Shown here: positions 1 to 38,528 of the stretch, piece by piece | Numbering within the stretch: the stretch's first letter is position 1 | Layout: every line of letters begins with the position of its first letter | Assembly (NCBI GenBank): GCA_001829455.1 | Contig: MIBH01000023.1 | Span: 34,077-72,604 of the forward strand | DNA length: 38,528 nt | From: Spirochaetes bacterium RBG_13_51_14 | Lineage (GTDB): Bacteria > Spirochaetota > UBA4802 > UBA5550 | Direction: 5' to 3' | Made by a program: the position numbers and the translations under genes | Notes under the pieces: generated by a model | The model's input: only the letters and a program-made list of their open reading frames with translations | Databases searched by the model: none | What the model was told of the DNA's origin: nothing

Positions 1-1263
1 AACGCTTCCCGTGACATCCTTCTTGCCGCTATCATCGGTGATGCACTCGGTTCAGCCGTCGAAGGCATGGGCAGAGGCCATATCAATGTTCATTTCAAGG
101 AGATCACCGGATACATGGATCCAGAGCCTGCTTTAAAGAACAGAATGGAGCGCTGGAGAAAGCCGGGGCTCTATTCGTCGATTTCGCAGTTTATGCTCAT
201 ACTGGCCATGACCTCCTCCCGCAAGGGTCCCTGCGCCGAGGCTTTCACCCGGCACGTGACCTCATCGCCGGAACTGCCTGACTACCGTTACGGCATCTTC
301 CGCTATCCCGACAGTGTAGAAAAAAAATTCATCGACACCCTCAGAGATGCACGCCGGGGAACTGAAACGTCCACGCTGCCCAGCGTCAGGATCATCCCCG
401 CCCTGACGCCGCTTTCATTTCGCGGCAATTCCCCTCTGGAACAGGTGGCGGACGTCGCCGGTTTCGTGCGCCGATTTACGCATGACCTCCCCACTATGGC
501 GGCCGGCCTCCTCTACTCGTTCCTGCTCACAGCCCTGCTCAATGAAAGATCCGTTGCGCCCGCTCCCTTGAGAAAGGCGCTGGAGGTTGCCGAATCCCTC
601 GCCGATACGGTGGAAACCAATTCGTCCTCCATCTTCAGCATGGCGCTCAACCCTGACGCGCTCAAGCTTGAACTGTTAAATCTATCTGGCGCGCTGCGCC
701 GGATCATCCCGTCCGGAACGAAAGAGACCGCTGAAGACATCATCTGCTCATGGATCAACAGATCGCTGAAGACCCCGATAACAAGGGCGACGGTCAATAT
801 TCCCCCCGCGCTGCTGCTACACTCCCTGTCTCTCTGCACTCACCTCATTGATGATTCACGCCTGATGTTTCGCGCTGCAGCTGAAGGCGGCGCAGCCGCG
901 TCGCTCACGGCCATGACCGGGGTGATCGCCGCCTGCATCCTCGGCCCCGCAATCGTGCCGGAAACCCTTGTCCGGAATCTGGTGAACCGTAAAAAAATCA
1001 TCTCGCAGGTCGATACCCTCGCCGGTGATGCGGTCCCGTCGGAACGCATTGTCGATTTTATCCGTTCCGAGGCATCTCTGACAGCCAAAGAACAGGCGGA
1101 ACTGAGGGCCCGGCTCAAGCATGCGAGAAAAAAGCCGAAAAAACATAAAGTGACACGGAAAGAAAAAGAAACGGAGCTCACCCGTCATGTGGTTGAAAGC
1201 TGGACCAAAATCGACAAAGCAAAATGGAAAAAGGAGCGAAAACTGAGGGATAAGAACAGGTGA
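1..1263 (+). CDS. ADP-ribosylglycohydrolase-fold protein, 5'-truncated, probable pseudoenzyme
   Basis: The reading frame is open from base 1, so the true start lies outside the window; 420 residues are visible, and the first internal ATG is at 67. The first residues contain GDALGSAVEG, the hallmark opening motif of the DraG/ADP-ribosylglycohydrolase family, which removes ADP-ribose from proteins using two metal ions. Other family landmarks can be aligned: a PGLYSSISQFMLILAM segment where active members have a TDDT-type metal motif, a FTHDLPTMAAGLLY helix matching the family's THxxP helix, and EGGAAASLTAMTGVIAA where active members have GGDTDT. The metal-binding aspartates of the second and third motifs therefore seem absent. 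The C-terminus (about residues 370-420) is a lysine/arginine-rich tail. Fold assignment is fairly sure; loss of catalysis is inference. The family assignment rests on the N-terminal motif and motif spacing. Confidence 0.72.
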   Translation, partial: NASRDILLAAIIGDALGSAVEGMGRGHINVHFKEITGYMDPEPALKNRMERWRKPGLYSSISQFMLILAMTSSRKGPCAEAFTRHVTSSPELPDYRYGIFRYPDSVEKKFIDTLRDARRGTETSTLPSVRIIPALTPLSFRGNSPLEQVADVAGFVRRFTHDLPTMAAGLLYSFLLTALLNERSVAPAPLRKALEVAESLADTVETNSSSIFSMALNPDALKLELLNLSGALRRIIPSGTKETAEDIICSWINRSLKTPITRATVNIPPALLLHSLSLCTHLIDDSRLMFRAAAEGGAAASLTAMTGVIAACILGPAIVPETLVRNLVNRKKIISQVDTLAGDAVPSERIVDFIRSEASLTAKEQAELRARLKHARKKPKKHKVTRKEKETELTRHVVESWTKIDKAKWKKERKLRDKNR

Positions 1264-1284
1264 TACTGAAAAATATTTGACAAA

Positions 1285-1312
1285 TTGTTGATTGCTGTTA
1301 CCTTCTAACTAT
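1285..1312 (+). promoter_or_regulatory. possible sigma70-type promoter for the 1366 gene
   Basis: TTGTTG (1285-1290) and AACTAT (1307-1312) are separated by 16 bases in the short gap before the 1366 gene. A TTGACA at 1277-1282 has no -10 at a proper distance. Weak match, reported because the gap is otherwise empty. Confidence 0.28.
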
Positions 1313-1365
1313 GTAGGAAATTGAGGCGGGCTGCATAACCCCGTCTGAATCAGGGAGGAACTTCA

Positions 1366-2331
1366 ATGTCACACACCATCTGGAAATTCTTACTCTGCGT
1401 TTTCGGAATTTCACTTCTCTTTCAGGTGCCGGCCCTTTACTCGAAAGACCTTGGTTACACATTGGTCAGTATAGAAAACCTGAACCGATATGACGAGGAC
1501 AGGGTTCTCTATCAACAATTTGAGTCAACGCTAGAAAAATACGCCAGTGGAGCCAATGACAATTCAATAGCCGCCCTGATGGTTATCAAAGATAAAAAAG
1601 TGTATCTATTCGAAGACGGCTATGACAGTCCCGAACAGGTGAAGTTGAATAGGGATACGCTTGACCGAAGCAGTCAAATCCTTCCCGACATGTGGCAGAA
1701 TAAAATCGACAGCATTCCAGATTTCGTCCTGATAACCGACCGGCGAATCGAATTGCAGAGGAACACTGCAAAAGAATGGGTATCAAGCAACTACAAAGAT
1801 TTCTACCTGAGCGTGAGGGATAAATTCCTCAAGAAACAGGTCGCCATCTTTCTCTCCCTGATCATCAATAGAATAGATACGGAAATATCTGTAGATCGTA
1901 AGCGGATTCCCAGAAAAATTTCAGAGGGCGACCAGGTAAAATACATTACGACGGTCTCAGCACGCACTCCTGATGGAGGCACCGTATATTATGCTGAGGA
2001 CGCGGACGGCGACGGTGTGACCGAGACCTTTACCGTCAACAACACTGATGGATTCCAGTGGGGATTCAAATCGGGTCCGAACCTCGTGTATATCAAAAAT
2101 AACACGCAGAAAGATATCGAAAAAATAATAGGGAGACTCACCAACCTTGCGTATTACGGATCCCCCGAGGAAGAAGAGCTTATCAAAAAAACCTTCCCAA
2201 AACCGGAAAAAATAAACTCCATGATTGATGATATATATGTCATTGACTCGGATACAGTGAGGTTTTTACAGAAGAACAATATAAACCTCGAGAACATCAT
2301 TAATAAAGGCTCGGCGGCCGATTCTAAATAG
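1366..2331 (+). CDS. exported protein of unknown function with a DxDxDG loop
   Basis: Not recognised as a named family. The 321-residue product begins with a signal peptide (residues 1 to about 26, hydrophobic FLLCVFGISLLF, cleavage probably near ALYS-KD), so it should act in the periplasm or at the outer membrane. The ATG follows a good ribosome site, GGAGG at 1354-1358, eight bases upstream. Residues 31-175 are mixed alpha/beta without a known motif. Residues 212-217 (DADGDG) resemble a calcium-binding EF-hand or dockerin-like loop, followed by strand-like TETFTVNN. The C-terminal 60 residues are charged and helical. It is a single gene, flanked by a promoter-like site and a strong terminator, and is convergent with the M23 peptidase gene. 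A calcium-binding role is inference from six residues only. Confidence 0.8.
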   Translation: MSHTIWKFLLCVFGISLLFQVPALYSKDLGYTLVSIENLNRYDEDRVLYQQFESTLEKYASGANDNSIAALMVIKDKKVYLFEDGYDSPEQVKLNRDTLDRSSQILPDMWQNKIDSIPDFVLITDRRIELQRNTAKEWVSSNYKDFYLSVRDKFLKKQVAIFLSLIINRIDTEISVDRKRIPRKISEGDQVKYITTVSARTPDGGTVYYAEDADGDGVTETFTVNNTDGFQWGFKSGPNLVYIKNNTQKDIEKIIGRLTNLAYYGSPEEEELIKKTFPKPEKINSMIDDIYVIDSDTVRFLQKNNINLENIINKGSAADSK

Positions 2332-2346
2332 CATTGAAAGACAGAT

Positions 2347-2377
2347 AAAAAAGGCATCCGCCCGGATGCCTTTTTTT
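2347..2377. terminator. bidirectional Rho-independent terminator
   Basis: An 8-bp GC-rich stem (GGCATCCG 2353-2360, CGGATGCC 2363-2370) is flanked by A-run and T-run (TTTTTTT 2371-2377), extending the pairing to 2347-2377. It sits between the convergent 1366 gene and M23 peptidase gene, so it can end transcription from both sides. Confidence 0.85.
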
Positions 2378-2396
2378 ATACTCCTGCCGCCCCGTT

Positions 2397-3125
2397 TCAT
2401 TTCCAGTTTCTGATAGCATGCGACTGAATTAGATTCTCCTTGTAAGGCAGGAAATCCAGCGGATTCAGCGGTATATCATTATACCTGATCTCAAAGTGGA
2501 GGTGATTTCCGGTTGAGTTGCCGGTGCTTCCCACAAGTCCGATCACCTGGCCTTTCATGACAAAATCACCCGCTTTAACGAAGATCACCGAATTGTGTGC
2601 ATACCGGGAAAAAAAGTTGTCCCGGTGCTCTATGCATATTGTTTTACCGAATCCGCCCTCATAGCGCGTTGAAATCACCCTGCCGTCCATTACTGCAACG
2701 ACGGGAGTACCCCTGGTGGCTGGCATGTCCGCTCCTGTGTGGAATCCGCCTCCGCGCTGTCCGAACGACGAGGAGATATTGTCAACCCGGGAAAGCGGCC
2801 AGATAAAATCGCTTTTCTTGCTCTCCAGTGTTTCCATTTTTATTCCCTGGGCTTCAAGTTCCTGGATATATTTCTCCGAATACGGAACAAATATATAGTC
2901 ACCCCAGGAAATGGCGGTTCCGTTGATTTCCTGAACTTCCTTAATAGTTATGTAAAATTTGTTGCTATAATAACTGAGTTTCATCTGCGAATCCACAATC
3001 GCCCATACGCCGATGCGTCCCCGGTATTTCTGAAAATACTGATTATCAACGTGGATGACATCATCCGCATAGGAAATCCCTTCACAGAATAATAAGAGCA
3101 GTGTTAAACCGATTATCTTTCTCAT
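2397..3125 (-). CDS. exported M23 (LytM-type) metallopeptidase
   Basis: A 242-residue protein with an N-terminal signal peptide (about residues 1-20), a LysM-like stretch (about 43-82, ending WGDYIFVPY), a helical linker, and a C-terminal peptidase M23 domain (about 107-229). The zinc ligands are visible: H129 and D133 in HTGAD, and H210 in HLHFE; H177 in RYAH is the usual catalytic histidine. M23 enzymes cut peptide cross-links of peptidoglycan, so it probably acts in the periplasm in wall remodelling or separation. All active-site residues are present, so it is likely an enzyme rather than a degenerate activator of the EnvC type. The ATG at 3125 is preceded by AAGGAG ten bases upstream. The gene is monocistronic, with a shared terminator downstream. 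Confidence 0.93.
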   Translation of the reverse strand: MRKIIGLTLLLLFCEGISYADDVIHVDNQYFQKYRGRIGVWAIVDSQMKLSYYSNKFYITIKEVQEINGTAISWGDYIFVPYSEKYIQELEAQGIKMETLESKKSDFIWPLSRVDNISSSFGQRGGGFHTGADMPATRGTPVVAVMDGRVISTRYEGGFGKTICIEHRDNFFSRYAHNSVIFVKAGDFVMKGQVIGLVGSTGNSTGNHLHFEIRYNDIPLNPLDFLPYKENLIQSHAIRNWK

Positions 3126-3253
3126 CCCGGAACCACTCCTTGCAGAAAACTAGATATGAATAGAAATCTATATATGTATTGTTGAATCGATGAAGAAAAA
3201 TTGAAATGAAGTAAAAAATAGACTTGTTGATAAACTAATATACTAATTAAATG

Positions 3254-3286
3254 TTTGCCCCCGCCGCCGCAGGCGGCGGGGGCAAA
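3254..3286. repeat. perfect 15-bp GC-rich inverted repeat (hairpin, 3-base loop)
   Basis: Arms 3254-3268 and 3272-3286 are perfectly complementary, with a three-base loop GCA. The stem is C/G-run rich (CCCCCGCCGCC) and stands in otherwise AT-rich DNA. On the plus strand it is followed by TGTAAATTTTTATTT, which is only a partial U tract. It could be a terminator, or a REP-like interspersed palindrome. It does not border any gene on the terminating side: it lies about 130 bp upstream of the M23 start and 480 bp beyond the end of the deacetylase gene. Confidence 0.8.
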
Positions 3287-3767
3287 TGTAAATTTTTATT
3301 TAGATATGCAACAACTCTCTTATTGATTAGCAGTATTAAAAATTTGTCAATAAAAAAACTCCCGATTCATTCCGATCACAGCATTAATTTCATATGCCGA
3401 AGCCCCCATGAGCCCGGACATGACAATATTGGACTGTCGAAATATATTATCCATTCCGGCCCCCCCCCTTCGTCAATGGCGTCCGGACACCTATGAATGA
3501 TTAATGAACATATCGCGGCAATGCATCTAACATTCCACCGGGCATGTATGTAGTACCGTTCAGGCGCGAATTTTAATCAATACCGGGGGCATGGCCTGTT
3601 CTCGCTCACCTGCCATATTAGTACATCCGTGTACTCTAGCGTGCGGGAACATCGTGTCCCCTGTGATCTTTCTTTATGTGCCCCTATAAATGAATAATAA
3701 TCATGTGGTCTCGTCTAGAAAGCCATATTTATCGATATAGCAACAAATGTTGGGGGGGGGATTCCCG
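3287..3767. other. gene-free AT-rich stretch with two 9-base homopolymers
   Basis: No open frame here has a ribosome site or a protein-like composition. The only marked structures are a run of nine C (3460-3468) and a run of nine G (3752-3760), the latter just past the stop codon of the deacetylase gene. No tRNA or known RNA motif was seen. Confidence 0.6.
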
Positions 3768-4580
3768 TCATCGAATTAAATGTTCTATATAATGCAGTGA
3801 ATAATTGCTTTTTATATGATGCCTCCGCAAGCAGAAGTTATCTCTGGTAATGATATTCGAACCGTAATCGGTAGAAAAAGCACGGCGGTACCCGGCATTC
3901 ATTGTCATATCCACGATGGAAAGATCATACCTCCCAAAAGGAAACGCGTAAAAATCTATTTTTCTGTCCAGATATAATTCAAGCATTTTCTTGCAAAGAT
4001 ATATCTCTTCATAAAGGCGCTTCCGTGACGCCGGATCATCCTTTTTTGAAATCTCCGTCAGATCAGGGTGGCTGATTGAGTGCGCTTGAATATCGATACC
4101 CTGTCGGTTCATTCTGCGGAGGCGGTCCCACGTGAGATTCCTTGATGATTTCATGGAGATGATATCACAGTACACGAACAGGGTCACGGGATATCCGAAT
4201 TCTCGGGCAAGGGGCAATAGCTTTGTATACATGGAGCCGTATCCGTCATCGAACGTGATCACGATCACCGCATCCTCGTAGGGCGCCGGTCGTTCAAGAC
4301 GCTGTACCAGTTCCCGCAGGGGAATCACCCGTATGCCCCGGTCCTTGATCAGCTGGAAGTGCTCGCGAAGAGAGCCGACGTCAATTGAAAAGGGTCCTTT
4401 TCCATCAATATTGTGGTAGAGCAGTATGGGTATGGAGAGGAGCCGGGATGATACTTCCCTGTCTTTGTGCAGCCAGGCCATCCTTCCCTGGGACAGCACG
4501 GTGAATTCGTTCAGGTACAGAGCGATGGCAATAGTGAGGGACGTTAACAATGATATAATAAGTATAAGGATATTTTTCAT
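3768..4580 (-). CDS. membrane-anchored polysaccharide deacetylase (CE4/NodB)
   Basis: A 270-residue protein whose N-terminus (about residues 3-22) is a single hydrophobic segment, either a signal anchor or an uncleaved signal peptide. The NodB homology domain follows: LLYHNI near residue 54, TFDDG at 109-113 with D111/D112 as catalytic base and metal ligand, and AHSISHP with H167 and H171 as metal ligands. A later FYAFPFGRYD segment fits the family's motif 3. CE4 enzymes remove acetyl groups from N-acetylglucosamine polymers, for example peptidoglycan or surface polysaccharide; the substrate cannot be told from sequence. No convincing Shine-Dalgarno precedes the ATG at 4580. The gene stands alone, divergent from dapF. 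Confidence 0.9.
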   Translation of the reverse strand: MKNILILIISLLTSLTIAIALYLNEFTVLSQGRMAWLHKDREVSSRLLSIPILLYHNIDGKGPFSIDVGSLREHFQLIKDRGIRVIPLRELVQRLERPAPYEDAVIVITFDDGYGSMYTKLLPLAREFGYPVTLFVYCDIISMKSSRNLTWDRLRRMNRQGIDIQAHSISHPDLTEISKKDDPASRKRLYEEIYLCKKMLELYLDRKIDFYAFPFGRYDLSIVDMTMNAGYRRAFSTDYGSNIITRDNFCLRRHHIKSNYSLHYIEHLIR

Positions 4581-4619
4581 GTCAATCGTTATGATTCATA
4601 TACTCGAGTTGGGAGCGGC

Positions 4620-4648
4620 TTGACATCCACGCATGCATCTGGTATTGT
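4620..4648 (+). promoter_or_regulatory. sigma70-type promoter upstream of dapF
   Basis: A perfect -35 TTGACA (4620-4625), a 17-base spacer and -10 TATTGT (4643-4648) point toward dapF and imply a leader of about 260 bases. A second -10-like TATAAT at 4843-4848, nearer the gene, has no matching -35. Confidence 0.6.
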
Positions 4649-4912
4649 TATCGTACAAAATACACCGATCCATCAATTATAATTTATTTCCAGGCCGCTG
4701 AATGCATGCAATAGATTTAAAAATTTCATTGATGAAATCAGCAGTTTGAATAAAATATATACCCGGCAAGCCGGACGGATTCCAGGGCTCTCCGTAGTCT
4801 TCAGAGAGGCACCCGGTACGCGCGTAATGCGGGGCAATACAATATAATACATTTTATGTCTTTACTTTTACAACCGATTTGTATATATACGACATGGCAG
4901 AGGTGACCAGCT

Positions 4913-5752
4913 ATGATTAAATTTACAAAAATGCAGGGAACCGGCAATGATTATATCATAATCGACGGCAGGAAGCAGAAAATTCCCAATCTTAAAAAAA
5001 TCTCCATCAGCATGTGCGATCGGCACTATGGCATCGGCTCGGACGGTGTTCTCATCCTTCTTGATTCCAGAACGGCCAACTACCGGATGAGGATCATAAA
5101 CCCAGACGGAAGCGAGGCCGAGATGTGCGGAAACGGCATACGCTGTTTCGCAAAATATCTCTATGACAACAGGCTTACCGCCGCCAGGCAGATCGAGATT
5201 GAAACAGTCGCCGGGATCAAGAAACTGCAATTGAACGTCAAAAACCGGAGAGTGGAAAGCGTGATCGTTAATATGGGGAAGCCCATACTCCAGCGGGAGC
5301 GGATACCAATGATCGGCAAACCGGGAATGGTAATCAACGAAGCGCTGCAATTAGACGACGGGACCCGGTTCAATATCACGTCAGTATCCATGGGGAACCC
5401 CCATGCGGTAATTTTTGTCGAAGAGATAGACAAATTCCCCATCGAAAAATATGGACCCCTCGTGGAGAATCATACGCTCTTTCCCAACCGGACCAATGTG
5501 GAGTTTGTGAAAGTAGTCAGCCAGAAAGAAGTGATCCAGCGTACCTGGGAACGCGGCACCGGGGAAACACTTTCGTGCGGCACCGGGGCATCCGCCGTAA
5601 CCGCAGCATGCATACTGAACAAACTGACAAACCGGAAGCTGCAGATCCATCTCAGGGGTGGAGACCTTTCAACGGAATGGCGGGAGAAGGATGACAACAT
5701 TTACCTCGCCGGCCCGGCAGTAGAAGTCTTCAGAGGCGAATGGGCACATTGA
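4913..5752 (+). CDS. dapF: diaminopimelate epimerase
   Basis: Converts LL-diaminopimelate to meso-diaminopimelate in the cytoplasm, the last step but one to lysine and the supply of the peptidoglycan cross-linking residue. The 279-residue length is typical. The sequence shows MQGTGNDY near the start, GSDGVL at 42-47, the first catalytic cysteine C72 in EMCGNGIRCF, and the second, C222, in SCGTGASA; both active-site halves are intact. An AGAGGTG ribosome site lies just upstream of the ATG. It is a single gene, convergent with the GerMN-amidase-pgsA group. Its presence implies meso-DAP type peptidoglycan, as in Leptospira and unlike treponemes, which use ornithine (family knowledge). Confidence 0.97.
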   Translation: MIKFTKMQGTGNDYIIIDGRKQKIPNLKKISISMCDRHYGIGSDGVLILLDSRTANYRMRIINPDGSEAEMCGNGIRCFAKYLYDNRLTAARQIEIETVAGIKKLQLNVKNRRVESVIVNMGKPILQRERIPMIGKPGMVINEALQLDDGTRFNITSVSMGNPHAVIFVEEIDKFPIEKYGPLVENHTLFPNRTNVEFVKVVSQKEVIQRTWERGTGETLSCGTGASAVTAACILNKLTNRKLQIHLRGGDLSTEWREKDDNIYLAGPAVEVFRGEWAH

Positions 5753-5788
5753 TTTGAAGACCACGGCGCGGCATTCAGAAAATATATC

Positions 5789-6454
5789 TTAGAGCTCCCA
5801 GATGGCGGTTCCGGGTATTCCCTTTTCCAGAAGTAGCACCGTTTTGACAGCCGGAATATTTGCGGAGACGGTCTTCTCCAGGGCTTTTTTAAACAGACGC
5901 TCGGAATTTTTAATGACGCCAATGTTCGGACGGAGCTCGGCTGGTTCAAGATCAAAGACGCAGACCTTACTTTTCCCCTCGCCCGGACCATGAATCCACA
6001 CCTTCCTGACGAACAGGTCCGCCGGAACGGTGAGCGACGTATTCTCGAACAACGACCCTTTTACGACGAGTTCAAAAAGCAGCATTGCGGTTTTTTCATC
6101 CCGGTCGTACACCGGAATCAACCGCCGCTCCCGAATAATTGAAGCGCCGTCGAGTCCGGGGAGATACACGGAAACGCGCTTTTCTCGGTCAAGTGAAGGC
6201 AGGGGGGGGAAGATATCGAATATGTTTTTATCGGTATGGAGGCAGTACATCAGGTAATCAGATAAAAAAAGAAAGGCGAACAATATGACGAGGCGGCGGT
6301 TCCTTTCACGCTTATCGGGATAATCGATAAGTTCGGCCCGAATCGTTCCGATAATCCGCAGCGCCCGGCTTTTCAGATGCGTATTAAAAAGAATGACCGC
6401 CCATTCTTTGCAATGAGCGGCTTTCATGTGGAGAATAGTGCTGACAGATTTCAT
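5789..6454 (-). CDS. membrane-anchored GerMN-domain protein
   Basis: A 221-residue protein. About 50 basic, soluble N-terminal residues precede one transmembrane segment (about 54-72, RLVILFAFLFLSDYLMYCL), and a GerMN-like domain (about 92-221) is predicted to lie outside the membrane. The domain features fit: a VSVYLP opening strand, a RRLIPV strand, a LLFELVVKG helix corresponding to the family's LLxGP, and terminal VKTVLLLEKGIPG. GerMN domains often travel with cell-wall amidases, and here the gene lies directly downstream of one (72-bp gap, same strand). Its role is probably wall binding or amidase regulation; this is inference. The start at 6454 is supported by AGGGGTGA seven bases upstream. 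The long cytosolic N-terminus is less usual for GerM proteins. Confidence 0.75.
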   Translation of the reverse strand: MKSVSTILHMKAAHCKEWAVILFNTHLKSRALRIIGTIRAELIDYPDKRERNRRLVILFAFLFLSDYLMYCLHTDKNIFDIFPPLPSLDREKRVSVYLPGLDGASIIRERRLIPVYDRDEKTAMLLFELVVKGSLFENTSLTVPADLFVRKVWIHGPGEGKSKVCVFDLEPAELRPNIGVIKNSERLFKKALEKTVSANIPAVKTVLLLEKGIPGTAIWEL

Positions 6455-6526
6455 TCGTATATCACCCCTATCCGCATTGGTGGCACATTAGGTAAAAGCC
6501 TCCGCAGAATCAAGAAATTTTTACGA

Positions 6527-7726
6527 TCAATCAATCTTAATGAGACTATTATACCGCTTGATGAAAAGGGACACGCCCTCGGCGATACCCTCGGCAATGA
6601 TAGTCAGATACCGTTCCGACTTGAGATGCAGCGATTCTTTCTTGTTTGATATATACCCGATTTCTATCAGGACCGCCGGCATTAAAACGCCGCGGAGCAC
6701 GAAAAAATCAGCCTTTTTTACCCCCCGTGATCCGAATACCTTATTTTTTCTGGCGAGACCGTTCTGGATAGATCCTGCAAGGACCGAGCTTTCTTTCTGA
6801 ATCTGGGTGGTGATCATCATTGCTTCTATGTAATCGACGTCGTCATAGACTTCCTTCCGCCCGGATCTTTCTTCAAGAATGATGACATTGTTTTCAAGTG
6901 CCGCCGTGTTGCGCGCGTCCTCGTTGGTGGGATTCTGTGACAGGAAATACGTCTCGTATCCGGAAATCCGGCTCGACAGCGACGAATTGACGTGAATGCT
7001 CAGGAAGATACCGTTTTCATTTCTTCTGAGCAGCCGGTTCGCTGCATCAGTCCGCTCGGACAGCTCAATGAACCGGTCGTCGCGGCGGGTGAGTATCGCG
7101 CGCGTGCCCGGGAGCCTCTCCATCATTTTCTTCTCTAGGAAGTTCGCCACTTTCAGAGTGATATCCTTTTCCTCCAGGCCGCCTTTCCCCACGGCGCCGG
7201 GATCACGACCGCCGTGACCGGGGTCAATTACAATAAAGCTGATCCTGTCCTTTGACGGTCTCCGGTCCCGCTCTTCACTCCCATAAGGCGGCGATGCATC
7301 CCCATTAGGAAATTCGGCATGTAGTGCATCGCCCTTCCGCGTCAGATCGATACGGGGCATGAAACTTTTCAAAATATGCTCGCCGGCGTCACGGGGGATG
7401 AGGATGCGGCCGACGCTCCGGCGTACCGCGCGCGACGACACGTAGAGACTGCCGTCCACGAGCAACACCGACATCCCAACGCTGTATACCGCGTAATGAT
7501 TCTTAGAGTAAAGCTTCCCTTTCTGGGAAATCATGTCAAATGAATGCTCAAGCGAGAAGCCGAATATCATTTCATCAAGGAATAAATAATCATTGCTGTC
7601 GATGTGAAGGATGCGCCTGCTTCCAGACGATGCGGATGACGTGAGTGCAAGCAGGATGATGATTGATATGATGGAGTGGTATCTATGCCTTCTGTTCAAG
7701 ATAATACCGCACATACGTCTTGACAT
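6527..7726 (-). CDS. N-acetylmuramoyl-L-alanine amidase (Amidase_3)
   Basis: Cleaves the bond between muramic acid and the stem peptide; zinc-dependent, periplasmic. From the ATG at 7726 the product has 399 residues: a basic n-region and a hydrophobic signal segment (SIISIIILLALTSSASS), an N-terminal region resembling a copper-amine-oxidase-N/stalk-type domain (repeated short strands around YLFLDEM and YVSSRAV), a charged linker, and an Amidase_3 domain. Zinc ligands are visible in DPGHGG, the following LEEKD and SIHVN, and the catalytic glutamate in VLIEIGYISN. The frame is also open to a TTG at 7759, but 7726 has a GGCGGGA-like site before it; ATG at 7714 is another option. All choices overlap the end of pgsA (44 bases for 7726), which suggests translational coupling. 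Confidence 0.92.
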   Translation of the reverse strand: MSRRMCGIILNRRHRYHSIISIIILLALTSSASSGSRRILHIDSNDYLFLDEMIFGFSLEHSFDMISQKGKLYSKNHYAVYSVGMSVLLVDGSLYVSSRAVRRSVGRILIPRDAGEHILKSFMPRIDLTRKGDALHAEFPNGDASPPYGSEERDRRPSKDRISFIVIDPGHGGRDPGAVGKGGLEEKDITLKVANFLEKKMMERLPGTRAILTRRDDRFIELSERTDAANRLLRRNENGIFLSIHVNSSLSSRISGYETYFLSQNPTNEDARNTAALENNVIILEERSGRKEVYDDVDYIEAMMITTQIQKESSVLAGSIQNGLARKNKVFGSRGVKKADFFVLRGVLMPAVLIEIGYISNKKESLHLKSERYLTIIAEGIAEGVSLFIKRYNSLIKID

Positions 7727-8273
7727 ACAGTATCCCGCCGAGAATGTAGAACAGAACAACCAGTAATAAGGAAAATTGCTTCAGCGAAATACCCAGCCAT
7801 GCGTAATCAAGCGAAAGGATATAGACAGTGCCGGAAACCGCCAGGCTGACCGCGCAGAGCTTGCCAAATATATTCGGTTTTACCTCGATATTCATTTTGG
7901 AATACAAAATAATACCGGCTATGACCGCCAGGACTTCCCGGATAAGTGCCAGCAGGTACACCCAGAGCGGAAAGCCCTTGAAAAGTACCAGGAACGTCAG
8001 GGCTATGAGGCCGGCAAACTTGTCAGCAACGGGGTCCAAAAACTGGCCCAGCTTGGTAACCTGGTTCATCATCCGCGCCAGAAAACCATCCAGAAAATCG
8101 GACATGACGATGAGTGCCACCAGGACAATCTCGTATTTCAAATACGCTGAATTCCTGGTCTGATATTCTTTGTAGATATAATACCCAAGAAAGGGGGCGG
8201 CGATAATCCTGAGTACCGTCAGGATATTTGAAAAAGTAATTATCTTATCTTGAAAAATATCCCGTATTTTCAT
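7683..8273 (-). CDS. pgsA: CDP-diacylglycerol-glycerol-3-phosphate 3-phosphatidyltransferase-like
   Basis: Makes phosphatidylglycerol phosphate, the precursor of phosphatidylglycerol and cardiolipin, in the inner membrane. The CDP-alcohol phosphatidyltransferase signature is complete: SDFLDGFLARMMNQ, then GQFLDPVADK, supplying the four conserved aspartates. Four to five hydrophobic segments follow the opening FSNILTVLRIIAAPFLGYYI. The ATG at 8273 gives 196 residues beginning MKIRDIF, typical of PgsA; an in-frame ATG at 8321 would add 16 residues that look unlike the family. Neither has a good ribosome site. PgsA rather than another CDP-alcohol enzyme is preferred because of the PgsA-like N-terminus and because a PssA is encoded elsewhere in the window. 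Confidence 0.88.
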   Translation of the reverse strand: MKIRDIFQDKIITFSNILTVLRIIAAPFLGYYIYKEYQTRNSAYLKYEIVLVALIVMSDFLDGFLARMMNQVTKLGQFLDPVADKFAGLIALTFLVLFKGFPLWVYLLALIREVLAVIAGIILYSKMNIEVKPNIFGKLCAVSLAVSGTVYILSLDYAWLGISLKQFSLLLVVLFYILGGILYVKTYVRYYLEQKA

Positions 8274-8565
8274 GGCTGCGTCAGTCCAAGGCCCGGATAA
8301 AATTGAAGTATTCACCGGCATTTAATCAGAAACGCCGGTTTTTGACTACAACAAAATTGTAATTTTATCCTGTGCAGCAACGACGTCAGTCGTCAAGATA
8401 AATTCCACAAGGCTTTTACAATAATGGCATCCGTGAAGTAATTTTTTCACTTTGATTCATGTATCGCCTGATAATAAAAAAACGGTGTAAAAAGAAAATA
8501 CTTGAAAATTACTCTGCCAATAAATCTGATGAACAACAAAACTCGGATATAATAGGCTTCCAGGA

Positions 8566-9309
8566 ATGAAAACCGTCACACCGTACATCGGGCTCATCTC
8601 AGCCTTCTTGATCATGGCAGCGCACCTGCACTGCTCAAAAGATGATGGGACTATTTCGAAGAATACCTACGGCATTATTCTGAAAGGGTATACGGAGGTC
8701 AGGATCGACCCTATGATCTTCGCAGGAATTATCATGGATCTTAAAAAGGGAGAAAGCGTGCAGGTGCTCGAAAGATCCAGCGAAAAAAGCTGGGTCGGGA
8801 AGGACCATGATTTCTGGTATAGGATTAAAACCAGAGACGGTCTACCCGGCTGGGTTTTTGGCCAGAATATCTCCATTCATTCTTCCGGCGGCGGGGATTC
8901 AATCGATAAAATCGTCTCTGATTTCATGGAAGTCGAAAGGGCGGAGATACAACAGTTTCTCGCGGGAAAATGGTGGAGCACCAATGAATTCGGTGATTTC
9001 ACCGAGCACTGTCTTGAGTTCTATGAGAGCGGCGCGTATAAATCCTACCTTAAGGGGAACGATAACAGCCCGATCATCGGAAGGTACAAGCTTGACTTTG
9101 ATAGAAACGAAATCATTTTCTCCGGAGGCACATCGTTTCAAAGCAACCTTGATCTGGTCAAGCGGGGCAACGAGTATGTTATAAAAAAAGACATGAAAGA
9201 TTACGAGCTCAGATTTACGAGGATATCAATCGAAACCAGTCCGGAACCGGAAATCACGGTTTCCGAAAAAAGAAAATCACGCTCCGGTAATGGGAACAAG
9301 GCTGAATAA
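8566..9309 (+). CDS. exported SH3b-domain protein
   Basis: A 247-residue protein with an N-terminal export signal (about residues 5-22) ending AHLHC-SK; the cysteine could be lipidated, but the box is poor even by loose spirochaetal rules. Residues about 35-105 form a bacterial SH3 (SH3b) domain: strands GIILKGYTEVRIDP, GESVQVLER, WYRIKTRDGLPGWVFG. SH3b domains usually bind peptidoglycan or peptides. The second half (about 115-225) is beta-rich, reads like a lipocalin or calycin-like fold (KWWSTNEFGDFTEHCLEFYESGAY), and I cannot name it. A -10-like TATAAT at 8548-8553 lies only 13 bases before the ATG, and AGGA touches the ATG, so the start is uncertain. Its end overlaps the pseudouridine synthase start by 20 bases. 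Confidence 0.78.
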   Translation: MKTVTPYIGLISAFLIMAAHLHCSKDDGTISKNTYGIILKGYTEVRIDPMIFAGIIMDLKKGESVQVLERSSEKSWVGKDHDFWYRIKTRDGLPGWVFGQNISIHSSGGGDSIDKIVSDFMEVERAEIQQFLAGKWWSTNEFGDFTEHCLEFYESGAYKSYLKGNDNSPIIGRYKLDFDRNEIIFSGGTSFQSNLDLVKRGNEYVIKKDMKDYELRFTRISIETSPEPEITVSEKRKSRSGNGNKAE

Positions 9310-10015
9310 ATATCTTGCGCAGTGCGGTCTGGGGTCGCGCCGCCGGGTGGAGGAGCTGATTTCATCCGGCAGAATCACCCTCAACGGGAAGAAAACCAGC
9401 CGGATGGGTATCGTCGTGGGACCCGAAGATCTGGTTGAGCTGGACGGCAGATCGATCTCCCAGCCGGACAAACACGTTTATCTCATCCTGAACAAACCGC
9501 GCGGTTACATAACCACGATGCAAGACGATAGAGACCGAGCCACGATCATGGATCTGATCCCTGAAAAATTCAAGCGGCGCGGCGTGTATCCAGTCGGCCG
9601 GCTTGACCGCGATACCCTGGGGCTTCTCCTGCTCACCAATGACGGCGATCTGGCCTACCGGCTGACAAAGCCCGACTTCCATATACCCAAAGAATACTTC
9701 GTGGACATCGACCGTCCCCTTACGTCATTCGACCAGAACAGAATAAGCAGAGGCATCTATATCCGTCAACTCAACATTAAAACACGTCCGCTGCAGATAG
9801 AATGCGTAGATGAGTCATGCCGGCGGATACGCATGATGCTGATCGAAGGAAAAAAACGGCAGATACGTTATACCTTCATGAATTTAGGATACAAGGTGAA
9901 AAGGCTTGAACGAACCGCCTACGGCATGCTTACGTTGAAAAGGATCAAGAGAGGGTCAATCCGCGTTTTAACCGCATTCGAAATACGGTTGTTAAGAAAG
10001 CAGGCCGGCCTCTAA
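9290..10015 (+). CDS. rluB: 23S/16S rRNA pseudouridine synthase, RluB/RsuA family
   Basis: Isomerises one uridine of rRNA to pseudouridine. Residues 3-58 are an S4 RNA-binding domain (LNKYLAQCGLGSRRRVEEL, then GRITLNGK). The catalytic domain follows, with LNKPRGYITT at 67-76 and the catalytic aspartate D106 in VGRLDRDTLGLLLLTNDGD, and the KKRQIRY motif near residues 187-193. The length (241) suits RluB better than RluE or RsuA, but the exact target base is not decided by sequence. The ATG lies inside the last codons of the SH3b gene, so the two are probably co-transcribed and coupled. Confidence 0.9.
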   Translation: MGTRLNKYLAQCGLGSRRRVEELISSGRITLNGKKTSRMGIVVGPEDLVELDGRSISQPDKHVYLILNKPRGYITTMQDDRDRATIMDLIPEKFKRRGVYPVGRLDRDTLGLLLLTNDGDLAYRLTKPDFHIPKEYFVDIDRPLTSFDQNRISRGIYIRQLNIKTRPLQIECVDESCRRIRMMLIEGKKRQIRYTFMNLGYKVKRLERTAYGMLTLKRIKRGSIRVLTAFEIRLLRKQAGL

Positions 10016-10046
10016 GTGCGGGACTAATCGGGCGACGCATGCGCCG

Positions 10047-10397
10047 TTAGGTGGTCTTTGACGCCAGGTATTGTTCCGCGCTTTCTATGCTGTCAAATAT
10101 CTTGAAAAAGGAGCTGATTTTCGCAATATCAAAGAGCTGCAATATTTTGGTGGTATTGCACACCACCACCATTTCATTATTATTTTCACTTATCTTGCGG
10201 CTGATGTTGATCAGCGAGCTAAGACCGGTTGAATCAATATAATACAGATTATTCAGATCCATAATGATGCTGCAATATCTGATTTCCTCGAGTTTTTCTT
10301 TTAAAATCTCTGTAATCTTCGGAGTTTTAACAAAATCCATCTCCTCGAACAGCAAAGAGAGTACGGAATAGGTGCCACGGTTCATTATTTGTACCAT
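10047..10397 (-). CDS. STAS-domain anti-sigma factor antagonist
   Basis: A 116-residue protein that is one STAS domain of the SpoIIAA/RsbV type. The diagnostic loop is present: DLNNLYYIDSTGLSSLI, with S56 (or T57) at the position phosphorylated by partner serine kinases. The N-terminal strand (YSVLSLLFEEMD) and the C-terminal helix (SIESAEQYLAS) fit. Such proteins sequester an anti-sigma kinase when unphosphorylated. No kinase or sigma gene adjoins it; the nearest ATPase of the right type is at 15126-16034 on the same strand, which makes that ATPase a candidate partner (inference). ATG at 10385 (MNRGTY) is an alternative start; neither start has a strong ribosome site. Confidence 0.9.
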   Translation of the reverse strand: MVQIMNRGTYSVLSLLFEEMDFVKTPKITEILKEKLEEIRYCSIIMDLNNLYYIDSTGLSSLINISRKISENNNEMVVVCNTTKILQLFDIAKISSFFKIFDSIESAEQYLASKTT

Positions 10398-10812
10398 ATG
10401 TCGATCAATCCCCGCCCCAATAAAACTTCTGATTCTGTTGTCTTTATCTAAAAAAGCGTTACCGTATCCGCCGTCAGCGGCGCTCGTCCCTCTATAGACA
10501 TAATCCCCATGTTAATAATAAGAAATTCCCTGTACTAATCAAGAAAAAAAAACTCCGCGACCGATTTTTATATCAGAAAGTAGCATCGTCAATCACACTT
10601 TCGGCGAGCCGATGCGCCTAATTTCAATTCATCATGAATTATTTTCTTATGCATTTATTCAACAATGTCGAATCCTAATAAGGAGACAAGAGATACGGCG
10701 TGCGGGTCGGAACTGAGCATTTTTTGTGCGTCTATGTGTTTTATTCTTGATCAGGGCGGGTACGGCGGATAACCGGCCTTACGCTAACTGAAAATCGTTT
10801 GAGGCGTTTATC
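10398..10812. other. divergent intergenic region without a gene
   Basis: About 415 bases between the STAS and SPOR genes, which are transcribed away from each other, so promoters for both should lie here. I see a small palindrome AATTCAT-C-ATGAATT (10626-10640) and no convincing -35/-10 pair. No RNA gene or coding frame was recognised. Confidence 0.5.
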
Positions 10813-11394
10813 ATGCAAAATTTAGATTTTTATGAAAGAAAAAATATACGGAGCATCCCCCCTTCGGTCAACGACAGCTATGATCCGGAATACTTCCCGC
10901 GTATTGCGCAAAATACCCCCCGGGAAATGGAACGGGTCAGAAAAAAAGCGAGCAGAATCTTTTTATTCATATCATCGCTGTGCATCATATCCTTCACGGC
11001 GGGGATACTCATCGGTATTAAATTCGCCGGCGGCAGCCAGCGTGAGATAGTCGACAAAAAGACATTCAACGCCGTATCGGACATCGGGAAAAAATTTACA
11101 TTTCTCACCGGGGAAAAACCGGTCGAACCGATACCACAGGAAAACATCTTTCCAAAAAGCACCTACCCGTACGTCATCAAAGTTACTCACGAGCACGATT
11201 ACGCCGCCTCTCAGAAAATCGCCGCATTCCTGAGCCACCGGGGCCATACCGTCATTCTCTCCAAAAATATCGGCGGCTACCGAATATATATCGGTCCCTA
11301 CAAAAACAGCGCCGACGCCCAGGAAGCTCTGAAAAAAATTTCCGGCTACACAAAATATTCGCTTGCAGAAAATACCCGGATTATCAAAAGGTAG
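10813..11394 (+). CDS. inner-membrane SPOR-domain protein
   Basis: A 193-residue bitopic protein: about 47 charged cytoplasmic residues, one transmembrane helix (about 48-70, RIFLFISSLCIISFTAGILIGI), a short periplasmic linker, and a C-terminal SPOR domain (about 121-193). The SPOR pattern is clear: YVIKVTHEHDYAASQKIAAFL, then a GYRIYIGPYKNSADAQEALKKI strand-helix that matches the family's core. SPOR domains bind glycan strands stripped of stem peptides, typically at division septa, so it probably localises to sites of amidase action, and an amidase is encoded at 6527-7726. GAGG lies ten bases before the ATG. Single gene. Confidence 0.9.
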   Translation: MQNLDFYERKNIRSIPPSVNDSYDPEYFPRIAQNTPREMERVRKKASRIFLFISSLCIISFTAGILIGIKFAGGSQREIVDKKTFNAVSDIGKKFTFLTGEKPVEPIPQENIFPKSTYPYVIKVTHEHDYAASQKIAAFLSHRGHTVILSKNIGGYRIYIGPYKNSADAQEALKKISGYTKYSLAENTRIIKR

Positions 11395-11649
11395 CATCAC
11401 CGGACGATCATTCGGTCGGAAGTCAACCGCGGGTGGAGCGTTACTCGAAACCCATGCATAGTCATAGTACCAGATCGCCCATCAGTCGCCGGTATTTCTC
11501 ATAGCCTGAATTCAGATAGCCCGAGAGGAATGTGCGTTGATTTCCGGTGCAAAGCGTCTCAGCGGCTCTGCCCGATTCTTCCGATTCTGATCGATCGTGC
11601 ATGCCTGCGCGTGCGGGAACGCTGCATCTTTTACCGGAAGGGATTGCCA

Positions 11650-12117
11650 TTGAAAACCGCCACTTGTGTCAGAAAAGCAACCGAGGATGACATCGATTCA
11701 ATTCACTCAATCATCAGCTCCTACTCGGAGGAAGGGATTCTCCTATCGCGAAGCATTGACGACATCGGCGCCTCGCTTGAAAACTTTCATGTCGCAGAAG
11801 TCGATCGCGACATGGCGGGTGTCATATCATTCTGCGACTACGGCGATCATTTAAAAGAAGTCCGCTCTCTGGCGGTGCGGAAGAACTATCTCCGGAGAGG
11901 GATCGGCTCGGCCCTTCTTCAAAAGCTCATTACCGAGCTCACCGCGGCGAATGATCCCAGGATATTCGTTCTCACCTACGTGCCGGCATTTTTTGAAAAA
12001 AACGGGTTTGCCGTTATATCGGTGGATACCCTGCCGGAAAAAATCTGGAAAGACTGCGTGAACTGCGCTCGCTGGGACGCCTGCAGTGAAATAGCCCTCG
12101 AGTATAGACGACGTTAA
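11650..12117 (+). CDS. GNAT acetyltransferase, ArgA-like (N-acetylglutamate synthase)
   Basis: A GNAT-fold enzyme of the short N-acetylglutamate synthase type, which would acetylate glutamate to start arginine synthesis. Visible are the opening VRKATEDDIDSIHSII, EVRSLAVRKNYLRRGIGSALL (the acetyl-CoA loop, R/Q-x-x-G-x-G/A), FFEKNGF, and the ArgA-type ending LPEKIWKDCVNCARWDAC with its cysteines. I place the start at TTG 11650 because AAGGGA (11638-11643) lies six bases upstream. The frame is open to an ATG at 11530, but the extra 40 residues (MCVDFRCKASQRLC...) are cysteine- and arginine-rich and unlike the family. From TTG it is 155 residues, the usual size. It ends six bases before the convergent neighbour's stop. 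Confidence 0.82.
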   Translation: MKTATCVRKATEDDIDSIHSIISSYSEEGILLSRSIDDIGASLENFHVAEVDRDMAGVISFCDYGDHLKEVRSLAVRKNYLRRGIGSALLQKLITELTAANDPRIFVLTYVPAFFEKNGFAVISVDTLPEKIWKDCVNCARWDACSEIALEYRRR

Positions 12118-12123
12118 TCGGGC

Positions 12124-13017
12124 TCACTCAGTCTTCGCCACGACCCGAAAACTGTCCATGATCTTCCGCATGACATGGCCGTTTGAGCGGTAGCCCTCGT
12201 TCGATGAAATAAGCCGTGCGTAATGGCTGAACGTACCGTTTACGAATACCCCCTCAATACCGGAATAGTTGGGAGTGCCGTTGCTCCTGAACGCATACAC
12301 AAGGCGGTCGTCGCCCTGCACGAGAGGCTCACGGACAAGGCCGTCATATCCGAGTGCGCCCTTCCAGTTCTCAGCCGCCTCGGTGCAGTTATTGAACTTG
12401 ACCGCGAATTTTTCACTGTCAACCGCGAAAAGGATATCATACGCATTCTCATTGTTTCCCGCGGTGCTCGATGTCTTCACCCCGAACAGGACCCCCTCGT
12501 AACGGTAATCAAGTCCCGCCCGATCGCGCTTCCTTATCACGGTTACCCGTCCGGGAACCTGAAAGGAGTAAAACATCATGTCGTTGATAATGGCGATGCC
12601 GGTGTTTGTCTGGAAAATAATCAGCGACGCGGATTCATTCATTGTCGTAAAACGCGGGCCGTTCTTTTTTTTCAGGGCATCCATGAGTTCCGTGGCCTTC
12701 ACCTGCGCCTGATATATCCTGTTGTTATCAGCCGGGAGCGCCCGTATTGATTTCAGCACTGAGAGGCCCTCCGTCACGCGGTGTTCTTGTATCAGTGCCG
12801 CACCGTAGTGCAGATAGTAATCAATACCCCGGGGTGTTACCGGCAGGAACCGGTATTCCCGTGCGTCGATGATGCGGATCTTTCCCGCCTGGTCGATGAA
12901 ATAGGTGTTTCCTTCCCGGTCGCGGAAAAATTTCCAGTCAGGCATCTGCGAAAGCAATGCAAGTGAGCCGGCGAGGACGAAAAGCGTGACGCATGTTTGT
13001 GTTAAACGCATATTCAT
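12124..13017 (-). CDS. exported or N-anchored protein of unknown function, last gene of the ATPase operon
   Basis: Not recognised. From ATG 13017 it has 297 residues, starting with a hydrophobic segment (LTQTCVTLFVLAGSLALLS) that is a signal peptide or an anchor. A WKFFRDREGNTYFIDQAGKIRI stretch follows, then a short helical region (about 65-115) of TPR-like appearance (YYLHYGAALIQEHRVTEGLSVLKSI), then a beta-rich domain (about 130-297) with aromatic strands. The start overlaps the upstream stop as ATGA, so it is translationally coupled to the tail-anchored protein before it. The open frame extends to 13044, but the coupled ATG is the better start. As part of the operon at 12124-16034 it may be the extracytoplasmic sensor or effector end of the pathway; this is inference. 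Confidence 0.8.
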   Translation of the reverse strand: MNMRLTQTCVTLFVLAGSLALLSQMPDWKFFRDREGNTYFIDQAGKIRIIDAREYRFLPVTPRGIDYYLHYGAALIQEHRVTEGLSVLKSIRALPADNNRIYQAQVKATELMDALKKKNGPRFTTMNESASLIIFQTNTGIAIINDMMFYSFQVPGRVTVIRKRDRAGLDYRYEGVLFGVKTSSTAGNNENAYDILFAVDSEKFAVKFNNCTEAAENWKGALGYDGLVREPLVQGDDRLVYAFRSNGTPNYSGIEGVFVNGTFSHYARLISSNEGYRSNGHVMRKIMDSFRVVAKTE

Positions 13018-14036
13018 AAAAGCTGGAACAGGATTATACCGCACAATATGATGAGGCCAACCACAATACCCAATATGTATATCAGCCGTTTATCAAAGAT
13101 GGTTGATTCACTCACAACCTCATCCATGGGCTGATCAAGCAGTATTTTAACATTCTCTTCCTCGAATATTTTAGCCAGCACTCCTTTGGCCACAAAAGCA
13201 TAGATCAGATAGCCGCCCTTTTCAAAGAATATCTTCGTTTTGACCCTTCCGGTTATCGGCATGCGCTCGCCCTCAACGTCGTAGGAGTTTAAGAGCTTCA
13301 TTATTTTTTCAGAAACCACGTCGCTTCCGGTCAGCATAACCTTGATCTTATCGCCGGGCATAAGGTCGCTCACGTTTTTCCCGTGCACGGGAGCGACTAC
13401 CGCCTTACCATCGATTACGTATTTCACCTCACGTTCGATTTTAATGATTCGCTCGTCTTCACGGGTGATTTCTGCCAATTCACTGCTCTTCCCACCCGGG
13501 ACATCAATCGGTATGCCAGTGAGCTCCAGTTCCATGGAGTTCGTCGATTCCATTTCGATCTGACATTTCACTGCGTCGCTGTTTATGGACTTCCCTATGA
13601 TTTCTGTTACTGTTTTCGTTAAATCATCGAGATTCTGCTCCTGCACGTCCGGGAATACGTCGTACCCGACAAAGGAGTCAATGAGAAAGTAGGTGAAATT
13701 CTGAGAATCAACCATGTCAGAGCCCTGCTTGTAGGCCAGCAAATCCCCGTTCAATGTTTTCCAGTCGTCAAAGATTCTCGTCTTCTCAAACAGAGTCGGC
13801 CGGTAAGATATGACTGATGTCACATTCGCAATATACTCCTGGATGTAGTTGAAAAATGCCAGGAATATTCCGGACATCCCTTTCTTCTCGGCAAGAAACT
13901 TGCCCTTCATCACGATGATGTCCAGGTACTGGCCGGCGGCCATTTCTTTGGCCTTGACGATATCGCCCCTGGTGTATTTCATCGCAATATCGATCATCCT
14001 GGTTTTTTCGCCCAATGAATCATATTGTTCAGTCAT
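13014..14036 (-). CDS. tail-anchored protein of unknown function
   Basis: Not recognised. 340 residues from ATG 14036, preceded by GGGAAAAG and overlapping the upstream gene by eight bases. There is no N-terminal signal. The soluble N-terminal part is helical (KYTRGDIVKAKEMAAGQYLDI, then FFNYIQEYIANVTSVI) and leads to a beta-rich middle (about 185-300) with VMPGDK-like turn motifs (SDLMPGDKIKVMLTGSD). The last 22 residues are a hydrophobic helix (IYILGIVVGLIILCGIILFQLL) with nothing behind it, so the protein is probably inserted by its tail with the bulk in the cytoplasm. It sits between cytosolic STAS/ATPase proteins and an exported protein, and could tether the circuit to the membrane (inference). 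An upstream ATG at 14081 is open but lies inside the preceding gene. Confidence 0.8.
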   Translation of the reverse strand: MTEQYDSLGEKTRMIDIAMKYTRGDIVKAKEMAAGQYLDIIVMKGKFLAEKKGMSGIFLAFFNYIQEYIANVTSVISYRPTLFEKTRIFDDWKTLNGDLLAYKQGSDMVDSQNFTYFLIDSFVGYDVFPDVQEQNLDDLTKTVTEIIGKSINSDAVKCQIEMESTNSMELELTGIPIDVPGGKSSELAEITREDERIIKIEREVKYVIDGKAVVAPVHGKNVSDLMPGDKIKVMLTGSDVVSEKIMKLLNSYDVEGERMPITGRVKTKIFFEKGGYLIYAFVAKGVLAKIFEEENVKILLDQPMDEVVSESTIFDKRLIYILGIVVGLIILCGIILFQLL

Positions 14037-14508
14037 GGTGCTTTTCCCGATGTTCAGACAAATATTTTTCCACAATCTCATACCTTTTATGAGGACTCAT
14101 GTTGAGCAGCTTTTTGACGCCCTGTATCATCTTCTGCTTGTATTTGAGTGACGTTTCAATGCTATAAATACCGTCCTTGGCAAGGCTGTCGGTAATGACA
14201 ACCCTGTCCGGCAGGATATTGAATACAAGCATCGGGCCCAGCACTCTGATCAGATTTTCAGGCACGACGTATTTCAGGGACAGCTTTAGTACTCCAATTT
14301 CAAGACGCCTGAGTATCCGGAAATTGCCAAACTTCTCCTGCGGAACGGCATGAAAATTTTTCGGATTATCAGTCAGTTGCACGATGATGCAATCGTCAAC
14401 TGGGGAGACGAGAACCCGCACGAAGGTATAGCTTGATTTATACGGCGACAGCAGGCCAAAGAGGCTGTCATCTTTAACCCGTGTTATATTTTTGGTCGAA
14501 GGTTTCAT
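14029..14508 (-). CDS. cytoplasmic protein of unknown function in the ATPase operon
   Basis: Not recognised. 159 residues, no signal or membrane segment. The first two thirds are beta-rich (SYTFVRVLVSPVDDCIIVQLTD, LRRLEIGVLKLSLKYVVPE, MLVFNILPDRVVITD); the end is helical and basic (YKQKMIQGVKKLLNMSPHKRYEIVEKYLSEHREKHHD). It may be a PilZ-like or other small beta-barrel regulator, but the PilZ RxxxR motif is not seen, so I do not assign it. A GAGAG site precedes the ATG. It lies 53 bases after the STAS-wHTH gene and overlaps the next gene by eight bases, so it belongs to the same transcription unit. Confidence 0.78.
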   Translation of the reverse strand: MKPSTKNITRVKDDSLFGLLSPYKSSYTFVRVLVSPVDDCIIVQLTDNPKNFHAVPQEKFGNFRILRRLEIGVLKLSLKYVVPENLIRVLGPMLVFNILPDRVVITDSLAKDGIYSIETSLKYKQKMIQGVKKLLNMSPHKRYEIVEKYLSEHREKHHD

Positions 14509-14561
14509 TAGCTCTCTGGTCCGGTTTTGAACACAATCATGCCATTCGAATAGGTATCAGG

Positions 14562-15113
14562 CTATAAGGCCCAAAAAATCCCGTCATCATGCTTTTTGAC
14601 AAGACGCATCTCGTTGAGATCATTCATTATCTTCTCCGTCTGATTACGCGGTCGCCCGGTGAATGTGGCCACGTCGTCCAGTGTTATCGACTTGTTGACT
14701 CTTATAAACTCAACAATATCCCGCTCTTGATCCGACAGAGGGCCGATATAGAACGCATTATTCTGGCAAATATTTTCCGTAATTACAACAATTTTTTTGT
14801 TTTTATAATTTGAATATGAGCGAAACACAAGGTCAATGTTAATTTCAGCGATCTCGGAGAAATTCTTCAATTTAACGTAAAACGGCCGGCCGGGTTCGCG
14901 GGATTCGAAGATCAATTTAACGAGCATTTCATCAATGAATGAAGAATCTATCACCTTTATCCCGGAAAAATCCAGAACCAGCGTCTCTTCCTCCTTTATG
15001 GAGCCGATGCTGTTTCTGATCGATTCATACATCACGCGGCCGACGGACCGGGTGATAAGATCAGGCGCTTTTTGATTCAGCTCATCTGCCTTTTTGCGAA
15101 TTGTGATTATCAT
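14562..15113 (-). CDS. STAS-like (DUF4325-type) domain protein with C-terminal winged helix
   Basis: 183 residues in two parts. Residues about 1-110 read as a STAS-like domain of the DUF4325 kind: ETLVLDFSGIKVIDSSFIDEML at 44-64 carries the VLDF..I.xxxSSFxDE signature of that group, which is usually encoded beside a histidine-kinase-type ATPase, exactly as here. Residues about 127-183 look like a winged helix: SDQERDIVEFI, then ITLDDVATFTGRPRNQTEKIMNDLNEMRLVKK, a helix-turn-helix followed by a wing. A DNA-binding output attached to the STAS-like domain would allow direct transcription control without a sigma factor (inference). GGAG lies six bases before the ATG, and the gene follows the ATPase gene by 12 bases. 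Confidence 0.82.
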   Translation of the reverse strand: MIITIRKKADELNQKAPDLITRSVGRVMYESIRNSIGSIKEEETLVLDFSGIKVIDSSFIDEMLVKLIFESREPGRPFYVKLKNFSEIAEINIDLVFRSYSNYKNKKIVVITENICQNNAFYIGPLSDQERDIVEFIRVNKSITLDDVATFTGRPRNQTEKIMNDLNEMRLVKKHDDGIFWAL

Positions 15114-15125
15114 ACCACGCTCCGT

Positions 15126-16034
15126 TTACCCGATCAAAGAAATCGAGATCTGGGTGCCGTCAAAATTGCTCAGGTTATTTTTTAAAAACAGGAACGATGA
15201 TCCGCTGGTCTTTTTGTGATACAGGTTTGAAATCGAGGCATCTCCCGACCTCAGGTATATTGATCCCCTCAGTTTTTCAGCGATCGCATTCACCTGACAG
15301 AGCCCATATCCGAACTCCCTCTTGCTCGATATGGGGGTCGTGAGAGCGAGCTCGATGAGATTGGCAGAAGAATCATAGGACACGTCGCAATTCTCAAAGC
15401 TCTTCACAATGCCGATACCCTGATCTCCGATGCACAGCCGCACGATATTCTCCTTTCCGACTGAATACGTCTGCATCGCCAGATAACCCGAGTCAAGGCT
15501 GTGTTCGTAGATATTCTGGCATATCTCCGAAATCACGGTCACAAAGTAGTCAACGATCCGCTCCGAGAGCCAATATTTTAAAATATGTTCGGCCCGCTTC
15601 CTGAAAACACCCACGATACCCGAGATAACCTGCACGCTCTCCCGTTCTTTGTTGGGGATTTCGGTGATTTCCAGCACCCGCTTGCTGAAAGAGCTTCTCT
15701 TTAACAGAAGTTTTTCATTAAGCCGTTCCGACACCTCGAACACACCGGCCTTGAAAAAATCCATGCGGTGCAAGTACTGATGAATATTGATGGGAATCCC
15801 CGTAAGTTTCAATTTTGTTCCGCTTTTCCGCAGATAACTTCTCCCGATCAGGAGCAGGGACAGCATGGAATAGGGTTCGATAAACGTGATCCGTGATAGA
15901 TTCAGCTCCTTCATTTCGCCGAGGATATTATCCTGGAGGTCGATCACGTACTCGAAATCATACGGCTCCTTGAACCGGTTGGGCACTATCAACACGCTTC
16001 TGTCTGTCATACCATCACGCACCGAATATAGCAT
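15126..16034 (-). CDS. STAS-like/HATPase regulatory kinase (anti-sigma type)
   Basis: 302 residues. The N-terminal part (about 25-100) resembles a STAS-like sensing domain (ITFIEPYSMLSLLLIGRSYL, LKLTGIPINIHQYLHRMDFF). The C-terminal part (about 140-290) is a GHKL ATPase: N-box with E170, N174 and H178 in ISEICQNIYEHS, G1 box GDQGIGI at 203-209, G2 box GYGLCQ at 242-247, and TSGSSFLFL closing the nucleotide pocket. There is no phospho-acceptor histidine or transmembrane segment, so it fits SpoIIAB/RsbW-like serine kinases or ATP-dependent binders rather than classical sensor kinases. It is the first gene of a five-gene operon ending at 12124; the next gene product is the likely partner. The ATG at 16034 lacks a strong ribosome site; ATG 16010 is an alternative. 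Confidence 0.88.
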   Translation of the reverse strand: MLYSVRDGMTDRSVLIVPNRFKEPYDFEYVIDLQDNILGEMKELNLSRITFIEPYSMLSLLLIGRSYLRKSGTKLKLTGIPINIHQYLHRMDFFKAGVFEVSERLNEKLLLKRSSFSKRVLEITEIPNKERESVQVISGIVGVFRKRAEHILKYWLSERIVDYFVTVISEICQNIYEHSLDSGYLAMQTYSVGKENIVRLCIGDQGIGIVKSFENCDVSYDSSANLIELALTTPISSKREFGYGLCQVNAIAEKLRGSIYLRSGDASISNLYHKKTSGSSFLFLKNNLSNFDGTQISISLIG

Positions 16035-16343
16035 AGAGGGCTTGCCATTAATTCTGCAGCGGACGAGACATAATGATATCGCCGGAGGGCCGCCGCCGCA
16101 GTAACAGTTTCCCCTTTCTATAATCGGTACAATAATCCTTGGTCTGAATTATTTCTTTATCATCCGCATGCGGGTCCACATGCCGGCCATCACGTTTTTA
16201 ATATAGCGTCGCACGAGCCGTGCATCCAAATTTTTCTTCTGCATTCATGAGCCGCACTCAAAAAAAAATCCGGCCTGATGAGATCGAGGCGCCGCATCGC
16301 GGTCATTTGCTGCGAGAGATGCCTGTTACCTCTGTAATACAAA
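16035..16343. other. intergenic region upstream of the ATPase operon
   Basis: About 300 bases between the groEL terminator and the ATPase gene, both on the minus strand. It should hold the promoter of the five-gene operon, but I cannot point to a clear -35/-10 pair. No coding frame or RNA gene was recognised. Confidence 0.45.
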
Positions 16344-16371
16344 ATGGCCGGGGGCGCATGCCCTCGGCCAT
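16344..16371 (-). terminator. Rho-independent terminator of groESL
   Basis: A stem of about 11 bp (arms 16344-16354 and 16361-16371, one G-U pair) with a six-base loop, followed on the minus strand by TTTTG. It lies about 35 bases beyond the groEL stop codon. Confidence 0.75.
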
Positions 16372-16406
16372 CGGTCGTAGCAGTATATCGTACAGAAATG
16401 GAGTTT

Positions 16407-18068
<1,662 letters not shown>

Positions 18069-18098
18069 TTATTATCGATCATCGTTATTACATAATCA

Positions 18099-18386
18099 TC
18101 AGTCAATAATTGCCAGTATATCGCTTTCTGACAAGATCAAATAATCCTTCCCCCCGTGTTTTACTTCTGTTCCTCCATACTTGCTGAAGAGAACCTTGTC
18201 TCCGGTTTTGACAGTCATCGGTATGAGATCTTTTCCATCCCGCCTGCCCTGGCCGACTGCAACGATTTTCCCTTGCTGGGGCTTTTCCTTCGCGGTATCA
18301 GGAACATAGATCGAGCCAACTTTTTCTTCTTCTTCCTGATCCAATAATTCAATGACGACACGATCGCCAATAGGTTTTAATGCCAC
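18099..18386 (-). CDS. groES: co-chaperonin GroES (Hsp10)
   Basis: 95-residue lid of the GroEL chamber. The opening [19 protein letters not shown], the mobile-loop region (about residues 17-33, [18 protein letters not shown]), and [14 protein letters not shown] are typical. Translation starts at GTG 18386, with a strong AAGGAGGA ribosome site seven bases upstream, so the non-ATG start is well supported. The leader is long (about 190 bases from CIRCE to the start) and includes a 17-bp tandem duplication. Confidence 0.98.
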
Positions 18387-18427
18387 TTTTGTCCTCCTTA
18401 TAAACTAAGTGATTATTTTTTCCTCTA

Positions 18428-18461
18428 TATATACAGAAGAAAAATATATACAGAAGAAAAA
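18428..18461. repeat. 17-bp tandem duplication in the groES leader
   Basis: Two perfect, adjacent copies of a 17-base unit beginning TATATACAGAAG (18428-18444 and 18445-18461). It lies in the untranslated leader, about 40 bases before the groES start, probably a recent duplication or slippage event. Confidence 0.85.
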
Positions 18462-18579
18462 TCTGTTTTTGAAGTTTTAATGTAAATAAATGATGGGCAG
18501 ATTTAAACTTCACATGCCCAGAAAGAAACAACATACATTAATCGTGTTGTATCTCAAATTTCTATCTATTTGATAAAGC

Positions 18580-18629
18580 TTAATAGAACTGTTAGCACTC
18601 ATTAAAATGAGTGCTAACAGTTCTATTAA
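18580..18629 (-). promoter_or_regulatory. CIRCE operator (HrcA site) inside a 50-bp palindrome
   Basis: TTAGCACTC (18592-18600) and GAGTGCTAA (18609-18617) are the canonical CIRCE half-sites bound by the heat-shock repressor HrcA. The spacer here is eight bases rather than the usual nine, and complementarity extends outward to 24 bp on each side (18580-18603, 18606-18629) with only AA at the centre. It overlaps the predicted groESL start of transcription. Confidence 0.95.
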
Positions 18630-18654
18630 TATATAGAAATTAATGATTAATCAA
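18626..18654 (-). promoter_or_regulatory. groES: predicted groESL promoter
   Basis: On the minus strand, -35 TTGATT (18649-18654), 17-base spacer, -10 TATTAA (18626-18631), partly overlapping the outer CIRCE palindrome arm. Transcription would begin within the palindrome, so HrcA binding should block it. Confidence 0.55.
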
Positions 18655-18748
18655 GTTCAATTACAGGCAATTTTTGTCAATTATTAAAATTTATTTCAAA
18701 ATAAAATCAAAAATTCTCAATTTTTAAAATATTTGAATTAATTATAGG

Positions 18749-19228
18749 TCACTCACCGGATGAGCCGGAATCAGATTTTCCACCCTTTTTTTCAACTAGC
18801 CTAATATCCCCGATAACCATGCTTTTGTCCACCGCTTTACACATATCATACACTGTAAGAGCGGCAATGGAAACAGCTGTCAAAGCCTCCATTTCAGCTC
18901 CTGTTTTGCCCTCCAGGCGTACCTCTGAATTCAAGCGTACACCCTTCGTCTTATAATCCAGTTCAATTGCAACATCAATGTATGAAAGGGACAGCGGATG
19001 ACACATGGGAATTAGCTCCGCATTCCTCTTGGCAGCCATGATGCCGGCTATCTTGGCAATCTGGAACAGGTCACCTTTGGGAAGCAGCCTCTTTTCAATG
19101 AGCTCCAGGGTGGATCTCTGCAGCCATACGAACCCGGTTGCTTTGGCAACGCGCATGGTCGCCTTCTTGGCTGATATATCAACCATTACCGGAGTACCGT
19201 CGCCTGAATAGTGAGAAAACTCCTTCAT
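18749..19228 (-). CDS. moaC: cyclic pyranopterin monophosphate synthase
   Basis: Second enzyme of molybdenum cofactor synthesis, converting the MoaA product into cyclic pyranopterin monophosphate; cytoplasmic hexamer. 159 residues. Family hallmarks are intact: IAGIMAAKRNAELIPMCHPL (with the substrate-site lysine and histidine), GKTGAEMEALTAVSIAALTVYDMCKAVD, and the closing DIRLVEKKGGKS. The ATG has GAGG five bases upstream, in the short gap after the FAD oxidoreductase gene (14 bases), so it is the last gene of the lysC unit. No other Mo-cofactor genes lie in the window. Confidence 0.97.
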   Translation of the reverse strand: MKEFSHYSGDGTPVMVDISAKKATMRVAKATGFVWLQRSTLELIEKRLLPKGDLFQIAKIAGIMAAKRNAELIPMCHPLSLSYIDVAIELDYKTKGVRLNSEVRLEGKTGAEMEALTAVSIAALTVYDMCKAVDKSMVIGDIRLVEKKGGKSDSGSSGE

Positions 19229-19242
19229 ACCTCCCTCGATTC

Positions 19243-20430
19243 TTACGGCACCAGGTCCGCATAGGCGGTTCCGTTCTTAATCGCCGCTGTAAGTTTCTGT
19301 GATTCGGAAATATCGCCGATCAGGATGAACCCCACGAGCCTATCATTCACAAAGAATAATTTCTTGTAATGATTCTTATCAATATTCTTCATGATATGCA
19401 GTTTGTAATCGCCCTCTTTCATATCAAGACACAGATCGCCCGCGGAAAAAATTTTCGTGCCGAATGAGTTCATGACGGCCGGATACACCGCGTCTATGAA
19501 CCGCGCCGGCTTCCCCGCTGCGTTTGAGCCCGCTACCTTCCCCTGATTCACCGCCGGCATCCAGAGGGCAATGTTCCTGCCGTTGAATTCGGCAACGTCG
19601 CCGCAGGCGTATATTCCCGAGCTCGTGGTTTCCATGCGGTCATTGACAACCACAGCCCAGTTCACCGTGATCCCGCAATTTGTCGCGAGATCAACGTTCG
19701 GTCTGATCCCGATGGATATAATGATCATATCGGCCGGCACCACTTCTCCCGTGCTGAGCCGTACCCCTTTCGCCATCGTATCGCCCGTGATTGAATCGAT
19801 CGACTTCCCAATAATAAGCGTGACGTTTTTCCGGGTTACAATATTCTGCAAAATAACCGAACATTCGGAATCCAGCTGGCGGGGCAGAATCCGGTCACTG
19901 GCTTCAAGTATCGTCACCTCCACGCCCCTGTTTGTGAGAGAATGGGCCGCTTCCAGGCCCAGAAGCCCTCCGCCGATCACGAGTGCCGTTGCCGCCTTTT
20001 CCGCCTGATCATGCACGGCCCTCGCATCATTCAGCGTTCGTATCGAAAAGACGTTTTTTTTCCCGACAGCGTCCTTGAAGGGAACGAAGGGTCTGCTCCC
20101 GTTGGCCAGTATGAGCCTGCTGAAAGAATACCGGTTGCCGTGTTCGGTCTGGATGCTCATGCCGACGGGATCGACCGCGACGACCTTCTCGCCGAGGTTC
20201 AGCTCAATCTTCCTGTCGCGGTACCAGTTCTCGGGATTGAGATAGAAGTTGACGCGGTTTTCAACACTCTTGTCACCGATGTACTCCGTCAGAAAGGGCC
20301 GGTAGTAGGGCCGATACGTCTCATCCGTGAATATGCGGACCGGCACCTCGGTATCCAGGGACCGAATTTCCCGGGCCGCGGATATGCCGGCCGCGGAAGC
20401 TCCCACAATAATGATGCTGTTGGAATTCAT
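19243..20430 (-). CDS. NAD(P)H-dependent FAD oxidoreductase (rubredoxin/nitrite reductase-type)
   Basis: 395 residues of the class-I pyridine nucleotide-disulphide oxidoreductase fold. FAD-binding GASAAGISAA at 10-19, the NAD(P)-binding VIGGGLLGLEAA at 151-162, and the second FAD motif GIYACGDVAEF at 272-282 are all present. There is no CxxxxC redox disulphide, which places it with NADH-rubredoxin reductase, NorW or the FAD part of NirB-like enzymes rather than glutathione or lipoamide reductases. The C-terminal domain (LHIMKNIDKNHYKKLFFVNDRLVGFILIGDI) fits that group. Its electron acceptor is unknown; neighbours (pssA, moaC) do not reveal it. No strong ribosome site was seen. Confidence 0.9.
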   Translation of the reverse strand: MNSNSIIIVGASAAGISAAREIRSLDTEVPVRIFTDETYRPYYRPFLTEYIGDKSVENRVNFYLNPENWYRDRKIELNLGEKVVAVDPVGMSIQTEHGNRYSFSRLILANGSRPFVPFKDAVGKKNVFSIRTLNDARAVHDQAEKAATALVIGGGLLGLEAAHSLTNRGVEVTILEASDRILPRQLDSECSVILQNIVTRKNVTLIIGKSIDSITGDTMAKGVRLSTGEVVPADMIIISIGIRPNVDLATNCGITVNWAVVVNDRMETTSSGIYACGDVAEFNGRNIALWMPAVNQGKVAGSNAAGKPARFIDAVYPAVMNSFGTKIFSAGDLCLDMKEGDYKLHIMKNIDKNHYKKLFFVNDRLVGFILIGDISESQKLTAAIKNGTAYADLVP

Positions 20431-20454
20431 GCGGGGTATTCTTGAATCATGCTA

Positions 20455-21336
20455 TCAAACAGCAACCATCAGCCTACGTTTCCTGATAAATCGTATTAGG
20501 TACAATGCCACGCCGATGACGATATACGATGATATCATTATAAAAATAAACCATATGCTGAACAGGCTGATCAGGAGAAGCATGGCGATGACCGTCAAGA
20601 TGAGAACTATCCTCCCCTTCCGATATATCAGGGGCAATGTTTTACTGTAGTCTATTCGGGAAACCATCAGGAAACCGACCAGCACATAAATCGGGACAAA
20701 AACCGCCAGGGGAAACGATACGGTGTACTTTATCAGAAACATGAAATCCGGGATTTCCAGTACCGGGAAGGCGGATATGAGTATTCCCGCCGCCGGAGAA
20801 GGGAGTCCGGTGAAGCTGATGTGGTCGTCATCTGTGGCGCCTATATTAAACCGGGCGAGACGATAAATGGCGCAGATGGGATATATCAGGGCGATCAGCA
20901 TGCCCGTATCGATGAAGAGGCCGCTCTTCGGCAGCTTTGACAGGTAAGCCTGATACGCGATGACCGCCGGCGCGATGCCGTAGGCGATGCCATCGGCGAG
21001 CGAGTCAAGCTGGACGCCGACCGGGCTTTCGACATGCATGGCGCGGGCAACCGCTCCGTCAACCGCATCAAACAGCGTACCGATGCAGACGAGAATGCCC
21101 GCCAGGGCCAGTGAACGCGTGTCGCCTCTGCTCGCCAATATGATGGCGAAAAATCCCATCGTCATGTTAGACATGGTGATCATGTTCGGTACGATGGACC
21201 TCTTCTGTACTATAAACCTGCCGATGGCCCGTCGTGCTTTTTCAGAGCGCTTCCTCCTTCCGGTTTTCTTTTGGTATCTTGCCAGGCGGCGCTCAACTCG
21301 CTTGGCCATACGCTTTTCAGAATCCTTTGTTGCCAT
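20455..21336 (-). CDS. pssA: CDP-diacylglycerol-serine O-phosphatidyltransferase
   Basis: Makes phosphatidylserine, precursor of phosphatidylethanolamine, in the inner membrane. The CDP-alcohol motif is DAVDGAVARAMHVESPVGVQLD followed by SLAD, preceded by the PssA-type SIVPNMITMSNMTMGFFAI; several hydrophobic segments follow. I use ATG 21336 (293 residues), with AAGGGTG seven bases upstream; the frame is open to 21489, but the added stretch overlaps the HAD gene and looks non-coding. The mature N-terminus has about 45 very basic residues (RMAKRVERRLARYQKKTGRRKR), longer than usual for the family. Type II PssA is favoured over other CDP-alcohol enzymes by the MSN-TMG signature. Confidence 0.92.
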   Translation of the reverse strand: MATKDSEKRMAKRVERRLARYQKKTGRRKRSEKARRAIGRFIVQKRSIVPNMITMSNMTMGFFAIILASRGDTRSLALAGILVCIGTLFDAVDGAVARAMHVESPVGVQLDSLADGIAYGIAPAVIAYQAYLSKLPKSGLFIDTGMLIALIYPICAIYRLARFNIGATDDDHISFTGLPSPAAGILISAFPVLEIPDFMFLIKYTVSFPLAVFVPIYVLVGFLMVSRIDYSKTLPLIYRKGRIVLILTVIAMLLLISLFSIWFIFIMISSYIVIGVALYLIRFIRKRRLMVAV

Positions 21337-21481
21337 ACGCACACCCTTATTGTAGACTTGTTCCGCCCAAAAGCGGCTAAGCCGTATTACCGCAATAAGC
21401 ACCTTTTCATCATTGTGACGAAACAAAACTGGCACTGTCAATAAAAAAACGCCGCGCGGTAGAGCCGCCGCCGCGTATCGC

Positions 21482-22132
21482 TCAATCAAGGTGGGACTTC
21501 AAAAATTCAAATAGAGACTCGTGATCCCTGAATATTCTATCGGCGTCGGCAAGGAGACGGCCCGGCATGGTCGTCTCCAGTGCGTAGCACAGCGCGCCGG
21601 CGCTCTTGGCCGAACGGATCCCCATCGGCGCGTTTTCAATTATCAGGGCACGGTCCGGTTCCACGCCGAGCCGCATGCACGCCTTCACGTACGGTTCGGG
21701 ATCCGGCTTTCCGTTCGTCACGTCTTCGGCCGTAATCAACACATCGAAAAGCGATAGCACTCCGCCAGGCATGACATGCGCGACGGAACGCCTCAGCGAG
21801 CCGGTCACCAGGGCGGTCGGTTTGTTCCTTTTCTTGATCCAGGAGAGCATCGTCACTACCTGGGGGAAGAGGCTGATACGATCGCGTTCAAACAGGGCGT
21901 TCTTTTTCTGGAGGAGCAACCGGAATTCGTCCTCATCGGGCACAGGACGGCCGCGCTCGATAAAAATATCCTCTACGGATTGCCTTCCGGACATCCCTTC
22001 CCTCTTTAGAATGTCGATATCATCCAGAACCATTCCGTAATCACCGAGTACCTGTTTCCATGCTCCGGCATGGCTCCGCATCGAATCGACGATCACGCCG
22101 TCCATATCGAAGAGAATGGCATGAACCATCAT
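21482..22132 (-). CDS. HAD-superfamily hydrolase (beta-phosphoglucomutase-like)
   Basis: 216 residues. Motif I ILFDMDGVIVDS carries the nucleophile and acid aspartates (D9, D11), motif II is the threonine in ALVTGSL, motif III the lysine in NGKPDPEPY, and motif IV the IIENAPMGIRSAKSAG region. The helical cap (residues about 18-80) places it in subfamily IA with phosphoglycolate phosphatase and beta-phosphoglucomutase. The substrate is not evident. The ATG at 22132 overlaps the ddl stop as ATGA; a longer frame to 22231 is only ddl read out of frame. Confidence 0.9.
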   Translation of the reverse strand: MMVHAILFDMDGVIVDSMRSHAGAWKQVLGDYGMVLDDIDILKREGMSGRQSVEDIFIERGRPVPDEDEFRLLLQKKNALFERDRISLFPQVVTMLSWIKKRNKPTALVTGSLRRSVAHVMPGGVLSLFDVLITAEDVTNGKPDPEPYVKACMRLGVEPDRALIIENAPMGIRSAKSAGALCYALETTMPGRLLADADRIFRDHESLFEFLKSHLD

Positions 22133-23229
22133 CGGTCGGTCCGGATCTTCATTTTTGCGCGGTGGCGTTCGAGAGCCAGCTCCAAAAGCCGGTCGACGAG
22201 TTCCGGATACTGCACGCCGGAATGCTCCCACAGCTTCGGATACATGCTGATGTTTGTAAAGCCGGGCAGGGTGTTTATTTCATTGAGATACAAACCGCCG
22301 GTTTTCGTGTCGAGAAAAAAATCCACCCGTGCCATCCCGCTGCAGCAGAGTGCGCGGTAGCCCTGGACGGCGGTCCGGCGTATAACATCCGCCACTGCGG
22401 CATCAAGCGACGCTGGAATCGCCAGTTCGGCGCCGTGGGGATCAATATATTTTGATTCGTAGGAGTAGAATTCATGATGGGGAATGACTTCGCCCGGAAC
22501 GGATGCGATTGGATCATCGTTGCCCAGCACGGAGCATTCGATTTCACGCGCGCTGACGCCCTCCTCGACGAGCAGTTTGGTGTCATATTGAAATGCAAAC
22601 CGGATCGCATCAGCGATCTCGCCCTGGTTCTTGACCTTGGTAATCCCCACTGAAGATCCTGTTCTCGCCGGCTTGACGAACAGGGGGGGCGAAAATTTTT
22701 TCTTTATGATTGCTTCCATTCCGCGGGGGTCACGATACCAGTCTTCCCTGGCAATTGTTTCCCAGGGAACCACCGGGATGCCGGAGTCGCGCAGGAGGCG
22801 CTTGGAAACATCCTTGTCGATGCCGATGGATGATCCGATAGAGTCGGCTCCCACATAGGGTACCATGGCCAGCTCCAGCAGACCCTGGAGCGTGCCGTCC
22901 TCACAGTAGGTCCCGTGAACGGCGGGGAAGACTATATCCACCGTCACTTTTTTTTTATTGTCGATATTATACAGGACGAGCTTGTTCCCGTCTTCGAAAT
23001 GATTAACGAGCCAGGTCCCCGTCTTCTCCAGCTTGAGCACGCGTCCGAAATCCCGGTCTTCAACGATAACCGGCTTCTCCTGTACGTGCCACCGGCCCGC
23101 ACGGTCTATGCCAATTGCGACCACCACGTACTTGCGGGGATCCAGCGCGGAAACGACGGACGCGGCCGAGCAGAGCGAAACGTCATGCTCGCCCGATCTC
23201 CCGCCGTAGAGGACGCCCACCCGCAGCAT
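22129..23229 (-). CDS. ddl: D-alanine-D-alanine ligase
   Basis: Joins two D-alanines with ATP for the peptidoglycan stem; cytoplasmic, ATP-grasp fold. 366 residues. VGVLYGGRSGEHDVSL opens the protein, with the substrate glutamate in GEHDVS. SSIGIDKDVSKRLL, LFVKPARTGSSVGITKV (ATP-grasp loop), LLVEEGVSAREIECSVLG and the metal/ATP site NEINTLPGFT are complete. Translation is coupled to lysC: the lysC stop and ddl start share a base (TAATG). No vancomycin-resistance-type (D-lactate) replacement can be judged from sequence, and the neighbours give no hint of one. Confidence 0.97.
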   Translation of the reverse strand: MLRVGVLYGGRSGEHDVSLCSAASVVSALDPRKYVVVAIGIDRAGRWHVQEKPVIVEDRDFGRVLKLEKTGTWLVNHFEDGNKLVLYNIDNKKKVTVDIVFPAVHGTYCEDGTLQGLLELAMVPYVGADSIGSSIGIDKDVSKRLLRDSGIPVVPWETIAREDWYRDPRGMEAIIKKKFSPPLFVKPARTGSSVGITKVKNQGEIADAIRFAFQYDTKLLVEEGVSAREIECSVLGNDDPIASVPGEVIPHHEFYSYESKYIDPHGAELAIPASLDAAVADVIRRTAVQGYRALCCSGMARVDFFLDTKTGGLYLNEINTLPGFTNISMYPKLWEHSGVQYPELVDRLLELALERHRAKMKIRTDR

Positions 23230-24458
23230 TATTGCTGCTCCATATCAATAAAGGCCCGGTGGATCACCTTCTGGGCAAGCTCGGCGTACACATCGTCGAT
23301 GACGCATGAAATGCCGATTTCCGAGGTTGATATCATCTCAATATTGATATTTTGTTCGGAAAGCACCTGGAAAATCTTGCCGGCAACTCCATAGGAAGAT
23401 AGCATGCCGACACCCACGGCGGAAACGATGGCGATATTCTGTTTGGCTTCGACGGCGCTGGCGCCGAGTTCCTTTTTGAGGCCTTCGCAAAGCTTCACGG
23501 CCCGATCAAGGTCGCTCTTCAGAACCGTAAAAGAAACCGATGCCTTGTTGTCCTTTCCGGTCGACTGTACAATCATGTTCACATATATTTTATTCTCACC
23601 CAGAAGCCCGAACACACGCGCCGCTATTCCGGGCCGGTCGGGTATGTCCCTGATGGTTATTTTCGCTTCATCCCGTTTGGCGGTCACACCGCTAATGACA
23701 TATTTTTCCATCATCTCCTCCTTGGGCATCACAATGGTGCCCTCTTCATAATTGAAGCTTGACCGAACATGGAGCCGGATATTGTGCTTCTTTGCGAACT
23801 CAACCGAGCGCGAATGGAGAACCGCAGCTCCGAGCCGGGCCAGCTCGAGCATTTCATCGTAGCTTACCTGGGACAACTTGATCGGTTGACCAATGATGCG
23901 CGGATCGGCGGTATATACGCCGTTCACGTCGGTGTAAATCTCACAGTCGCGCGTGCGGAGGACGGCCGCCAGGGCCACTGCCGAGGTATCCGACCCCCCT
24001 CTCCCGAGGGTGGTTATGTTCTCTTCATTGTCGATGCCCTGAAACCCGGCGACGATGACCACTTTATTCTCCCTCAACGATTTCATGATCCGGTCGGTGG
24101 ATATGCTTTCTATCTTCGCGCGGGTGAAGTTGCCGTCGGTGAGCACCTTTATCTGGGAGCCAGTGTAGGATATGGCGTCAATCCCGATCTCGTGCAGCGC
24201 CATGGCCAGAAGCGCGATGGACACCTGCTCGCCGGTGGAGAGGAGCATGTCCATCTCCCTGCTGGAGGGCTGTGCGGTTATCTGTGAAGCAAGCGAAACA
24301 AGCTCGTCAGTGGTTTTGCCCATGGCCGATACGACGACCACAACGGAGAAACCGTTCTTTACGTAGGTTTTGATCCTCTCGGCGACCGCCTTGATCCGCT
24401 CTGCAGAGCCGACGCTGGTACCGCCGTATTTCTGCACCATGATCCTCAAGTCTGGCAT
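23229..24458 (-). CDS. lysC: aspartate kinase
   Basis: Phosphorylates aspartate, the first step to lysine, threonine, methionine and diaminopimelate. 409 residues from ATG 24458, preceded by AGGGGAG five bases upstream; an open frame to 24494 adds 12 unlikely residues. [14 protein letters not shown] is the kinase opening, followed by [27 protein letters not shown] and [13 protein letters not shown]. Two ACT domains follow ([21 protein letters not shown] and [22 protein letters not shown]), so it should be feedback regulated by amino acids. With dapF in the window it supplies the DAP branch. It is the first gene of a unit with ddl, the HAD gene and perhaps pssA onwards. Confidence 0.97.
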
Positions 24459-24526
24459 TGTGGCTCCCCTGGGATTTCCAGCCGGATGCGACACCGGCGC
24501 TGCGTGCGTTTTGGTGTTGTTAGACC

Positions 24527-24555
24527 TAATTAAAGAGGATTGCCGGCGAGGTCAA
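24527..24555 (-). promoter_or_regulatory. lysC: predicted lysC promoter
   Basis: Minus-strand TTGACC (24550-24555), 17-base spacer, TAATTA (24527-24532), about 70 bases before the lysC start. The leader (about 60 bases) is too short for a lysine riboswitch. Confidence 0.6.
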
Positions 24556-24600
24556 TTAAAATAATGAGGGCGGCCGAATTTTTGGCGACGTCAATTAAAA
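24545..24600. repeat. short direct repeat (17 bases, one mismatch)
   Basis: GGCGA-N-GTCAATTAAAA occurs at 24545-24561 and 24584-24600, 39 bases apart, between lysC and the lipoprotein gene. One copy overlaps the -35 element of lysC and the other the stop codon of the lipoprotein gene. It may be a duplicated operator-like site or a chance repeat. Confidence 0.5.
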
Positions 24601-26151
24601 ATCAACAACGGGATTTGATCCCGGACCTATCGTTACCGTTCCCCCCGGCACAAACTCGGTGTCGTAATACAGATATCCGTAATACGGCGGCCGCGTGGCG
24701 ATGTACACATCATACCTTCCCGGCGGAACATTCTCGATGGTGTATGTAAAACCATTGCGGGCAAATACCGCGAGCTGGGGCACCAGGAATCCAGGAGCCA
24801 TGGATATCCCTGAACCGATCCTGGGGTACCCCACGGCAGCTCCAAATACATCCCATCCGGCTTTGTATGCGTCAAAGGTGGTACAGCAGCCGAGCGGCGC
24901 CGTGCACGTTGAGGGTACCTTCTGGTTCCAGCTATAGTCGTACTCCTCAAGCTTGAGGTAATAATCCAGGGCCTGGGTGACGCTGGTCCCCAGATAGGGC
25001 GCCGGCTTTTTCGAAAGGTCGCACTCATTAGCCGTCCGCGGGCCGGACGGCGGGGTCGGTATCGGGTCCGTGGGTTCGTACGGATCATTCGGATTAGACG
25101 GGATTGTGCCGGGAACGGCGGGATCGTGCGGGATCGTATACATGTTAATATTGGAACCAGCGGGGATAGCTATGACATGGGCGTCATACCCTCTGGCATT
25201 GGTACCGGTAATGCTGCCCGTCAGACCCGGTATATAGGACCGCGCCACCGTGAGAACATTTCCGCCAATGTCCTTTTCATCCTTTTTGACGTCCTGGAGC
25301 CAGTCGGAGAGCCCGTAAAAATGAATGATGTTAAATATATCGACGTTAGAGAAATTTCGGTTGTAGGTCTCGTATTCATATTTCTTTATGTAGTTTTTAA
25401 CGACAAAGCGTATCTCCAGAACGGTAACAGGGAACTGATTATCGAACACCATGCCCATGGCAATATCCTTGATAGGTATCACCATGGGAAAGACGCGGTT
25501 GAAGCCGCTGCTCTCCAGCCGCAGTGAGTCGTGGAATGAATGCACCTGGAATGTATTGAAATTGAAGCTGGGATATTCGCTCTCGGCGAAAACATCCCAT
25601 ACCGGCACGGAGGACCAGCCTCCTTCCCTGGGCGAGTATTTTCGCGCTCCGTCCATCATCATCTTGCGGACATAGAGCATCACCGCCGGATACAATTTGG
25701 AAGGCACATCGTCATTGTCAACCACGAACCCCATGCCGTTAAAAAATGGATCTTCGTCATTGAGACCGAAGGCGAAGGTCTGACGGTAGTTGGCGAATTT
25801 GAAATTGTCGCCCTTTGTATCAGCGAGTCTGACTTCAGCGATATCGAGCATGAATACTGAAGGTTTCACATCGTCGGTGGCGTCGCAATCATTCACCGAG
25901 TCGTCCTGCACCAGAGCACGGTGGCCCTGCGTGTACTGGGTGCATTTATTGGTAGTAGGGTCCCTGGTAGGTTCATAACAGGCATCAGGCATCGCCCAGT
26001 CTGCCGGACTGTTGGACTCATAGGTCCCCTTGATGACGACAATAAGCTTGTTTGTGGCCATTTCTGTCAAGAGCGGCTTATTTTCACAGCTCATGGCAAA
26101 CGAAGCGATAGAGATAATGACGACGGCGATTGTTTGTTTCATCGGCTTCAT
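24595..26151 (-). CDS. large putative lipoprotein of unknown function
   Basis: 518 residues. The N-terminus is a signal peptide ending ASFAMSC with C22 the likely lipidated cysteine (loose spirochaete-type lipobox). The first 340 residues are beta-rich with a few cysteines and acidic patches; I do not recognise the fold. A proline-rich spacer follows (roughly 335-375, VPGTIPSNPNDPYEPTDP), and then a domain with cysteines (ECDLSKKPA, STCTAPLGCCTTFD) ending in a prealbumin-like strand set: FTYTIENVPPGRYDVYIATR, typical of carboxypeptidase-regulatory-like or Cna-B-like modules. Start ATG 26151 is supported by GGGCAGGGG five bases upstream. It lies 16 bases after the barrel-like gene, so the two are co-transcribed. 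Confidence 0.82.
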   Translation of the reverse strand: MKPMKQTIAVVIISIASFAMSCENKPLLTEMATNKLIVVIKGTYESNSPADWAMPDACYEPTRDPTTNKCTQYTQGHRALVQDDSVNDCDATDDVKPSVFMLDIAEVRLADTKGDNFKFANYRQTFAFGLNDEDPFFNGMGFVVDNDDVPSKLYPAVMLYVRKMMMDGARKYSPREGGWSSVPVWDVFAESEYPSFNFNTFQVHSFHDSLRLESSGFNRVFPMVIPIKDIAMGMVFDNQFPVTVLEIRFVVKNYIKKYEYETYNRNFSNVDIFNIIHFYGLSDWLQDVKKDEKDIGGNVLTVARSYIPGLTGSITGTNARGYDAHVIAIPAGSNINMYTIPHDPAVPGTIPSNPNDPYEPTDPIPTPPSGPRTANECDLSKKPAPYLGTSVTQALDYYLKLEEYDYSWNQKVPSTCTAPLGCCTTFDAYKAGWDVFGAAVGYPRIGSGISMAPGFLVPQLAVFARNGFTYTIENVPPGRYDVYIATRPPYYGYLYYDTEFVPGGTVTIGPGSNPVVDF

Positions 26152-26167
26152 ACGGCCCCTGCCCGGA

Positions 26168-26734
26168 TTAAATGTTAAAATAAAGCTGGATCCCGGTATT
26201 CAATATATGGCCCCCGTACTTGGAGCCCTTAATATACCCTTCATAAATATAGATATAATCGATGCGCAAACCAATATTAACGATTCTTCCCGCCGGGAAG
26301 GATACTTCAAATCCGCCCATGAAAATCGGGTCCCACTGATCCAGATCGTCGGGCTTCAGGTAGAGGTAGCCGGCACCGACGCCTGCCTTAAACTGGAATC
26401 TGACGGGAAAGTCAACGGGTATCTGGAAGACCAGGTTGCCGTAGACCGGCACAAACTGCAGCTCATTCACGCCCTTCGATTTATATTTCTGGTACGATGT
26501 ATCAACGCCGATTTTTAAAAAGCGGTAGGGGAGCGTATACCGCGCAAAGATACCGCCCCCCAGGTTCGTTTCAACCCACTTCCCCGTCTCGCCGAGGGGC
26601 GTCACCGGGCCGAACCATCCGCCAATCTGCGGTTTTGAGAAATAATCCTTCCGCTCTTTATAGGCAAAGGCGTCCGCATGACACAGAACGATGATGACGA
26701 AGAATGCAGCGCTGCACAATCTTATTATGTTCAT
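26168..26734 (-). CDS. outer-membrane beta-barrel-like protein
   Basis: 188 residues from ATG 26734 (a TTG at 26740 is an alternative). A signal peptide (about 1-24, CSAAFFVIIVLCHADAFA) is followed by alternating-residue strands rich in G, Y and F (GGGIFARYTLPYRFLKIGVDTSYQKY, VRFQFKAGVGAGYLYLK, IVNIGLRIDYIYIYEGYI) and a final strand GIQLYFNI with an aromatic-hydrophobic C-terminus, as expected for BAM-inserted barrels of about eight strands. Function unknown. It is the first gene of a two-gene unit with the 518-residue lipoprotein, which may be its surface or periplasmic partner. Confidence 0.8.
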   Translation of the reverse strand: MNIIRLCSAAFFVIIVLCHADAFAYKERKDYFSKPQIGGWFGPVTPLGETGKWVETNLGGGIFARYTLPYRFLKIGVDTSYQKYKSKGVNELQFVPVYGNLVFQIPVDFPVRFQFKAGVGAGYLYLKPDDLDQWDPIFMGGFEVSFPAGRIVNIGLRIDYIYIYEGYIKGSKYGGHILNTGIQLYFNI

Positions 26735-26860
26735 AGACAATATAACTTGTTTGGAATCAATGGCTCGATAATGTTACAGGAGCTGATTTGGTAATAATTT
26801 ATCATACTGAATTTATGTCAATAAAATAAAATGTACTATGCCTGAAAGGTCAATATTCCA

Positions 26861-27655
26861 TTAAAATGCGGAATCCAGTTCCGCTAAGCGCGGCTCGTGC
26901 TCGACTTTTAATAGATAAAGGCCGTAGGGAGGCGCCGTGGCACCGCTGTAATCCCGGTCTCGCTTTGATATAATTTCAAGAATGGATTGTGGCCCGGCGT
27001 TTTTTTTATTCATCTCCACCAGCGTGCCGACTATGATGCGTACCATGTTGTGGAGAAATGCGTTACCCGATATGTCAAACGTGAGAAGCTCGCCATCCCT
27101 CCGTATGTCTATTTTTTCTATTCGTCGGATGGGATTAACATTCCTTACCTCGCGCTTTTTGCAGAATGAAGAATAATCCATTTCACCCACCAGGAATCCC
27201 GCCGCCGCGCGCATATAATCCCGGTCGAGTTTTTCATGCACCCACATGGCGCGGTTCATCATGAAGGGCGTTCTCGACGGGTGATTATATATGAGATACC
27301 GGTACGTCCTTTCGACGGTGCTGAAACGAGCATGGAAACCACAGGGAACCTGGTACGCGTTTTTAACCGATACGTCACGGGGAAGAATCCCGTTCAGACC
27401 GATGCATATACGCTGGAGGCTGATATCGTTCTCCGTATCAAAATGAACCACCTGGCCGAGCGCATGCACGCCTGAATCGGTCCTCCCCGATGCAACCACG
27501 CGCGTTTTTTCTTTGAACAATATCTGAATCGCCTTCTCGAATTCTCCCTGGACCGTTCTTCCGCCGTTCTGTATCTGCCAGCCGTTAAAACCCGTCCCGT
27601 CATATTCGACCAGAATCGCTAATCTTCTGCTGCGGGAGGTATTTCCTGATTCCAT
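26861..27655 (-). CDS. truA: tRNA pseudouridine(38-40) synthase
   Basis: Converts uridines 38, 39 and 40 of tRNA anticodon arms to pseudouridine. 264 residues. LAILVEYDGTGFNGWQIQ, the catalytic aspartate D60 in ASGRTDSGVHALGQVVHFDT, FHARFSTVERTYRYLIYN and FLHNMVRIIVGTLVEM are all present. No later in-frame start exists before the conserved core, so the ATG at 27655 must be used; it overlaps the DUF2225 gene by 37 bases, implying coupling. Confidence 0.97.
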   Translation of the reverse strand: MESGNTSRSRRLAILVEYDGTGFNGWQIQNGGRTVQGEFEKAIQILFKEKTRVVASGRTDSGVHALGQVVHFDTENDISLQRICIGLNGILPRDVSVKNAYQVPCGFHARFSTVERTYRYLIYNHPSRTPFMMNRAMWVHEKLDRDYMRAAAGFLVGEMDYSSFCKKREVRNVNPIRRIEKIDIRRDGELLTFDISGNAFLHNMVRIIVGTLVEMNKKNAGPQSILEIISKRDRDYSGATAPPYGLYLLKVEHEPRLAELDSAF

Positions 27656-28497
27656 TCGTCAATCATCTCATTAATTTTATCATAGAGGTCCTTTGTCTTA
27701 TCGAGGAGTTCGCTCGGTTTCGATTTCGATGTTTTTCCGGTGCCGAACAACCGACTCAGATAACGCTTGCATTTGCCGAAATTTTCCATTCTCTTTACCG
27801 GATCGGACTCCTTAGAGCCTATCTTGACGGTGAGCACCGCGGTAAGGTACAATACGCCCTCATAGCCCCAGTTTTTATCTATATCGGGGCCCATGTTCCC
27901 AACCGCATCAACCGGTTCGGCGCCGGTCTGCATTATATCGAGTAACTTGACGTAGGAATGATACGCCTTTTTATAAAAAAAAGCCGCGATTTTTCCAAAA
28001 GGTGATTCAGGTTTTTCCTTGGACAGGTCAGTGAAAAGCCACGCCGCCCGAATCGATGAAAGGGCGATCTTAAATGTCGGGGCCATTTTTTTATTTCGAT
28101 AGCTGTAACAATCCACCGCCAGCATGTATGACGCGGCACCGGTATGCAATCCCCGGTCGCTGTTGAAATCAAGACCCCCGAAAAATTTATTTATGGCGTT
28201 TTTACGTGCTGCAGTCAGGTCCCGGATTTTATCGATTTCAGCCGCCTCAATATTTTCAAAATCCTTCTGGAATGCGGAATAAAAACAGCTGGGGCAAACG
28301 GTTAAACCGTATACAAGGGGATAGACTTTCCCGTATTTCTTGCTGACATCAAAATTCCGCCTCAATTCATCGGTCAATCTGCCGGCGATTAAACGGCCCC
28401 CGCCCGAAAACATTTCTTCCCGGTGGAACTCAAAAGAGCATATCGGACAGACGGTGGGATTTTTCTGGCGGTATGATATTTTCAGATCTTTATCCAT
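27619..28497 (-). CDS. DUF2225-family zinc-binding protein
   Basis: 292 residues, soluble. Two CxxC pairs (C17/C20 in TVCPICSFEF and C68/C71 in TVCPSCFYSAF) likely bind one zinc, the rubredoxin-like head seen in DUF2225 proteins. The rest is a helical array reminiscent of TPR-like repeats (SYMLAVDCYSYRNKKMAPTFKIALSSIRAAWLF). The family is found in spirochaetes and Firmicutes and has no settled function. GGAG lies six bases before the ATG. It is first in a two-gene unit with truA, so a link to RNA or translation is possible but unproven. Confidence 0.85.
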   Translation of the reverse strand: MDKDLKISYRQKNPTVCPICSFEFHREEMFSGGGRLIAGRLTDELRRNFDVSKKYGKVYPLVYGLTVCPSCFYSAFQKDFENIEAAEIDKIRDLTAARKNAINKFFGGLDFNSDRGLHTGAASYMLAVDCYSYRNKKMAPTFKIALSSIRAAWLFTDLSKEKPESPFGKIAAFFYKKAYHSYVKLLDIMQTGAEPVDAVGNMGPDIDKNWGYEGVLYLTAVLTVKIGSKESDPVKRMENFGKCKRYLSRLFGTGKTSKSKPSELLDKTKDLYDKINEMIDEWNQEIPPAAED

Positions 28498-28717
28498 AAA
28501 GAGCTCCGGGTTGAATACTTGTGTGCGTCTTTTTCAGATTATAAATTTACTGAAAAAAAAATCAATAACCTTTTTTATTAATTTTACGATGCCGGCATAA
28601 TATGACATATTCTTCCGTATCCATCAGGAAACACCCGGAGCCGCGGGCCGATGCAATTTGAGATCAGAAACGGCAATTCCATACCGATAATCAGGCGTTC
28701 CTAAATATTCGTAAAGA
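28498..28717. other. divergent intergenic region without a gene
   Basis: Part of the gap of about 340 bases between the DUF2225 gene (minus) and the 28837 gene (plus). It contains an A/T-rich patch near 28545-28585 suitable for a promoter, but no clear -35/-10 pair for the minus strand and no RNA gene. Confidence 0.45.
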
Positions 28718-28723
28718 TATAAT
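28718..28723 (+). promoter_or_regulatory. -10-like TATAAT ahead of the 28837 gene
   Basis: A perfect TATAAT on the plus strand, but without a good -35 at 16-18 bases. If used, the transcript leader is about 110 bases and includes the alternative-pairing region 28768-28818. Confidence 0.4.
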
Positions 28724-28767
28724 TATCATATGTCGAAAATCGGCATAGGGAAATAACCTTTGACGCC

Positions 28768-28818
28768 GTGCGGTTTCCCTTATCGAGCGGAGTAAAACTG
28801 CAAGACCGCAAACTGCGC
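28768..28818 (+). promoter_or_regulatory. possible structured leader with alternative pairing
   Basis: GTGCGGTTT (28768-28776) can pair either with AAACTGC at 28795-28801 or with AAACTGCGC at 28810-28818 (nine pairs, two of them G-U). The second site ends six bases before the ribosome site AAGGAG (28825-28830), so the two states could expose or hide it. It matches no riboswitch consensus I know. Speculative. Confidence 0.3.
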
Positions 28819-28836
28819 AGCCACAAGGAGCCTGAT

Positions 28837-29688
28837 ATGAAAATGAAAGGACCTGTTTCAGCGATCGCAACAGTTCTCGTAGCTTTTTCAGCCATCAGCT
28901 CATTCGCCATATCCCCGGCGGTAAAATCCACCAACGATTATGCCTTTACCCTGGAGACCATCCGGAAAATCAGAATCATGGTTGAAAATTTTGGCGATGA
29001 AGAGCTGAAAAAAAAATACAGCGACATAACGACCCTTTTCCAGGAGGCCGGTGAAAACTATTACGGACAGGATTTCACCGGTTCGGCATTGAAATTCAAA
29101 AAATTAAAAGTGGAATTAATCTCAATACTCGAAACAATCGACGATCTCTATCTCAAGCGAACCAAGGAAATACTCGATTCCACATCCAAGGAGACCTTCA
29201 GCACCCTCATCGAATACAGCAAGCAAAGCGGGCTGGCCGCCTTTTTCAAAAAACCCTATGATCCGATGAGGGATATAAAGCCCTATGACACGGACAAATA
29301 CCATTTTTTTTACGACAGGGAAAAAATCGTATCGTATTTGCGGGAAGGATACAAGAATTACGAACGAGCAAAAAATATTTTCAATGATCCTGAGATCGCC
29401 GTTCTGAAGAAAAAAACATCGCTCACCATAAAAAACATGAATTACATCATAAACAGCTATTCCGAGGTGGTATTCCTCTGCCGTGAAGCCAAGAAGAACG
29501 GGATTGAAATCCATAAAGTCAAAAACATCAACGAGCTCGGTAAAAGTATCATGAAATACAATATAACCCACGGATCGGTTATACCGATCTATGACGACCG
29601 GATACCGGAAAAATATAAGGTTGATGCCAATGACAATCTGAGGCTTATTCATGCCGTGGAAGTAAAAAAGCTTCAAAAGAGAGGCTGA
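28837..29688 (+). CDS. exported helical protein of unknown function
   Basis: Not recognised. From ATG 28837, with AAGGAG exactly six bases upstream, the product is 283 residues; the open frame from 28768 lacks a ribosome site. A signal peptide (SAIATVLVAFSAISSFA) is followed by an almost entirely helical, highly charged sequence (TLETIRKIRIMVENF, ALKFKKLKVELISIL, YKNYERAKNIF), then a conserved-looking end, VIPIYDDRIPEKYKVDANDNLRLI. It may be a periplasmic helical-repeat or scaffold protein. The stop codon lies inside the left arm of a 20-bp inverted repeat that separates it from rplQ. Confidence 0.8.
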   Translation: MKMKGPVSAIATVLVAFSAISSFAISPAVKSTNDYAFTLETIRKIRIMVENFGDEELKKKYSDITTLFQEAGENYYGQDFTGSALKFKKLKVELISILETIDDLYLKRTKEILDSTSKETFSTLIEYSKQSGLAAFFKKPYDPMRDIKPYDTDKYHFFYDREKIVSYLREGYKNYERAKNIFNDPEIAVLKKKTSLTIKNMNYIINSYSEVVFLCREAKKNGIEIHKVKNINELGKSIMKYNITHGSVIPIYDDRIPEKYKVDANDNLRLIHAVEVKKLQKRG

Positions 29689-29733
29689 TCTATCTGCGAA
29701 AGCGGGCCGTTGCCCCGCTTTCGCAGATAGATC
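29687..29733. terminator. 20-bp perfect inverted repeat between convergent genes
   Basis: Arms 29687-29706 and 29714-29733 pair perfectly around a seven-base loop, overlapping the stop of the 28837 gene and ending five bases before the rplQ stop. There is no proper T-run on either side, so it is either an unusual bidirectional terminator or an mRNA 3'-end protecting hairpin. Confidence 0.65.
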
Positions 29734-29738
29734 GTGGT

Positions 29739-30365
29739 TTACTTCTTTTTCGCCTTTGTCTGCTTCGCGTCCTTCTTATCTTTACCTTTTTTTCCTTCTT
29801 TTTTCGATTCTTTTTTTAATTCTTTTTTTAATTCCTTTTTCGGTTCTTTTTTCGGTTCTTTTTTTGCCTCTTTTCCTTCTTCTTTTTTTGGCTCTTTTTT
29901 AGCTGCTTCCTTTTTCTCTTTTTTCTTTGTATCTTTTTTTACTTCCTGTATCCCGTCCCCGGTCTTTTTCTCAACAAAGCTCTTCTCAACAAGCTCGACC
30001 AAAGACATCTCGGCTGCATCACCCGGTCTGTTCCCCAGCAGGTAGATTCTGGTATAGCCGCCGTTCCGGTCCTTGAAGCGCGGTGCGATATCGTCAAAGA
30101 GCTTTTTCACGACATCCCGGTCCCGTATGACTCTCATAACCTCACGCTTATTGTGCAGCTTTTTGCTCTCATCCTTGGCAGAGAGGGCGATATTTCTTTT
30201 TGCTCGGGTGATGAGTCGTTCCGATATCCTCTTCAGAACCTTCCCCTTTTCTTTCGTTGTTATGATCCTCTCATGTTTTAAGAAAGAAGTAACCATATTG
30301 CTAAACATAGCCTTCCGGTGCGCGTGTGTTCTCCCCAACTGTTTTACGCTTTTCCTGTGCCTCAT
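29739..30365 (-). CDS. rplQ: 50S ribosomal protein L17 with long Lys/Glu tail
   Basis: Sits at the exit-tunnel face of the large subunit. The core (residues 1 to about 130) is standard: MRHRKSVKQLGRTHAHRKAM, FLKHERIITTKEKGKVLKRISERLIT, GGYTRIYLLGNRPGDAAEMSLVEL. Residues about 133-208 are an added tail made almost only of K, E, P and A in KKEP/KKEL-type steps, giving a protein of 208 residues against about 120-130 for most bacteria. The tail DNA is a 12-bp imperfect repeat. It is last in the alpha operon, 82 bases after rpoA. Confidence 0.97.
   Translation of the reverse strand: MRHRKSVKQLGRTHAHRKAMFSNMVTSFLKHERIITTKEKGKVLKRISERLITRAKRNIALSAKDESKKLHNKREVMRVIRDRDVVKKLFDDIAPRFKDRNGGYTRIYLLGNRPGDAAEMSLVELVEKSFVEKKTGDGIQEVKKDTKKKEKKEAAKKEPKKEEGKEAKKEPKKEPKKELKKELKKESKKEGKKGKDKKDAKQTKAKKK
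29806..29865. repeat. five imperfect 12-bp tandem repeats in the rplQ tail
   Basis: Five consecutive units of the form (GA/AA/GG)TTC(T/C)TTTTT(T/C) on the plus strand, encoding K-E-x-K steps on the minus strand. Such a repeat can gain or lose units by slippage without breaking the frame. Confidence 0.75.
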
Positions 30366-30447
30366 GTGCGTCCTCGTTTACCTCAATAATGCAGTTCGCT
30401 TCCAGGACCGTTCGCGGTGATGACTGCGCCCCGATCCGCACGACAGC

Positions 30448-31413
30448 TTAATCCTTCAGTCCCAGACTCAAATGCAGCGACTCGAGTTTCGATTTTATTT
30501 CATGCAATACCAAATCGCTGTAATGCTTTGATTTCTTCAGCTCATCTTCGGTTTTCTTCACCAGCTGTTCCAGTGCCGAAACATCCTGACTCTTCAAGGT
30601 GTTATACGACCGGACTGATAGTTCAATTTCATCGATAGACTTGGCGAGGAGCGTCTTCATCTTCTCCAGGTTTTCATCCACTTCTTCAATTTCCTCCTCA
30701 ACTTCTTCTTCGAAATTGATGAAGATGGTCATGTGGTCTTTCATGATCTTCGCGGCATGCGCCAGCGCGTCATCAGGAGAAATCGAGCTATCGGTCCATA
30801 TTTCAAGAATGAGCTTGTCAAAGTCGGTCCTCTGGCCTACCCGGGTGTCCTCAACTTTCACATTTACTTTCTTTATGGGCGAAAATATTGAATCAATCGG
30901 TATAACGCCGACTGTTTCAGTGTTAGATTTGTTTACTTCGGCAGGGATATACCCCCTGCCCCGTTCGATCTGGACTTCCATGTCAATCACGCCGGAGTCG
31001 TTCAATGTGGCTATGACCAGCTCAGGATTCATCACCTCAATTTCCGGATCTACGTTGAAGTCCTCCCCGCGCAGTTCTCCTGCTCCGGTTTTCTTGATAT
31101 GGAGCACCTTCTGCAGCTCTCCAGCGTATTTGAAACGCAGCTTCTTCAGATTGAGGATGATCCTGGTCACATCCTCATACACGCCGGTGATGGTAAAAAA
31201 TTCATGGGGAACACCCTCAATCTTAATCGCGGTTATCGCCACGCCTTCAATTGAAGACAGCAATACGCGCCGCAGTGAATTTCCGATGGTAAGTCCATAG
31301 CCCTTTTCAAAGGGCTCAGCTATAAAACGACCGTAATTCGCCTTTAACTCATCATGTTCAAATGCAATTTTACTTGGTCTTTTAAAGCCCTTGAGCAGGT
31401 TTCGTTGGGCCAT
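30448..31413 (-). CDS. rpoA: RNA polymerase alpha subunit
   Basis: 321 residues from ATG 31413, five bases after GGAGG; an in-frame ATG at 31425 contains the ribosome site and is not the start. The N-terminal domain (assembly of beta and beta') is typical: FIAEPFEKGYGLTIGNSLRRVLLSSI. A very acidic linker (about 235-248, EEEVEEEIEEVDEN) leads to the C-terminal domain with ELSVRSYNTLK, which retains the DNA-contacting arginine and asparagine. The later helix reads KHYSDLVLHEI where most bacteria have N-x-G-K-K-S-L-x-E-I, so part of the usual minor-groove contact set is changed. Confidence 0.97.
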   Translation of the reverse strand: MAQRNLLKGFKRPSKIAFEHDELKANYGRFIAEPFEKGYGLTIGNSLRRVLLSSIEGVAITAIKIEGVPHEFFTITGVYEDVTRIILNLKKLRFKYAGELQKVLHIKKTGAGELRGEDFNVDPEIEVMNPELVIATLNDSGVIDMEVQIERGRGYIPAEVNKSNTETVGVIPIDSIFSPIKKVNVKVEDTRVGQRTDFDKLILEIWTDSSISPDDALAHAAKIMKDHMTIFINFEEEVEEEIEEVDENLEKMKTLLAKSIDEIELSVRSYNTLKSQDVSALEQLVKKTEDELKKSKHYSDLVLHEIKSKLESLHLSLGLKD

Positions 31414-31502
31414 TTTCACCTCCATTTACAATACAGCACAAATATGGGAAACGGTATAGATCATCTACTGCATGTTCCCGTTCGGGCTCCCCATACGAAT
31501 AA

Positions 31503-31529
31503 GGTTTTTCCCCACTGGAGGAAAAATCC
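31503..31529. other. hairpin in the rpsD-rpoA gap
   Basis: GGTTTTTCC (31503-31511) pairs with GGAAAAATCC (31520-31529) with one bulged T. It lies in the unusually long (146-base) spacer before rpoA and lacks a U tail, so it may be an RNA-processing or translational control site. Weak evidence. Confidence 0.35.
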
Positions 31530-31559
31530 GACGTATCGATGCGCCCGGAAAACCAAAAA

Positions 31560-32192
31560 CTACTTCGAATAAAGCTCAACGACCAGCTGGTCATTGAAAT
31601 TCGAAGTTAAATCTTCACGCACTGGCAGGCGGACAATCTTTCCGTTCCTCTTCTCAAAATCAACTTCGATCCATCCGGGGACAGAATCTATCGCCTTGGC
31701 CAGCTTAATCGAATCTTCCAGCATCACATTGCCGGTGTGATTTTCTCTGATAGAAACGGCGGTACCCTCCTGTACCCGGTACGAGGGTATATCAACGACA
31801 CGGCCGTTCACATGCACATGCTTGTGCTTGACCAGCTGCCGCGCCTGCATCCGAGAAGAGGCGAAACCCATTCTGAAAACAACATTGTCCAGGCGCCGCT
31901 CGAGCAGCGACATCATATTATCCCCCGTAACCCCCTTCATCCGCAGTGCGTCCTGGAACAGGAGTCTGAACTGCTTCTCCAACAGGCCGTAGCTCCGCCG
32001 TATCCTCTGTTTTTCGCGCAGTTGGACTGCATAATCCGACAGTTTCGCCCGTCTTTTCCTCGGCGGTCCGGGAGGATACTTCTTCTTTCCCTTAACAGGA
32101 CACTTGTCGGTCAGGCACCGCTGTCCTTTCAGCATGAGCGGCGTCATTTCTCTTCTGCATAATTTGCACCGTGGACCGGTATATCTTCCCAT
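31560..32192 (-). CDS. rpsD: 30S ribosomal protein S4 (zinc form)
   Basis: 210 residues; nucleates 16S assembly and in many bacteria represses this operon. The N-terminus GPRCKLCRRE with a second cysteine pair in RCLTDKCPV is a four-cysteine zinc site, so this is the C+ paralogue. The S4 RNA-binding domain is RRLDNVVFRMGFASSRMQARQLVKHKHVHVNG. Confidence 0.98.
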   Translation of the reverse strand: MGRYTGPRCKLCRREMTPLMLKGQRCLTDKCPVKGKKKYPPGPPRKRRAKLSDYAVQLREKQRIRRSYGLLEKQFRLLFQDALRMKGVTGDNMMSLLERRLDNVVFRMGFASSRMQARQLVKHKHVHVNGRVVDIPSYRVQEGTAVSIRENHTGNVMLEDSIKLAKAIDSVPGWIEVDFEKRNGKIVRLPVREDLTSNFNDQLVVELYSK

Positions 32193-32206
32193 ATTACATC
32201 ACTCCC

Positions 32207-32599
32207 TTATACTCTTCTTCTCTTTTTCGGTCTGCATCCGTTGTGCGGAACGGGGGTAACATCCTTGATCTTGGTTATATTCAGACCCGCCTGGAACAGC
32301 GACCGAACCGCGGCTTCCCTCCCGATGCCGGGTCCCTTGACGAAGACTTCCACCGTTTGAAGGCCGGCATTGTTCATGGCGTTCTGCGCCGCCGTCTTGG
32401 CGGCCATCTGCGCCGCGAAGGGGGTTGATTTCCGGGATCCCTTGAAACCCGCTCCTCCCGACGATGCCCAGGCGATGACGTTTCCCTGCATATCGGTTAA
32501 GGTAATAATGGTATTATTATAGGTGGCCTGGACATAGGCCTTGCCGACCGGTGTTATCCTCTTTTCTTTTTTCCGGGTTTTTGCTTTTTTCCCTTTCAC
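32207..32599 (-). CDS. rpsK: 30S ribosomal protein S11
   Basis: 130 residues, platform of the small subunit. [54 protein letters not shown] and the ending [17 protein letters not shown] are fully typical. It follows rpsM by 10 bases. Confidence 0.98.
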
Positions 32600-32609
32600 A
32601 ATCTACTCC

Positions 32610-32993
32610 TTATTTCTGCTGTGTCTTTTTCTTGCCGCCGATAGGAACCCCCCGCTTGCCCTTTCTGGTCCGGGAATTATTCTTCGTATTTTGACCACGA
32701 ACCGGGAGGCCGCGCCGGTGTCGTATCCCCCGATAGCAACCGATGTCCATCAGCCGTTTTATATTCATGGCGGTTTCGGTGCGCAGATCACCTTCCACTT
32801 TCGCCGATTTTTCAATAGTCTTCCGAATATCGTTGATTTCTTCATCGGCCAGATCCTTAACTCGCTTATCGGGATCGACCTTCGCTTCAGACAGAATTCT
32901 TTGGGATGTCGATAAACCAATTCCAAAAATATAGGTCAGCGCGACTTCAATTCTTTTATTACTTGGTAAGTCTACCCCAGCTATACGTGCCAT
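32610..32993 (-). CDS. rpsM: 30S ribosomal protein S13
   Basis: 127 residues, head of the small subunit, contacting L5 and P-site t[29 protein letters not shown] opens it, and [19 protein letters not shown] followed by the lysine-rich tail closes it. Nothing unusual apart from a slightly longer KKTQQK end. Confidence 0.98.
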
Positions 32994-33017
32994 ACGCTCC
33001 TCGTTATCGTATTACCT

Positions 33018-33152
33018 TTAATGTTTTTTTGCGGTTCTCATCTTTTGCCGCTGTTTATGGCGCGGATTCTTGCAGATCACCCGCACAACACCGTGCCGTT
33101 TGATAACCTTGCAGTCATTGCATATCTTTCTTACCGATACTCTTACTTTCAT
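33018..33152 (-). CDS. rpmJ: 50S ribosomal protein L36 (zinc form)
   Basis: A 44-codon gene on the minus strand between infA and rps[21 protein letters not shown] then [16 protein letters not shown] and a short extension KMRTAKKH. The C11/C14/C27/H32 zinc site is complete. L36 is normally 37-38 residues; the extra seven basic residues follow the usual HKQRQ end. ATG at 33152, TAA at 33018. Confidence 0.95.
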
Positions 33153-33203
33153 CGCGTACCTCTCATACCAGAACCTGTTCTCCCGAGCGCTCCCGGAGTC
33201 ATA

Positions 33204-33425
33204 TCAGTTTTTCGACCGGTAGATTATCCTTCCCCGGCTTAAATCATACGGCGACAATTCAACAGTCACCCGGTCGCCCGCCAGTATTCTGATGTAGTGC
33301 ATCCTCATCTTGCCTGATATATGCGCAAGCACTACATGGCCGTTATCCAGCTTGACCCTGAACATTGCGTTCGGCAGCGGTTCTATGACTACTCCTTCGA
33401 CTTCAATTGGTTCTTCTTTAGCCAT
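33204..33425 (-). CDS. infA: translation initiation factor IF-1
   Basis: 73 residues, one OB-fold that binds the A site of the 30S subunit. [48 protein letters not shown] and [16 protein letters not shown] match the family throughout. It directly follows secY (43-base gap), without the adk or map genes found here in many bacteria. Confidence 0.97.
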
Positions 33426-33468
33426 ACATTCACTATTTAATAATTATGATATCTTCTTCTCCGATGCG

Positions 33469-34806
33469 TCAGTACCGCCCTTTCATGCGGGCCCCTTTTA
33501 GAAATCCGTCATAGTGCCTCATCAGCAGCTGAGACTCGATCTGTTGCAACGTGTCCAGCGCGACGCCCACGATGATGAGGAGCGAAGTGCCGCCGAACAG
33601 GTGGGCCATTTCAGCGGATACCTGCTCGGGCCATATTCTCAGTATCAAGTCAGGTATGATCGCTATGAGCGCCAGAAAAATGGCACCCGAGAGATTGATT
33701 TTATTCAAAATACTCATGATATAATCCGCTGTGTTCTGGCCCGGCCGAATACCGGGAATAAAGCCACCATATTTTTTCAGATTGTCGGCGATTTCAACCG
33801 GATTAAACCGGATCGCGGTATAAAAAAAACAGAAAAATATTATCATGCCGCTGTATATGATTATATACGGAATCTGCCCCGGCGAAAGCCAGAACTGAAT
33901 CTTGTTCAGGATGCCGAAGCTGGTGCCGCCGACCATGTGAATCATCTGAGTCGGGAACGTTATGATGGCAGCCGCGAATATAATCGGTATAACACCGGCG
34001 GCGTTCACCCGCAACGGCAGGTACTGGGCGCTCCGCTGGACCGTGCCGCCAGCGGTCTGCTTTTTCCCGTACTGGATCGGGATCCGCCGCTGCCCAAGCG
34101 TTAAGAGAATTGAGGCCGCGACCACCAGAAAGAACAATCCGATCAGTATGATGCCGACAATCGGTTCGCCGGAATCTCCGATCTTCTTCATCGTAGACGC
34201 GAACGCCTGCGGCGCGCGGACTACGATCCCCGCCATGATGATAAGCGAAATGCCGTTGCCGATACCCCGTTCGGTGATAATGTCACCCAACCAAACCAGA
34301 ACCATAGTGCCGGTCGTTATCGTGACAACGGCTATGATGACGAACCCGATGCCGGCGTCATCGGGAACCACGGACCCGCCTGCAGTCGAGCGCATGCTTC
34401 TCATCCAAAAGGTGAGCCCAAAAGACTGGGCCGCGCACAGAAATACGGTTCCATACCGGGTATACTGTGTGATTTTTTTCTGCCCTTCGTGCCCTTCCTT
34501 TGAAAGCCGCTCCAGGGCGGGGAACACCACCTTTAAAAGGTCAAGAATAATTGACGATGATATGTAGGGCATGATCCCCAGGGCAAATATGGTGAACCTC
34601 TTAAAGGCGCCCCCGGAGAACAGATCAAAAAAATCAAGCAATCCGGAACTCTGCACCTGTTTGAAATACGACGAGAGCGCATCAACATTAATACCCGGAA
34701 TCGGAATATGAGCGCCGATACGATAAACAATCAATATGACTAAGGTAAATAGAATCCGCTTCCTTAAATCTGGAATTTTGAATATGTTGACAGCGACGTT
34801 GGCCAT
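33469..34806 (-). CDS. secY: protein translocase subunit SecY
   Basis: 445 residues, about ten membrane helices, the channel of the Sec pathway. Markers are FKIPDLRKRILFTL, RIGAHIPIPGIN, the plug-side DLFSGGAFKRFTIFALGIMPYISSSI, and the cytoplasmic loops GNGISLIIMAGI and RFNPVEIADNLKKYGGFIPGIRPG. Start ATG 34806, with AGGA six bases upstream. It sits between rplO and infA. Confidence 0.98.
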   Translation of the reverse strand: MANVAVNIFKIPDLRKRILFTLVILIVYRIGAHIPIPGINVDALSSYFKQVQSSGLLDFFDLFSGGAFKRFTIFALGIMPYISSSIILDLLKVVFPALERLSKEGHEGQKKITQYTRYGTVFLCAAQSFGLTFWMRSMRSTAGGSVVPDDAGIGFVIIAVVTITTGTMVLVWLGDIITERGIGNGISLIIMAGIVVRAPQAFASTMKKIGDSGEPIVGIILIGLFFLVVAASILLTLGQRRIPIQYGKKQTAGGTVQRSAQYLPLRVNAAGVIPIIFAAAIITFPTQMIHMVGGTSFGILNKIQFWLSPGQIPYIIIYSGMIIFFCFFYTAIRFNPVEIADNLKKYGGFIPGIRPGQNTADYIMSILNKINLSGAIFLALIAIIPDLILRIWPEQVSAEMAHLFGGTSLLIIVGVALDTLQQIESQLLMRHYDGFLKGARMKGRY

Positions 34807-34825
34807 TACTTATCCTGAAATTGAC

Positions 34826-35293
34826 CTAATCATTGGCTTTTTTTTCTGACGGAAATTTCCGAACAATCGCTTTCCCGCCGGCTTTTTTTATTTTCTCAAC
34901 TGCGGTCTTAGAAAAGGCATCGGCGGTCACCGTTACCGGCTTTGTCATTTCTCCGTTCCCAAGGACTTTCACCAGCCTGTCGGCGTGGACGATGGCGCCT
35001 TCTTTTTTCATCAGTTCAGGATCGACCTCTGCAGCCCCCAGCTTGTCGAACAGAGACAGGTTAACCACCTGAAAATTCTTTTTCGTAAAATTATTAAATC
35101 CCCGCTTCGGAACCCGCCGCTGCAACGGCATCTGGCCGCCCTCGAACCAAGCCCTGCGCTTTCTGCCGGACCTTCCAAGCTGACCGTCATGGCCTTTTCC
35201 GCACTGGCTCCCGTGACCGCTGCCATTACCGCGGCCGACCCTTTTTCTCCCCTTGATGTAATCGGGTTTTTTCAGCGAATATGTTCCTTCCAT
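34826..35293 (-). CDS. rplO: 50S ribosomal protein L15
   Basis: 155 residues. The glycine/arginine-rich N-terminal tail (KRVGRGNGSGHGSQCGKGHDGQ) that threads into 23S rRNA and the FEGGQMPLQRRVPKRGF motif identify it. It lies 19 bases upstream of secY. Confidence 0.97.
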   Translation of the reverse strand: MEGTYSLKKPDYIKGRKRVGRGNGSGHGSQCGKGHDGQLGRSGRKRRAWFEGGQMPLQRRVPKRGFNNFTKKNFQVVNLSLFDKLGAAEVDPELMKKEGAIVHADRLVKVLGNGEMTKPVTVTADAFSKTAVEKIKKAGGKAIVRKFPSEKKAND

Positions 35294-35305
35294 AGCCGAA
35301 TCTCT

Positions 35306-35503
35306 CTATTTATCTATTTTATCTATTTCTTTCACGCTCACCAAATGGCAGACCCGGTCGATCATGCCCCGTATGACCGGCGTGTCATCGTGTATGCGCT
35401 CTGCGGACATTTTACGCAATCCCAGTGCCCGCAGGGTCGCCCGCTGTTTTGGCAGGGTCCCGATACCGCTCTTGATCTGCTTTATAACCAGCTTCTTTGC
35501 CAT
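35306..35503 (-). CDS. rpmD: 50S ribosomal protein L30
   Basis: 65 residues, short bacterial form. KLVIKQIKSGIGTLPKQRATLRALGLRKM and MIDRVCHLVSVKEI are diagnostic. Between rpsE and rplO with 12-base gaps. Confidence 0.96.
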   Translation of the reverse strand: MAKKLVIKQIKSGIGTLPKQRATLRALGLRKMSAERIHDDTPVIRGMIDRVCHLVSVKEIDKIDK

Positions 35504-35515
35504 AGGTACTCCCGC

Positions 35516-36028
35516 TTATTCCCATAATTTGCCGAGAGGAACGTCGCGCATTTTGGCGGCCTCCTCGAAGCTTCGCAGCTGAAGCAATCCGTCAAGAGTG
35601 GCCTTCACCAGGTTGACCGGATTTCTCGAGCCCTGTGCCTTCGACAGCACATCGCTGACGCCGGCCCGCTCAAGTACTGCCCGGACAGACGCGCCGGCGA
35701 TTATTCCCGTGCCGGGCGCCGCTGGCTTCAAAATAACCTTCGCCGACTTGAACTTTCCGATAACCGTATGAGGAATCGTGTTTTTATGCACATGTACCGC
35801 AAAAATATTCTTCTTGGCGTCTTCCTTGCTTTTATCTATGGCGTCAGGCACCTCGTTGGCCTTCCCGAAACCAATGCCAACATGCCCCTTCCCGTCGCCG
35901 ATAACCGCCAGCGCGTTGAACGAAAACCGTCGGCCGCCCTTAACAACCTTGGCGACCCTGTTAATAGCGACAATTTTTTCAGAAAGATCTAAATCATTAG
36001 CTCCGACTTTCTTCCTCTTGATTTTCAT
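35516..36028 (-). CDS. rpsE: 30S ribosomal protein S5
   Basis: 170 residues, near the decoding site and mRNA entry. [44 protein letters not shown] and [34 protein letters not shown] are standard. It starts 11 bases after rplR ends. Confidence 0.98.
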
Positions 36029-36039
36029 TATCGGGTCTC

Positions 36040-36405
36040 CTAAAACTCAAGTCCATTTTCACGCGCCGCGTCAGCAAACGCCTTCAATCTGCCATGATAT
36101 TTATAACCATTCCTGTCAAAAACAACCTTTTTTATGCCGGCTTTGATGGCCTTTGTGGCGAAGAGTTTCCCCAGCGCTTTGGCCGCATCCTTGTTTGACC
36201 TATTTTTCATGGCCGGGAACTCCTTTGCCAGCGTCGACAAGGCGACCAGGGTATGCTGTTTACGGTCGTCAATTATCTGAACGTATATGTTCCGGCTGTG
36301 CCTGCTGATGCAGAGGCGCAGGGCATCCTTGTTCATGCGTATCCTTTTTTTGATGATGTATCTTCTTCTGGTTATTCGTTTCTTTTTTAATGATACTTTA
36401 TCCAT
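36040..36405 (-). CDS. rplR: 50S ribosomal protein L18
   Basis: 121 residues, binds 5S rRNA. The basic N-terminus ([17 protein letters not shown]) is followed by [19 protein letters not shown] and [28 protein letters not shown]. The ending NGLEF is typical. Two bases separate it from rplF. Confidence 0.97.
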
Positions 36406-36407
36406 TG

Positions 36408-36950
36408 CTATTTACCCGTTTTCCCTGCTTTCTTCCTTACATGCTCGTCTTTATAGCGAATTCCCTTCCCTTTATACGGCTCGGGCGGTCGCAGCTTTCT
36501 GATGTTGGCTGCCACCTGCCCCACCTGCTGTTTATTGGCTCCTTTGATCTTGAACTTGGTCGCCTCAAGAACTTCAATGATTATTCCGGCAGGAGTAGAA
36601 AACAGAATGGGATGAGAGAAACCGAGCTGGAATTGCACATCTTTATTCTGCTGCATCACCCGGTACCCGACGCCGACTATTTCCATATGTTTTTCATAAC
36701 CCTTCGAAACGCCGGTGACCATGTTGCTTACCAGCGACCGCATGAGACCGGCCGAGGCGGCGTCTTTTTTATCCTCCGTGGCGTTTCCCACCGTTATCCT
36801 GATAACGTTGTCTTTTATTACCAGGTCAATACCGTCCATCAACGTCAGTTTCTCCTCGCCCAGGGGTCCCTTGACGATGAGAATCTTGTCCCCGTAATCA
36901 ACTGATACGCCGTTCGGTATGTTAACCGGTTTTCTCCCTACTCGTGACAT
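36408..36950 (-). CDS. rplF: 50S ribosomal protein L6
   Basis: 180 residues from ATG 36950 (MSRVGRKPVNIPNGV), the standard start, with AGGA upstream; the frame is open to 37001, but the extra residues overlap rpsH. GPLGEEKLTL, VTGVSKGYEKHMEIVGVGYRV and the final PPEPYKGKGIRYKDEHVRKKAGK are typical. Confidence 0.97.
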   Translation of the reverse strand: MSRVGRKPVNIPNGVSVDYGDKILIVKGPLGEEKLTLMDGIDLVIKDNVIRITVGNATEDKKDAASAGLMRSLVSNMVTGVSKGYEKHMEIVGVGYRVMQQNKDVQFQLGFSHPILFSTPAGIIIEVLEATKFKIKGANKQQVGQVAANIRKLRPPEPYKGKGIRYKDEHVRKKAGKTGK

Positions 36951-36966
36951 TGCCGCTGCTATCCTG

Positions 36967-37368
36967 TTATAAAATTTCACATAAAACTTCGCCGCCGACA
37001 TTCAGCTTTTTAGCGGTTTTGTTTGTTATAATCCCCTTTGAAGTCGATAATATCCATATGCCGATATTGTTGTAGACCGGGGCGAGCTGTTCGGCCCGTA
37101 TGTACACCCTTCGGCCCGGTTTGCTGATGCGGGTCATGTTTAAGATGGCCGACTGGTTTTCATCCGAATATTTCAAATATAGCCGCAGAACCTTTTGCCG
37201 GTTATCGTCGTTCAATTTGAAATTCTTGATAAATCCTTCATCTTTTAATATTTTCGCTATTGATACCTTCATTTTTGACGACGGCACATCGACGATTAAA
37301 TGCCCTGCTTTGGCGGCATTCCTGACTCTCGTCAGCATATCTGCAATGGGATCTGTCATAGCACTCAT
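36967..37368 (-). CDS. rpsH: 30S ribosomal protein S8
   Basis: 133 residues from ATG 37368 (MSAMTDPIADMLTRVRNA); a TTG at 37386 is less likely. SKMKVSIAKILKDEGFI and the rRNA-binding ISTSKGIITNKTAKKLNVGGEVLCEI are present. In other bacteria S8 represses this operon by binding its mRNA. Confidence 0.97.
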   Translation of the reverse strand: MSAMTDPIADMLTRVRNAAKAGHLIVDVPSSKMKVSIAKILKDEGFIKNFKLNDDNRQKVLRLYLKYSDENQSAILNMTRISKPGRRVYIRAEQLAPVYNNIGIWILSTSKGIITNKTAKKLNVGGEVLCEIL

Positions 37369-37393
37369 GTGATCTGTCCTGAACAATATATTT

Positions 37394-37579
37394 TTACCAC
37401 GATGACTTCACAACGCCGGGGATCTTTCCCTCGCTCGCCAGTTTCCTGAAGCAAATCCTGCACATTTCGAATCTTCTCAGGTATCCCCGCGATCTGCCAC
37501 AGATTTTGCACCGGTTATGCCACCGTACTTTATATTTTTGACCGCGTTCCTGTTTCGCCCATAAGCTTGTTCGTGCCAC
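37394..37579 (-). CDS. rpsN: 30S ribosomal protein S14, type Z
   Basis: 61 residues, the short zinc form: [21 protein letters not shown] holds two CxxC pairs. Ends GVVKSSW as usual. The zinc forms of S4, S14 and L36 occur together here. Confidence 0.97.
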
Positions 37580-37589
37580 AGCTTCTCTC

Positions 37590-38132
37590 CTATGATCTAA
37601 ACGGCATTTTAAATTCGTCCAACAGCGCCTTGGCTTCTTCCTTCCTTTTCGCTGTGGTTACGATGGTGATATTGATACCATGTATCTTTTCAACCTTGTC
37701 GAAGTCTATTTCCGGGAAAATTATCTGCTCCATGATGGAGAAGTTATAATTGCCAAAATTATCGAACGATTTCGGCGACAGCCCCCTGAAGTCGCGGACA
37801 CGGGGGAGCGCGATGTTAATGAGCCGGTCAAGAAACTCGTACATCCGGTCGCCCCGCAGGGTCACCCGGCATCCGACATCCATGCCGTCCCTGATTTTAA
37901 AATTCGCGATAGACTTGCGCGCCGTCGTTTTCACGGCGTGCTGACCGGTAATGGTTGAAAGCTCCTCGATAGCCGCCTTCAGACCGTTCGGATTGGAATG
38001 CCCGTCGCCCATGCCGACATTCAGAACAATCTTTTCCAGTTTCGGAACCTGCATGATGGACCTGAATTTAAATTGATCCTTCAGCTTCTTTTTTATATTC
38101 TTAACGTATTCTTGTCTCAATCGTGCAGCCAT
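37590..38132 (-). CDS. rplE: 50S ribosomal protein L5
   Basis: 180 residues from ATG 38132 ([17 protein letters not shown]), family length; the frame is open to 38150. [42 protein letters not shown] and [33 protein letters not shown] are diagnostic. Binds 5S rRNA. Confidence 0.97.
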
Positions 38133-38163
38133 TGCCAGTAACCTTTTCAATCTCGTTGTATGC

Positions 38164-38493
38164 CTAATCCAAATTTTTTCCGCATTTTCTGCAGACCCGG
38201 ACCCTGTTTTTTTCCGTGTACTGTATACCGATGCGAACGCCCTTTTTGCATTTATCGCAGAAAACCATCACATTGGATATATCAATGGGGAACTCCACAT
38301 TCACGGTACCACCCTTGGGCTGCTCGGGACCAGGTTTTAGATGTTTTTTCCTTTTATTGATGCCCTCAACGATAACCCGCCCGGTCTTGACTCCGACTTT
38401 TAACACCTTCCCCCGCCTGCCGCGGTCTGCGCCGGCCGTTACCACCACGCTGTCATTGGCCTTTATTCGTGATCTGTTCTCGTTCTGCTTCAT
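38164..38493 (-). CDS. rplX: 50S ribosomal protein L24
   Basis: 109 residues from ATG 38493, six bases after AAGGGTGG; a GTG at 38502 would place the ribosome site inside the gene. KOW motif: [18 protein letters not shown]. The C-terminus has two CxxC pairs (CDKCKK, CRKCGK), a zinc-ribbon-like end seen in some bacterial L24. Confidence 0.95.
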
Positions 38494-38506
38494 ATCGTCC
38501 ACCCTT

Positions 38507-38528
38507 TTACAGAACCTCTGGAGCCAGC
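38507..38528 (-). CDS. rplN: 50S ribosomal protein L14, last codons only
   Basis: The last seven codons are LAPEVL-stop on the minus strand (TAA at 38507-38509), the conserved end of L14, in the expected place 13 bases before rplX. The rest of the gene is outside the window. Confidence 0.85.

Follow-up and report, generated by a model that had tools for sequence, protein, structure and literature searches.

Does the ATPase-like protein encoded beside a fused STAS–winged-helix protein control DNA binding directly, or does the winged helix serve some other output? This question is raised by one gene in a 38,528-nt window of contig MIBH01000023.1 (Spirochaetes bacterium RBG_13_51_14, GCA_001829455.1), and all coordinates below are positions in this window. 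An earlier note, made from the DNA alone, had read the gene product as a STAS-like domain joined to a winged helix and had proposed that an ATPase would thereby control DNA binding without a sigma factor. We refer to the protein as P1.

14562..15113, minus strand: P1, CapS-like STAS(DUF4325)–winged-helix protein of 183 aa (ORF, Pfam, alignment, model, fold search, profile comparison)
14769..15113, minus strand: STAS-like domain of P1, residues ~1–115 (Pfam, model, fold search)
14940..14942, minus strand: Ser58 codon of P1, aligned with the CapS phosphoserine S54 and invariant in 38/38 (alignment; phosphosite from PMC13373217)
14565..14744, minus strand: winged-helix domain of P1, residues 124–183 (model, fold search)
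14610..14648, minus strand: recognition helix of P1, residues 156–168, acidic and poorly conserved (model, charge, conservation)

P1 is a real gene and more than chance. Its ORF on the minus strand opens with ATG and encodes 183 aa, and the plus-strand reading of 14562–15113 contains stops. Residues 39–71 match Pfam DUF4325 (PF14213; E 9.3e-6, 25.7 bits, cut-off 23), which overlaps the DUF4325-type STAS-like signature noted before at residues 44–64, and all 38 aligned orthologues match this family at E <= 0.1. The AlphaFold2 model, for which 38 orthologues were aligned, has high confidence along its whole length (mean pLDDT 91.8, pTM 0.86); a STAS fold comes first, and a winged helix with three helices comes after it. 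The C-terminal part is composed of helices 128–140, 145–152 and 156–168 and strands 172–174 and 180–182. In the fold search, residues 1–115/121 superpose on STAS proteins such as TM1442 (1vc1, Z 8.2, RMSD 2.2 over 91) and RsbS (6jhk, Z 7.6), and the matches of this part comprise anti-sigma antagonists and transporter STAS domains. Residues ~124–183 superpose on winged helices of the ArsR, MarR and Z-alpha kinds; one such match is CadC (3f72, Z 6.0, RMSD 0.9 Å over 60), and many further matches show values of 1.1–1.3 Å over 56–60 residues. Thus, the confident model, the Pfam DUF4325 match and the fold matches confirm the observed architecture: the structure prediction of the C-terminus that had been suggested for comparison with known folds yields a confident winged helix, in agreement with its proposed location at residues 127–183. 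Single-sequence searches were less informative. No Pfam HTH family reaches its cut-off in the window P1 (TrmB E 0.19, HVO_A0114 E 0.17), no NCBIfam family matches at E <= 1, the anti-sigma antagonist model TIGR00377 included, and a PDB sequence search with P1 alone gave nothing useful; CapS and VapS were reached only with the 38-sequence profile.

The adjacent gene encodes a kinase-like protein, HATP.

15126..16034, minus strand: HATP, CapK/VapK-like STAS-like + GHKL kinase-fold protein of 302 aa (Pfam, alignment, model, fold search, profile comparison), with the N box E170-x3-N174, DxGxG at 204–208 and GxGL at 242–245

HATP matches Pfam HATPase_c at E 8.2e-6. In its model (mean pLDDT 83.2), the N-terminal stretch has secondary structure of the STAS-like kind and is followed by a GHKL domain. 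The best structural matches of the GHKL part are SpoIIAB (1th8, Z 10.5, 126 residues), RsbW (6m37, Z 9.3), UsfX and SiaB (6kko, Z 8.5). SpoIIAB, RsbW and SiaB each act together with a STAS or STAS-like protein. The assignment of the STAS part is based on the CapK profile alignment and the secondary structure of the model, and the fold-search rows span residues 120–302 only. We aligned 31 of the 38 HATP orthologues, leaving out the rest for unclean starts, and the residues of the N box, DxGxG and GxGL motifs are invariant among them; Glu170 and Asn174, the latter corresponding to Asn218 of CapK, are present in 31/31. Position 21 aligns with the ssDNA-stacking Trp68 of CapK (Phe54 in VapK) in a region of uncertain alignment and is occupied by C in 13, F in 10 and L in 8 of the 31, with F in the window. 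A PDB search with the HATP profile found nothing at 0.01.

To place the pair in its genomic setting, we examined 59 genomes, comprising the own genome and relatives out to the phylum. P1 is present in 38 of them, in a single copy each: 6/6 in the genus, 13/14 in the rest of the family, 19/26 in the rest of the order and 0/13 elsewhere in the phylum. Three loci (L031–L033) come from the contigs of genomes G005, G002 and G003 and represent these genomes, so the 38 rows correspond to 38 genomes. Among 296 genomes of the phylum, full-length P1 is found in the same 38, as is HATP, and some other genomes match parts of P1. The survey for the same fusion beside HATPase genes, which had also been proposed, gave a uniform result: P1 adjoins the STAS–GHKL kinase gene in 38/38 loci. 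Two further genes always follow.

14029..14508, minus strand: 159-aa protein, function not assigned, conserved gene after P1 (synteny, alignment, profile searches)
13014..14081, minus strand: LIC10486-like protein with a hydrophobic C-terminal stretch read from its sequence, conserved fourth gene (NCBIfam, synteny, alignment)

The order HATP–P1–159–LIC10486, with all genes on the same strand, is kept in 38/38 loci. The HATP–P1 gap is mostly 0–20 nt and is larger in L035, L038, L042, L056 and L060; in the window, the HATP–P1 and P1–159 gaps are 12 and 53 nt, respectively. With a profile of the 159-aa protein, calculated from 25 of the 38 orthologues, a PDB search found nothing at 0.5, and Pfam offered no convincing family. 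For the LIC10486-like gene, the listed start at 14081 is probably too early and the true start is probably the Met codon at 14036, where the orthologues begin; starting there, it would overlap the last few bases of the 159-aa gene. Among the 22 of the 38 orthologues that were aligned, family searches gave only weak DUF4899 matches, in 4/22 members, and one weak Colicin-E1 match was also seen. LIC10486-like proteins are matched in 101/296 phylum genomes, often in several copies, of which the own genome has three. All sampled genomes of family f6 (G024, G028 and G033, each at least 90% complete) have LIC10486-like proteins and neither P1 nor the kinase.

The window also carries rpoA, secY, genes for the cell wall and, judged by sequence, groESL, so the module lies in the core chromosome and not in a defence island. 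The best reading is that HATP and P1 belong to a core, vertically inherited chromosomal operon in one spirochaete order. A classical STAS protein of the anti-sigma-antagonist type is encoded 4.6 kb from P1 (10047–10397, TIGR00377 above cut-off); it is near P1 in 6/38 loci, which are those of the genus, and a profile comparison between it and P1 gave nothing.

The most instructive comparison is with CapK and CapS (EMBO J 2026; E. roggenkampii WP_001567866.1/WP_001567865.1; structures 9Z71–9Z73; PMC13373217). In this pair, the GHKL kinase CapK phosphorylates the STAS–winged-helix repressor CapS at Ser54, after which the CapS dimer, for which the STAS face matters, dissociates and the operators are vacated (PMC13373217). 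The mechanism proposed in the earlier note is the one published for CapK/CapS in June 2026 (PMC13373217). In a PDB search, the P1 profile finds VapS (9z7o) at E 2.1e-4 and a 185-aa 'MarR family regulator' (9z72) at E 0.011, the latter aligned over both the STAS and the winged-helix parts. We compared the P1 family with four CapS sequences, E. roggenkampii CapS and three CapS-like proteins from plasmid loci, and the profiles align over columns 20–176, covering both domains (E 5.6e-8 as a single comparison, probability 94.7). The HATP family aligns with three CapK sequences over columns 20–304 (E 2.5e-14, again for a single comparison, probability 98.3). Both proteins are thus homologous to their counterparts over most of their length, and the gene arrangement is also alike, with a STAS–GHKL kinase gene adjacent to that of a STAS–winged-helix protein of ~182 aa. 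HATP keeps the kinase active-site Asn, and P1 has the D-x-S-F-x-x-E motif with the phosphoserine position: Ser54 of CapS aligns with Ser58, which is S in 38/38, and Asp56, Asp61 and Glu62 are each conserved in 38/38. The invariance of Ser58 and the flanking motif shared with CapS show that the switch half is kept in P1. Ser57 had been considered as the phosphoacceptor from SpoIIAA numbering and the VapS alignment and was dropped when the CapS sequence alignment pointed to Ser58; position 57 is S in 26, T in 1, P in 6 and A in 5 of the 38.

There are clear differences as well. HATP lacks the N-terminal HTH of CapK, starts within the STAS-like part and is shorter (302 against 368 aa), with no counterpart of the CapK residues before ~66. 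P1 has a DUF4325-type STAS domain, whereas the CapS proteins of E. roggenkampii and V. gigantis are unmatched by Pfam DUF4325. The described CapK/CapS and VapK/VapS pairs come from mobile immune operons, and an immune operon lies downstream of CapK/CapS in 348/443 loci (PMC13373217); the P1 locus has no immune operon but the 159-aa and LIC10486-like genes instead in 38/38, in the core chromosome of one spirochaete order.

Several of these features are shared with VapK and VapS. HATP consists of STAS and GHKL parts only, as does VapK (PMC13373217), and P1 has the DUF4325-type STAS in common with VapS. HATP and P1 are therefore placed between CapK/CapS and VapK/VapS. However, P1 ends in a winged helix, and VapS, whose complex with VapC is structure 9Z7O, ends in a short inhibitory tail (PMC13373217). 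An adjacent PIN toxin gene is absent from the P1 loci (38/38, judged by homologues of the genes of the window), and Pfam and PDB profile searches found no PIN match in the 159-aa product of the gene after P1. Operons of the vapKSC type, with HATPase, DUF4325 and PIN-domain genes, occur separately in the same order, at L098 858–2620 (G037) and L097 369–2269 (G012); the match of the L098 DUF4325 protein to VapS 9z7o has an E-value of 3.5e-13. Compared with SpoIIAB/SpoIIAA and RsbW/RsbV, the folds of the GHKL kinase and the STAS partner are the same; however, the P1 operon has no sigma factor, and HATP and P1 each carry an extra domain.

A major difference between P1 and CapS lies in the winged helix, where the CapS DNA contacts and wing glycines are lacking. 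Position 158 of P1, which corresponds to Asn145 of CapS, is N in 0/38 and E/D in 24/38, and position 164, which corresponds to Lys151, is K/R in 4/38 and E/D in 24/38. The wing is several residues shorter than in CapS and has no conserved Gly-Gly column (glycines 169–170 in CapS), with glycines there in some members. The 13-residue recognition helix has a median net charge of −2 and is positive in 0/38. As controls, we used HTH domains of the same genomes, 30 loci per family among the matches listed: ArsR-type recognition helices are positive in 30/30, and those of the MarR type in 4/30, with a median of −1. Since MarR domains of the same genomes are also near-neutral to acidic, the charge of the helix is a hint against DNA binding rather than a decisive sign. 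Conservation gives a sharper contrast. Among 627 P1 pairs at 28–50% identity, the mean identity is 0.20 in the recognition helix, 0.38 in helices 1–2 and 0.46 in the STAS domain, making the recognition helix the least conserved segment, and it is less alike than helices 1–2 in 566/627 pairs. In CapS pairs at 31–45% identity, by contrast, the recognition helix (0.57–0.79) is more alike than helices 1–2 (0.21–0.36) in 6/6. The four CapS sequences were found with a winged-helix fragment, so a conserved winged helix is favoured in that set, but the comparison of helix 3 with helices 1–2 is less affected since both lie inside the query fragment. In addition, E. roggenkampii CapS passes the Pfam HTH_24 cut-off, whereas the window P1 reaches that of no HTH family. 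Basic residues are conserved at the start of the P1 wing (position 170 R/K 38/38, 173 R/K 38/38, 174 R/K 28/38), and these could grip the DNA backbone. Overall, the DNA-reading surface of P1 looks worn away. The earlier proposal is therefore upheld in its first half, a kinase-controlled STAS–winged-helix protein, where the architecture, the ATPase next door and the sigma-free kind of control are right; control of DNA binding is its weaker half, because the recognition helix is acidic, without CapS contacts and poorly conserved. The note had named a missing basic surface for DNA as an argument against itself, and on this point the C-terminus is indeed a winged helix, with a net acidic recognition helix.

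We also searched for operators and promoters. The CapS operators are TTAA palindromes located between capK and capS and after capS (PMC13373217). In the 38 P1 loci, palindromes of this type show no excess, with 2 narrow and 1 wide against 2.0 and 2.2 expected.

16117..16150, minus strand: block AATTCAG-N14-TACCGATNATNGA upstream of the kinase gene (genus comparison, genome search)

This block is common to 6/6 genus genomes, with at most one mismatch in the tested core, occurs once in its own genome and is not palindromic; it may be a promoter or a binding site. Two inverted repeats lie upstream of HATP, one of them terminator-like and resembling the groEL terminator. The promoter scan was near shuffle level.

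Because the CapS DNA-contact features fail in P1, we did not file it as a CapS but placed it in the CapK/CapS–VapK/VapS group. HATP and P1 most likely act like CapK and CapS as far as phosphorylation. In this reading, HATP would bind the STAS domain of P1 with its GHKL domain and phosphorylate Ser58; unphosphorylated P1 would be held via its STAS face in a homodimer or a partner complex, which phosphorylation would break. The winged helix would then be the output arm, more likely docking on a protein than on an operator since the DNA-contact residues are gone, and the best candidate partners are the 159-aa and LIC10486-like proteins. As a whole, this reading, a kinase–substrate pair of the CapK/CapS–VapK/VapS kind in a core chromosomal module, stands in our judgement at an even balance. 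The repressor alternative, in which P1 dimers bind an operator, probably at the operon's own promoter, until phosphorylation of Ser58 by HATP separates the dimer and raises transcription, is somewhat unlikely. It draws on the homology to CapS over both domains, the invariant phosphoserine position, the adjacent kinase gene, a published mechanism (PMC13373217), the basic residues 170, 173 and 174 and the conserved genus block upstream of the kinase gene. Against this, the CapS contacts are not kept and the recognition helix is acidic and variable, the gaps where CapS has its two operators are only 12 and 53 nt in the window, and the genus block is non-palindromic while the sole other strong upstream inverted repeat resembles the groEL terminator. 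A protein output of the winged helix is thus somewhat ahead of another mode of DNA binding.

Two further mechanisms were considered. P1 could, as VapS does in VapKSC, use its STAS face and C-terminus to block an effector from a neighbouring gene, and phosphorylation would release P1. VapS is the nearest solved structure to the P1 STAS domain by sequence, the vapKSC-type proteins of L097 and L098 likewise have a DUF4325 match, and HATP has no N-terminal HTH, like VapK (PMC13373217); but with no PIN nuclease beside P1, a 159-aa product without a Pfam or PDB match and a folded winged helix in place of a short tail, we regard this as unlikely. Less probable still is a sigma-factor partner switch with P1 as an anti-sigma antagonist carrying an added domain and HATP as the anti-sigma factor that it frees or holds. 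The closest folds, SpoIIAB, RsbW and UsfX for HATP and TM1442 and RsbS for P1, fit such a switch, and 22 other HATPase_c_2 matches in the genome make it likely that sigma partner switches are present there. However, the NCBIfam antagonist families match the STAS protein at 10047–10397 and not P1, the conserved four-gene block contains no sigma-factor gene, and HATP has its own STAS-like domain, as do CapK and VapK.

Within the preferred reading, a kinase–substrate pair with a docking winged helix, we tentatively suggest a third output of the CapK/VapK switch: a core operon in which a winged helix that no longer reads DNA would relay phosphorylation to the 159-aa protein and the membrane-anchored LIC10486-like protein. 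In this family, a kinase–substrate core known from mobile immune operons is a stable chromosomal component across an entire order. Its neighbours are housekeeping genes and two genes without a characterised product, and it has retained the residues of the switch while losing those that read DNA. Should the winged helix act on a protein rather than on DNA, the module would serve more than immune control and could help to reveal what the LIC10486-like proteins do across the phylum. Literature searches and the text of PMC13373217 gave no report of this family, the main text of that paper mentions neither spirochaetes nor DUF4325, and a review of STAS-only proteins (PMC8256260) has no mention of helix-turn-helix, winged or DNA binding.

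Finally, we looked for viral relatives of P1 and CapS. None were found for P1 or for one CapS query, the other CapS search gave one locus (L202), and a CapS fragment had no match in the phage collection. On the Acinetobacter radioresistens plasmid pARA1 (L200, 2650–3240), a CapS-like protein has Cys at the phosphoserine position and no CapK-like gene upstream; it is possibly an orphan that lost its kinase.
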